From the NCBI GenBank assembly GCA_000209815.1, contig FP929036.1, forward strand, positions 2,005,350 to 2,058,051: a DNA stretch of 52,702 nt, written 5' to 3'. A model generated the notes under the pieces. That model made no database searches, had not been told where the DNA came from, and saw only the letters and a program-made list of their open reading frames with translations. How positions within the stretch are numbered: the stretch's first letter is position 1; every line of letters begins with the position of its first letter. This stretch comes from Butyrivibrio fibrisolvens 16/4. Its GTDB lineage: Bacteria > Bacillota > Clostridia > Lachnospirales > Lachnospiraceae. Positions 1-52,702 of the stretch are shown here, in pieces. The position numbers were made by a program, and so were the translations under genes.

Positions 1-62
1 GGAGTTGGTGTTGGTACTGGTGTTGGAGTTGGTGTTGGTGTTGGAGTTGGTGTTGGTGTTGG
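1..62 (-). repeat. Pro-Thr linker repeat of the GH9 gene
   Basis: Short GGTGTTGGA-type units encode alternating Thr-Pro on the minus strand. This is a flexible linker between carbohydrate-active modules. Similar tracts occur in the GH5 and CE1 genes and in the plus-strand membrane protein at 17134. Confidence 0.8.
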
Positions 63-2063
63 CTCATCAACAACGTCAACTGTCTTCTCACCAAGAACTA
101 ATGTAGAGCCCTCAAATAACTGCATTCCCTTAGGAGCAGACATCTGAGAATTGCTTGTTCCGCCAAGTCCTGCTACACATGGGCTTGTAGAATAATCCCA
201 CTTACCAGGAGCTGTAATTCTAACCTGAAGCTCGCACTTGCACTCGCTCTGTCCACCTGGATAGATTTCTGCGCCTGCTAAATCAAGGTCGATATAGTAA
301 AGACCTGAATTACCAGACTTCTTGAAGCTAGAAATCTTTACAGGATGCTGCATATAAGTTGTAGAAACCTTCATATCTGATGCACTATTTCCCTGTGCGA
401 TAACATCGCTAAGGTCAAAGTACATACGAAGCTTTAAGTTGTCTGTAACTCTTGCTGGCCAAGCTGTATGATTCTCAATAACAGTCTTAAGCTCTACAAA
501 GTTAATCTTATTGTTCTTGTCCTGAGCATTGATGCCAGCCTTAAGAACAAACTCTTCGCCATCTGTCTTTTCGATAGCTGATGGTGTTGTAACTGCACCA
601 AATCCGTTCTTCTCATAGAGATATGCACAAGCACCTGTGAAGCCTGCATTGTAATCGCAAGCAACTTCGTTTGCCTGGTAATCGCTACGAACATCCTTGT
701 AAGAATCGTCTGCAGAACCAGGTCCACCAACGATAGCGCCTACAAGTGTATGTCTAGAATTCTCTGGAGCTGCATTAAGGTTGTTTGACCAGCAACCATG
801 AGCTGCTCTATGATGAGGATTCTTTGGTGAGCTAGCATTGTAGCCTACCATAAAGTTCTGGCCATTGCTTCCCAGTGTGTAATTGATTGTTCTTTCGATA
901 TAAGCATTTGCTCCATCAACGTGAGCCTTATCTGCCTTATCAAGTCCAAGATAAATAGTATCGATAAATGCCTGGTTGCAAGCATAACGAACTGATCCCC
1001 ACTCGCTTAAGAATGAAAGTCCGCCTGGAGTAATTCTAACTGGGTTAGAACCAGGAAGCTTTCCATTCCAGCAATCAATACTGTTCTCGATTGGTGTGTA
1101 ATACTTATCTTTTCCTGTTAACTCAGCAAGAAGTAAGCATGCCCCCATATGTGTGTCGTCCCAAGACATTGTCCAAGAGTAAGCCATCTCATCGCCACCC
1201 TGGAACTCTGTACCAAAGTTATTTGAATAACTTTCAGCCTTTGTGAGATATGTCTTATCGCCTGTTGCCTTGTATAACCAGCAACCTGCCAAAGCTAATT
1301 CATCATAAAATCCGCTGTATGATGTATAGAATCCGCTTGCAGCTGTGTAACCTGCATCGCTCTTAGCTCTTTCAGCCATGCCATATAAGGTCTTAGCGTG
1401 AGCTAAATATGTTGCACTTCTAGCAGGATCTGAATCCTTAAGTACTAAAGATGCAACTGCCAAAGAAGCTGCTGCCTCACCTGTTACACAAGAACCGCCA
1501 TTTGCAGAAGTATCATCAACCTTAAATGATGGTCTTGACATCTTTGTCTCAACAAGCTCAGGTGCGCCCCAGAATCCATGGTCTTTTCCACCATCACCTA
1601 CCTGATAATAGTAAGTGCTTGAATCTGGGTTACACTTTACAAAGTAATCATTAGCCCACTTAATATCGTGAAGCATCCATTTCTCCTGGCCTGATTCCTT
1701 GTAAGCCTTTGGATTGTTAAGATATGACCATCCAAGAACCATTGATGAGTATGCCATAGGTAAATTGAACTTTACGTTATCACCTGCGTCATACCATCCA
1801 CCTGTTAAATCTAAACCATTATCAGAACCATCTTTAAGTCCTGAATCTGCTCTCCAGTTTGTTCTTGAAAGTGTTTCATCTGAAAGCTTTCCAGATTCCT
1901 GAAGCTGGTAGAAAAGCAAAGATTTTGCAAGTGCATCACCATAATTGTAGTTGCCCGCTGCATCTACCTTAAGTGATGGAATGCTAGCGCTGGATACTGC
2001 CATTAACGCAGACAGAGAGCATACCAACGCTTTTTTACAAAAAGCTTTAGTAACCTTACTCAT
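1..2063 (-). CDS. GH9 endoglucanase with CBM3c module, C-terminus beyond the window
   Basis: Secreted family 9 cellulase; hydrolyses beta-1,4-glucan outside the cell. Start ATG at 2061-2063 follows GGAGGGATATGTTAA. A signal peptide (about residues 1-30) is followed by the GH9 domain (about 33-485), with the Asp motif GGWYDAGDNVKF, the HHRAAHGCW substrate motif and the catalytic Glu in NEVACDYNAGF. A CBM3c-like module (about 490-650) begins near NKINFVELKT. GH9 plus CBM3c is the arrangement of processive endoglucanases (family knowledge). The frame then enters a Pro-Thr repeat and runs off the window at base 1, so another module, probably a CBM, is expected but not seen. It lies 46 bp downstream of the GH5 gene, with no terminator seen between, so the two are probably co-transcribed. 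The gene has no stop within the window. Confidence 0.93.
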   Translation of the reverse strand, partial: MSKVTKAFCKKALVCSLSALMAVSSASIPSLKVDAAGNYNYGDALAKSLLFYQLQESGKLSDETLSRTNWRADSGLKDGSDNGLDLTGGWYDAGDNVKFNLPMAYSSMVLGWSYLNNPKAYKESGQEKWMLHDIKWANDYFVKCNPDSSTYYYQVGDGGKDHGFWGAPELVETKMSRPSFKVDDTSANGGSCVTGEAAASLAVASLVLKDSDPARSATYLAHAKTLYGMAERAKSDAGYTAASGFYTSYSGFYDELALAGCWLYKATGDKTYLTKAESYSNNFGTEFQGGDEMAYSWTMSWDDTHMGACLLLAELTGKDKYYTPIENSIDCWNGKLPGSNPVRITPGGLSFLSEWGSVRYACNQAFIDTIYLGLDKADKAHVDGANAYIERTINYTLGSNGQNFMVGYNASSPKNPHHRAAHGCWSNNLNAAPENSRHTLVGAIVGGPGSADDSYKDVRSDYQANEVACDYNAGFTGACAYLYEKNGFGAVTTPSAIEKTDGEEFVLKAGINAQDKNNKINFVELKTVIENHTAWPARVTDNLKLRMYFDLSDVIAQGNSASDMKVSTTYMQHPVKISSFKKSGNSGLYYIDLDLAGAEIYPGGQSECKCELQVRITAPGKWDYSTSPCVAGLGGTSNSQMSAPKGMQLFEGSTLVLGEKTVDVVDEPTPTPTPTPTPTPTPVPTPT

Positions 2064-2109
2064 TTAACATATCCCTCCTTAAATTATTTATACATCTGAA
2101 TAGATTTTT

Positions 2110-3762
2110 TTACTCAACTGTGCAGCCAACAGATGTACCGATTGATCCGTTGCCCTGAATTCCGAAATCTACAGAAGCCCCTGGCTCGATTGAAGAATTC
2201 CAAGACATTGGTGTAATGATATAATAATTCCCCTCTTCTTTAACATTTACGCACCAACTAGAATCAATATTCACATCGCTCTTGTTAAGCTTTACTGTCC
2301 ACTTATCAACTCTTGAGCTGGAATCATTCTTAACCTTGATTAATACCTGATATCCAGATCCCCAACTATTGATTGTGTACTCTGCCTTTAATCCACCTGT
2401 TACAACTGGAGTTGGTACAGGAGTTGGTGTAGGTGTTGGCTGTGGCTTAGGTGTTGGAGTTGGTGTTGGCTGTGGTGTAGGTGTAGGTGTTGGTGTAGGT
2501 GTTGGTGTTGGAGTAACTGTAGGTGTTGGTGTTGGAACAGTTTTTCCATTGATTGTTGCAGGTGTTCCATCAACATGCTTCATAATTGCGCTGATGATTT
2601 CAGAATCACACCATCTCAATGAATTTCTATCAATGTATCTATGACACTCGCCGTCTGAACCAGCTGAATTGTTGTCATAAATATTGTTGTCCCAAAGTAC
2701 CATTGCTACATTGCTGTATTTAGCAGCTGAACCCCAATAGTAATCAGCCCACTTAACACGCTCTGGAGTATTGTTTCTGTTTGTTGCACTTGTTTCTCCA
2801 ACAATAACAGGAACATTCTTTGATAAAAACTTAGAGTTTAAATCATTAAAGAAACTATCAATATCTCCCTTGTTGCTGCCATCAAATCTTGTAACATAGG
2901 TATCACTTGCAAGTGCAAAGTAATATGGGATGTAAGCATGAACTGAAAGGATTAATCTGTTGTTTGCAGAATCCTTTGGAAACTTAAACGAATCTGTCAT
3001 ACATCCCTCAATTGATGCATCATATCCAGGCACCATAACGCATCTTGTTGCGTTATTACCACCTGTAGCTCTGATAGCATCAAGAGCAACCTGATTGTAA
3101 TCATTGATGCAAGCAACTGCTTCTCTGATATCTGAGCTTGGATTATTTCTTGGGAACCACCACTCTTCACTGTGACCAACGAGTCTTGGCTCGTTCATTG
3201 TCTCGAATACAAGGTGGTAATCATAATCCTTAAACTCCTTAGCTATTTGTGTCCAAACTGATTTGAAATATCTTTCAGAGCGATCCCTGTTAGCATTGTT
3301 TGGAACGTAGAAGCAATAATCTGAGTTGATATCATGATGTGTATTTAAGATTACATACATATCATTGGCGATACAGTAGTCCACTACTTCCTTTACTCTG
3401 CTCATAAAGAAATCTGGGATTCTGTAATCAGAACCAGTTGTGTACTGTCCCCAGGAAACAGGAATTCTGATTGTGTTGAACCCTGCCTTAGCAACAGCAT
3501 CTATCAACTCTTTAGTAGTTTTTGGGTTTCCCCAATATGTCTCATTTGAGCTGGTATATGGAAAGTTAGATCTTTGGCCATAAGAATCTAAACTGTTTCC
3601 TATGTTCCAACCAACTGTCATATCTGAGACAACTTCTGTGGCAGTTTTGTTTGTAGAACTTGCTGCCTCTGCTGTTTTAACTGGTACCGCCGAAGCTAAA
3701 ACAACCACCGCCAAAAAGAGGGTTAAAACTCTCTTTAAGGCACTAACATTATTCTTGTGCAT
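2110..3762 (-). CDS. GH5 endoglucanase with Pro-Thr linker and C-terminal CBM2
   Basis: Secreted family 5 beta-glucanase, 550 residues. I chose ATG 3760-3762 because GGGAGG lies 7 bases upstream; the longer frame from 3795 contains that site. Residues 1-34 form a signal peptide ending AEAA. The catalytic domain spans about 45-400: the general acid/base is Glu191 in MNEPR and the nucleophile is Glu323 in [15 protein letters not shown] and the WGNPKTT motif resemble subfamily GH5_4 (inference). After a Thr-Pro linker (about 409-453), residues 455-550 form a CBM2 with the aromatic pattern [11 protein letters not shown] and SSW. CBM2 modules bind cellulose or xylan. It is first in an operon with the GH9 gene and has its own promoter and CG-centred palindromes upstream. 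Confidence 0.94.
2404..2540 (-). repeat. Pro-Thr linker repeat of the GH5 gene
   Basis: About 45 codons of Thr-Pro with occasional Gln, Lys and Val. The plus strand shows it as a run of GGTGTTGGTGTAGG units, which creates a spurious Gly-Val ORF in that direction. Such repeats are prone to length change by slippage. Confidence 0.85.
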
Positions 3763-3799
3763 ATCACGCACCTCCCTTATAGTCTGTCGCGACAAATAT

Positions 3800-3829
3800 A
3801 TTTTATGTTCTAAAAAAAGGGTTCGTCAA
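3800..3829 (-). promoter_or_regulatory. Promoter of the GH5-GH9 operon
   Basis: On the minus strand TTGACG (3824-3829) and TAAAAT (3800-3805) are 18 bases apart. Transcription would start near 3793, about 30 bases before the GH5 ATG and inside the perfect palindrome TGTCGCGACA (3785-3794). Confidence 0.5.
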
Positions 3830-4081
3830 CAGTAAATACTCACCTGTATAATATGTAACACATCAAGTTAAACGTTTGATAATACACTTTTGAGAATTTC
3901 TAGTAGCTTTTTAAACAATTTATTGTTTGACAATTTGTCTTTTTTTCCTAAAAGTTGTCATTTTTAACGTTAAGTAAAACCATTTTTCAAAATACTAGTG
4001 TACAAGTTGCACAAAACCCATCTTTAAATTTTCTATATTTAACTTAATCGTTTTAAGTTACGTGTTTAAGCCAAAAAGAAC

Positions 4082-4109
4082 AAAAAAGACAGTCCCTTAG
4101 GACTGTCTT
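4082..4109 (-). terminator. Rho-independent terminator of the ABC exporter operon
   Basis: A 10-bp stem AAGACAGTCC/GGACTGTCTT with loop CTTA is followed on the minus strand by six T. It lies 23 bases after the permease stop codon. Confidence 0.85.
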
Positions 4110-4131
4110 AAAAAGCCATTTTTAAGTTATT

Positions 4132-5385
4132 TTAGTTAGTTCTCAAGGCATCAATTGGGTTGAGATTTGCAGCCTGATGACTTGGCAAAATTCCAAATAC
4201 AATTCCAATTACCATAGAGAAAATTACTGCACCAAAAGCCGCTGGCCATGATATAGCTACAGGTGTTCCGCTCATAATTGAAATAATCTGAGCCAAACCT
4301 ATTCCACTAATTACTCCTAATAATCCGCCTAAGGATGTAAGAACTGCAGCCTCTGTTAGGAACTGCCACATAATCTTTCCCTTGCGGGCGCCAATAGCCT
4401 TTTTCAAACCAATCTCTGCGGTACGCTCTGTAACAGAAACCAGCATAATATTCATTACACCTATACCACCAACAAGAAGTGATATTGCCGCAATCCAAAT
4501 CAGCATAGAATTAGTTGAAGACGAAAGCTGCTGTAGCTGCTGAGCCTGCTCCAATAAGTCTTTCGACTGGTACTTGATAGTTGTGTCAGTTGGATGAATT
4601 GATGCATTTAAAACATCACTGGTTTTCTTTCCTGCCTGAGTCATATCGTCAGTAGAATTAGCTCTAACTAAAACATTTTCAGGCTCATCATAGCGATAGC
4701 TTATTGGCCAATCACTAATTGGCATATATACATTTCCAGATTCATCCTGCTTGTATGTTTCATAATCGGCCATAGTCTTAATTACAGGTTCAAAGGTCGA
4801 GCGGGTGTCAACCACACCGATTATAGTATAAGAATCCTGTCCTATCTCTAAAACCTTTCCAATTGGATCCTCATTCTGTAAAACAACCGATACAATTGCA
4901 TCATCAATTACACAAACCTTCTTAAATTCTTTTAACTCCTTTTCTGTAAAGAGACGTCCCCTCTTAAGGGTAAGATTAGCTGTTGTAAAATAATCTGGCT
5001 CTACACCCTTTACATAACCACCACTCATGGCAGTATTCTGATAATAAACCCCATCATAAACCTGTCTATAGTTGTAACGACTGGCTGATTTAACCTCAGG
5101 TATATCTCTGATTTCATTAAGAACATCATCAGAAACAGTAGGTACGCCATAAGGGGGTGTATTATAGGAAAGATCCATAGGCCAATCATTTTGATACAAC
5201 TGAATATCAACAGTATTTGACCCAGAACCAATTAAGTTTTCTTTTATCTGCTGATTAGTTCCTTCTATGGTGGAAACAATGGCAATAATGGCAGCTATAC
5301 CAATAATGATTCCCAGCATAGTAAGAAAGGATCTTAATTTATGGGTCCAGATTCCCCTGAACGCCAAACGAATATTTTCAAACAT
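4132..5385 (-). CDS. MacB/FtsX-type ABC transporter permease
   Basis: Membrane subunit of a MacB-like export system, 417 residues. It has an N-terminal membrane helix after the typical MFENIRLAFRGI start, a large extracellular domain (about 45-280) and three C-terminal helices (about 290-410) containing ERTAEIGLKKAIGARK, a signature of this family. The ATG shares its first base with the TAA stop of the upstream fusion-protein gene (TAATG), so translation is probably coupled. The neighbouring ATPase and two fusion proteins complete a tripartite-like pump. The substrate is unknown; relatives export antimicrobial peptides, macrolides or lipoproteins. Last gene of its operon. Confidence 0.9.
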   Translation of the reverse strand: MFENIRLAFRGIWTHKLRSFLTMLGIIIGIAAIIAIVSTIEGTNQQIKENLIGSGSNTVDIQLYQNDWPMDLSYNTPPYGVPTVSDDVLNEIRDIPEVKSASRYNYRQVYDGVYYQNTAMSGGYVKGVEPDYFTTANLTLKRGRLFTEKELKEFKKVCVIDDAIVSVVLQNEDPIGKVLEIGQDSYTIIGVVDTRSTFEPVIKTMADYETYKQDESGNVYMPISDWPISYRYDEPENVLVRANSTDDMTQAGKKTSDVLNASIHPTDTTIKYQSKDLLEQAQQLQQLSSSTNSMLIWIAAISLLVGGIGVMNIMLVSVTERTAEIGLKKAIGARKGKIMWQFLTEAAVLTSLGGLLGVISGIGLAQIISIMSGTPVAISWPAAFGAVIFSMVIGIVFGILPSHQAANLNPIDALRTN

Positions 5386-6880
5386 TATCCTAAGCCTCCA
5401 TCATCACCTAAGTATTCTACTTCTTCGCATTTAACTCCTTCAATAGCCCCGTCACCATAAGGAAAAGAAACATAGTCATCAATTGTAATTCCCTCTTTAA
5501 CTTCAATCTGGTCACCCCAGATTGATCTACCAATCTTAATATAAGTTTTTTCCAATACACCATCATCATTGCGTTTCATGACGTAGCTTCCACCATTGTC
5601 TTTTCTGACAACGTAGTTTGGAATAAACAAAGCATTTTCCGCTTTGCCAGATGGAGTGATTGAGATTTGTACTCCCGAACCGATTTCAATACCACTATTC
5701 TTATCGAAGCTAGCCTTGAATTCGTAATTACTACTGTTTGAATTTCCACTGCCAGACCAGAAATTACCTCCATCGGCCTGTGGAGTGTCACTAACCGAAG
5801 TAATTACAGCCTCTGCAGAAGCACCTGTATCCCAAGATGAAATTGACACAGTATCTCCAATTTTTACCTGATCAAGATAAAATTCGCCTATGCTTCCAGA
5901 AATAAAGTATTCATCAGTAGCAGTAATTACAAAAAATGGTTTTGAAGTACTATAGTTCTCAATGTCTTGAAGCTTAGACACTGTACCAGATACCTTTGCA
6001 ACTACCTGACCATCATCAGTAGTATTCTGCATTGTCTGAAGCTCATAATTAAGTTTTCTAAGATTCAAATCCTGCTTTACTATTTCTGTCTTAACATTTT
6101 CGATTGCTTCAGACAGTTCCTTTGCGTTCATTCCCTCAGGAACCTTTTTCTCATTTTCCACTTCACCATCAATAGTGTAATTTGTCTCGCCTACAACCTT
6201 GCCAGTATCATAGTCAAAATATGTGGTACTGCGGTGATATGAATAAACACCAGAAATATCTTTTGTATGGGTATTTTCTTTTCTGGCAGCAATCTTGTCC
6301 TTATCAGTTATGTCAAAGATTATCTTTTCGTTATTTTCATCATAATTAATTCCACTGAATCCTATAGAATTTCCATGAATATCAAAAAGCTCTTCTGCTA
6401 CCAGTTTGTCATCAGAATCATAATATTCCCTTTTTCGGTATAGTTATAATCCTTGTAAACTTCCTGGCTGTACACATAAGTAGGCACAGGTTCTGTGTCC
6501 ATAAGACGCTTTAACTTAAGATTTTGAACATTAAGCTCGTGATTAGCCTTTGATATTTCCAGCTTTTTATTGTTAATGTCTTTTGTCTCTTTCTTAACAG
6601 AAATAATTACGTCGCCTTCTTCAACATGATCACCTTCTTTAACATTAACACTTAAAACCTCAGCCCCCTGTGGCAAATATCCCATCTGGGATTTATCAGC
6701 AGTGACCTCGCCATAGCTGTCTATACTGTCACCCCAGTAGCTATCCATTCCAATATTAGATAATGGGGCAACCTTGGCAACCTTTTTGCCCTGATTGAAT
6801 TTGTACCAACCAAACAAACCACCGATTATTATGGCAATTATAATCAGTACAATGAGGAGTATCTTAATCGTCTTCTTCAT
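5385..6880 (-). CDS. Membrane fusion protein (HlyD/MacA type), broken by one frameshift
   Basis: Periplasmic-adaptor-like subunit, 498 residues once one base is restored. The first part (6880 to about 6428) has an N-terminal membrane helix and the lipoyl-like segment EGDHVEEGDVI. The remainder (about 6427-5385) has a second coiled-coil half, then beta-barrel segments ending in VKEGITIDDYV. The break is at GAAAAAGGGAAT (plus 6428-6435): one extra A or G joins TEKG to EYYDSDD. Between the two coiled-coil halves lies about 100 residues of polar, Tyr- and Asp-rich sequence, where simpler family members have only a short turn. The start overlaps the ATPase gene by 17 bases. It is unusual as a second fusion protein in the same operon. 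Confidence 0.85.
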
Positions 6881-7568
6881 GCTTATCCTCCTCTAATCCG
6901 TGGAACAGCTGACCATCCACGATTCTATAGGTCTTCTTAGCGTGGCTTGCAATGTGAGAATCGTGAGTAATCATAATAATTGTTGTTCCTTCATCATTAA
7001 GCTTCTGAAACAAGTCCATAATGGCAGCACCAGATTTTTGATCTAAGGCACCTGTTGGCTCATCAGCTAGCAGCACCTTTGGGTTATTCACAATAGCTCT
7101 TGCTATAGCAACACGCTGCTTTTGTCCACCCGATAATTGATCTGGGCGGAATTTTACTCTTTCTGCAAGACCAACTCTTGTTAAAGCCTCTATTGCTCTA
7201 CGCTCTCTTTCCTTTTTAGGAACACCGGCATAGCTAAGTGGAAGTGCCACATTTTCAATGGCATTTTCCTCGTTCATAAGATAGAAGCTTTGAAAAACAA
7301 ATCCAATAGAATTAAGTCTTAAATCAGAAAGCTGTCTGTCCTTCATCTTTAAAACATCGCTATCTCCAAAGAAATATGAACCAGATGTAGGTTTATCTAA
7401 ACATCCAATAACATTCATAAGGGTACTCTTTCCCGAACCGGAAGGCCCCATTATCGCCACATATTCTCCTTCGTCAACGGAAAGAGAAACATTGTTTAAG
7501 GCTGGCACAGAGGTCTCAGCCCCCTGCTCTCCATATACCTTATTAATATTCTCAAGCTTTACAATCAT
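6864..7568 (-). CDS. MacB-type ABC transporter ATP-binding protein
   Basis: Cytoplasmic ATPase of the exporter, 234 residues, normal for LolD/MacB-type subunits. Walker A GPSGSGKST is at residues 41-49; the Q-loop lies in GFVFQSFYLM; the signature is LSGGQKQR; Walker B with the catalytic Glu is VLLADEPTGALD; the switch His is in MITHDSH. It overlaps the first fusion-protein gene by four bases and the second by 17, so all four proteins are probably made from one message. It powers export with the permease at 4132-5385. Confidence 0.95.
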   Translation of the reverse strand: MIVKLENINKVYGEQGAETSVPALNNVSLSVDEGEYVAIMGPSGSGKSTLMNVIGCLDKPTSGSYFFGDSDVLKMKDRQLSDLRLNSIGFVFQSFYLMNEENAIENVALPLSYAGVPKKERERRAIEALTRVGLAERVKFRPDQLSGGQKQRVAIARAIVNNPKVLLADEPTGALDQKSGAAIMDLFQKLNDEGTTIIMITHDSHIASHAKKTYRIVDGQLFHGLEEDKHEEDD

Positions 7569-8765
7569 AATGCCTCTCCCTCACTTGTGCTGACAGTTTT
7601 CATTCCCTCAGTGAAATCTTCCATAGGATATGCAATCTTTGTATCCTTGTCGATTCCAGAAACTGAATAAACCATCTGCTCTTCATAGTAATCTCCAAGC
7701 TCGATGTAAGTTTTTGCAAGCTTACCTTTATTGTCTGTCCAAACAAAAGGCTTTGAATCTTCATCATAAGCAATGTAATAATCATAAAGATATGTACCAT
7801 CAGAAAAATCCATTTCAGGAGCAGCAGTCTGGCCAAGCTCAATGTAAAGATGCTGGCCCATCATAAGACCCTCGCTACTATCCAATGTGACATAGAAAGG
7901 ATATTTGGTAGAATTTTCTTCAGAGCTTCCACCAAACATGTCGTTATTATTTTCCTGTTTTGACTCTGTATCAATCTTTGTGATAGTTCCCTTCCATGTC
8001 TTGTCTGCATCAACGCGTGAGCGAATAGTTACAGGCTCATCAACATTTATAGCATATACATTTTGCTCATTAATCTGTCCCTTAACACGCATCTCCTTAG
8101 ATGCAAGAATGGTAATGAAGGTACCATCTGATGTATATGGGTTTGTGTCATCTGCAATCTTTGTAATAATTCCATCAACTGTTGAATTAACAGAAGCATT
8201 ATTAATCTTTTTATTGTTCTCTTCTATCTTTGCCTGAGTAGAGGCGATGGAATTTTGAGCAATGGCAATGTCTGTCTTTAAACCTTCTATTTCATTTGCC
8301 AAATCCTCTCGCTTTTCCTTATCTTCATCAGACTGGCCCTTTATTTTTCTAACTCCTCGGTCTTTTTTCAATTGTTCTATTCAGCTCTCGAATATTTATA
8401 TTTTGGCTTTCAATATCAAAATTCATCTGAACATTTTCAGCCTCTAAAGCGTCAGATTTGTATGAAAATAAAGGAGTGCCCACTGTTACAGTATCTCCCT
8501 CAGAAACGAAAACCTGATCAAGCTCTCTTTCAGAACTTTTTGTGACAGAAGTAGTCTCCTGCCCTTCTACAATACCCATGAATACATCCGAAGAATATGA
8601 GCTGTTATCGCCCATTATTTCAGATAAGGACATTACATAGATTTCAGACGAAGTGTCACCCGAAGAAGCACTTCCTCCTCCAAAGAATCCAAATTTGAAT
8701 GCACCAAAAGCGCCGCCTGCAATGATTGCAGCCACAATAAGAAAAATCACTATTTTTTTCTTCAT
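7565..8765 (-). CDS. Membrane fusion protein (HlyD type), broken by two frameshifts
   Basis: First gene of the exporter operon, 400 residues when two bases are restored. Residues 1-28 hold a membrane anchor and a Gly-rich stretch. A lipoyl-like half-motif (VSEGDTVTVGTPLF) is followed by a long Lys/Glu-rich coiled coil and then beta-barrel segments. The breaks are at GAAAAAAGACC (T run at plus 8363-8368) and TTAGAAAAATAAAG (T run at 8344-8348). Adding one A at each gives a continuous heptad-like sequence through EKKTEELEKIKG. As sequenced, the second part could only start from TTG at 8371, which has no good ribosome site. It differs strongly from the other fusion protein in the operon. Confidence 0.85.
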
Positions 8766-8784
8766 AACATTCCCTTTCCGAGTT

Positions 8785-8813
8785 TAACTGTTCTAGTTAT
8801 ATTAATACAGTTA
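8785..8813. promoter_or_regulatory. Inverted repeat upstream of the exporter operon
   Basis: TAACTGT and ACAGTTA are separated by 15 bases, 20 bases upstream of the first fusion-protein ATG. It overlaps the AT-rich stretch where a -10 element (TAATAT) could lie. A TetR- or MarR-like repressor site is possible; no regulator gene is adjacent. Confidence 0.35.
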
Positions 8814-8821
8814 TAACATCA

Positions 8822-8856
8822 CAAAAGGAGTAATGCAATACTTACATCACTCCTTA
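8822..8856 (-). terminator. Terminator of the HD-domain gene
   Basis: Stem AAGGAGTGATG/CATTACTCCTT with a nine-base loop lies just after the stop of the 8884-9354 gene, followed on the minus strand by TTGTG. The T tract is weak. Confidence 0.6.
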
Positions 8857-8883
8857 TTGTTCAAAATTTTTAATATTTAAGAG

Positions 8884-9354
8884 CTATCTGCAAAGCAATG
8901 TCTCCTTGGTGGAAACATATTTGTCTGCCAAACAAACTATCCAAGCCTCACGGCATCTTGGAATCTTTGTAATAGTCAGTGGCCACATATGGCTTTCTAT
9001 TACATTCTGTGTGTGACGACTGATTCCAAAATGCTCCCTGGCATTTTCCATCGCTGTATTTGAATGGGAAAAACCATGGAGTCCATGGCCCCCATCAGTC
9101 TCATGCCAATCATACAGATAATAGTCGTGTAAAAAAGCCCCTACAGAAAGAACTCGTTCGTTAGCTCCTAAATGAAATCGCTTGTTAATCCAGTAGCTAA
9201 GTCGTGTAACATGTTCTACGTGATCAAAAGTACTTATTTTTCCGTGCTGAGTATATCTCCTCATAGACTGTACTCTCTCATCACTTTTAATGGGAGCAAG
9301 AATCGAATTTAATCTTGCTTCCTCCTCTGCCCTCAATCTCATAAAAAACCTCAT
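8884..9354 (-). CDS. HD-domain metal-dependent phosphohydrolase family protein
   Basis: Small cytoplasmic HD-superfamily protein, 156 residues. Visible metal-binding residues are [13 protein letters not shown] (first His), [11 protein letters not shown] (the His-Asp pair) and HGFSHSNTA, with a later His in [11 protein letters not shown]. It ends soon after [11 protein letters not shown], as in many clostridial relatives. Substrate unknown; the family includes nucleotide and phosphate-ester hydrolases. ATG at 9352-9354 follows GAGGATATATT. It is a single gene with its own terminator. Confidence 0.75.
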
Positions 9355-9451
9355 AATATATCCTCTGAAGCTTTTAGGATTGTATCAGAGAAATATGTAA
9401 ATGTTGTGAAATCTAAATGCGCAATAACTATATTTTGTAGATAAATCTATT

Positions 9452-10240
9452 TTACCTGTATTTGTAGAAACTGTCTATCCTTCTTCCATCATTAAATTTA
9501 CCTAGAAGAAGTATTGACCCTGATTGATTTATCTCTGCTATACCTATTCTTGCAGAATACTGTTCAATATTTGAAATATAGAAAACATAAACTGGTTCAG
9601 TGAAAAAATAATCATATCGTTCTTCATCTGAAAGATTTTCTTCCACTTCCGCACAGCAGGCTCCGTTTTCTAGTAGAAATCTTCCTACGTTATCATAATC
9701 TTCCCTGGCAAAGGTAATTTCATATCCTTCCTCCTCTGGGAATTCCTTTTTAAGCTCTATCAAAGCACTATCCATATCCGATACAGCGGAAGGTTCAGTT
9801 GAAGAAACCTTAGGCTCAACTGTAGGATTACGGTCTGGGATAGTGTGCAAAAGGTAAAGAAGCCACATTTGTATAAATAAAATCAAGATTAAACAAACCG
9901 CAGCTGCATATTTTAAATAATCTTTTACGTTTACTATCTTTTCTTTAATCTTGATTTTATTTTTCGCATAATCACTACCAAGTATCGTCTCCATGCAGTG
10001 ATTACATATTACGTGATTGTCTGCTGGCATTCCGCAAAGAACACACTTCTCATCAATATCAACACCAGCTGCTATATCAAAAATCCTGGTTTTAAATCGG
10101 CGACCAAAAACAGAGTCTAGAATTCGTCGTTCATTTTCTAGCCTCAATATCCCCTCCACAACCTCCATACGATGAAAATCATATTTAGAAGTCAGGCTGG
10201 CCATATATAAAAATTCTTGTTTTAGTTTGTCGTCCGCCAT
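9452..10240 (-). CDS. Zinc-ribbon, single-span membrane protein of unknown function
   Basis: I do not recognise a named family. The 262-residue protein has a helical N-terminus, a zinc-ribbon-like CVLCG and CNHC pair (about residues 86-104), one membrane helix (about 130-150) and an acidic C-terminal domain of about 90 residues, presumably outside the cell. ATG 10238-10240 follows AAAAGGTAAAGTTG and is preferred to the adjacent TTG. It starts 12 bases after the PilZ gene stops, so the two form an operon. A link to c-di-GMP signalling is therefore possible, but only from context. Confidence 0.6.
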   Translation of the reverse strand: MADDKLKQEFLYMASLTSKYDFHRMEVVEGILRLENERRILDSVFGRRFKTRIFDIAAGVDIDEKCVLCGMPADNHVICNHCMETILGSDYAKNKIKIKEKIVNVKDYLKYAAAVCLILILFIQMWLLYLLHTIPDRNPTVEPKVSSTEPSAVSDMDSALIELKKEFPEEEGYEITFAREDYDNVGRFLLENGACCAEVEENLSDEERYDYFFTEPVYVFYISNIEQYSARIGIAEINQSGSILLLGKFNDGRRIDSFYKYR

Positions 10241-10252
10241 CAACTTTACCTT

Positions 10253-10915
10253 TTAATCAGACTTGTCATTTGCTTTACGATCCATTCCTTTAAAACATAA
10301 ATATGCAAGAAGCTTATTGTCACGTTCTAAAACCTTTCCTGCATAAAGAATTCCATCTTTTTCTGCTTCTGCTCTGACTATCTGAGCTAGTATGGCTAAA
10401 CTGAAATCTGTTTTATGCGCAGTATCAGCAAAATTAATCTCTACCTTATCTCCTATGGTAACTCTATTTGCATTTCCAATAAAAGAGACACCACTATCAC
10501 TTACATCAATCACAGAAATAGAGAAACGTCTGCCATCTTCCATCATGGCAGAACCTGGTTTTTTAACCATAACTCTAGCATCCTCTCTTCTTTCACTGGA
10601 TGCTGCTATAATTCCGAAATTACTGGAATCTACGGCGTAATAATCCACGCCCTTGAATTTTACTAGATTGACTGAAACATTTTTCCAAACAACTCTACCG
10701 CCAGTATTTGGATCAATGCAATGTAAAGAGAATGTCAGGCTCTTAGGTGAACCCTGAGTAAAATCGATAGCCTGATTATTGTAGACATAAGGCTTAACTA
10801 ACACACCTGTACCTGCGTTAGTTCCTACCACTTCTGTCTTCAGTTCGAAGGATGAGCCGCCGACTAATATTTCAAGTGTAACTATCTGGCCAGCCTCAAG
10901 CTGATGAATATTCAT
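10253..10915 (-). CDS. PilZ-domain c-di-GMP receptor (YcgR-like)
   Basis: Cytoplasmic protein of 220 residues with the two PilZ nucleotide-binding motifs in order: RxxxR as REDAR within SERREDAR (about residue 109) and DxSxxG as DVSDSG (about 138). The N-terminal half (about 1-100) resembles the beta-barrel YcgR-type domain that precedes PilZ in flagellar brake proteins. By family knowledge it should bind c-di-GMP and act on motility or surface behaviour. It is co-transcribed with the membrane protein at 9452. A diguanylate cyclase lies 2 kb upstream, in a different transcription unit. Confidence 0.85.
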   Translation of the reverse strand: MNIHQLEAGQIVTLEILVGGSSFELKTEVVGTNAGTGVLVKPYVYNNQAIDFTQGSPKSLTFSLHCIDPNTGGRVVWKNVSVNLVKFKGVDYYAVDSSNFGIIAASSERREDARVMVKKPGSAMMEDGRRFSISVIDVSDSGVSFIGNANRVTIGDKVEINFADTAHKTDFSLAILAQIVRAEAEKDGILYAGKVLERDNKLLAYLCFKGMDRKANDKSD

Positions 10916-11037
10916 TACTATCTCCCTTAGCCTTTCATATATTATCTATTATATATGAACATCGGCTATTTATCACAATTTTTTAAGACTTTTTATGCGA
11001 TATTGATGGAAAAGCCCCAAAAAATCTAAATTATTTA

Positions 11038-11898
11038 TTAATTGCTCTGAGAAAAACGCTTAGCTGCTTCTACCACATGCTTTACCAAAATGCTTGTAGT
11101 AACGCCTCCCACTCCACCTGGAACAGGTGTTATTGCATCTACTACTGACTCGACTTCATCAAAACGTACATCTCCACAAAGCTTGTTCTTCTCAGAATTC
11201 CAGCTGATTCCCACATCAATAACCGTTTGACCTTCAGATAGATACTCTGCGCCTACACTCTCCATCTGGCCAGATGCTACAACTACAATATCCGCATTTT
11301 TCGTAATTGAAGGAACATCCACAGTTCTTGTATGACAAATTGTAACAGTGGCATTTTTATGCATAAGCATCATTGCGACAGGACGTCCTATTACAAGTGA
11401 TCTTCCAATAACAGCAACCTTCTTTCCTGAAATAGGAACATTATAATAATCCAGAATTTCCATAGCAGCCTCTGCTGTACAAGGTGCAAAACCGAGCTTA
11501 GTATTTGTAAACACTCCTGCAAGAGATAAATCTGTACATCCATCCACATCCTTATCAGCATTAAGTAGCTTCCTAGCTTTTTCTCCATCTATATGCTTAG
11601 GAAGAGGTCTAAACATAAGGATTCCGTGTATTGTTATATCATTATTTAATTTTATCAAGGTATCAAAGAACTCTTCCTCTGCAACATCCTCAGGAAGGGC
11701 AAAAACCTTTACCTCTACTCCCACCTGTTCACAGCGCTTTAGAGCACCTTTTTCATATGATAAATCATCCGGCCTTTCTCCCACTCTAAGTATTCCAAGT
11801 GTAGGTGTGATTCCCTTTGATTTTAATTCCTCTACATCTTTACTAAGCTTATTATTTAATGCTTCAACAACATCTTTTCCCTTTAATAATCTAGCCAT
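11038..11898 (-). CDS. folD: Bifunctional methylene-THF dehydrogenase / methenyl-THF cyclohydrolase
   Basis: Interconverts methylene-, methenyl- and 10-formyl-tetrahydrofolate in the cytosol. At 286 residues it is the usual length. The catalytic Tyr-Lys region is SYEKGALKRC; the family motif with Asp is LNADKDVDG; the nucleotide site is VIGRSLVIGRPVA; the C-terminal signature is TPVPGGVGGVTTSIL. It begins 14 bases after fchA, so both folate enzymes are co-expressed. Having both FolD and FchA is common in anaerobic Firmicutes that use formate and one-carbon units. Confidence 0.97.
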   Translation of the reverse strand: MARLLKGKDVVEALNNKLSKDVEELKSKGITPTLGILRVGERPDDLSYEKGALKRCEQVGVEVKVFALPEDVAEEEFFDTLIKLNNDITIHGILMFRPLPKHIDGEKARKLLNADKDVDGCTDLSLAGVFTNTKLGFAPCTAEAAMEILDYYNVPISGKKVAVIGRSLVIGRPVAMMLMHKNATVTICHTRTVDVPSITKNADIVVVASGQMESVGAEYLSEGQTVIDVGISWNSEKNKLCGDVRFDEVESVVDAITPVPGGVGGVTTSILVKHVVEAAKRFSQSN

Positions 11899-11912
11899 TA
11901 AATCTAGTCCTC

Positions 11913-12526
11913 CTATAATCTATTCCAAACATCATCATAGATTGCTTTTGCCTTGGTAGTATATTCTTCTACCATTTCATCAACCTGACGATCTAAATTT
12001 TCTGCGTACTCTCTATCTTTCATAGATTTTGTATTGATTCTAACATTTACTGCAGCACCCTTTATAGCTCCCTCAAGCATAGCCACACCAGTAGCAGCAT
12101 CACTAATCATTAATGTGGAACCCTTATCTGCAAAATCTCTCTGAAGATCTACAGCTATACAGGCAAGCTTCAGTATCTTAAAAGGAACACTCGCTGCATC
12201 TCTAAGGCATTTTTCCATTATCTCGTCTCTTCCTTCAGCATCCTTTGGAAGCGAATATGCTTTTGACAATGGCTCAAAGGCTGTGGCATCATCCTCGATG
12301 CATTGAAGAAGAGCCTCTCTAAGCTTTTCAGCTTCATCCATCAGCTCAATTATTTCTGGTTCTACATCAGCATATTTTTCTTACCAACAGTAAATTCACC
12401 CACCATATCACCTAATGCAATTCCAATAGCTGCCACTATAGCACTGGCCCCGCCGCCACCTGGAACAGAAGTCTTAGATGCAAGTTTCTTTGTAAAATCA
12501 GCAACACTAGAATTAATTAAATCCAT
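11913..12526 (-). CDS. fchA: Methenyl-THF cyclohydrolase / formiminotransferase-cyclodeaminase family (FchA), broken by one frameshift
   Basis: Folate one-carbon enzyme of the cyclodeaminase family, 204 residues when one base is restored. ATG 12524-12526 follows AGGAG with a 9-10 base gap. The N-terminus carries the family motif VPGGGGASAIVAAIG; this part is intact up to FTVGKK. There the run AAGAAAAATATG (T run at plus 12375-12379) lacks one A; adding it gives GKKKYADVEPEI and joins the long downstream frame (from 12341), which ends YDDVWNRL. Without the repair the encoded product would lack its folate-binding Gly-rich region. It lies directly upstream of folD. Confidence 0.88.
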
Positions 12527-12562
12527 AAATAATTTTTCTCCTATAACCTATAAAATATAAAC

Positions 12563-12602
12563 AAAACTCCAAAGCCTTGAAATCTCAAAGCCTTGGAGTT
12601 TT
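12563..12602 (-). terminator. Terminator after the diguanylate cyclase operon
   Basis: Stem AAAACTCCAA/TTGGAGTTTT encloses a second AAGGCTTTGA-type stem; TTTTGTTTATATT follows on the minus strand. It overlaps the stop codon of the small ORF at 12601 and sits directly before the fchA start. Confidence 0.8.
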
Positions 12603-12847
12603 ATGCCTTTATAAAATCAAATATAGTCATCTGATTAGAATCTGAAACCAGTGAATCATACATTTCCTGCTCTTCTGCAGTCATTTCTCTGTGAAACACA
12701 TAAGTCTCCTGTTTAATTGTTCCGTCTATATCAAAATACAACTGTCTGTAATTGATATTCTCCCTATCTGTCATACAGCCTTCAAGTTCCTTTCAAGTCA
12801 TCATTATAAGCATAATCCATAGCTGTTGCAATTGTTTTATCGCTCAT
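12601..12847 (-). CDS. Small acidic protein coupled to the diguanylate cyclase, probable frameshift
   Basis: Unknown small protein of about 81 residues. ATG at 12845-12847 overlaps the last codons of the cyclase gene (AATGAGCGATAA). The frame reads MSDKTIATAMDYAYNDDLK and stops at 21 codons. Ignoring one G in TTGAAAGGAACTTG (about 12790-12795) continues it as ELEGCMTDREN through FDIDGTIKQE to FDFIKA and a TAA at 12601, right at the terminator. A second possible reading is a 58-residue ORF from the internal ATG of MTDREN. No family recognised. The apparent error is one extra base, unlike the A-run losses elsewhere. Confidence 0.45.
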
Positions 12848-14510
12848 TGCGACGCTCATGCTCAATAGATGAATAATATGCCTTTTTATCAAGATACATA
12901 TTATCATCTGCAATCTTACAAAGCGCATTTAAATCAACATTTGGATAATCACGCAAAGACGCCGAACCTACTGCCATACTTATCTTGTCTATATATTGGC
13001 CCTTCCAGCTAGTCATACAATCATTTAGCCTTTTAAGACGAGTATGTAATTCCTTTTCGTCAGCTATAAAGGTAGCTATAAACTCATCTCCGCCCATTCT
13101 GCTAATAATACTGGTGCTGTTATCTTTAAATGATTTATTAATGCATTCTGCAGCCCCAACCAAAAGCTCATCACCTGCATCATGGCCTAATGTATCATTA
13201 ACACGCTTCAACCCGTTGACATCAAAGAAAACTATTGTGAAATCCGATGAAAGATTCTTTCCTTCAAGGCTCTTCATTTCCTCATAGAAAAATCTTCTAT
13301 TTGTCAGTCTGGTTAGCTCATCTGTGTAGGCAAGCTCCTTTACCTGTACAAGCTCTGCCTCCTCCTCAACTTTCGATCCAATTCTTCGATAGATTACACC
13401 GAGCTGAATTCCTATATATATCATAAGTCCTATAACTACAACCAAATTGTAATAGCTATCAATACTATTGATATACATAGCAAGAGCAATAACAACTACA
13501 AGAAGAAAAATGCTGTTACCTATAGCAATTTGTCTTCTTTCATTTTGTCGCTTTTCTTCTTTAATACTTGAATATGTATAGTATCCAACGAAAAATAGCA
13601 TGGTAAAATCAATAAAATGGGCAAATATGACTATGTCGCCCCAATCTACAATTCCAATTAACGAAAATAGAAATGCTCCTAAAATCATTAAGGCATATAT
13701 ACCATCTATAATGTTATCGATTTTACTCACTCTAAAATGGACAGCCCTTACAAGCTCAAAAAAAGACAAGGCCATAAGCAAAAAAGCCATAATTTCAAGG
13801 ATTGCAAAACCTGTATAATTGCCAAATACTACTTCAAGTATCCTTGATTGGCAAATAAGCCATATTCCGGATAACACAGAAAAAAATCCTGAATATAGCA
13901 CAGCCTCAAAGGAAAGTTGACGTAAAATAAGGGATTTTCTAATAATGAAATGTAAAGCTATTAATATCTCCAATATTCCAGAGAATACAAGAACAACAGC
14001 TATTACAAGAGAAAACATATTTTTCTTTAGAAGAACTATTCCCCAGCCAGAGCGTGTTGTGATATATGAAGCGGTAATCTCAGAACCATACAAAGAATCC
14101 TGAAGATCAAACTCTATTTTTATTCTCTTGCCTGAATAAGAAGGCTTCATTGGAACATGAATTTCTTTATTTCCAACATTTGAAGTGTTTCCAAAAAGCT
14201 TGGCATCGACAGAGCGATATATCTCCTCATTGTTTATAAAAGCTCTGGCAGAGTCATAAAAGCACTGAACAATAAGAAACTGATCTCCATATACAACCGG
14301 TAAATCCTGTTCTATAGTAAATACGCCGTCTTTTGCATATGGAAATTCAATCTCAACATTATCAACACACCACCCTTTATCCAGCTCGATAAAATTCTCG
14401 CCAAACTGAGCAGTGTCCTGATTACTATAGGCAAAGCCTATTATCATTATGAAAAGAACAAAAATAATGTAGACTGTTGCAACTACACGTTTTATAAGCC
14501 CCTTATTCAT
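12837..14510 (-). CDS. Membrane diguanylate cyclase with 7TM sensor (GGDEF)
   Basis: Makes c-di-GMP from two GTP. The 557-residue protein has an N-terminal helix, an extracellular beta-rich domain (about 30-150), seven predicted membrane helices (about 155-370), a short coiled linker, and a C-terminal GGDEF domain (about 390-545). The active site RMGGDEFIATF is intact, as are FFDVNGLKRVNDTLGHDAGD and the YTDELTRLTNRR entry motif. The topology matches 7TMR-DISM receptors, so an external ligand probably controls the enzyme (inference). ATG at 14508-14510 has AGGAG seven bases upstream. It follows the PfkB gene by 24 bases and overlaps the next small ORF. Confidence 0.92.
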   Translation of the reverse strand: MNKGLIKRVVATVYIIFVLFIMIIGFAYSNQDTAQFGENFIELDKGWCVDNVEIEFPYAKDGVFTIEQDLPVVYGDQFLIVQCFYDSARAFINNEEIYRSVDAKLFGNTSNVGNKEIHVPMKPSYSGKRIKIEFDLQDSLYGSEITASYITTRSGWGIVLLKKNMFSLVIAVVLVFSGILEILIALHFIIRKSLILRQLSFEAVLYSGFFSVLSGIWLICQSRILEVVFGNYTGFAILEIMAFLLMALSFFELVRAVHFRVSKIDNIIDGIYALMILGAFLFSLIGIVDWGDIVIFAHFIDFTMLFFVGYYTYSSIKEEKRQNERRQIAIGNSIFLLVVVIALAMYINSIDSYYNLVVVIGLMIYIGIQLGVIYRRIGSKVEEEAELVQVKELAYTDELTRLTNRRFFYEEMKSLEGKNLSSDFTIVFFDVNGLKRVNDTLGHDAGDELLVGAAECINKSFKDNSTSIISRMGGDEFIATFIADEKELHTRLKRLNDCMTSWKGQYIDKISMAVGSASLRDYPNVDLNALCKIADDNMYLDKKAYYSSIEHERRNER

Positions 14511-14534
14511 AACCCCACTCCTACGTAATAACTA

Positions 14535-15461
14535 TTAGTTATTAACCTCGATACCAAATTCACTTGGCAAGAATCTTGGACATACATTGTCGGAAGTAAC
14601 AATTACAGATGCTGCAAGTGTTGAACCAATCTCGCAAGCTTCCTCTATTGTCTTTCCATATGTAAGACCAATAGTAACGCCTGCGAAGAAAGAATCTCCT
14701 GCACCTGTTGTATCCTTTACATCAACCTTTCTTGCTGGAACAAAACCTGTATTACCCTCAATATCTGCAAATACAGCACCCTGTCCACCAAGAGTAACTA
14801 TCATCTTCTTAATCTGAGCGCCCTGAATCTTCTTAGATAATATTTCCTGCATTTCCTCTGGAGACTTTTCAGAGTAATCATCCATGAAAAGAATACCTGC
14901 CTCCTGCTGATTACATACAAAGCACTCTACATTCTTAAGAAAATCTCTACGCTCAACTGCAATACTCATATTAGAAACTGCAGCATAAACCTTTAGATTA
15001 TATTTCTCAGCATATTTAAACACTCTTTTTATAGTGTCTTTTTCCATATCTATCTCAAGAGCAATGCTATCTGCATCCTTAAAAATTTCATCACCCTCTT
15101 CATCAAGAATATTATTGATTTCAGAAAGATCTGGGCGCTTTGAAATAGATGCAACCACATCGCCATGATTATCAAAAACTGCAAGCCACTTTCCCATTCC
15201 ATCAGGAGTGCGACGAACAAATCTTGTATCTACCTTGTGATTATTAAGCTTCTCTAAAACTCCTGTACCGATACCGCTATCATCAACAAGGCTGACAAAT
15301 GTAGGTCTAAGCTCTACATTGGCAATATCCTCAACAACATTTCTACTAACACCACCGTGAACTTCCTCTACTGTACCAACATTTCTACCTGCTGGTATGT
15401 AGCTGGCTGTAGAATGTCCTTTAATATCAATAAAAACTGCTCCTAGTACTACGATTCCCAT
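14535..15461 (-). CDS. PfkB-family carbohydrate/nucleoside kinase
   Basis: Cytosolic sugar or nucleoside kinase of 308 residues. The ATG at 15459-15461 is chosen because AAGGAGT lies nine bases upstream, inside the longer frame from 15494. The N-terminal GGVSRNVVEDIA is the PfkB substrate-side signature; the C-terminal anion hole and catalytic Asp are in DTTGAGDSFFAG. The GGV-RNVAE type N-terminus resembles pseudouridine kinases more than ribokinase or fructokinase, but no PsuG-like partner is visible, so the substrate stays open. It heads an operon with the diguanylate cyclase. Confidence 0.85.
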   Translation of the reverse strand: MGIVVLGAVFIDIKGHSTASYIPAGRNVGTVEEVHGGVSRNVVEDIANVELRPTFVSLVDDSGIGTGVLEKLNNHKVDTRFVRRTPDGMGKWLAVFDNHGDVVASISKRPDLSEINNILDEEGDEIFKDADSIALEIDMEKDTIKRVFKYAEKYNLKVYAAVSNMSIAVERRDFLKNVECFVCNQQEAGILFMDDYSEKSPEEMQEILSKKIQGAQIKKMIVTLGGQGAVFADIEGNTGFVPARKVDVKDTTGAGDSFFAGVTIGLTYGKTIEEACEIGSTLAASVIVTSDNVCPRFLPSEFGIEVNN

Positions 15462-15496
15462 GCTATTTATACTCCTTAACAAAAATAGTATCATTG

Positions 15497-15524
15497 ATTA
15501 TAGCACTACGTGTTATAATAGCAA
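15497..15524 (-). promoter_or_regulatory. Promoter of the PfkB-GGDEF operon with internal inverted repeat
   Basis: TTGCTA (15519-15524) and TATAAT (15497-15502) are 16 bases apart on the minus strand. The spacer and -10 coincide with a near-perfect inverted repeat, TTATAGCAC-TAC-GTGTTATAA (15498-15518, one mismatch), which suggests a repressor site. Confidence 0.5.
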
Positions 15525-15596
15525 ATAATTGTGTTAAAAAATTAATTCACAAGGTTCCTGCTTTATATTAAATACACAGGTAAGAGGAAAATAAAA

Positions 15597-16527
15597 ATGA
15601 TTAAAGTAGATTTGATAACAGGATTCTTAGGCAGTGGTAAAACTACCTTCCTAAAAAATATGCTAAACATTTTATAGACCAGGGTCAGCGCATAGGAATA
15701 CTGGAAAATGACTACGGTGCAGTAAATGTTGATATGCTTCTATTAAATGAGCTTCGTGGTGAGAACTGCGAATTAGAGATGGTTGCTGGTGGATGTGATG
15801 CAGATTGCCACAGACGCCGCTTTAAAACAAAGCTTATTTCTATGGGTATGAGTGGATATAACCGTGTAATCATTGAGCCTTCTGGTATTTTTGATGTGGA
15901 TGAATTTTTCGATTCACTTAGAGATGAGCCATTAGACAGATGGTACGAAATTGGTAACGTAATTACGATAGTAAACGCAAAGCTTGATGAAAATCTTTCT
16001 GATGATTCAGATTTCTTTTTGGCTTCACAGATTGCAAACTCTGGAATCATACTGCTTAGCCGTAGTCAACTTACCGATGAGGCTCATATTAATGCCACTA
16101 TCTCCCATCTAAAAAAAGCTTCTGAAAAAGCAAAGCTTGATAAAAATATAGACTCAATCATTTTTTCCAAGGATTGGAACGAGCTTACATCAGAAGATTT
16201 TGAAAAATAGCCACTAGTGGATATAGCACCCACTCCTATATAAAAAAACTTGGAACAGATGACGCAGCTTACAAGACCCTATACTTCCTAGAGCTTCCTA
16301 TGACAAAACAAGGGCTTAAAGAAAAAATTGATACACTAATGTCCAACTCAGAATATGGAAAAATATTTAGGGCAAAAGGCTTCTTTAATGAGGATGGCAA
16401 ATGGTATCAGTTTAACGCCACTAAAGAAGATTTCGAGTTGACAGAAATGCCTGTTGGTCAGCAGGTATTTATCATTATCGGAGAAGAAATAAACGAATCA
16501 AAAGTAAAAGAATTATTCAGTCTATAA
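15597..16527 (+). CDS. CobW/COG0523-like GTPase, broken by two frameshifts
   Basis: G3E-family P-loop GTPase, 310 residues after restoring two bases. ATG 15597-15599 follows AGAGG. Walker A is GFLGSGKTT near the N-terminus, followed by ENDYGAVNVD. The breaks are CTAAAAAATATG (A run 15653-15658) and GAAAAATAG (A run 16203-16207); one A added at each joins LKKYAKHF and FEKIATSGY. The metal-binding CxCC motif of COG0523 metallochaperones is replaced by GGCDADCHRRR, and the usual NKxD base-recognition motif appears as LLSRSQL, so nucleotide and metal binding may differ from the family norm. Metal insertion is the family role; the target here is unknown. A + terminator follows. Confidence 0.8.
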
Positions 16528-16531
16528 TAAT

Positions 16532-16571
16532 AGCGGGTCCCCTAGATTTTCTTAGATGACCCGCTTTTTTA
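16532..16571 (+). terminator. Terminator of the CobW-like gene
   Basis: Stem AGCGGGTC/GACCCGCT with an inner CTAGA/TTAG pairing is followed by seven T on the plus strand, five bases after the stop codon. Confidence 0.88.
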
Positions 16572-16604
16572 TCTTTTCAAAAATGCTGTAATCTGCCTTT
16601 GCAG

Positions 16605-16805
16605 TTACTGTACATCAATATAATCTGGCTCATCGTCCATAATAATAGCTGCAATGATATAAGCAAGAATACCAGAACCTGCGCCCAATACAAAAGCGAC
16701 CCAGATAAGGCGAACTATTGTAGGATCAATATCAAAATAATCAGCTACACCGCCACATACACCACAAATCTTTTTATCTCTGCTCTTATATAATTTCTTA
16801 GCCAT
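16605..16805 (-). CDS. PspC-domain small membrane protein
   Basis: A 66-residue protein that is almost entirely one PspC domain. It has a basic N-terminus (KKLYKSRDKK), the hallmark GVCGGVADYFDIDPTIVRL, and one membrane helix (about residues 33-54). Stand-alone PspC proteins are thought to sense or buffer envelope stress (family knowledge); no PspA partner lies in this window. The start has an AAGAGAGG ribosome site. Convergent with the CobW-like gene. Confidence 0.88.
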   Translation of the reverse strand: MAKKLYKSRDKKICGVCGGVADYFDIDPTIVRLIWVAFVLGAGSGILAYIIAAIIMDDEPDYIDVQ

Positions 16806-17133
16806 AATAAATACCTCTCTTTCTTTTGATAACTATATATTATTAGATTTATATATAAAAATATACCCCTATAATTGCAAAGATTGCCTGCCTATTTTTC
16901 TATTTTTGAGAAATACGCTCCATAAACACAAATCTGCAAAAAATACAATAAAAATGGTTGCCCGCCAGCAACCATTTTAAGGGAGAATGATATATGAAAA
17001 AGTTTTTTATCGCTCTTGCGATGTATAGATAATACTTTACTAATATGTTTTTCACCTGACTCTAATGTGACGGTCTTCTGAACATTTATAAAATTGCAAT
17101 TAGGGTTTATAATATAATCATCCAGGAGGATGT
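16806..17133. other. Divergent intergenic region with a strong hairpin and a 12-codon ORF
   Basis: 328 bases without a normal gene. At 16951-16978 an 11-bp perfect stem, AAAATGGTTGC/GCAACCATTTT, has loop CCGCCA. Sixteen bases later ATG (16994) with a GGGAGA site opens MKKFFIALAMYR and stops at 17032. TATAATATAAT at 17109-17119 may be a -10 region for the next gene. Function unknown; a leader peptide, small RNA or remnant of a secreted protein gene are all possible. Confidence 0.35.
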
Positions 17134-17814
17134 ATGGGAGGCGAAGAACAAAGCAAGGGTAGTAAATTACATATCATAATTGCTATTGTAATAGGCATTG
17201 AAATAATCGCCTTATTGGGTATCTTTGGCTTTTTTGTAATTAATAAATCTAATTCTAATAAATCTGAAACCGCATCCGCGCCTATTACTAATTCCACTTC
17301 TTCAGACACACCTGCTACTAACAATTCCCCAGTTACAGAAACCTCCGCTACTAAGACAACACCTACTCCTACGCCAGTTCCTACACCTACCCCAGTTGTA
17401 ACCATTCAACACACAGTTGATGGAATCACCTTCGAGATTCCTGACAAATTCAAAAATACTAACGGGGATTTTAAATCTGATTATTCACAGCTGTATTTCT
17501 TTTCAAAAAAGATTCCAGGCTTCTGGGCCATATATATGGTAGCACCTGATAGCGAAATAGATAATTATGCTGATACCTATGTAACTCAGTATTTTCCTGG
17601 TGCCAAAAGAGAAGAAGCAGATGATACAAAAGTAGCCGGCTGCAAAGGTAGAAAATATAAATACACTGCCAACTACAACGGCGAGAAAAGTATTCTGGTG
17701 GCAAATATAGTCGTTAGTCCTAGTAAAGATGGAGTTGTTGCAGCAATCTTTCTTACCCCAGAAAAGAACTCAGAACTAGCAGATTACAACTCTATAATAG
17801 AAAGCGCAAAATAA
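17134..17814 (+). CDS. Membrane-anchored protein with Thr-Pro linker, unknown function
   Basis: 226 residues: a short polar N-terminus, one membrane helix (about 11-37), a Ser/Thr/Asn-rich stretch, a Thr-Pro linker (about 75-88) and a folded extracellular domain (about 90-226) beginning VDGITFEIPDKF. No Cys pair, lipobox or catalytic motif is evident. AGGAGG sits four bases before the ATG, which is close; no better start is in frame. The C-terminal domain pattern resembles small PsbP- or lipoprotein-like folds only vaguely, so I give no function. It is monocistronic, between two divergent or convergent neighbours. Confidence 0.65.
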   Translation: MGGEEQSKGSKLHIIIAIVIGIEIIALLGIFGFFVINKSNSNKSETASAPITNSTSSDTPATNNSPVTETSATKTTPTPTPVPTPTPVVTIQHTVDGITFEIPDKFKNTNGDFKSDYSQLYFFSKKIPGFWAIYMVAPDSEIDNYADTYVTQYFPGAKREEADDTKVAGCKGRKYKYTANYNGEKSILVANIVVSPSKDGVVAAIFLTPEKNSELADYNSIIESAK

Positions 17815-17850
17815 GGAGCTACTCCATGTTGATATTATGGGTAGCTCCTT
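17813..17850. terminator. Bidirectional terminator
   Basis: AAGGAGCTAC pairs with GTAGCTCCTT across an 18-base loop. TATATTTT follows on the plus strand and ATTTTG on the minus strand. It serves the gene ending at 17814 and the LeuC-like gene ending at 17864. Confidence 0.7.
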
Positions 17851-17863
17851 TATATTTTGATAT

Positions 17864-19105
17864 TTAGCCTTCCTTTATCTCACCTGCAATAGCTGTAGCT
17901 GCAGCTGTCACAGGACTTGCCAGATAAATTTTCACTTTACTAGTTCCCATTCGACCAAGGAAATTTCGGTTGTTGGTAGCAACTACCACCTCATCATCTG
18001 TAAGGATTCCACCACCACGGCCACAGCACAGGCCACAGCCTGGTGTAGTAATAATAGCTCCAGCCTTTGAAAGAATTTCTAAAGTTCCATCTGCAAGTGC
18101 CTCACGATAAACCTTTCGGCTTGCTGGTGTAACTATCAGCTTCACAAATTCTGCAACATGCTTACCCTTTAATATTGTAGCTGCTGCACGCAAATCCTCT
18201 AATCTGCCATTAGTACAAGAGCCTAGGAATACCTGATCTACCTTTGTCCCCTTAAGCTCTGATACAGGCTTAATATTGTCTACCAAGGATGGGCAGGCAC
18301 ATACAGGCTTAAAGTCTTCTGCTCTATATCTAAGAATTCTAGAATAAGAAGCATCATTATCTGAGCGCAGATTCTTAATCTTATCATCATATGGAATCTT
18401 GCAATAGTCACAGGTCTTTTCATCTGGCGCAAAAACACCGCATTTTGCTCCAGCCTCCACCGACATATTGGACATGGTCATACGGCTTGCCACACTCATA
18501 GCATCTACAGTGCTTCCAGTAAATTCGATAGCCTGATATGTGGCACCAGAGGCTGTTAAATCTCCGATAATTGTAAGGATAATGTCCTTTGAAGTAACAT
18601 TTCCAGGCAATGTGCCATCAATCTCCACCTTTATAGTCTCAGGAACCTTAATCCACAGCTGACCAGTTCCAAGTATTCCTGCCATCTCCGTATAGCCGAT
18701 ACCTGTAGAAAAAGCACCTACGCATCCATAGGTAGTAGTGTGACTATCAGTACCAAAGGCAATATCTCCCGGCTTTACATATCCGGCCTCTGTCATAAGC
18801 TGATGGCAGATTCCATCTGTACGATGAACATTTTTAATTCCATACTTTTCTGCGAATTCATCTCCCACTCTAAAGTGTCTGGTATCGTCCACCTGAGTTG
18901 CTGGAAGAAAATGATCGTAAATGAGTACTACGCTATCCGGCTTTGCCACCTTTTTGAAGCCCATCTCCTGAAACTTCTGAACGGCAAAAGGAACCATAAT
19001 GTCATCTATCATACACCAGTCCACATCAACAGTTACTATGTCACCAGGTTTTACCTCATGACCCACCTTGTTTCCAATAATCTTTTCAATAAGTGTATGT
19101 CCCAT
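17864..19105 (-). CDS. LeuC-type (aconitase family) dehydratase large subunit, copy 1
   Basis: Iron-sulfur hydro-lyase of the isopropylmalate isomerase/homoaconitase family, 413 residues, the length of the archaeal-type LeuC class. Substrate motifs include GICHQLM and GTDSHTTTYG. Cluster cysteines sit in FLGSCTNGR and PGCGLCCGRGGG. The last is an unusual context; common isopropylmalate isomerases have PGCSxCLGMN. The partner small subunit starts upstream and ends 14 bases before this ATG. With a second pair directly upstream, this is the last gene of a small-large-small-large operon. Isopropylmalate, citramalate-derived, dimethylmalate or homocitrate substrates are all possible. Confidence 0.85.
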   Translation of the reverse strand: MGHTLIEKIIGNKVGHEVKPGDIVTVDVDWCMIDDIMVPFAVQKFQEMGFKKVAKPDSVVLIYDHFLPATQVDDTRHFRVGDEFAEKYGIKNVHRTDGICHQLMTEAGYVKPGDIAFGTDSHTTTYGCVGAFSTGIGYTEMAGILGTGQLWIKVPETIKVEIDGTLPGNVTSKDIILTIIGDLTASGATYQAIEFTGSTVDAMSVASRMTMSNMSVEAGAKCGVFAPDEKTCDYCKIPYDDKIKNLRSDNDASYSRILRYRAEDFKPVCACPSLVDNIKPVSELKGTKVDQVFLGSCTNGRLEDLRAAATILKGKHVAEFVKLIVTPASRKVYREALADGTLEILSKAGAIITTPGCGLCCGRGGGILTDDEVVVATNNRNFLGRMGTSKVKIYLASPVTAAATAIAGEIKEG

Positions 19106-19119
19106 TATATTCTCCCAAA

Positions 19120-19599
19120 CTAATCTAAACCGTTACGCTTTCTCATAGCCTTTACCAATCCGCCTGCTTCTAAAATCTCTGTAAGATTATCTGGCAGATT
19201 TGCAATTGGATAGTGCTTTCCATTTACAATTATCTCTTTACCAGGTATAACCTCTGCTTCATCTCCCTCATTTACCTCATCATAAAGATCCGGCTGCTCT
19301 ATTAGCAAAAGTCCATTATTTATAGCATTTCTGAAGAAAATTCTAGCAAAGGATTTTGCAACAATACAGGAAATCCCAAGTGCCTTTACAACCTCTGGTG
19401 CCTGCTCTCTAGAAGAACCACATCCAAAATTGTTTCCTGCCACTATCATATCTCCTGGCTTAATCTGACCTGCCAAATCTGGTCTAAGAGGTGAAAAAGC
19501 ATAGGGCTTCATCTCCTGAACAGTTTCAAAAGCAAGATATTCTGTAGGCAGAATAATATCTGTATCTATATCATTATCCAATTTCCAGATTTTGCTCAT
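19120..19599 (-). CDS. LeuD-type dehydratase small subunit, copy 1
   Basis: Small (swivel-domain) subunit, 159 residues, pairing with the large subunit at 17864-19105. Family motifs: DNDIDTDIILP near the N-terminus, the loop PTEYLAFET, and GCGSSREQAPEVVKALG. In archaeal homologues the residues after YL in this loop set substrate choice (published for the Methanocaldococcus enzymes); here it reads YLAF. The ATG overlaps the TAA of the upstream large subunit (TAATG), so translation is coupled. Confidence 0.88.
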   Translation of the reverse strand: MSKIWKLDNDIDTDIILPTEYLAFETVQEMKPYAFSPLRPDLAGQIKPGDMIVAGNNFGCGSSREQAPEVVKALGISCIVAKSFARIFFRNAINNGLLLIEQPDLYDEVNEGDEAEVIPGKEIIVNGKHYPIANLPDNLTEILEAGGLVKAMRKRNGLD

Positions 19600-20846
19600 T
19601 ACAGTACCTCCGCTGATGTTATGTAGCCTTTGATTGCCGAAGCTGTTACGGTAGCCGCACTTGCAAGATATACGAAAGAGTCCTTATGTCCTGCACGGCC
19701 CTTAAAATTACGGGTGCCGGTAGAAATAAGTGTTTCTCCCTCTCCAATTACACCCTGACAAGCTCCCCAGCACACAGAGCAGTTTGGATTCATGACCATA
19801 GCCCCTGCATCCATAAAGATATCTAAAAGTCCTTCCTTTAATGCCTGCTGATATACTTCTCTACTAGCAGGCACTACCAGAAATCTCACCTTCTCAGCCA
19901 CATGCTTCCCTTTAATTACAGCCGCACCAACTCTAAGGTCTTCTATACGTCCATTGTTACAGCTACCCAGGAATGCCTCGTCAATCTTTGTCCCCTCACA
20001 TTCCTTTACAGGAACTACGTTATCCACAAAATGAGGCTTTGCAACTATTGGCTCTATCTCACCTAAATCAATATCAAACACCTGTGAAAAAACTGCATCA
20101 TCATCTGATTTAAAGAGAGCCTTAGGTTCACGTCCATGTTCCTTAAGGTATGCCATAGCCACATCATCTACTTCCATTAGTGCTGTCTTTGCACCAGCCT
20201 CTACACAGAGATTGCAGATGGCAATTCTATCAGCCACTGAAAGATTCTTTAATCCATCACCAGCAAATTCCATTGCCTTATAATTGGCTCCATTTGCAGA
20301 GATTTTGCCAATGATTGTAAGAATAACATCTCTGGCATAAACACCTGGTTTTAAATTGCCAATAAGATTAAAACGAATGGTCTCTGGAACAAGAAGCCAG
20401 GAGGTACCAGTGACCATTGCATAAAGATAATCTGTACATCCTACACCTGTTCCGAAAGCTCCAAGAGCACCGTAAGCACAGGTATGTGAATCTGCTCCAA
20501 AAATCAGTTCTCCAGGACGAACGTGGTTTTCCATCATAACCTGATGGCATACACCCTCCCCCTCATAAAAAGTAATTCCATGCTCTCTTGCAAAATCTCT
20601 CATCTTCTTATGTGAAGCTGCAGTCTTTGGACTATCAGAAGGTATGTTGTGATCGATAATCCAAACCAGCTTATTCACATCCTTTATATGAGGATTCTTT
20701 AAATTGTTATACATATCAATAGTAAGATGTGTAGTTCCATCATTACTCATAAGTCTGTCTAATGTAACAGTCTCTATATCTCCTGCACGACAGCTTTCCT
20801 TCCCTGCAGCACAGGCGATAATCTTTTCAGCCATTGTCATTCCCAT
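19599..20846 (-). CDS. LeuC-type (aconitase family) dehydratase large subunit, copy 2
   Basis: Second large subunit, 415 residues. ATG 20844-20846 has AGGAGG seven bases upstream, so the longer frame from 20873 is not used. Motifs: GVCHQVM, GADSHTCAYGALGAFGTG, FLGSCNNGR (Asn in place of the usual Thr) and PNCSVCWGACQG. It is clearly diverged from copy 1 rather than a recent duplicate. Flanking small subunits on both sides give two complete heterodimers. No leuA, leuB or ilv gene lies in the window, so an isopropylmalate role is not proven. Confidence 0.85.
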   Translation of the reverse strand: MGMTMAEKIIACAAGKESCRAGDIETVTLDRLMSNDGTTHLTIDMYNNLKNPHIKDVNKLVWIIDHNIPSDSPKTAASHKKMRDFAREHGITFYEGEGVCHQVMMENHVRPGELIFGADSHTCAYGALGAFGTGVGCTDYLYAMVTGTSWLLVPETIRFNLIGNLKPGVYARDVILTIIGKISANGANYKAMEFAGDGLKNLSVADRIAICNLCVEAGAKTALMEVDDVAMAYLKEHGREPKALFKSDDDAVFSQVFDIDLGEIEPIVAKPHFVDNVVPVKECEGTKIDEAFLGSCNNGRIEDLRVGAAVIKGKHVAEKVRFLVVPASREVYQQALKEGLLDIFMDAGAMVMNPNCSVCWGACQGVIGEGETLISTGTRNFKGRAGHKDSFVYLASAATVTASAIKGYITSAEVL

Positions 20847-20872
20847 TATTAGTCCTCCTAAAAAGTCCGCCA

Positions 20873-21340
20873 CTATTTATCTAACGACGCTATTAATCCA
20901 CCCTGGTCGAGTATCTCTTGCATCTTTGGTGGTAACTTCGTGCAAGAATATGATTGTCCATTTACAGTGATAACTCCAGATAATAAATCCAAGTCCATTT
21001 CGTCTCCATCTTTCACTGCATCATATAACTCTTTACTAACAATAACAGGCATGCCAATGTTAATTGAATTTCGGTAGAAAATACGGGCGAAGGATTTAGC
21101 CACAACAGCTTTTACGCCTAGTGCTTTTAAAACGGCAGGCGCCTGCTCTCTCGATGAACCGCACCCAAAATTCTCATCAGCGACAACGAAATCCCCAGGC
21201 TTAACCTGGCTCGTAAAATCAGAATTTAGCGACTCGAAAGCGTGCACCTTCATTTCATCTATTGTGGGAAATAGTAGATACTGTGACGCAATAATCTGAT
21301 CAGTATCTACGTCTTTGTGAAAACGAAATACCTTACCCAT
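20873..21340 (-). CDS. LeuD-type dehydratase small subunit, copy 2
   Basis: First gene of the four-gene dehydratase operon, 155 residues. Motifs: HKDVDTDQIIASQYLLF and GCGSSREQAPAVLKALG, the conserved swivel-domain loops of LeuD proteins. The specificity loop reads YLLF against YLAF in copy 1, a hint that the two dimers prefer different 2-hydroxyacids (inference). AGGAGG-type site precedes the ATG. A 75-bp gap separates it from the upstream GH127 gene. Confidence 0.88.
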   Translation of the reverse strand: MGKVFRFHKDVDTDQIIASQYLLFPTIDEMKVHAFESLNSDFTSQVKPGDFVVADENFGCGSSREQAPAVLKALGVKAVVAKSFARIFYRNSINIGMPVIVSKELYDAVKDGDEMDLDLLSGVITVNGQSYSCTKLPPKMQEILDQGGLIASLDK

Positions 21341-21415
21341 AATTCCTCCTAGTCTAAAATTAATTTTTCAAATATTGTACCTTAATTCTTTAACGATTTA
21401 AAGAGGTAAATTATA

Positions 21416-23362
21416 TTAGTCTTCTCTAATCCAAACCTGCATTTCGTTTTCCCCACGATTTGCCCATGCATAATATGGAATAAATGTAAGCTTTGCATCC
21501 TTTATAGAAGGCTTTACATTTGAATACAAATTATTTGTCTTTTCCGGTACGACTCTCTTACCCATAGCAGTAATCTTACCTACACCATTTAAAAGATTAT
21601 TATCAAATTCATATTCAAGCTTTGTCTTTGAAGAAAGACTAAGGCAATTTAAATCTTCTCCATTATCTACACCCTCAAGGCAATAGACAAAAGGACCTCT
21701 TGAAATTGCTACCTTGCCAACATCCTCTGATACCAGTGGGCTGGCATAGTTGCGGTGAATTGTCATATCAAAAATGACACCTACAACTGTCGACTCTCCA
21801 GCTGGTACCTCAAGATAGTGATAGCCTCTATCATCTGAAAGTTCGATAAGCTTTCCACCTATACTGATTCTAAAATTCTCACACCATCCAGGCACTCTTA
21901 CTCCAACCCTTATAGTGCTTCCAGAATTATTGTTAATAAATAATCCGGCCTGATTATCCCAAGGGAATTTTGTGGTCTGCTTTATAAGCACTGCCCCATC
22001 AGCCACATCTAAAAGAGCATCCGATTCCATATACTGATTTATAAGAATCGTATTTCCGTTTACCGTATATACGTAGTCATCAACTGATGCAATCATTCTC
22101 GCAAGGTTTGGAGGACAGCATGCGCATCCAAGCCAAGATGGTCTTACAGGCTTAACGTGGCTTTTTGAAGGATCTTTCTTAGACTTTGCCGGATTAACCT
22201 CCAAAGGATTTACGTAGAAGAAATGCTTTCCATCAAGTGCCATTCCTGCAATGGCACAGTTGTACAACGATCTTTCCATAATATCTGCATAGTTGCCATT
22301 TGGATCCATTCTAAGCATTTGTCTTGCAAAGAAAATAAGGCCGATAGCAGCACAGGTCTCGCAATACATTGTGTCATTTGGCAAATCATAATCTAAAGTA
22401 AACGCCTCTCCGTGAACAGTAGAGCCTATACCTCCAGTAATAAACATACGATGATTTGTTATGTTCTCCCAGAGGGTCTTACAAATATCAAATATTTCCT
22501 GATCCCCTGTGGTAGCAGCTAAATCTGCTAACGCAGTACACATATAAACCACGCGAACAGCATGACCTTCTGCCGTCTTTTGCTCTGCTATAGGAGCGTG
22601 ATTCTGGAAATATGTATTAGAACAATTTGCAACCCAGTTCAAAGCATTTGGTCCCTTGTAAACGGCAGCCTGCTCCTTAAAGAAGTTTGGATGCTTGCCT
22701 CTTTCTGTAAGGAAATATTTTGCCAGATTAAGGTATCTTTCCTCTTCTGTTACATGGTAGAGACGAAGTAAGCCTATCTCTATTTCTTCATGTCCATCAT
22801 AGCCATGTATTTTTCCTTCTTCAGGACCGAAATTAGCATCAATATTATCAGCACATTTTTTTGCTATATTTAAAACCTTTTCATTTCCTGTTGCATCGTA
22901 ATAAGCAACTGCAGCCTCTATAAAATGTCCCATACAATAAAGCTCGTGACTGCCAGCTAAGCTTTGATATTTATATTCAATTCCCAGAATTGAAAAGAAT
23001 GTATCCAAATATCCATCTGGTTCCTGAGCTTCCTCGATTAAGTCAATAACCTCCAAAGCCTTTTGCTCTAGCTGTGGATCTATCTTCTCTCTGAGAGAGT
23101 ACGCAACAGCCTCCAGCCATTTATAAACATCACTATCCTGGAATGTCCATCCATAATGAGTGCCGCTAGCTCTTCCTGCTGCTATCTTGAAATTCTCAAT
23201 AGCATGACTTTTCTCGCTAGGAATTCCAGCATCATCTCTTTCCTTTTCGATAGTGATTCCGGCGATATCATTTAAAACATTCCACTGATAAGGAATCATT
23301 TTGCTTCGAACCAGTTCTCTGTATCTTCCCCAAAAACTAGATGTAATAGTAACTTTTGACAT
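21416..23362 (-). CDS. GH127 beta-L-arabinofuranosidase family protein
   Basis: Glycosidase of 648 residues that removes beta-linked L-arabinofuranose in characterised relatives. The zinc-cysteine active site of the family is visible: Glu and Cys in MYCETCAAIG and the Cys cluster GCACCPPN, which includes the catalytic nucleophile (as known from the Bifidobacterium enzyme HypBA1). The (alpha/alpha)6-barrel motifs FQDSDVYKWLEA and EPDGYLDTFF precede them, and a beta-sandwich C-terminus follows. ATG 23360-23362 follows GAGGAGAAAGAAT. There is no signal peptide, so it acts on imported oligosaccharides in the cytosol. It would complement the secreted xylan enzymes. Confidence 0.92.
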   Translation of the reverse strand: MSKVTITSSFWGRYRELVRSKMIPYQWNVLNDIAGITIEKERDDAGIPSEKSHAIENFKIAAGRASGTHYGWTFQDSDVYKWLEAVAYSLREKIDPQLEQKALEVIDLIEEAQEPDGYLDTFFSILGIEYKYQSLAGSHELYCMGHFIEAAVAYYDATGNEKVLNIAKKCADNIDANFGPEEGKIHGYDGHEEIEIGLLRLYHVTEEERYLNLAKYFLTERGKHPNFFKEQAAVYKGPNALNWVANCSNTYFQNHAPIAEQKTAEGHAVRVVYMCTALADLAATTGDQEIFDICKTLWENITNHRMFITGGIGSTVHGEAFTLDYDLPNDTMYCETCAAIGLIFFARQMLRMDPNGNYADIMERSLYNCAIAGMALDGKHFFYVNPLEVNPAKSKKDPSKSHVKPVRPSWLGCACCPPNLARMIASVDDYVYTVNGNTILINQYMESDALLDVADGAVLIKQTTKFPWDNQAGLFINNNSGSTIRVGVRVPGWCENFRISIGGKLIELSDDRGYHYLEVPAGESTVVGVIFDMTIHRNYASPLVSEDVGKVAISRGPFVYCLEGVDNGEDLNCLSLSSKTKLEYEFDNNLLNGVGKITAMGKRVVPEKTNNLYSNVKPSIKDAKLTFIPYYAWANRGENEMQVWIRED

Positions 23363-23531
23363 ATTCTTTCTCCTCACTTTTTGTATTCTGACTATACACC
23401 AATTGAATTATATCAAATCAATTCATGTATGTATCCCGAAAAATTTTTATGTTTTCCATTAAAAACTTTTATTTATCACATTTTTGCCTTATTATAGGTG
23501 TCTATTGAATTAAAAGATGAGGTATTGATTT

Positions 23532-24080
23532 ATGAATTTATATTTAATCAGTCAGATTTTTGCCATTGCAGCCTGTATCTTAATGGTGACAATCGGCTAT
23601 TTGAAAACAAAGAAGGGCATGCTTATTGCCCAGAATATTCAGTTTATTTTATTTAGTATTTCTTATGCCTGCATCGGTGGTGTTGCTGCCGTAGTAGGAA
23701 ATATGATTAGCCTTCTAAGAAATCTTATCTGTCTTAAATGGAATTTAAACACACCACTAAAGGTATTTTTCATTATTTTACAGTTTGGTGTTACATACAT
23801 TTCTTTATACAATGTATGGTTCAGCTGGCTTCCTCAGAACGCTGGTACACACGGCATTATGGATTGGCTTCCATTTGCAGCGGCTACACTTATTACTATT
23901 ACACTTAGTTCAAAGAATCCACTTGTTATTAAACTTGGATGTATCGGCAGTATCATCTGCTTTGGAACATATGATTTTATCCTTCATAACTGGATTGTAT
24001 TGGGATTTGACTGCTTCTCCCTTGGAACAAGCATGATTGGAGTATACAGAATCCTCAAAGACAAGAAGGAACCATTTTAG
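23532..24080 (+). CDS. YgjV-like inner-membrane protein
   Basis: 182-residue multi-helix membrane protein resembling the bacterial YgjV/DUF family of paired-helix proteins. Five to six hydrophobic segments are seen, with GYLKTKKGMLIAQNIQF and the final FDCFSLGTSMIGVYRI typical of the group. Molecular function is not established. It is divergent from the GH127 gene and followed by a strong bidirectional terminator shared with alr. GATGAGGTATTG precedes the ATG. Confidence 0.75.
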   Translation: MNLYLISQIFAIAACILMVTIGYLKTKKGMLIAQNIQFILFSISYACIGGVAAVVGNMISLLRNLICLKWNLNTPLKVFFIILQFGVTYISLYNVWFSWLPQNAGTHGIMDWLPFAAATLITITLSSKNPLVIKLGCIGSIICFGTYDFILHNWIVLGFDCFSLGTSMIGVYRILKDKKEPF

Positions 24081-24085
24081 GAACC

Positions 24086-24126
24086 AAAAAACACCCTGTA
24101 GCTTGATAGCTACAGGGTGTTTTTTT
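24086..24126. terminator. Strong bidirectional terminator between ygjV-like gene and alr
   Basis: A 17-bp stem from AAAAAACACCCTGTAGC to its complement with loop TTGATA carries T runs on both strands. It overlaps the alr stop codon at 24125. Confidence 0.93.
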
Positions 24127-25294
24127 ACATTCTAAGCATAAGTTCCTTATCTACGACTTGGCCATTACGATAATAAACACGTGGTACACGCTTGCTAACT
24201 GCGCAGGTGAGTTCGTAAGGAATTGTGCCAGCAAGTTCTGCTAATTCATCAATAGAATTCTTCTCGCCGAAAATTTCTACTTCACTTCCAACATCAACGC
24301 TAGGCATATCTGTGATATCAATCATACACATATCCATACAAATCTTTCCACGAAGCTTTGCAGGGCCTTCCTTGGTGTAAAGGCTGCACTTATTAGAAAG
24401 GCTACGAAGGAAACCATCTGCATATCCATAAGGAAGGACGCCTATACGTGTGGTCTTTTCTGTTTTAAAGATTCCACCATAGCTGATAGCTGTACCAGCT
24501 GGGTAAATCTTAATTGTGCTGACTGTAGTCTTCATAGTCATAGCAGGCTTCAATCCCATTTCATGGGCAAACTCACCATAGCCATAAAGTAAAAGTCCTG
24601 GACGCACCATATCAAGATAAGTCTCTGGGAAACGTGCAACAGCGCCAGTATTTGCGCAGTGACGAATAGCAAATTTTCTGCCCAGCTTTTCCTCTACAGC
24701 TTCTATTACACCAGTAAACAATTCAAACTGATGCTTTGTATATTTATCACATTCATCGCCAAATTCATCAGCTACCGCAAAGTGTGTGAAGATACCTTCA
24801 GCAGAAAGACCCGGCATATTACAAGCCTCTACAATACCATCTACTCCTGTATCAAAATATCCATTGTCACAAAGGTAACCTAAACGTGACATTCCAGTAT
24901 CAACCTTTATATGTACCTTTAATGTGCCACCACACTTAACTGCCTCCGCGCTGTATTCATCAGCCTTTGCCTTGCAGGTAATAGCCTGTGTAATATTGTA
25001 TTCGATAAGACGACCTACCTGCTCCTTTGGAGTATGTCCAAGAATAAGGATAGGCATCTTAATTCCATTAACACGAAGCTCCAAAGCCTCATCAGCACTG
25101 CTGACTGCCAGATAATCAGCCCCTATTTCCTCTAAAAGCTGTGCCACCTGAACACTGCCGTGTCCATATGCATCTGCCTTTACAACTCCAAGGAACTTTG
25201 TGTTTTCGCCGATTTTCTCTTTAATTTTCTTATAGTTATAGGCAATGGCATCAAGATTTACCTCTGCCCAAGTACGTCTTAGTGTAGATTCCAT
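24125..25294 (-). CDS. alr: Alanine racemase
   Basis: PLP enzyme that supplies D-alanine for peptidoglycan; 389 residues. ATG 25292-25294 follows AGGAGAG by eight bases, so the longer TTG-initiated frame is rejected. The PLP lysine is in VVKADAYGHG and the second-base tyrosine in AISYGGIF. RHCANTGAVARF and DMVRPGLLLYG are conserved alanine-racemase blocks. Monocistronic; the upstream amino-acid importer genes end about 100 bases away without an obvious terminator. Confidence 0.96.
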   Translation of the reverse strand: MESTLRRTWAEVNLDAIAYNYKKIKEKIGENTKFLGVVKADAYGHGSVQVAQLLEEIGADYLAVSSADEALELRVNGIKMPILILGHTPKEQVGRLIEYNITQAITCKAKADEYSAEAVKCGGTLKVHIKVDTGMSRLGYLCDNGYFDTGVDGIVEACNMPGLSAEGIFTHFAVADEFGDECDKYTKHQFELFTGVIEAVEEKLGRKFAIRHCANTGAVARFPETYLDMVRPGLLLYGYGEFAHEMGLKPAMTMKTTVSTIKIYPAGTAISYGGIFKTEKTTRIGVLPYGYADGFLRSLSNKCSLYTKEGPAKLRGKICMDMCMIDITDMPSVDVGSEVEIFGEKNSIDELAELAGTIPYELTCAVSKRVPRVYYRNGQVVDKELMLRM

Positions 25295-25397
25295 TTTAAA
25301 TACTCTCCTATTCAAAATTACTTTCTCATTATACTCTTTTATTTAAATAAAAAAGAGCTTCAAAGGCATTATACCTTATCCACTCTAAATTCTAATC

Positions 25398-26135
25398 TTA
25401 TAGTACCTTTGATAGGAAATCCTGAAGACGCTGACTCTTTGGAGAATCAAAAATCTCAGCTGGAGTGCCCTCCTCCTTAATGCCCTTCTCATCAAAGAAC
25501 ATCACTCTATCGGCTACTTCCTTAGCGAATCCCATTTCGTGTGTAACAACAACCATTGTCATACCGTCATCTGCAAGCTCCTTCATAAGTGAAAGAACCT
25601 CGCCTACCATTTCTGGATCAAGTGCAGATGTAGGCTCGTCAAAAAGAATCACCTCTGGATTCATAGCAAGTGTACGAGCGATTGCTATACGCTGCTTTTG
25701 TCCACCGGAAAGACTGTCTGGATAAGCCTCTGCCTTATCGGAAAGTCCTACACGTTCTAGCAGCTCTAAAGCCTTTGCATCAGCCTCTGCCTGACTCATA
25801 AGACCAAGCTTTACAGGTGCAAGTGTAAGATTCTTCTTGATTGTAAGATGTGGGAAAAGATTGAAATGCTGAAATACCATTCCCACACGACGGCGAACAT
25901 CATTTATATCAACTCCCTTTTTTGTAATATCCGCGCCATAGACATATATTGCACCGCTTGTAACATTTTCCAGTTGATTTAATGTACGGATGAAGGTAGA
26001 TTTGCCACAGCCTGATGGGCCAATGATGGCAATCACCTCTCCCTTTTCAATTTGCATATTTACATTTGAAAGAACCTCATTGTCACCAAAGGACTTTGAA
26101 AGATTCTCAACTTTTATTAAAACTTCGTTAGCCAT
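25398..26135 (-). CDS. Polar amino-acid ABC transporter ATP-binding protein (GlnQ/HisP type)
   Basis: Cytosolic ATPase of an amino-acid importer, 245 residues. Walker [10 protein letters not shown], signature LSGGQKQR, Walker [15 protein letters not shown] and switch His in [12 protein letters not shown] are intact. The A-loop and the LNQLE motif match polar amino-acid transporters. It lies 20 bases after the fused receptor-permease gene and completes a two-gene transporter. No separate receptor gene is present. Confidence 0.96.
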
Positions 26136-26155
26136 TTTCTATTCTCCTACTAAAT

Positions 26156-27661
26156 CTAGCGTTCACTCTTTCTTAAGTTCTTTTCAAGCTTTCCAACAGC
26201 AAGATTAAGAAGCTGAACAATAAACAGATAAACAATTGCAACTCCAATAAGTGGAAGGAATGGCTCGAAGGTAATGCTTCGGATGATATCGCCTCCACGA
26301 GTAAGGTCCATAAGACCAATGTAACCACAGATTGATGTTTCCTTAATAAGTGAAATAAACTCATTTCCAAGTGCAGGAAGAACATTCTTAATCGCCTGTG
26401 GAAGGATGATTGAAATCATTGTCTGCTTGTATGTAAGACCAAGGCTTCGTCCTGCCTCCATCTGTCCATCATCAATGGACATAATACCGCCACGCATAAT
26501 CTCTGCTACATATGCTCCAGAATTTATCGCAAATGCGATAATCGCAACAAGAACCTTTGGAACATTTACAGCTGCGAAAACTACATAGTAGATAATCAAA
26601 AGCTGAATCATAATAGGTGTGCCACGGATTATTGCAAGGTAAAGCTTACATATAGCATTAGCAATTCCCCAGCCTCCAGTCTTATCGTGGGTAACTCTGA
26701 TTATAGCTACAACAAAACCAATAATCATACCTGCAAGTACTGCACATAAAGCGATAAGAAGAGTATTCTGCAATCCCTTTAGGATATATGTCCATCTGCT
26801 GTCATCAATGAAATTTCTCTTGAAGTTATCTACAAGACTAAGACTGTTGCCAGCATTTTTACCATTATTAACAATGATAACCTGCTTTGAGGTAGCATAT
26901 GAGTTTGAGAAATTAATAGATTTTAATCTCTCTTCTGTCATAGTCATACCGGCAATTCCCAAATCTGCCTTGTGTGAATCAACCGCGTTGATGATGCTGT
27001 CAAACTCGATATCTTCAATCTTAACCTGCATACCAAGCTTATCACCAATAGCTTTTACGATATCCATATCGATACCAACAGCCTCACCATTTTCATAATA
27101 TTCATATGGTGGGAATGCTACGTTGGTAACTACTACAAGAGTGCCATTGTCATAAGTAGTTCCCTCTGGAGTAACATATGGGCAAGTACCCTTAGTGTCA
27201 TCGCCGATATAGTTCTTTGTAATCTGCTCTACTGTACCATCCTCAATAATCTCTGAAAGAGCTGTGTTAACCTTTTCAAGAAGCTCTTCATTATCCTTTG
27301 CGATACAGATTGCATACTCCTCTAATGTAAAAGGCTCGTCTAAAATCTCCAGATTCTTTTCGTCCTTTGTAGTGGCAATAGCTGGCTGCTCATCTACGAT
27401 AACGCAATCAATCTTGCCCTGCTTTAATGCCTGAGCTGCATCTGTAATCTTATTATAACGCTCGATGGTGGTGCCGGCTTCATCCCCCTCATAATCCGAT
27501 GCATAAATATCACCGATTGTACCAAGCTGCACACCAATGCGAGCACCCTCTAAATCATCAATTGAATTAACCTGTTTTCCTGTGTCCTTTTCAGCTGTGC
27601 CGCAGCCAATAAATAGTGCTGCTGTCATAGCTAAAAGAATAAGCGATAATTTCTTCTTCAT
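26156..27661 (-). CDS. Fused amino-acid receptor-permease with circularly permuted binding domain
   Basis: 501 residues. A lipobox (FIGC, Cys20) predicts a lipid anchor. Residues 33-155 (SIDDLEGARIGVQLGT to EQITKNYIGDD) match what is normally the second half of a family 3 solute-binding protein. Residues 173-265 (TLVVVTNVAFPPYEYYENG to FSNSYATSKQVIIV) match the normal first half. The halves are therefore in swapped order. Residues 285-495 form a HisM/GlnP-type permease with the EAGRSLGLTYKQT coupling loop. Receptor-permease fusions are known (GlnP); the swapped order is what I find unusual. It pairs with the ATPase at 25398 and probably imports polar amino acids. Confidence 0.88.
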   Translation of the reverse strand: MKKKLSLILLAMTAALFIGCGTAEKDTGKQVNSIDDLEGARIGVQLGTIGDIYASDYEGDEAGTTIERYNKITDAAQALKQGKIDCVIVDEQPAIATTKDEKNLEILDEPFTLEEYAICIAKDNEELLEKVNTALSEIIEDGTVEQITKNYIGDDTKGTCPYVTPEGTTYDNGTLVVVTNVAFPPYEYYENGEAVGIDMDIVKAIGDKLGMQVKIEDIEFDSIINAVDSHKADLGIAGMTMTEERLKSINFSNSYATSKQVIIVNNGKNAGNSLSLVDNFKRNFIDDSRWTYILKGLQNTLLIALCAVLAGMIIGFVVAIIRVTHDKTGGWGIANAICKLYLAIIRGTPIMIQLLIIYYVVFAAVNVPKVLVAIIAFAINSGAYVAEIMRGGIMSIDDGQMEAGRSLGLTYKQTMISIILPQAIKNVLPALGNEFISLIKETSICGYIGLMDLTRGGDIIRSITFEPFLPLIGVAIVYLFIVQLLNLAVGKLEKNLRKSER

Positions 27662-27698
27662 GAATTTTTATTCCCTCGTTCTGAATTTTTATGCATAT

Positions 27699-27726
27699 AT
27701 ATTAACACAAAATGAATAAATATCAA
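27699..27726 (-). promoter_or_regulatory. Promoter of the amino-acid importer
   Basis: TTGATA (27721-27726) and TAATAT (27699-27704), 16 bases apart on the minus strand, lie about 35 bases upstream of the ATG. Confidence 0.4.
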
Positions 27727-27739
27727 TAGAAAAATTAAA

Positions 27740-27771
27740 AGAGAATCTAACTAATTTAAGCCAGATTCTCT
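27740..27771 (-). terminator. Terminator of the sce7726-like gene
   Basis: AGAGAATCT pairs with AGATTCTCT across 14 bases; TTTTAATTTTTC follows on the minus strand. It lies 39 bases after the stop at 27811. Confidence 0.7.
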
Positions 27772-27810
27772 ACTGTAAGTATTATTCAATTATTTTCTTT
27801 GCTAATCGTC

Positions 27811-28530
27811 TTACGCGACGAACTCTTGTGGATTTTTAGTGCCTCTTCTACGAGGATTCTTCTCCTTTTGGTATTCCTTAATATCGGCAAGAAGCTTTTC
27901 ATAATCACGCTCAAATAATAGCTCGCTGATTTCTTTATTAAGATCTGCAGGATTAAGCTTTGTCTCCGGAATTACAGGTTCTGTTCCTGCTTCCTTTGCA
28001 GCTTTCTTTATCCTGGCAACCTCAGCTTTTGTAGGAGGAGTCTTTGTCCATTCAATTAGTTTCTTTCTGACGAATGGTTTGCTCTGCCCGTTGTACTTAG
28101 GCATATTAAATCTTTCTAATAGAATGCCAAGTTCCGGGCGCCACAAAAGTTCCAGCTTGCGCTCTATTTTCATCTTTTTATTAGGCTGTGGATGTCTAAG
28201 GAAATAAAAATCAGCCTTGTCATCTATCTCATCCACAGTAATAATACCCCAGTGCTCAGGAATATGCTCTTCTATGTGATTAGCATGAGAGCTTCCCACA
28301 ACAACCATATTGTAATCAAAATATTTATCGTAATCCTTTATCTGGCCATCTAATCTGGTATAGGTATCTGCGTCGGATTTAATCTCAATCCCTACCAGTG
28401 CACCAGTAATTACCATATACACATCAGCCCTTGATTTACCTATCATCTTCTCTTCATAGATTCTGGTTTTGCCATATTCTATTTCCAGATAGTCAAATAA
28501 GGCTTCTCGAATATCTTTATCCTTTAGCAT
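27811..28530 (-). CDS. sce7726-like protein with a PD-(D/E)xK nuclease-type fold
   Basis: 239 residues. The N-terminal half carries a nuclease-like core, ADVYMV followed by GIEIKSDADT and QIKDYDKYFD, in the spacing seen in restriction-endonuclease-like folds and in sce7726 family proteins. Such proteins are of unclear role, often near mobile or defence genes. A helical Lys/Glu-rich C-terminus (about 160-239) is less conserved. It follows the phosphatase gene by 21 bases. The ribosome site (AAAGGC) is weak. Confidence 0.7.
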   Translation of the reverse strand: MLKDKDIREALFDYLEIEYGKTRIYEEKMIGKSRADVYMVITGALVGIEIKSDADTYTRLDGQIKDYDKYFDYNMVVVGSSHANHIEEHIPEHWGIITVDEIDDKADFYFLRHPQPNKKMKIERKLELLWRPELGILLERFNMPKYNGQSKPFVRKKLIEWTKTPPTKAEVARIKKAAKEAGTEPVIPETKLNPADLNKEISELLFERDYEKLLADIKEYQKEKNPRRRGTKNPQEFVA

Positions 28531-28551
28531 ATATATTTTGCCTTTTCTTAA

Positions 28552-29019
28552 TTAATTGCCCAGATGCTTAAGTAAACCTTCGCAGCCTCGTACTACATCA
28601 TCATAGCATACATCAAACTTTCTTGTGTACCAAGGGTCATCAATATCACGAGGCCTGTCTGTGAAATCTAAAAGTCTATAAATCTTATCATCTTTGTCAG
28701 GACCGAATTCATATGCAAGGTCTCGCATATTCTCTGCATCCATTCCAATAATATAATCGTATTCACGATATTCGTCTTTGCGAATATGTCTGGCAGCATA
28801 TCCATCACAGTTTATCCCTTTGGCATTAAGCACCTGCCGCACTGGAGGGTAAACCGGATTTCCAATCTCCTCATAAGTCATAGCTGCACAATCAATATAA
28901 AAATCTTGGCTGATTCCGCGCTTATCAACCATATCCTGTAATACATATTTAGCCATTGGGGATCTACAGATGGAGCCGTGGCAAACAAAAAGTATTTTTT
29001 CATTATTTAATCTCCGCAT
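28552..29019 (-). CDS. Low-molecular-weight protein tyrosine phosphatase; start probably frameshifted
   Basis: Cytosolic phosphatase, 150-155 residues. The CX5R active site is CHGSICR near the N-terminus, and the general acid Asp is in DDPWYTRKFD. As sequenced, the only in-frame start is at 29019, giving an odd MRRLNNEKILF leader. A better start is ATG 29001-29003 with GGAG eight bases upstream; it reads ATGAAAAAATAC and would give the family-typical MKKILFVCHG if the run had one more A (T run at plus 28995-29000). Targets are unknown; relatives act on tyrosine kinases of capsule and exopolysaccharide synthesis. Confidence 0.9.
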   Translation of the reverse strand: MRRLNNEKILFVCHGSICRSPMAKYVLQDMVDKRGISQDFYIDCAAMTYEEIGNPVYPPVRQVLNAKGINCDGYAARHIRKDEYREYDYIIGMDAENMRDLAYEFGPDKDDKIYRLLDFTDRPRDIDDPWYTRKFDVCYDDVVRGCEGLLKHLGN

Positions 29020-29203
29020 AAGTTAACGTCTATCTTTAATAATACTTGTATTATACATATTGGTCAGTGTTAAAGAAAGACTACATTAAAGCTAGAGCAA
29101 CATAGAGGACTAGCTTAAAGGTAAACCGACCAATCACGCTTGTAAAACATCTGGAATTGCTTTAATTACATCATTAAATGAACCTACTTACTCTATCTAC
29201 TAA

Positions 29204-29229
29204 ACAAGGCGGCATCACTGCCGCCTTGT
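29204..29229 (-). terminator. Hairpin after the Rpn relic
   Basis: ACAAGGCGGCA pairs perfectly with TGCCGCCTTGT around the loop TCAC; the T tract on the minus strand is short (TTTAG). Confidence 0.6.
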
Positions 29230-29268
29230 AATAAAACCTAATATTTCTGTTCCAACATATTCTATAAA

Positions 29269-29638
29269 TTATCTCTGAAGTTGCTTTGAAATAAGCTTTC
29301 TATCATTATCTGTTATTCCAAGATTGCAAAATGCTTGCTCTAGTGAAACCGATGTGTTTTTCATCAGCATCTTAACAGCCTCAGCAAGAGTATTAATTCT
29401 ATTTTTTTCAGCCTTCTTATCTGCATATCTTTCTACTGATTCACACATAATCTCACGTCCTTTCTCTGTTTCCAAAAACCTTACTCATTAATGTATCATC
29501 AAAAAGAGTACGATCATCAACAATCTGTATTACATCTGAATCAGCTTTTATTGGCTGGATTTTATCATTTTGCATATCTTTTTTCAATATCTCCACACGA
29601 TTATAATAACATCTTAATATGTTTAAAACAATTAGCAA
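29269..29638 (-). pseudogene. Remnant of an Rpn/PD-(D/E)xK nuclease family transposase-like gene
   Basis: Two overlapping frames form a relic. The 5' part (to about 29453) has the family N-terminus PIKADSDVIQIV and FDDTLMSKVFGNRE. The 3' part (29475-29269) has the C-terminus GREIMCESVERYADKKAEK and a helix-turn end. The roughly 200-residue nuclease core normally between them is absent and the frames are out of register by one base. This indicates an internal deletion rather than a sequencing slip. These proteins are abundant, laterally spread genes in Lachnospiraceae. Confidence 0.65.
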
Positions 29639-29686
29639 AGTGCAAATGCAGGCAGAATAATTATGGTTATTTGTTGTTTGCCATAA

Positions 29687-29887
29687 TCATCTTTTGTAAT
29701 CCGCTGATACATCAAAAAACGTCCGTACCCCTGAGATGTAATCGTCATAAGCTGTTTCTGCATCTTTTCCATGAAACACCTTGCAAAGCCCACACATATC
29801 GCAATCTGCAATACATGGAAATCTTTGCTTTATATAATCACGCCGTTCTTGTTCTGTTGAATTTTTAATATCTGGAGCTTCTTTCAT
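29687..29887 (-). CDS. Small Cys-rich protein B (CX3CX2CX2C), unknown function
   Basis: 66 residues, acidic and Tyr-rich. Four cysteines sit in FPCIADCDMCGLC at about residues 25-35. The flanks, STEQERRDYIKQ before and YDDYISGVRTFFDVSADY after, align with the neighbouring 73-residue protein at 29896, so the two are tandem paralogues. The Cys spacing suggests an iron-sulfur or zinc site; this is inferred only from spacing. It starts 8 bases after its paralogue's stop and appears to be third in an operon with an HD-domain gene. Confidence 0.65.
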   Translation of the reverse strand: MKEAPDIKNSTEQERRDYIKQRFPCIADCDMCGLCKVFHGKDAETAYDDYISGVRTFFDVSADYKR

Positions 29888-29895
29888 AAATATAC

Positions 29896-30117
29896 CTATT
29901 TTATCTGCCTATCCTGACGGTATATAGACATATAATCCTTATTAATATCACTAATTTCACGTTTTCCATCTATATAATCCTGGTAAATATCCCACGGACT
30001 ACCGCCACCAAGCCAACAAGACGAACAGTTTTCACATCCGCCTCCACAATCAAGAGATGCTTTTATAATATCTTCGCGCTCTTCTCGTGTTGTATCTTTA
30101 ATAAGGATTGATTTCAT
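29896..30117 (-). CDS. Small Cys-rich protein A (CX3CX2CX2C), unknown function
   Basis: 73 residues. DTTREEREDIIKASLDC is followed by GGGCENCSSCWLGGG, so the four cysteines have exactly the spacing of the paralogue at 29687. A conserved WDIYQDYIDGKREISDINKDY tail follows (compare YDDYISGVRTF in the other copy). The start lies six bases after the stop of the HD-domain gene. The Gly-rich cluster is suggestive of an iron-sulfur ligand set but no enzyme domain is attached. I know no named function. Confidence 0.68.
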   Translation of the reverse strand: MKSILIKDTTREEREDIIKASLDCGGGCENCSSCWLGGGSPWDIYQDYIDGKREISDINKDYMSIYRQDRQIK

Positions 30118-30123
30118 AGGCCT

Positions 30124-30717
30124 TTACCCCGCTAACATTTCCTTGTTAATAGTATCCTCACTAGCTGCCATTGCTTGCAATGTTTTATCTAACAAATCAT
30201 TAAGCTCCCAGCCAAGCTGATTTGCGCCACGTTCTATAACCTCTCGTGAACATCCTGCTGCAAATCCTTTGCTTTTATATTTCTTCTTGAGAGATTTTAG
30301 TTCCATATCTTTAGTACTCTTAGATGGTCGCATCAGAGCTGCCGCCCAAATAAGTCCTGTCAGCTCATCAGCTGCAAAGAGTACTTTTTCCATCTCTCTT
30401 ATTGGCTCTACATCTATAGTTTCCCCGCAACCAACAGTAATTCCATATCCGTGTGAACATACTGCATGAATAATATCATCACTCACACCGCCCTCTTTTA
30501 ATAATTCTGGAGCTTTCAAACAATGCTCATCTGGATACAATTCAAAATCTATATCATGTAAAAGTCCAACAATTCCCCAATATTCCTTTTCATCTGCATA
30601 ACCAAGTTCATTTGCATACCATTTCATAACAGCTTCAACGGTCAATGCGTGTTGAATATGAAAAGAATCCTTGTTGTACTTTTTCAATAAGTCGAAGGCC
30701 TCTTCTCTTGAAATCAT
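30124..30717 (-). CDS. HD-domain (HDIG-like) phosphohydrolase
   Basis: 197 residues. ATG 30715-30717 has AAAGGGGAT seven bases upstream; the longer frame from 30756 has no such site. First His in DSFHIQHAL, the HD pair in GLLHDIDFELYPDEH, then CSHGYG and the Asp in FAADELTGLIWA complete the metal site. Such proteins are often annotated HDIG hydrolases, with substrate unknown. First gene of an operon with the two Cys-rich paralogues. Confidence 0.82.
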   Translation of the reverse strand: MISREEAFDLLKKYNKDSFHIQHALTVEAVMKWYANELGYADEKEYWGIVGLLHDIDFELYPDEHCLKAPELLKEGGVSDDIIHAVCSHGYGITVGCGETIDVEPIREMEKVLFAADELTGLIWAAALMRPSKSTKDMELKSLKKKYKSKGFAAGCSREVIERGANQLGWELNDLLDKTLQAMAASEDTINKEMLAG

Positions 30718-30857
30718 TTTTACTATCCCCTTTCTCTTCTTCTTTTCTAAAAGCATACTCTTTTAGTAGGTAAATAGCAATCTCATTATTACTATGACAG
30801 AATACATTAAAGCATATTCCTTAGCTTGAAGATTTCTTATCTGTCAATAGTTTTCCG

Positions 30858-30929
30858 CCAAATCTGTCAAATTTCCCAAATCTGTCTAATCTGTCTAATC
30901 TGTCTAATCTCCCAAATCTGTCTAATCTG
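30858..30929. repeat. Nine-base tandem repeat, TCTAATCTG unit
   Basis: Units of TCTAATCTG and variants (CCAAATCTG, TCAAATTTC) repeat about eight times in the gap between the HD gene start and the L,D-transpeptidase terminator. No inverted symmetry and no spacers, so it is not CRISPR-like. Confidence 0.8.
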
Positions 30930-30970
30930 AATTGCATTGCAGATTATGTCATAAAGTTATAATTCAAAAA

Positions 30971-30994
30971 GAGCACAGGCATTTGCCTGTGCTC
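30971..30994 (-). terminator. Terminator of the L,D-transpeptidase gene
   Basis: An 11-bp stem GAGCACAGGCA/TGCCTGTGCTC with a two-base TT loop (effectively four) is followed on the minus strand by five T. Confidence 0.9.
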
Positions 30995-31009
30995 CAGAAA
31001 AACAAATTA

Positions 31010-31708
31010 TTAATGAACAACCACTTTTGTTCCAATTGATACCTTGCCATATAGCTGTTCAGCAAAATCATGTGGTAGATTTACACATCCGTGGGAACCA
31101 TGATTTATATAGGTATCTCCACCGAATTCCTCAGCTGTTCGCCAGGTTGCATCGTGGAGTCCGATGTTGGAATCGGTAAATCTCATCCAGTAATCAACCC
31201 ATACCTTCCAGGTAGGTCCACGTAAAATCTTTCCTGGGATATGAGTCTTAACTGAATAGGTGCCCTTTGGTGTACCCCGTCCTACAGAAGTCTTGCCTGT
31301 GACACAAGGACTTTGCATAGCAAGCACATTGTTTTCAAAGTAAGATACCGTCTGATTTGTAATATCCACATCAACATAGGTTGGATATGGAAGATTTTCA
31401 AATGTCTGACCTATAAGGCTCTGTGGCTGTGCCAAAGCTGTCTCTTCTACTGGTTCCTCTATTTCAACTATAATCCCAGTCAGCTCCTCTTCCAAATTTT
31501 TATATCTGCCTTCCGTCTTACCAAAGGCAACATAATGATCATAAAGAGCCTGTGGATCTGTACCTAGCGCCAATACCACATCAGGATTATTGGCTGCATA
31601 ATAATCAGCATCAAATGATGCAGGAATAGCTGCCTCAGCCACAATAGTATTTTTTGATGCGGTGAAACCTAGGATAAGAATGGCGAGTGTGAAAATAATC
31701 TTTTTCAT
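31010..31708 (-). CDS. Secreted L,D-transpeptidase (YkuD)
   Basis: Cell-wall cross-linking enzyme, 232 residues. Signal peptide 1-26 is followed by a short repeat domain (about 30-72, FDADYYAANNPDVVLALG to FGKTEGRYKN) common in Lachnospiraceae surface proteins and presumed to bind the wall. The YkuD domain (about 105-232) has the catalytic block HGSHGCVNLP with upstream His in NIGLHDATW. TAGGAGACTTAACT precedes the ATG. Single gene with its own terminator. Confidence 0.92.
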   Translation of the reverse strand: MKKIIFTLAILILGFTASKNTIVAEAAIPASFDADYYAANNPDVVLALGTDPQALYDHYVAFGKTEGRYKNLEEELTGIIVEIEEPVEETALAQPQSLIGQTFENLPYPTYVDVDITNQTVSYFENNVLAMQSPCVTGKTSVGRGTPKGTYSVKTHIPGKILRGPTWKVWVDYWMRFTDSNIGLHDATWRTAEEFGGDTYINHGSHGCVNLPHDFAEQLYGKVSIGTKVVVH

Positions 31709-31841
31709 AGTTAAGTCTCCTACAAATGATTATTACACTCCCTTTTTGAATTGAACCATTTTCATTTTAAAATTATCACAAGGATAATTTTTTTCAATAG
31801 GGTTCACATATTTAGGTTTCTTTTTTCACACAAGTCACATA

Positions 31842-32852
31842 CTATTTTTTAAAGACCGCTACAAATAATTTGCCCAGCAATTGCCATACATATTTGCTTA
31901 TGTAATACATAATTATGGCAAATACCGTAACTACTACCAAATACAATAAAATCATCTTGATAGATAATGCTGGGAAGAATTTTGGCATCAAATATGAGCG
32001 GAAAATTATGTGGTTCAAATATATTGAATAGGATATCTTATTGAAAAATGCCAGTAGCTTTGACTGAAAAATCAAATTAGTGTTGAATGAAATAGCAACA
32101 CCAATTGATATTAAAAGCAAATATAGATATTCTATCTTTCCCTTTCGATAATATGCTGCAACAAATGTAATCAAAAGAATAAGAAATCCAAATATCTGAA
32201 CTGCTTTATTCTTAAGGTAAATGGAATACTTCTCATTGAAATCAAAAAGCAAAATACCTATTCCCATTTCAAGGAAGCCTCTCACAAATCGATGATGATA
32301 CCAAATACCCTCATAGAATTCGGTTAAAAGGCTTCCGTAGGTTCTGTAGGAATATGTAAGCCCAACAATAATTGCTGCAGGAATTATTATCTCTTTTGCA
32401 ATTCCTGGAACCCTCTTGCACAAGCTGTAAAGGAATAATCCAGCCACTAGTAAAATACAAACATACCAAGAAGCATTATTTGCATATGGCACATCCCACC
32501 AAGGCCAGTAGTGAATGCATAAAAGCTCTTTTATACCATCACCTTCAAGCCATGCTAAAGTGTCATTTACCGTAAATTTATTTGCATAAATAAGACAACC
32601 TGCACTTACTATAAATGCCATAAAATATTCTGGATATAATCGCTTAATCCTATGTAACGTATATCCGTATGGAGTCCTATTATATTTATTTAAATCAGCT
32701 GCTAAAAGCCATCCACTTACTACGAAGAAAAACTCCACACCTATGTCCCATCCTGTCCAATGCTCATATTGATTAAACAGATGAAACAGCACTACCCCAT
32801 AGGTAAAAACTATTCTCCAAAATGAAATCATATTGTCTTTGCGGTCGCTCAT
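31842..32852 (-). CDS. Acyltransferase family 3 membrane protein
   Basis: 336 residues with about ten membrane helices. The catalytic His is in YGVVLFHLF, and GVEFFFVVSGWLLA is the family landmark. Transfers acyl groups to surface or secreted glycans in characterised relatives (OafA/WecH type); the acceptor here is unknown. AAGGAGAATACA precedes the ATG. It starts 46 bases after the CE1 esterase stop, so it may be co-transcribed with it. Confidence 0.88.
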   Translation of the reverse strand: MSDRKDNMISFWRIVFTYGVVLFHLFNQYEHWTGWDIGVEFFFVVSGWLLAADLNKYNRTPYGYTLHRIKRLYPEYFMAFIVSAGCLIYANKFTVNDTLAWLEGDGIKELLCIHYWPWWDVPYANNASWYVCILLVAGLFLYSLCKRVPGIAKEIIIPAAIIVGLTYSYRTYGSLLTEFYEGIWYHHRFVRGFLEMGIGILLFDFNEKYSIYLKNKAVQIFGFLILLITFVAAYYRKGKIEYLYLLLISIGVAISFNTNLIFQSKLLAFFNKISYSIYLNHIIFRSYLMPKFFPALSIKMILLYLVVVTVFAIIMYYISKYVWQLLGKLFVAVFKK

Positions 32853-32898
32853 TGTATTCTCCTTGGTATGTATTTTTAAATCGTACTACCTAATAATA

Positions 32899-34825
<1,927 letters not shown>

Positions 34826-34871
34826 TATTTTGTTAATATTTTTGTAATACTTAAAAACCCACACATTGTTT

Positions 34872-34985
34872 ACAGGGGGATTCGATTCTCGCCTGCCGGC
34901 TCGGTCGGCTCGCAACCATGTGGTCCCCCGGACCACGCTCGCCCCTCGACATCGCGGGAAACCCGCGGTTTGATTGAGTTGAATC
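34872..34985. other. GC-rich structured island, possibly tRNA-derived
   Basis: About 110 bases of high G+C in an AT-rich gap. It holds three hairpins: GCCG-N7-CGGC (34895-34909), GTGGTCC-CCC-GGACCAC (34920-34936) and CGCGGG-AAA-CCCGCG (34953-34967). Parts match the adjacent tRNA-Met gene: CCCTCGACATCGCGGG against CCCTCGACACCGCGGG, and GGGGGATTCGA in both. It does not fold as a complete tRNA. A decayed tRNA copy with an insertion, a repeat element or a small RNA are the options. Confidence 0.45.
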
Positions 34986-35002
34986 CACATATCGATATAT
35001 AA

Positions 35003-35040
35003 TAAATAAGAGATAGACCTAAAGGTCTATCTCTTATTTA
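35003..35040 (-). terminator. Terminator of the tRNA operon
   Basis: A perfect 17-bp stem, TAAATAAGAGATAGACC and its complement, with a TAAA loop; the T-rich end TTATTTATTATATA follows on the minus strand. Confidence 0.8.
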
Positions 35041-35044
35041 TTAG

Positions 35045-35118
35045 TAGCGAGAGGGGGATTCGAACCCTCGACACCGCGGGTATGAACCGCGTGCTCTAGC
35101 CAACTGAGCTATCTCGCC
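35045..35118 (-). tRNA. tRNA-Met (CAT), elongator type
   Basis: Complete 74-base cloverleaf on the minus strand: acceptor GGCGAGA/TCTCGCT with G1-U72, D-arm AGCTCAGTTGGCTAGAGC, anticodon loop TTCATAC (CAT) on stem CGCGG/CCGCG, T-loop TTCGAAT. No encoded CCA. The acceptor resembles the B. subtilis elongator tRNA-Met, not the initiator (no C1-A72 mismatch). Confidence 0.95.
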
Positions 35119-35173
35119 AAAGTCATGTAAACAAGAAGCAAAGCTTCTTGTAAATGAATTAAATTGTTTTAAA

Positions 35174-35246
35174 TGGGACCTACAGGGCTCGAACCTGTGA
35201 CCCTCTGCTTGTAAGGCAGATGCTCTCCCAGCTGAGCTAAGATCCC
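35174..35246 (-). tRNA. tRNA-Val (TAC)
   Basis: 73-base cloverleaf on the minus strand: acceptor GGGATCT/AGGTCCC, D-arm AGCTCAGCTGGGAGAGC, anticodon loop CTTACAA (TAC) on stem CTGC/GCAG, T-loop TTCGAGC, discriminator A. No encoded CCA. Upstream of tRNA-Met in the same operon. Confidence 0.95.
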
Positions 35247-35287
35247 AGAGCTTTTAGCGCTTTATTACCGCTTCAAGCGACTCGTAT

Positions 35288-35316
35288 AATATAGCATTGG
35301 ATTAGGGGAATGTCAA
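35288..35316 (-). promoter_or_regulatory. Promoter of the tRNA operon
   Basis: Consensus -35 TTGACA (35311-35316) and -10 TATATT (35288-35293) 17 bases apart on the minus strand, about 40 bases before the tRNA-Val gene. Confidence 0.75.
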
Positions 35317-35422
35317 CCGCAAAATGAATATTCGCAATACTTTTTGTATTTGTCCAATTTGCAGAAAATCATTCCCCTTTCCAAAGTAACTTTTCCTAGC
35401 TAACAGATAAACCATAAAAAAA

Positions 35423-36466
35423 TCAAGCCTTAACAGCCCATCTCATTTTTGTAGACTTGCTTCTAGGATTGATTCTGCACTCCTCTGCCGAAGGACGTAC
35501 TACATCAGAAGAAACCTCTGAATAAACTCCCTCCTTGGCCAATTCCTTAAAGGATTTCTTTACCAGTCTATCTTCTCCTGAATGGAATGTAAGAATAGCT
35601 ACACGGCCTCCTGGTTTGAGTATACCAGGCAACTTTTCAAGGAATGTATAAAGCACCTCAAATTCGCTATTAACGTCTATACGAAGTGCCTGAAAAACTC
35701 TGGCACAGCTTTTCTTGATAGCCTGTTCCTTTTCCTCCTTAGGAACCTTCCATAAGGCCTCTGAAATAGCCTCCCTGAGAGCTGTAGTGGTATCCATTGG
35801 ATTCCCCTTAGCCATAAGAGTAAATACCTTATGAGCAATCTCCTCTGCGTAAGGCTCATCAGAATTTTCTACCATCATTCCGATAAACTCTTCCTCCGTA
35901 ATATTGTGAAGTCGCTCTGCTGCAGATTCACCATGCTCTGGATCAAGACGCAAATCAAGAGGCCCATCAATCTTGTAAGAAAAACCTCTTTCTGGATTGT
36001 CTATCTGCATTGAAGAAACTCCAAGGTCTGCTAATACAAAATCAAACTTTCCTGCCTCTTCAGCCACCTTATCTATATTTGCAAAATTAATAAGTCTAAA
36101 CTGAAAATTATCCTCGCCAAAGCCAAACCCACGTAAGCGCTCTACAGTCTTTTTAGATTCAATAGGATCCACATCTAGACCATAAATGCATCCTTGTCCC
36201 TGAAGTTGCTCCAGCATCTTTCTGGTATGACCGCCATACCCTAGTGTACAATCCAAGCCCTTCTGCCCAGGCTGAATCTGAAGAAAATCCAATATTTCCT
36301 GCACCATAATAGAAATATGCATACCAGCTGGTGTGGACCCTTTACTAATAACACGTTCAATAGTGTCCTTATATTTTTCTGGATTATGTTCTTTATATTT
36401 TTCTTCAAATTTTTTAGGGTATTTACCTGAATATCTTACCCTTCGTTTATGCTTCTGTTCTTCCAT
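35423..36466 (-). CDS. rsmH: 16S rRNA (cytosine1402-N4)-methyltransferase RsmH, variant outside the dcw cluster
   Basis: AdoMet-dependent methyltransferase of 347 residues, slightly longer than usual owing to a basic N-terminal extension (about 1-38, KHKRRVRYSGKYPKK). Family motifs are present: LDCTLGYGGHTRKML, IYGLDVDP, VLADLGVSSMQID, and ERGFSYKIDGPLDLRLDP. RFQALRI-type CARVFQALRIDVNSE and the GGRVAILTFHSGEDRLVK block near the C-terminus complete it. Genes that normally follow rsmH (ftsL, pbp, mra) are absent; here it sits eight bases after the methionine synthase-like gene. It may be a second copy with a changed role. Confidence 0.88.
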   Translation of the reverse strand: MEEQKHKRRVRYSGKYPKKFEEKYKEHNPEKYKDTIERVISKGSTPAGMHISIMVQEILDFLQIQPGQKGLDCTLGYGGHTRKMLEQLQGQGCIYGLDVDPIESKKTVERLRGFGFGEDNFQFRLINFANIDKVAEEAGKFDFVLADLGVSSMQIDNPERGFSYKIDGPLDLRLDPEHGESAAERLHNITEEEFIGMMVENSDEPYAEEIAHKVFTLMAKGNPMDTTTALREAISEALWKVPKEEKEQAIKKSCARVFQALRIDVNSEFEVLYTFLEKLPGILKPGGRVAILTFHSGEDRLVKKSFKELAKEGVYSEVSSDVVRPSAEECRINPRSKSTKMRWAVKA

Positions 36467-36474
36467 TTACACCT

Positions 36475-38914
36475 CTATATTTTCAACAATCTCTGCACAA
36501 GCTTTACAGCATCCGCAGCGTCCGCCGAATAACCATCAGCATGGATTTCATCTTTAAATGATTCATTTATACAGGCTCCGCCTATGATAATCTGGGCTCT
36601 GCACCCCTTTTCCTTCGCAAGCTTCACAACATCATCCATTCGCATCATAGTTGTAGTCATAAGTGCAGAAAGCCCGATAATATCTGCATCAACCTCTACA
36701 GCCTTATCAATAATAGTTTCTGCTGGAACATCCTTGCCTAAATCTATTACTTCAAAACCATAATTCTTTAGCATCAAAGCCACAAGATTCTTTCCAATAT
36801 CATGGATATCACCTTCTACTGTGGCAATAACAATCTTAGCCTTTGCCTCATTTCCATCTCCTGTAAGGAGAGGCTCGATAAGCTTCATACCTATTTCCAT
36901 GGCATTTGCACCAGCTATAAGCTGTGGAAGGAAATACTTCTTTTTATCATACAGCTCTCCTACCACGTTGATTCCCTTGATAAGATGTTCCTCTATAATT
37001 ATTTGAGGCTCCACGCCCTCTTCAATGGCCTTATTAACCTCAGATACGATCTGTTCCTTTTTCCCTTAACAACGCACTGAGCAATAACAGACAAGCCTTC
37101 ACAAGCAGATGCTACTGTTAATCCACCGCCTGTACCTGCACTTGCCCCACCAGCAGAAGCAGCTGCCGCTGTCTTGGCCTCCACAACAGGAAGGGATGAA
37201 TATTTTTCAAGAGCCCCTGGCTTATTCATAAGGGTGTCTGCCGCTGCAGCACAATACATCAGCATCTCCTGATTAGGATTTGCGATAGCCATAGTAAGAC
37301 CACGGCTTACAGCAATAGTAAGATACGTCGTATTTACGAATTGACGGTTAGGCATACCAAATGAAATATTTGAAAGACCACAAACAGTTGGTAGTCCTAA
37401 TTCGTATTTACAATAATCAATAGTTTCAAAACATTGCAAGCCTGCTGTTCCTTCAGCTCCAACAGTCTGCACCAGCACGTCCACAACAGCATCTTCTTTT
37501 TTAATCCAAGCTCTATAGCCTTAATTAAAACCGTATTAATGTGCTGTTTCTTTTCTTCAATATCCTTTGGAAGACCAGCACCTGAAAGCGGAAGTGTGAT
37601 AAACATGGCCCCATACTTTTTGGCAAGCTTAAGCATAGGCTCCATCTTCTCTTCCTCTGCTGAAATAGAATTAATAAGTGCTCGTCCAGGATAAATGCGA
37701 AGAGCTGCCTCCATAACATCCACATGACTAGTATCAATACAAAGTGGCAAATCAACGGATGATGTAACCTCATAGATGCTTTCAATCATCATCTTCTTCT
37801 CATCAATTCCATTCATTCCCATATTTACGTCAAGGATATTTGCCCCACGTTCTTCCTGCTCTCTGGCAAAATCAACAACCATTGAAAGAGAACCGTTTCG
37901 CAAGGTTTCCTGAAATTTCTTCTTACCTGTAGGATTGATTCGCTCTCCTATAACCATAAAAGGTCCATCTAAATCAATCCAGGTATTCATACGCTCTGAG
38001 GTAACTACACGAAGTGGCTTATCCACTACCTTGTGACAGGCCTTATCCTTAAGACGTAAAACCAGCTCTTTTATATGTTCAGGAGTAGAACCACAGCATC
38101 CACCAAATAATGAAGCACCAGCCTCATATAATTTTTCACTGGCATCAGCGAATTCCTTTGGCCCCATTTTATAGACAGTCTTTCCATTTTCTAATTCTGG
38201 AAGGCCAGCATTTGGCTTTACCATAATTGGAACTGTTGCAACCCTCGCGATCTGATTAACAAGCTCAAGCATAGCATCAGGACCAGTACTACAGTTCATT
38301 CCGATACAGTCGATTCCCATAGACTGAAGCACAATAGTGGCTGTATCTGGTGATGTTCCATAAAGCGTCTTTCCATCCGGATTATATGTAAGTGAAACGA
38401 TAATAGGCAAATCACAGGTTTCTTTGATTGCTAGAACAGCAGCACGACACTCTTGAAGGCTCATCATAGTCTCTACTACAAATAGATCAACGCCTTCTTC
38501 CAAAATGGCATTAACCTGTTCCTTATAGCAATCCACCAAATCCTCAAACATTAAATCACCAAGCGGATATAACTGCTTACCTGTCATGGAAATATCAGCA
38601 GCAACAAACTTTCCCTCAGGACATATTTCCTTTGTGAGTCTAACCAAAGTTCTATTAATATTTACTAAATCATCTGCCAGGCCATACTCATCCAGCTTTA
38701 TTCTGGTGCCAGTAAAAGTAGGTGCCAAAACTATATCAGAACCCGCTTCATAATAGGCCTTCTGCACCTCCTGAATAGCCCATGGATTATCTATAATCCA
38801 TTTTTCAGGACAAACACCTGCGGCCATACCGCGTTTCTGAAGCTCAGTACCTGTGGCTCCATCAATGAACACTGTTCTAGTTTCAAGTAACTGTCTAAAA
38901 TCGTTTCTAGTCAT
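36475..38914 (-). CDS. metH: Cobalamin-dependent methionine synthase-like protein without reactivation domain, two frameshifts
   Basis: Methyl transfer from methyl-THF via cobalamin to homocysteine; 813 residues after restoring two bases. Homocysteine domain (about 1-290) has zinc cysteines in GMNCSTGP and FGGCCGSTPEHI. The pterin domain (about 310-580) contains VIGERINPTGKKKF and DVNMGMNGID. The cobalamin domain (about 600-813) has the base-off ligand motif DIHDIG. The breaks are GGATTAAAAAAGAAG (T run at plus 37497-37502) and GGGAAAAAGGAAC (T run at 37058-37062); one A at each gives GLKKEDAVVDVLVQ and KGKKEQIVSEV. The E. coli C-terminal AdoMet domain is missing, as in many Firmicutes. It is 4 bases after the LysR gene. 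Confidence 0.9.
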
Positions 38915-38918
38915 CTAA

Positions 38919-39821
38919 TTACTCCTCAATTGCGTGTCTAACATAATCCAAAAACTCTACGGCCATAGGGCCAGGTGTGTAATCCTTATTAATTAGGTAT
39001 CCAAATTCAATCTGTCCATCATCATTAAACAGCTCAATACCTGGAATATAATCGCTATCGTAATTATTGAATGATTCCGCACTAAGATTAGCAAGATGAT
39101 TTTTATCCAGCATATTGTGCATTACATAATCACTGTTTGTAACTACAGCTATATCTTTACTAATGTCGATATCATCCCCATCAGCAGTCTTCCATTTTCC
39201 ATATTTAAGATACGCATCATTTTCCGACTGGATAAATTTAAGTCCACTCAGTACCTTTGCATGCTTCTTCTTAGAATATGCACTGCTCTCCGGTTCAAAA
39301 TATACCATTCCATTCATACTCTTTAATGTTACGAATCGAAGATTATATTTTTTAATCAGATAATCTACCTGTGGCTTTGAATCCGGAAATACGTAGATAA
39401 AACTAAGCTCATCATCAGAAACACGTATTCTCTCAATCAATGCAGGTGTGCTGTCAGCGTGAATATAAAAGCACAAATCATCCTTCTTATGCTTCTCATA
39501 GAATTCTGAAAAGCAGTTTGAAATCCAGGAGCTATGATTCATTCCAATTCTTACTACATTCTTTTGTACATTAGAGCTCTCAGACTCCAGTCGATCAAAA
39601 TCGGAAACCAGATGACTAGCCTTTTGGTAGAAGGCTCTCCCTTTTTCTGTAAGAGCAATACCCTTGCTAACCCTTTTGAACAAAGGGTATTCCAATTCCT
39701 TTTCTAGAGACATTACCACCTTGCTGACGCTGGACTGAGTGGTAAAAAGTATCTTAGCCGCCTCACTAAAAGAGCCAACATCTGCAGATACAACAAAATA
39801 CTTTAGCTGTTTAATTTCCAT
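38919..39821 (-). CDS. LysR-family transcriptional regulator
   Basis: 300 residues. The N-terminal winged helix (about 1-60) reads MEIKQLKYFVVSADVGSF with the recognition helix around TTQSSVSKVVMSLE; the rest is the effector-binding domain. GAGGGG precedes the ATG. It is co-transcribed with the methionine synthase-like gene (4-base gap), so it may control methionine or one-carbon genes. Its own leader carries an inverted repeat with the LysR T-N11-A form. Confidence 0.9.
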   Translation of the reverse strand: MEIKQLKYFVVSADVGSFSEAAKILFTTQSSVSKVVMSLEKELEYPLFKRVSKGIALTEKGRAFYQKASHLVSDFDRLESESSNVQKNVVRIGMNHSSWISNCFSEFYEKHKKDDLCFYIHADSTPALIERIRVSDDELSFIYVFPDSKPQVDYLIKKYNLRFVTLKSMNGMVYFEPESSAYSKKKHAKVLSGLKFIQSENDAYLKYGKWKTADGDDIDISKDIAVVTNSDYVMHNMLDKNHLANLSAESFNNYDSDYIPGIELFNDDGQIEFGYLINKDYTPGPMAVEFLDYVRHAIEE

Positions 39822-39846
39822 TTATTATCCCCTCTTAAAGCTAGGT

Positions 39847-39865
39847 GTATTCACAAATGGAATAC
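39847..39865. promoter_or_regulatory. LysR-type operator in the leader of the LysR-metH operon
   Basis: GTATTC-N7-GAATAC is a perfect inverted repeat and contains T-N11-A, the LysR box form. It sits between the promoter and the LysR start, where binding would block transcription (inference: autoregulation). Confidence 0.5.
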
Positions 39866-39887
39866 CTATCACTTTACTATGCTAAAG

Positions 39888-39916
39888 ATTGTACCATAAT
39901 AAAAGGAGCAGTCCAA
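39888..39916 (-). promoter_or_regulatory. Promoter of the LysR-metH-rsmH operon
   Basis: TTGGAC (39911-39916), 17 bases, TACAAT (39888-39893) on the minus strand. The -35 overlaps the terminator hairpin of the upstream SpoIIE-like gene. Confidence 0.45.
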
Positions 39917-39933
39917 CAAGAACTGCTCCTTTT
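39901..39933 (-). terminator. Terminator of the SpoIIE-like gene
   Basis: AAAAGGAGCAGT pairs with ACTGCTCCTTTT across nine bases; TATTATGG follows on the minus strand. Symmetric, so it could act in both directions. Confidence 0.8.
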
Positions 39934-40008
39934 ATCATTAATTTTACTTTTTTACATTCCTAGAACATACTCTGCCATAAAAAAGGCATCTCTAGTCTCA
40001 CACTACTG

Positions 40009-41462
40009 TCACATGCCCTTATAAATAAATCCAAGCATTGTTATATCATCAAACTGTGGTGAACCATCCACAAAAGCATCAATATCTTTCTTTACATTTT
40101 CAAGAAGCTCTTTTGCTTCTGCTCTATTATTTTTATTTAACGCTTCAACTAGTCTTTCTTTACCAAACAGTTCCTGCTTACTATTTGTAGCTTCAGTTAC
40201 ACCATCCGTATATACGAAAATACAGTCTCCTGGATTTAGAACTGTTTCCTGTTCTTTATACCTGATACCCTCCATAGTAGCAAGGGCAGGTGAATGTTTG
40301 TATATATCCAGCTGGAATTCTCCATTATTTCTCTTGATAACAGGATGTTCGTGTCCTGCATTTGATGTAGTAAGCTTTCCTGTAGAAATCTCTATGATGC
40401 CAAGCCATACTGTCACAAAAAGATAGGCGTCATTTCCTTCGCAAAGCTGATTGTTAACCTCAGTAAGAATCTTTGCCGGAGAATAATTATGGACTATTGA
40501 TGCCATATTTTTAATGAGAGTCTTTGCAATTACCATAAACAAGGCTGCGGGAACGCCTTTATCTGAAACATCAGCAATTACCAGTGCCAAATGGTCATCA
40601 TCTATAAAAAAGAAATCATAGAAATCCCCGCCCACCTCCTTGGCTGGAGTCATGGTAGCATAAATATCAAACTCCGTTCTTTCTGGAAATGGCGGAAATT
40701 TTCTTGGAAGCATATCCGCCTGAATTTTAGTGGCTACATTTAACTCTGCGCTGATTCTTTCCTTCTCAGCTGCTACAGAATTATATGGTTTCACCAGATT
40801 AAAATCGAAATATCTCCAGTTAAGAATACATAATACCAAAAGTACAATCAGGGAAATAATTATCATATTTATTATAAATCGCCCCAGTACCTCTTGGATA
40901 ACAGCCATATTAGTATCTACAAACAAAAGAGCTACCACATTTCCACTACTATCCCTTACAGGCAGACAGCTTGATGTGAGATGACCATACTGAGAATGAC
41001 GAACCAAATAGCTTTCAGGTTTTACACCTTCTTTATAGCAGCGCCATATCTCATCAAAAGGCGCTGAAACTGGATCCACAAATCCCATATCGCTATCTGT
41101 ATCATAAATATATTTAATAGTTTTATCTTCATAAGGAACGCATATGTAGATATATGCAGCATTAGAGGCCTCCTGAATGGAAGATAGATAATCCGACATT
41201 TCATAGTAGTAATCATCCTCCTGCCAGGTGGATGCATATTCTGCCACCTTGTCATTATCGATATGATTTAATATAATCCTGCCTAAAATATAGCCTCGCT
41301 CATTATAGATTTTCTGGATGGCATGGTTGAAGATAAATGATCCGCTAAGGCACATTGACAGATTGGTAAGTAACGTAAATACGATAATTCCAGCAATAAC
41401 CCTTCGTTTAATTATCCCTATTCGTTTTTTTCTTTATTATTTTCGATTATTTGTTTATCCAT
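40009..41462 (-). CDS. SpoIIE-type PP2C serine phosphatase with sensor domain, one frameshift
   Basis: 484 residues after restoring one base. ATG at 41460-41462 lies four bases after the HATPase stop. The frame breaks at GAAAAAAACGAATAG (T run at plus 41425-41431); one A added gives EKKRIGIIKRR and the N-terminal membrane helix. A Cache-like extracellular sensor (about 60-205), a second membrane helix (about 210-230) and a PP2C domain (about 265-484) follow. Metal-binding Asp residues are in EVGGDFYDFF, IADVSDKG and YTDGVTEA, and late in QFDDITML. By analogy with RsbU/SpoIIE it should dephosphorylate the neighbouring STAS protein. No sigma factor gene is adjacent. Confidence 0.87.
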
Positions 41463-41466
41463 AGTT

Positions 41467-41904
41467 TTATACTTGTTTAATCAGTGTAAGTACATTTTTT
41501 CCATTTTTATATTCGTAGATAACATTATCCATACTCTTTTTAACCATGAATATTCCTAGTCCCCCTATTTGTCTTTCCTCGGCAGATAAAGTAATATCCG
41601 GGTCCTCTCTTTCAAGGGGGTTGTAAGGAGTACCTTCGTCCGTAAAAGTAAGAGTAACACTACCCTCCTCAGCCTCCAAGCCAAGTGACATTGGCCCACT
41701 TCCTGTGTCTGGTATTGGGACACCATCTTCATCAAGTTTTCCATAGGCATAGTGAGCTATATTAACAAAAACCTCTTCAACTGCAAGAGAAATTTGCATA
41801 GAACAAGCCATATTACAATTTATAGCTTCCAAATTGCTTTCAACAAATCCCATTATTTTTTCTAGATTTTCTAATTTAGCCTCACACTCAAATGTCTTTT
41901 TCAT
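41467..41904 (-). CDS. Anti-sigma-factor-type serine kinase (RsbW-like HATPase)
   Basis: 145 residues, GHKL ATPase fold. The N-box is AVEEVFVNIAHYAYG; the G1 box is FTDEGTPYNP and G2 is GGLGIFMVKK. This matches SpoIIAB/RsbW-type switch kinases that phosphorylate a STAS antagonist and hold a partner protein. The partner is not seen in the window. Upstream STAS gene and downstream phosphatase complete the classical trio. Confidence 0.9.
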   Translation of the reverse strand: MKKTFECEAKLENLEKIMGFVESNLEAINCNMACSMQISLAVEEVFVNIAHYAYGKLDEDGVPIPDTGSGPMSLGLEAEEGSVTLTFTDEGTPYNPLEREDPDITLSAEERQIGGLGIFMVKKSMDNVIYEYKNGKNVLTLIKQV

Positions 41905-41942
41905 AAATATTCTACCTATAATGTCTTACTATAATGGAACAC

Positions 41943-41971
41943 AAAAAATAAGGGGTAGAAAACCACCCCTT
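41943..41971 (-). terminator. Terminator or attenuator between the STAS and HATPase genes
   Basis: AAGGGGT/ACCCCTT stem with a T-rich end (ATTTTTTG) on the minus strand, downstream of the STAS stop and before the HATPase start. It may make the antagonist more abundant than the kinase. Confidence 0.7.
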
Positions 41972-41980
41972 AAATAATTC

Positions 41981-42280
41981 TTATTGGATTGTAAAAATAT
42001 CAGAAAATCCAGTAACCTCAAATATTTCCTGAACTTCTTCTGTAGGATGGCTTACAACCATTTCTCCCTGCTTATTCATAATCTTCTGTGCTGATAATAG
42101 AACTCTTAATCCTGCACTAGAAATATATTCCAAATTCTTCAAATTAAAAGTAAGGTTTGTAACACCGTCAATAACGGCATTAACTCTCTCTTCTAACTGA
42201 TTAGCAGTGGTTGTATCCAATCTTCCCTCTAGCTCAATAATCAAATCCCCACCATTTTTCTCATCTTTAATACTTAACAT
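41981..42280 (-). CDS. STAS-domain anti-sigma-factor antagonist
   Basis: 99 residues. ATG 42278-42280 has AGGAGG six bases upstream; the longer frame from 42334 is rejected. The phosphorylatable serine lies in YISSAGLRVLLSAQ, as in SpoIIAA/RsbV. Binding and release of the RsbW-like kinase by phosphorylation is expected from the family. First gene of the module, behind its own promoter. Confidence 0.9.
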   Translation of the reverse strand: MLSIKDEKNGGDLIIELEGRLDTTTANQLEERVNAVIDGVTNLTFNLKNLEYISSAGLRVLLSAQKIMNKQGEMVVSHPTEEVQEIFEVTGFSDIFTIQ

Positions 42281-42341
42281 AAAATACTCCTCCTCATTCT
42301 CCTTAGAATAATCTCTTAAATCCAAGTCAAACATTGAATTT

Positions 42342-42370
42342 ATTATACTCTAACGAAAATTTATACTCAA
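42342..42370 (-). promoter_or_regulatory. Promoter of the STAS gene
   Basis: TTGAGT (42365-42370), 17 bases, TATAAT (42342-42347) on the minus strand. Confidence 0.55.
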
Positions 42371-42432
42371 TAATAAGGAGCTGTTTCACATTTTTTTCAT
42401 AAATTGATTATTGAACAGTTATTAATATTATT

Positions 42433-43497
42433 CTAACTCTTTATAATTCCACCACCGAGAACTATTTCCCCATCATAGAAAACAGCCGACTGTCCTGGAG
42501 TGATGGCACGCTGTGGCTCATCAAACAGGATTTTAGCAGAGGTCTTTCCTAGTCTTTGAACCTCACATGGTTGTTCTACCATTCTATACCTAACCTTTGC
42601 CGCACATCTAAATGTCTCTGGAAGCTCCTCTGGTCCAATCCAATTGATATCCTCCACATAGACATCTCTTGAGAACAAATCCTCATTCTTTCCAAGCACT
42701 ACCTGATTTTTTTCGGTATCAAGCTTTACCACGTAAAGTGGATATGCTGCAGAAATCCCCAGTCCCTTTCTTTGTCCGATAGTATAGCAAACAAGTCCTT
42801 TATGTCTTCCAAGAACATTTCCTTCCATATCTACGAAATCTCCAGGCTCGTATTCCTTACCTGTAAATCTCTTTAAAGCAGATACATAATCTCCATTAGG
42901 GACAAAGCAAATATCCTGACTATCTGGCTTGTTCGCATTTACGAACTCATTTTTTTCTGCAATCCTTCGTATTTCATCCTTTGAATATTCACCTAAAGGG
43001 AAATCTGTATGTGCCAGCTCGTCCTGGGTCATAGAATAAAGTACATATGACTGATCCTTGCTGGCATCCTTCCCCTTTAGGAGCTGATAGCCATTATCGC
43101 ATTTGCGAACTCTGGCATAATGTCCTGTAACAATCTTATCGCATCCAAGCTCCTTAGCTCTCCTATAAAGCTCGCAAAACTTCAGATGTTTATTACATTC
43201 GATACAAGGATTAGGAGTCATTGCATGCTCGTAGCAGTAGGTAAAATTATCTATTACCTTTTCCTTGAACTGATCCTTAAAATTCCAGGTGTAATGAAGC
43301 ATGCCAAGCTTTCTGGCAACATCCTTTGCATCCTGAACATCATCAAGGGAGCAGCAGGTACTGGTATCACTTAAATCTACATCCTCATTACCATATAATT
43401 TCATAGTGCAGCCTATGCACTCATATCCATTTTCCTTCATTAAAAGAGCTGCCACGCTACTATCAACGCCACCGCTCATTGCAATCAATGCTTTCAT
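42433..43497 (-). CDS. mnmA: tRNA-specific 2-thiouridylase
   Basis: Thiolates U34 of Lys, Glu and Gln tRNAs in the cytosol; 354 residues. ATG 43495-43497 follows TGGAGG. The PP-loop AMSGGVDSSVAALL is at the N-terminus; catalytic cysteines are in NPCIECNKH and DSQDICFVP. The VGKHKGL-like VLGRHKGLVCYTIGQRKGLG block is the tRNA-binding region. It lies 44 bases after folC, probably the last gene of the riboswitch-controlled operon. Its grouping with folate genes has no evident biochemical reason. Confidence 0.96.
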   Translation of the reverse strand: MKALIAMSGGVDSSVAALLMKENGYECIGCTMKLYGNEDVDLSDTSTCCSLDDVQDAKDVARKLGMLHYTWNFKDQFKEKVIDNFTYCYEHAMTPNPCIECNKHLKFCELYRRAKELGCDKIVTGHYARVRKCDNGYQLLKGKDASKDQSYVLYSMTQDELAHTDFPLGEYSKDEIRRIAEKNEFVNANKPDSQDICFVPNGDYVSALKRFTGKEYEPGDFVDMEGNVLGRHKGLVCYTIGQRKGLGISAAYPLYVVKLDTEKNQVVLGKNEDLFSRDVYVEDINWIGPEELPETFRCAAKVRYRMVEQPCEVQRLGKTSAKILFDEPQRAITPGQSAVFYDGEIVLGGGIIKS

Positions 43498-43541
43498 ATA
43501 GCCTCCATTCATATGATAAGAATATACAGCCATTTAAAATA

Positions 43542-44828
43542 TCAGTCAACTGCAAGGCTGCTTATAAGATATAGGGAACCAGCTATGCAAATAACCTCTG
43601 CATCATCCTCTAGCTCCATAATATTATTCCCCTTAAATACCTGTGCCTTAATGCCTCGTTTTGTTATCATATCCGCAAGCTCATCTGCCGGTAAGGTTCT
43701 AGGACTTGGCACATGCATTGTGTAGACTTCCTTCGCCAAAGGAAGTAGTTCGTCTAGCATCACATCTACTTCCTTATCCTTTAAAATTCCAAGGACAAAG
43801 GTGATCTTCTTATCTTTAAAATAAGCCCTTAAGGATTCAGCAAGAACTGCAGCCCCCTGTCTGTTATGACCACCATCTATAATCACAGGAGGATTCTCCC
43901 TGATTACTGTGAATCTACCGAACCACTTTGTTTTTCTGATGCCTTCCTTTAACGCACTATCAGAAATGAAAAATCCGCAGGCCTTCAGCTTTTCTATAGC
44001 TAAAATTGCAAGGGCACCATTTTGAATCTGATAGCTACCTAAAAGCCCTGTAGAAAAGCTACTACCAAATTCGGCTACCATAAATTCCTGTCCCTTAAGG
44101 CTTCTTGATACAAGGCAAGGAGAAGAAGCGTATTCAAGTGAGACCTTTTGCTCCTTGCAAACCTTACTAAGCACCTGCTGAACTTCTTTTTCCTGTGGTG
44201 CCGATACCACTTTGGTTCCTTGCTTTATTATGCCTGCCTTTTCTGTTGCGATTTCTGAAAGGGTGCTTCCTAGTATTGTCATATGATCATAGCTGATAGG
44301 TGTGATTACAGTTACAAGAGGTGAAGGAATAACATTTGTGGTATCCACTCTTCCCCCCATACTCACTTCCATGACCACTACGTCACAGCCCTTTTCCTTA
44401 AAATATATAAAGGACATAACTGTAAGAATTTCGTATTCGCTTGGACTAATACCCTCAGCGTAAAGTTCATCATAGGAAGGCTTTACCAAAGAAAATATTC
44501 TAGCAAATTCATCGTCAGAAATATCAGTTCCATTTACTTTAAACATTTCATTGTAGGTAAACAAAAAAGGTGAGGTAAAGCACCCCACCTTATAATTTGC
44601 TTCCTTAAGTATGGTTGCGATAAAAGCTGAAGTGGAACCTTTTCCATTTGTCCCTGCCACATGATTATATTTCAGATCCATATGGGGATTACCAAGCTTT
44701 TCCAAAAGAGCATTTTCTGCATCTAAGGAAAAGAAATCCTTCATAACCCCTTTAAAATTTGCTGGTGGAACAAAATGTGGAAGATTCTTAAAAAACTCTA
44801 TCGCCTCTTCATAGGAATAATTTTTCAT
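43542..44828 (-). CDS. folC: Folylpolyglutamate synthase / dihydrofolate synthase
   Basis: Adds glutamates to folates and traps imported folate; 428 residues, normal. P-loop HVAGTNGKGSTSAF (about residue 55), the MEVSMGGRVDTTNV block and DGGHNRQGAAVLAESL are Mur-ligase family motifs. The first base of the ATG overlaps the stop of folT (44828), coupling import to retention. Regulated with folT by the THF riboswitch. Confidence 0.96.
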   Translation of the reverse strand: MKNYSYEEAIEFFKNLPHFVPPANFKGVMKDFFSLDAENALLEKLGNPHMDLKYNHVAGTNGKGSTSAFIATILKEANYKVGCFTSPFLFTYNEMFKVNGTDISDDEFARIFSLVKPSYDELYAEGISPSEYEILTVMSFIYFKEKGCDVVVMEVSMGGRVDTTNVIPSPLVTVITPISYDHMTILGSTLSEIATEKAGIIKQGTKVVSAPQEKEVQQVLSKVCKEQKVSLEYASSPCLVSRSLKGQEFMVAEFGSSFSTGLLGSYQIQNGALAILAIEKLKACGFFISDSALKEGIRKTKWFGRFTVIRENPPVIIDGGHNRQGAAVLAESLRAYFKDKKITFVLGILKDKEVDVMLDELLPLAKEVYTMHVPSPRTLPADELADMITKRGIKAQVFKGNNIMELEDDAEVICIAGSLYLISSLAVD

Positions 44829-45343
44829 TAAGCCAATGCTCCTACTTTGATTTTATCAAAAGCTTTAAGCACACTATAAAATAAAATAGTGTATACAGGA
44901 ATCATAATAAGTTCCTTTGGAAGTCTTGATATGATAGCAGCTACATAGCCACCCTTTAAGTATAAAAGACTTAACCAGTAGCTGTTCATAATTACGCCTA
45001 CGATTAACGTATATACGATTTGAGTCATAAGCACTCGAAGGAATGTAATCTTCTTGCCGTGAAGCATTAAGCCAAAAATAATTCCTCCTACAATACCACT
45101 AACTGTAAATCCAGGAAAGAATGGGCCTGTTGGCTTAACCAAGTATCCGCCAATATCAACAAGCGCTCCTACAACGCCTGCTACGCCAGGGCCAAAAAGC
45201 ATTCCTGCCAAGCTAATTGGCAACGAGCCAAACCTAATCTCAATCAGCTGATTGATTGGAATCTTAAAGAATCCAAGTACGATTCCAACAGCTGTAAGCA
45301 TGGCTGCAACAGTAAGTGTCTTTGTGTCCATAAGTTTTTTCAT
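44828..45343 (-). CDS. folT: Folate ECF transporter substrate-binding component FolT
   Basis: S-component that binds folate in the membrane and works with a shared ECF energy module; 171 residues, six helices. ATG 45341-45343 is chosen since AGGAGG lies 8 bases upstream; the longer frame from 45475 runs through the riboswitch. IEIRFGSLPISLAGMLFGP and GPFFPGFTVSGIVGG are typical. The ribosome site is sequestered by the riboswitch expression platform. The ECF ATPases are not in this window. Confidence 0.92.
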   Translation of the reverse strand: MKKLMDTKTLTVAAMLTAVGIVLGFFKIPINQLIEIRFGSLPISLAGMLFGPGVAGVVGALVDIGGYLVKPTGPFFPGFTVSGIVGGIIFGLMLHGKKITFLRVLMTQIVYTLIVGVIMNSYWLSLLYLKGGYVAAIISRLPKELIMIPVYTILFYSVLKAFDKIKVGALA

Positions 45344-45350
45344 AAAAAAT

Positions 45351-45390
45351 GCACCTCCTTTGCAGTTCCTTTTGTCTACAATGGAGATGC
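45351..45390 (-). promoter_or_regulatory. Riboswitch expression platform: SD sequestration stem
   Basis: On the minus strand GCATCTCC (45383-45390) can pair with the folT ribosome site GGAGGTGC (45351-45358) over eight base pairs, one of them G-U. Ligand binding would favour this closed form or shift the balance (inference). Confidence 0.6.
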
Positions 45391-45408
45391 TTAACGCACA
45401 ACTCTTAT

Positions 45409-45508
45409 GTAGCAGCGGGATGCGACCATAAAACCGCGGATTGCCCCTTCGTCCAAATGACAACTCCCTGTTCATCTGGCACTTAACGCTTTACAGTCTA
45501 CTCTGCAT
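45409..45508 (-). promoter_or_regulatory. THF (tetrahydrofolate) riboswitch aptamer
   Basis: The minus strand carries the conserved blocks of the folT-type THF aptamer in order: GAGTAGA, GCGTTAAGTG, GGGAGTTGTC, GACGAA, CGCGGT and GCATCCCGC. Outer stem GCAG/CTGC closes it. Position between promoter and folT is as known for this class. The binding ligand class is established knowledge; this copy is identified from the sequence. Confidence 0.9.
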
Positions 45509-45521
45509 TTGTTTTTCCTGT

Positions 45522-45550
45522 ATTATAATTGTACGCAATCATAAATGCAA
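45522..45550 (-). promoter_or_regulatory. Promoter of the folT-folC-mnmA operon
   Basis: TTGCAT (45545-45550), 17 bases, TATAAT (45522-45527) on the minus strand. The transcript would begin about 10 bases before the riboswitch. Confidence 0.65.
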
Positions 45551-45565
45551 TACAAAAATAAAAAA

Positions 45566-45593
45566 GCTGTGAATACTTTTTTGTACTCACAGC
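45566..45593 (-). terminator. Terminator of the 5'-nucleotidase gene
   Basis: GCTGTGAGTAC/GTATTCACAGC stem followed by TTTTTTATTTTTG on the minus strand, 15 bases after the stop at 45609. Confidence 0.9.
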
Positions 45594-45608
45594 CTTTGTG
45601 GTAATTAA

Positions 45609-47291
45609 CTATTTAATTGTAATATTTCCCTTTGGTGTTCCATAGTCCTTAGCAGTAATATTACCATTAAGCTGAGTATTTACATACTCCATAACTGCCT
45701 CGTCCATTACAATACCTGTATCAAACTGGTTTGTAGCACTACCAAATGCGTAGTAAGTATCGCCACCTGCTGCAACGAAGTTGTTTGTGATAACAGCATA
45801 TGTATCATCAGCCTTGAATGGCTTTCCATTGATGCTATCGATTGTAACTCTTCTGATTGCTGCTGGCTTGTAATAAGTAGAATCTGGATAAGCCTCACCC
45901 TGAGCAAATGGAACTGCTGTGTTTACTGTAAACTTGATTCCAGAAACCTGTGGGAAGCCACCGATTGCCTCTGGTGTGCAATATGTACTAGCCTCAAGAG
46001 CCTCTAAAAGAACAGAACCCTTTACATAAATAACTGCTACAGTATTTCCAAATGGAAGAACTGTATTGATATCCTTCTTTGTTACAGAACCAGCCTTGAT
46101 AGTAGCACGGATACCACCACCATTTGTAATAGCTACAACGTGATCATCAGGTACTGTAAGAGCGCCCTTTTCCTTTGTTACACTCCACTTGATACCATCT
46201 GCAATTAAGTCACCAAGGTTTGTTTCCTGTGTACGTACACCAGGAGCCTTCTTTCCATTAAGCTCAACCTCAGACTTTGCAAGCTCAACACCATACTCGG
46301 CATCAACTGCGTCCTCAATTGTCTTATCAACAGCTGAAATAAATGTATCCTTAATGATTCCATCATCAAGCTTTACAAGATACATATCTTCAACCTTCTT
46401 TGTAGCATTATCAATTACAACAACACCTGCTGTCTCAAGCTTTGTACCTGTAGACTGAGCTGACTCATTGCCTTCCTCTGTAGGATCAGCATCCTTAACT
46501 GTCATAAGAGTATGTGAATGACCGTCTAAGAGTAAATCAATACCTGAAGTATGTGCAAGTAAATCTACACTTCTATGTCCATCTGGAGCTGACTCATCAT
46601 CAACACCGAGGTGGCTGAGACATACAACAAGGTCTACCCCCTGAGCCTTAAGCGCATCTACCTGTGACTGTGCACAAGTATAAAGCTCACCCTTTGAAAG
46701 GAACTTGATGCCCTTGATAAGTGCTGGATTAACCTTTGTCTGTGTCTCTGGTGTCTCCATACCAAAGAAACCAACCTTTAATCCAGAAGGTGTAGTAAAT
46801 ACATAGTTCGAATCAACAATAGTATTTCCCTTCTTGTCCAATACATCTGCACAAACAACTTTGAATCTAGCACTTGCAAGATTCTTCTTAAGCTGCTCAT
46901 AACCAAAATCAAATTCGTGATTGCCAAGTGTTACAACATCATAACCCATAGCATTCATCATGTTGATGGCATACATACCCTTTGTGGTACTTACATAAGG
47001 TGTACCCTGACTAAAATCACCTGCATCTGTAAGGATTACATCTGCACCTCTTGCTCTAAGCTCGTTTCTAAGAGCTGCAAGCTGAGAATACTTATCCATA
47101 GCACCGTGAACATCGTTTGAGTGAATGATAAGTGTTTTGCCAGAAAGGTCTGTAGGAATCTGAGGAACAATTTTGTAAACTGCCTCTGCTTCATAAGCGT
47201 ATGCCTTTGCTGGAGTAAATCCCATGGTCACTACCATGGCTGCTGCTAATGCGAGAGTTACCACTCTCTTTAAACCATTAAGCTTTTTCAT
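45609..47291 (-). CDS. Secreted 5'-nucleotidase / 2',3'-cyclic phosphodiesterase family protein
   Basis: 560 residues. ATG 47289-47291 follows AAGGAGGG. A signal peptide (1-29, ending AKAYA) precedes a metallophosphatase domain (about 38-300) with HSNDVHG, DAGDFSQGT, GNHEFDFGY and DGHSHT, all metal-binding blocks of the UshA family. The C-terminal nucleotidase domain (about 340-555) has TNGGGIRA. It would release nucleosides and phosphate outside the cell. No wall anchor is seen. Confidence 0.92.
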   Translation of the reverse strand: MKKLNGLKRVVTLALAAAMVVTMGFTPAKAYAYEAEAVYKIVPQIPTDLSGKTLIIHSNDVHGAMDKYSQLAALRNELRARGADVILTDAGDFSQGTPYVSTTKGMYAINMMNAMGYDVVTLGNHEFDFGYEQLKKNLASARFKVVCADVLDKKGNTIVDSNYVFTTPSGLKVGFFGMETPETQTKVNPALIKGIKFLSKGELYTCAQSQVDALKAQGVDLVVCLSHLGVDDESAPDGHRSVDLLAHTSGIDLLLDGHSHTLMTVKDADPTEEGNESAQSTGTKLETAGVVVIDNATKKVEDMYLVKLDDGIIKDTFISAVDKTIEDAVDAEYGVELAKSEVELNGKKAPGVRTQETNLGDLIADGIKWSVTKEKGALTVPDDHVVAITNGGGIRATIKAGSVTKKDINTVLPFGNTVAVIYVKGSVLLEALEASTYCTPEAIGGFPQVSGIKFTVNTAVPFAQGEAYPDSTYYKPAAIRRVTIDSINGKPFKADDTYAVITNNFVAAGGDTYYAFGSATNQFDTGIVMDEAVMEYVNTQLNGNITAKDYGTPKGNITIK

Positions 47292-47392
47292 ATTACCCTC
47301 CTTAAAAAAAGTATCTAAGGTTATTATATTCATTTTTAATAAAAAGGGTAGTTATATATGATAAATAATAAGTGTTTATTTTTCACACAAAA

Positions 47393-47417
47393 GGGCCCTA
47401 TGCCAAGCATAGAGCCC
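47393..47417 (-). terminator. Terminator of the GH10 gene
   Basis: GGGC/GCCC and CTATGC/GCATAG stems with a short loop; TTTTGTGTG follows on the minus strand, 20 bases after the stop. Confidence 0.8.
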
Positions 47418-47436
47418 AATAAAAGGAATAATTAAA

Positions 47437-50400
47437 TTATCTTGTAACGTGTACAATAACAAATCTTACACCATAGAATGGGTCGCGACCGTCAACTCTA
47501 GCTAAACCTAAGCCTAAGAATCCACAGTACTGTACCATATATGCGTTGTAATCTTTGCCTTCCTTTAATTCAACTACTGTACCCTTCTTAACGCCAAAAT
47601 ATGAAGCCTCATCATTTGCGTTAACCTTGTAGTTCATATTTAAAGTAAGTCTGTTTGCTCTTCTATCCCACTTTACATCCCAATTCTTAACGTGTGCGAA
47701 AAGGATATTTACCTGAGCATCAGCAATGATATTAAGAGCTACTTCCTTAGTGCCAGTGAAGTTTGTTCCAGCAGCCTTGATAACTGCATAGTATTTTCCA
47801 TCACCATTTGAAGCTCTTGCAGGAAGCTGCTTCATCTCTTTGCCATTCTTTCCAAGCTTGTATGTAACTGTGAAGTCATTCTTAGAAAGCTTCTTTCCAA
47901 GATACTTAACTGTTACCTCAGGTTTTGTAGCCCACTTCTTTTCCTTAAGATTCTTTGGAGCTATAAACTCAAAGTTCTCACCTGAGAAGTCTGCTGCTGC
48001 AATAGAGAAGTTTGCCTTAAGCTCGCCCTCATATTCACCCTTAAGCTTAACAATTACTGTAGGAAGATTCTCATCGAAATCCTCGCCCATACCTGTGCTT
48101 ACCTTAAGAGCAGCATTCTTATTATTCTTGTAAGAAACCTTGTAATCAATGCCTTTTACAAGAGTCTTACCACCAACAGTTACAACTACCTCTGGCTTAA
48201 GAGCCTTGCCTGTGTATACGCAGTCCTCTACCATTGTGATAGCTGGCTCCTCAACTACTGGCTCTTCTGGCTCTTCCTCAGCATCAACTAAAGCTACCTC
48301 GCCATAAACGCTTGGTGCGCTCCAGCCGTTACCTGTCTCATCATACCATGTTCTTGTACCAATACGTCCACCGTTTGCGCCATCATTAATCTGTAAATCA
48401 AAACCGATTGTCTGACCTGCTACTGGTGTAATATCTGTCCAAGCAAAAGCTGCCTCAACTACATAACCATCATCTGTTACTGTAACAGCGTGCTGGCAAT
48501 TTTCCTCAAGGCACTTTGTACCATTAAAGCTTGTCTCATTTAAGTAGTTAATTCTGTACTGCTTGTCATCATCTTCGAATTTAGATGACTTATTGTTGTT
48601 CTCATCAATAAATACTTCAACAGAATCCTTCTCGTGAACTGCCTCTGCACTTGCATCGAGAACATCATCCTTTACGTTCATAAGAACATAGAGATTCTTA
48701 TCATCCCAGAGAACCTTTGCACTAGCCTTTGCGTTAGGCTTTGTGCCACCTGTGATTGTAAGCTCAACATCCTGAGCATTAGCCCAAACATCATCAGTCT
48801 TACCATCAACCTCTGGTGTACCCTTAACTACTGACATATATGGCTTGCAAAGACCCTTTGCAAAGAACTTGCTGCCATCGTCATGTGTAAGTCTTAAGTT
48901 GTTGAATGCATGGTCACCCTCTGCATCAGTAACAACTACATCTAACGCAATCTTAGAAGAAACAACTAATGGATCAGTTGTCTCAACCTCAAGAACGCAC
49001 TCACCATTTTCGTTCAAAGCTGATTCTGCTGTCTTAACATCAGCGCCATCCTTCATAGCCTGTGCAAAATCTACATAAAGCTTTGCTGAGCTAGCGCCAT
49101 TTGCCTTAACCTTTACAGAAAGCTTGTTGTCAGTCCATACTGGAATGAAGCTGTAATCTGTACCAGCAATGCTTACATTCTTACCGTGAGCAAAGATATC
49201 TGAGCCTGTGCCCTGTACTAATGTAATGCTGTTGATAGCTGGCTCAAGCTTGCTTGGATCAACAAGTGCCCAGTATGCTGGCTTAGCCTTGTACTCACCA
49301 TCGAAAAGAAGTGGTACCTGCTTCTGTCTTCCATTAGCTCCACCACCAACGCTGCTGCTTGTCTGAAGCCATGAGTTAGGATCGATTACACCCCAAACTG
49401 TAAAGCCGTTTACATCGATACCAGGCTGTGCATCAATTTCCTTGTATGCATCATAAACATCCTTGTATCTGTAAGCTTCCTTTGTGTACTCAGCAGAAAG
49501 CTCTGCGTCTGTACCACCAAAGTCTGAGCTGCACTTGAAATCAAGCTCTGTTACCTGAATCTTTCCAACAATCTTACCGTATCTGATACCACAGTCAATA
49601 ATCTGCTGCTTTGTTGCAGAAAGCATATTGTGATGTCCCTGCATACCATATCCTGAGATTCTTGTAGGAAGAACTGAATCCTTCTCGTGTCTCTTTACGC
49701 TCTCAAGTAACTGAGCGATTGCATCTGGCTTGTTGCCTGAGCACTCATTGTAATCATTGTAGTAAAGCTCAAGCTTATCCTGGCCCATCTCGTGTGCATA
49801 GTAGTTTGCGAATCTAAATGCATTAAGGATGTAATCTGGTGCATCCTTCTTGCTACCAATACCATAAATTCTAGCCCAGTTTGATCTTTCGCTAGGATCT
49901 GCACTTCTGTATGTGCCAGAGCCATCAGAGCATGCCTCATTTACAACATCCCATCCATAGAACATATCCTTGTACTCTGATGAGAATACATGCTCGAATA
50001 CACTCTTAATGAACCACTCGTGACGAAGAGTCATCTCCTCTGGAGATACCCACTCACCGTTTGGATCATAGTTCTCCTTGAAGAACCATTCAGGTGTCTG
50101 TGAGTGCCATGTAAGAACGTGACCTCTTACCTTTATCTGGTCATCTGGATGCTCATCATTCCAATCCTTGAGAAGTGCAAGCATCTTCTCTGGACGAGAG
50201 AAGTCCATCTTAGGAACCTTCATATCCTTATGAGTAACACCCTTAGCATCTGTCCATGTCTCAGTGATGATCTGTCCATCTGCTGGCTTGCTATTATTGT
50301 ATCCAAATAATGAGTCTGGCTTGAACTCATTACCAAATGTTACAGCATTAAAATGCTTCTCTACAAGGGCCATAAGTGCCTTATCATTGATTTCAGAAAT

Positions 50401-51242
50401 CATGATAGCTGCACCTGTGTAGCAATCCTCGCCAAGTCCCTTGCTAGAAGATACAGAATCCTTTAAATCAGGAATGTCGCGCTCAATCTCAACCTTTTCC
50501 TCTTCCTCTGTTACCTCAGATGGCTTAGGGAAATCGCTTTCCTCACCAGCTAATGTAAGAGTAATGCTTGTGATAGTGTAATTTGCTCCACCATCAGCTG
50601 TTGTCATTAAGCCGATTCCATCAAAATCCTGCTTATCTGAATTTTCAATAACATTAGTGCCATAAGCTGGTTTAACCTCTTCGCCGTTGTTGCGAAGCTT
50701 AACTGTAAATTTGCTTACTTCACCCTTTTTGATGTTAACCTTAACAGCCTTAACCTGCTTACCACTAATTCCCTCTGGTAAACCTAAAACTTTCTCAGCG
50801 TACTGTCCACTAAATGAAATCTTAAAGGCGCCACCACTTACAATGATGTCTGTTCCCCAAGAGCCGCCTTTGTTATAATCTCTGTCAAAATCAATCATAG
50901 GATATGTGATTTCACATTCCTTATCTGATTCCTCTTCAGAATCTTCCTTAGTTTCTTTTTTGAATCCTCAGCATCAGATTCCTCATCTGCCTTATCAGAA
51001 TCTTTATTTTCCCCATCAGATTCTTCGGCCTTTTTTTCCTCTGCCTTCTCAGATTCTTTTGACTCTTCGCCGTCTTTGCTTTCAGAGTCCGCTGTCTCCT
51101 CTGCCTGTGATTCTTCGTCCTGTTCCACTGCTGTAGTTCCATCTAACTCTGTTGCATACACAGAAGGTGGAACCACAGATGTAGCCATCATTGCAGAGAT
51201 TGCAACTGCGGACAAGAATCTGTAAAGTCTTCTTTTTACCAT
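47437..51242 (-). CDS. Multidomain GH10 xylanase with CBM9 and surface domains, one frameshift
   Basis: Large secreted endo-xylanase, 1268 residues when one A is restored at GATTCAAAAAAGAAAC (T run at plus 50956-50961), joining DSKKETKEDSEEE. ATG 51240-51242 follows AGGAGAA. Signal peptide 1-30, then an acidic Glu/Ser/Lys/Asp region (about 35-110), a carbohydrate-binding-like beta-sandwich (about 120-240), the GH10 barrel (about 260-670), an unassigned segment (about 675-780), a CBM9 (about 785-960, VDGKTDDVWANA, SVEVFIDENN), and C-terminal surface repeats (about 970-1268, YTGKALKPEV). GH10 active site: acid/base Glu in GWDVVNEACS, nucleophile Glu in VTELDFKC. Acts with the CE1 esterase and GH115. 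Confidence 0.92.
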
Positions 51243-51277
51243 TCCCAAATATTCTCCTTTTTTTGATATGTAAAAAC

Positions 51278-51287
51278 ACCGATCGGT
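51278..51287. promoter_or_regulatory. Palindrome upstream of the GH10 gene
   Basis: ACCGATCGGT, a perfect 10-bp palindrome (TTACCGATCGGTGTT in context on the minus strand), 36 bases before the start. A repressor site is possible; a -10/-35 pair is not clear. Confidence 0.35.
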
Positions 51288-51322
51288 AATCTTATATTAC
51301 ATTGGAAAAGTATAAAAAAAGA

Positions 51323-51345
51323 GGGATAATCTATAGGATTATCCC
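51323..51345 (-). terminator. Terminator of the GH115 gene
   Basis: GGGATAATC/GATTATCCC stem with a five-base loop, followed by TCTTTTTTTATA on the minus strand. Confidence 0.85.
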
Positions 51346-51385
51346 CCACAAAATATATATCGTTGATTAAAACTATTGAAAGTGC

Positions 51386-52702
51386 CTATCTACCTGGTCT
51401 ACACTCATATAATTTGCTTTCTTTGGGACCAAGATAAGATTCTCTAATTTCAACATTAGGATTCCAAAGCACTATTTTTTCAATTACTACAGCCGGGTCA
51501 ATAGCTGAAAGGGTAATTTCATTAAGCCCCTTCTTAAGTGATAGCTGGCACTCTCCAATATGAATATTATCTAATACACCAACTCTCCAGCTTGCAGACT
51601 TCCAAGGATCGAAGCCCTTATCCGGAATAGTGTTTACCGCTGCTCTTTCACTGTCATTTACAGCTACTCCAACAGAAAGCTTTCCATGGTATACCACTGG
51701 ATTAGAAGCACCTGCATATATTTTGCAGGTATATACGCCTTCCTCAGCAGCAAAGATTTTATATGAAAGCGCTGGGGCCTCCTCAGCTTTATCAAATCTT
51801 ATATTCTGAGGATAAGCCTTCATACCACTTAATGTACGTCCAAAATCTCTGATTTCTTTATACTTGGCAAGAGCAGATGCTTTGCTATTTGTAAAATGGG
51901 CTGCCTCGATGGATATTACGCCATTTTCTTCAAGGAAGCACTTTCCCTCTACATTAGCTAAATCAAGGGTCTTTGCCTGTACCTGAATCTCCACCATAGG
52001 AATACTTGTGCCATTTTCAGATTCGTCTGCCACTACTTCACCATTATCTACGTAAATACGAATCATAGCATTTGAATTATTGTCCCACTTATCCTTTAGT
52101 ATCTTGACCTTGTAATTATTTGAAACCTCAGTGGTTCCAGCTTCGTTCTTCGAAAGAGTCTCACCTGTTGAAACATCTATGATTTCAATCCAGTCTCCCT
52201 CCCAGTCAATATGATATTCTAAGGCCTTGATTCCTCCATTTGCCAGTTCAAATTCACCAAGATAATTTGATTCAAAGCAAAGAGGCATATTAAGAACATG
52301 TCTAGTCCATCTATGTGCCCAGGTAAAATCTGTCTGATTTGCTACGCTAACAATGAGTCTAGGATCCCTTACCGCATTAACGTAATGGCTTGTTGGAAGC
52401 TGACACTGTTCATCATTCCAATGAGTAAATCCAATATGATAAACAGACTGCATATGGTTCCATTTTCCATTATTTCTAGTATGGAATTCATCTGTTAAGC
52501 TTCTTTCTCTTTCAATACATTCTGTTATAAGCTTTCCATACTCGTTAGCTTTTGTTTTATGCTGATTAGCATAAAGCTCATTTAAGCCGCTATAGATTTG
52601 CATCTTGTTGATTTCAGCAACTGCATTAACAGGATAATATACCTCCTGGAAGAAGCACTCTTCTAAATCAGTTCCCTTCATCTTTTCCATTAAATCATCC
52701 GA
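51386..52702 (-). CDS. GH115 alpha-glucuronidase-like protein, N-terminus beyond the window
   Basis: C-terminal 438 residues; the frame stays open to base 52702. The blocks WNHMQSVYHIGFTHWND, PLCFESNYLGEF, and the closing ESYLGPKESKLYECRPGR fit the C-terminal part of xylan alpha-1,2-glucuronidases of family 115. The catalytic region lies upstream of the window, so function rests on this tail. Family members remove (methyl)glucuronic acid from xylan. It lies immediately upstream of the GH10 xylanase gene, separated by a terminator. Confidence 0.82.
   Translation of the reverse strand, partial: SDDLMEKMKGTDLEECFFQEVYYPVNAVAEINKMQIYSGLNELYANQHKTKANEYGKLITECIERERSLTDEFHTRNNGKWNHMQSVYHIGFTHWNDEQCQLPTSHYVNAVRDPRLIVSVANQTDFTWAHRWTRHVLNMPLCFESNYLGEFELANGGIKALEYHIDWEGDWIEIIDVSTGETLSKNEAGTTEVSNNYKVKILKDKWDNNSNAMIRIYVDNGEVVADESENGTSIPMVEIQVQAKTLDLANVEGKCFLEENGVISIEAAHFTNSKASALAKYKEIRDFGRTLSGMKAYPQNIRFDKAEEAPALSYKIFAAEEGVYTCKIYAGASNPVVYHGKLSVGVAVNDSERAAVNTIPDKGFDPWKSASWRVGVLDNIHIGECQLSLKKGLNEITLSAIDPAVVIEKIVLWNPNVEIRESYLGPKESKLYECRPGR

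Follow-up and report, generated by a model that had tools for sequence, protein, structure and literature searches.

Solute-binding proteins (SBPs) of ABC importers are already known to occur as natural circular permutants. Tp0684 (MglB-2) of Treponema pallidum, termed 'Type Ic', was crystallised as a permuted type I receptor, and in the available portion of that report its authors showed glucose binding and a conformational change (PMC4990184). The glycine-betaine receptors OpuAC and ProX represent a further permutation relation among bilobed receptors, which according to the accessible text was found by structure at less than 24% identity (PMC2395249). For amino-acid importers in which receptor and permease are fused, the accessible sections on GlnPQ give 14 amino acids between its two receptors and 19 to the permease (PMC8025302). 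One other candidate precedent was set aside, as PMC9732360, to the extent available, concerns a permuted GFP sensor. A search of the open-access literature for a naturally permuted family-3 amino-acid receptor found none.

The window analysed is a 52,702-nucleotide stretch of the genome of Butyrivibrio fibrisolvens 16/4. It contains an open reading frame for a lipoprotein-type protein of 501 amino acids in which a family-3 SBP is fused to an amino-acid permease. The receptor was divided into three segments. N is the initial part of lobe 1, B corresponds to lobe 2, and T comprises the second hinge strand together with the C-terminal helices that pack against lobe 1. Normal proteins have the order N-B-T. 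In the window protein the order was B-T-N, followed by the permease and then by an ABC ATPase gene (Table 1). The locus very probably encodes a functional ABC importer for polar amino acids, with a tethered receptor that is a family-3 SBP circularly permuted in nature.

Table 1 Features of the receptor-permease locus, with positions in the window and residues of the 501-amino-acid protein.
Feature	Position	Strand	Basis
Whole gene: permuted family-3 SBP and polar-amino-acid permease	26156..27661	-	ORF, profile and PDB sequence searches, genus scan
Signal peptide with lipobox-like end LFIGC, Cys20	27602..27661	-	sequence
Segment B (lobe 2), residues 30-103, holds Asp90	27353..27574	-	alignment, segment HMMs
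Segment T (second hinge strand plus the lobe-1 helices at the C-terminus), residues 104-155	27197..27352	-	PF00497 85-131
New T-to-N linker, residues 156-171, bridges ancestral C- and N-termini	27149..27196	-	linker lengths in relatives
Segment N (initial part of lobe 1), residues 172-266, holds Arg245	26864..27148	-	PF00497 1-96
Receptor-to-permease linker, about residues 267-280 (~14 aa)	26822..26863	-	14-21 aa in 61 fused proteins
Permease domain (BPD_transp_1; TIGR01726), about residues 281-500	26162..26821	-	scores over cut-offs
ABC ATPase gene adjoining the receptor-permease gene	25398..26135	-	ORF list
Promoter-like site, TG before second hexamer, ahead of the gene	27699..27726	-	consensus match only
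Terminator-like hairpin, probably the upstream gene's	27740..27771	-	consensus match only; one site, against a mean of 2.0 in shuffles

Segment order of the window receptor

A first-pass annotation of the window had described the receptor as circularly permuted. Comparison with family-3 sequences confirmed this reading and places the cut at the first hinge crossing. In a Pfam search with the full protein, PF00497 profile positions 1-96 aligned with residues 175-270. When the two parts were searched alone, residues 168-272 matched profile positions 1-95 at 99.6 bits and residues 28-160 matched positions 85-131 at 34.1 bits (cut-off 26.4). Each part separately scored as SBP_bac_3 (PF00497), and the second-half match preceded the first-half match, the reversal that the annotation had proposed looking for. 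The present PF00497 model has 132 positions and scarcely covers lobe 2. In the PDB sequence search, residues 30-153 corresponded to positions 108-232 of the ancestral receptor AncQR (4zv1; E 8.2e-21) and residues 172-269 to positions 9-107 (E 2.8e-21). These two halves are complementary and do not overlap, and therefore represent one receptor in reversed order, not two. NCBIfam, Pfam and PDB sequence searches all placed N after B-T, and the reversed segment order was also found at the DNA level in the genome search. The canonical N-B-T order of PF00497 is absent, and because of its B-T-N order the protein is described here as a homologous permutant and not as a canonical member of the family.

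No missing receptor half was found beside the gene. The 149 bases upstream contain stops in the three coding-strand frames, and the 20 bases downstream, before the ATPase gene, leave no room for one; no half is thus hidden close by. An AlphaFold2 model of residues 24-270, the SBP alone, predicted a single confident unit (pLDDT 92.3, pTM 0.82). Because Foldseek and VIA both keep chain order, this model scored low against single family-3 receptors, with TM scores of 0.39 and 0.41 for 4g4p. With chain order kept, its best whole-domain match was OpuAC (2b4l).

Segment N of the window protein terminates in the first hinge strand, and a KGTxPY-like core of the T-to-N linker is visible in many alignment rows of relatives. 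The permease domain passed both curated cut-offs, with 76.7 bits for PF00528 (cut-off 26.4) and 70 bits for TIGR01726 (HEQRo_perm_3TM; cut-off 42.2), and together with the adjacent ATPase gene this identifies a polar-amino-acid ABC permease. The nearest named families were cystine, glutamine and arginine systems (NCBIfam and PDB sequence searches). Among 187 relatives, 180 had an ATPase homologue downstream of the permease; for the other seven, five had no permease in view, in one the locus ended, and in one the gene was not found. Next after the ATPase gene on that strand comes a gene that by eye resembles one for alanine racemase (window 24125-25315). Between positions 25200 and 28000 there were 12 promoter-like sites, counted as consensus matches, against a mean of 8.6 (sd 2.6) in shuffles. 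No Rfam family reached its gathering score between 24000 and 29200.

Spread of B-T-N receptors

A species-level scan was made with one genome per species, and the best 80 of 110 matches were kept, giving 78 loci. Within these best matches, 40 loci had B-T-N and permease in one chain, 24 had free-standing B-T-N receptors (25 proteins), 10 had the normal order and one, L047, had a triple array; L073, L058 and L083 were damaged or cut. The loci included Pseudobutyrivibrio, other Lachnospiraceae, Fibrobacter MAGs, Ruminobacter amylophilus and Succinimonas amylolytica, as well as Alphaproteobacteria MAGs and one archaeal MAG of the Methanosarcinaceae. Contiguous matches to the window receptor were present in at least 65 of 299 genomes of the family. 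In the order there were at least 17 among 246 genomes, of which 11 belonged to Lachnospiraceae, and in the phylum at least 2 among 348, namely the window's genome and another from Lachnospiraceae. These counts are lower bounds because only some candidates per genome were scored. A Ruminobacter query found matches in 9 of 56 genomes of that genus's family. The survey of Lachnospiraceae suggested in the first-pass annotation thus showed the B-T-N order to be widespread, and a T-N-B permutation was met as well.

Segments were classified in 241 frames, or 187 after duplicate removal, of which 182 had a permease in the tree; L073 was excluded for an unread base and a broken frame. The 187 classified SBPs included 104 single-copy B-T-N proteins, 60 fused and 44 free. 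Free receptors ended 2-3 residues past segment N in 40 of the 44. The signal peptide of the window protein ends in a lipobox-like LFIGC. A simple lipobox pattern was present in 86 of the 104 single-copy B-T-N proteins, with a median of 9 residues from the lipobox Cys to the start of lobe 2.

Several related loci were recorded. The window's own genome carries an N-B-T paralogue with a separate permease (L001, G000:C1:2114748-2116146), 51-52% identical per half. A 761-amino-acid PF00497 protein of the same genome (L008, G000:C1 near 1047172-1048029) has family-3 receptor input domains; it was rejected as a transporter, since its sequence resembles that of a sensor histidine kinase. More distant permease fusions occur in the window's genus (L247, G007:C4:130500-135500; L248, G009:C40:1000-6000; and L115). 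Two of them were read by eye as two tandem B-T-N receptors in front of a permease (759 and 774 amino acids), which the segment HMMs detect partly, and one is a B-T-N-permease of 551 amino acids. L142 and L038:1963-3726 each have two adjacent free B-T-N genes, followed in L038 by one permease gene. The B-T-N fusions of Fibrobacter and Succinivibrionaceae (L044-L046, L050-L056) formed one group in trees (99/96) despite belonging to different phyla, which suggests transfer. A Fibrobacter MAG holds a second, free-standing B-T-N receptor of 284 amino acids (L168, G894:C29:14541-15242). The B-T-N receptor of the Methanosarcinaceae MAG (L074:1412-2356) has no lipobox and ends in a hydrophobic, arginine-rich C-terminal tail, as if its anchor had changed after transfer to an archaeon; its presence in this MAG may be contamination.

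A third order and its distribution among genomes

T-N-B receptors were represented by L158, L246 and a larger clade around L184. Their chain begins just before the second hinge strand and has lobe 2 last, so that the cut lies at the other hinge. A T-N-B query found 31 of 299 Lachnospiraceae genomes and, in the phylum sample, 1 of 299, again Lachnospiraceae. Loci were fetched for 30 of the 31 matching genomes, and segment HMMs gave the T-N-B order in all 30. The T piece aligned with Pfam profile positions 98-131 in L184 and 98-130 in L158. The B piece of these two proteins had no Pfam match, lobe 2 having so little of the present model, and was assigned from our own segment HMMs and from the sequence. 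L246 and L158 were both closer to N-B-T receptors than to the large T-N-B clade: L246 was 74.3% identical to the N-B-T receptor L182, against 46.9% to the clade, and L158 was 67.3% identical to an N-B-T receptor, against 41.5%. L246 and L158 were 66.3% identical to each other.

An N-B-T query found 95 genomes in the same Lachnospiraceae sample of 299. After G058 was reassigned to T-N-B (L246) and G222, which carries a triple N-B-T array, was removed from B-T-N, the final counts among the 299 genomes were 63 for B-T-N, 32 for T-N-B and 94 for N-B-T. The order was checked on fetched loci for 33, 31 and 32 of these, respectively, and assigned for the remainder from contiguous matches and frame length; the B-T-N match of G194 is partial. 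B-T-N and T-N-B shared no genome (6.7 expected; hypergeometric P 3e-4), B-T-N and N-B-T shared one (19.8 expected; P 5e-11), and T-N-B and N-B-T shared one (10.1 expected; P 5e-5), the P values being rough because the genomes are related and the thresholds differ (1e-40, 1e-40 and 1e-45). The two exceptions were the window's own genome, with its N-B-T paralogue, and G195. The near-exclusive orders fit alternative forms of one importer.

Origin of the permuted orders

Two triple arrays fused to a permease were found. L245 (G222) has three N-B-T copies in 973 amino acids that are 93.0-94.5% identical, and L047 has three B-T-N copies in 1040 amino acids that are 42.9-77.3% identical. Loss of the ends of a tandem array could yield B-T-N or T-N-B directly. 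For the window receptor, the most likely course would be an in-frame tandem duplication, after which the leading N and the trailing B-T dropped out. The T-N linker measured 15-22 amino acids in 107 B-T-N units and 16-18 in 33 T-N-B units; the spacing is 12-13 between copies in the L245 array and 14 between the two receptors of GlnPQ (PMC8025302), so that the B-T-N linker is somewhat longer than either but alike. A route of this kind, by trimming of a tandem receptor like GlnP, had been proposed in the first-pass annotation. As to trimming, the proposal is plausible and gains some support from L245, although it is unproven; as to a GlnP-like source, a self-tandem of one receptor would serve equally well as a pair of different receptors.

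The number of origins was assessed from trees. The receptor tree comprised 190 reordered units, with L002 dropped and array copies counted apart, and a mixture-model receptor tree was made from 67 hand-picked rows of the 190. The tree of receptor and permease together and the AU tests that included the permease used 51 of the 67 rows, after 13 loci were thinned and L159, L157 and L043 were dropped as long-branched or odd. Three changes to T-N-B were needed in both receptor trees, and three (190 rows) or two (67 rows) to B-T-N. With the permease included, 21 of the 23 B-T-N rows formed one clade (100/100), nested in a larger group (94/94) with N-B-T rows among its members. L156 (B-T-N) paired with the N-B-T receptor L227 (98/90), and L153 likewise fell outside the main clade. 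A single T-N-B origin gave AU p 0.20 (SBP) and 0.041 (with permease), for a group named after the trees had been seen, and at least two T-N-B origins are suggested. A single B-T-N origin was not rejected (AU p 0.306 for SBP, 0.221 with permease), and recurrent permutation is for this reason only suggested.

Alternatively, the order could stem from recombination, or from half-genes that split and fused again, instead of duplication and trimming. The permease and SBP trees disagree in places, so that exchange of parts may happen, and the identities of N and of B+T in the window protein correlate weakly. Triple tandem arrays do exist, however, and no clear free half-receptor gene was seen in frames of at least 120 amino acids across 248 receptor-search loci, which counts weakly against such a route. 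A few partial matches in these loci came from a fragment at a contig end (L083), from a damaged frame (L073) and from distant paralogues (L003, L004, L006/L008, L115). Either of these routes is considered unlikely next to duplication and trimming. A broader reading, which we regard as evenly poised, is that three cyclic orders of one amino-acid receptor, cut at each hinge crossing, replace each other between genomes of Lachnospiraceae and near kin, that permutation occurred several times with tandem arrays as its source, and that the tether moved from lobe 1 to the hinge, perhaps tuning receptor opening near the membrane.

Predicted architecture of the permuted receptor

Relative to a normal receptor, the chain is interrupted at the first strand that crosses between the lobes, and a linker of about 16 amino acids connects the former termini. 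The resulting order is lobe 2, the second hinge, all of lobe 1 and the permease; each lobe would be continuous in sequence, with a single covalent crossing between lobes in place of the usual two. The first hinge strand would become the new C-terminal end of the receptor. Lobe 1 would adjoin the permease, and lobe 2 would bear the lipid-anchored N-terminus. Both lobes and the cleft are probably retained; the lobes would shut around an amino acid like those of ordinary SBPs, and the receptor would hand it to the permease.

The lobes might instead pair in trans, lobe 2 of one chain closing on lobe 1 of the other in a domain-swapped receptor pair brought together by the homodimeric permease. GlnPQ, a homodimeric importer of like type, holds two fused chains according to the accessible text (PMC8025302), and a single covalent crossing would ease swapping. 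Against this, 44 of the 104 single-copy B-T-N proteins stand alone, with no permease to keep them together, and the model, predicted for a single chain, is confident. Pairing in trans is thus judged improbable, and closure within one chain is preferred.

Conservation of the gene and of ligand-binding residues

The gene was present in 27 of the 29 genomes of the window's genus, with the B-T-N order in 27 of 27; the copy in G015 runs from residue 32 onward only. The two genomes without it were G014, which has an N-B-T receptor beside a permease, and G006, which has only the distant L115. Values of dN/dS were 0.035-0.113 for the SBP in seven of eight pairs and 0.064-0.152 for the permease in seven of eight, one being undefined in each case, and are rough because dS exceeded 1 in several pairs. 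Selection on the receptor, as judged from these ratios, is purifying. With the three orders pooled, all 190 receptor units had D in the Asp90 column, and 189 of them had R in the Arg245 column. The corresponding Arg and Asp of GlnBP and HisJ bind the alpha-carboxylate and the alpha-amino group, respectively, so that the presumed ligand residues of PF00497 are kept. The Thr242 column was T in only 153 of 190 units, and mostly N or K in T-N-B units.

These data also bear on two further readings, in which the segments would be small domains independent of each other or the remains of a receptor retained only for a needed permease. The odd order is all that speaks for either; the segments cover one receptor complementarily, the SBP's dN/dS is as low as the permease's and the ligand residues are kept, making both very improbable. 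Two complete small receptors, the outcome that the first-pass annotation had named as contrary to its reading, were ruled out, the segments being complementary halves of AncQR. An assembly or frameshift artefact is barely credible, given a one-contig genome of 3.16 Mb, 26 further genus genomes with the gene and matches in genomes that include Pseudobutyrivibrio xylanivorans DSM 14809, Ruminobacter amylophilus DSM 1361 and Succinimonas amylolytica DSM 2873; carriage by 27 of 29 genus genomes rules out chance or assembly error.

Comparison with known systems

A common receptor seems to have been circularly reshuffled in nature with its job kept. Such receptors amount to a natural test of whether two covalent hinge strands are required in a Venus-flytrap receptor, and they offer natural permuted scaffolds for biosensors. 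An order-blind reading of family hits would conceal them.

Both halves of the window receptor are homologous over their length to canonical family-3 SBPs (PF00497; AncQR, 4zv1), with the Arg and Asp kept; the difference is the order, N-B-T there and B-T-N here. GlnPQ of Lactococcus, as described in the sections available, is similar in having receptors before an amino-acid permease, a separate ATPase and similar linker lengths, whereas GlnP has two receptors of normal order and the window protein one that is permuted (PMC8025302). Residues 30-263 are collinear with 6h30 101-327, a stretch made up of the latter portion of SBD1 and the beginning of SBD2. With one N, one B and one T, the window protein is not a GlnP-type tandem of two receptors before a permease.

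Tp0684 is likewise an ABC-importer receptor that is tethered and circularly permuted in nature, and it has relatives in Gram-positive gut bacteria, but from the accessible text it is a type I sugar receptor that forms a separate lipoprotein, with another cut site that adds a fourth lobe crossing (PMC4990184). The window protein is not of 'Type Ic', its sequence relatives being family-3 amino-acid receptors. OpuAC and ProX have other substrates, as far as the available portion of the source goes, and the permuted and normal forms in both the Tp0684 and the betaine cases are distant relatives (PMC4990184, PMC2395249). The family described here instead switches order within one subfamily: one receptor exists in all three orders, with high identity between them in places (L246 and L182, 74.3%), alongside tandem arrays that could be intermediates.
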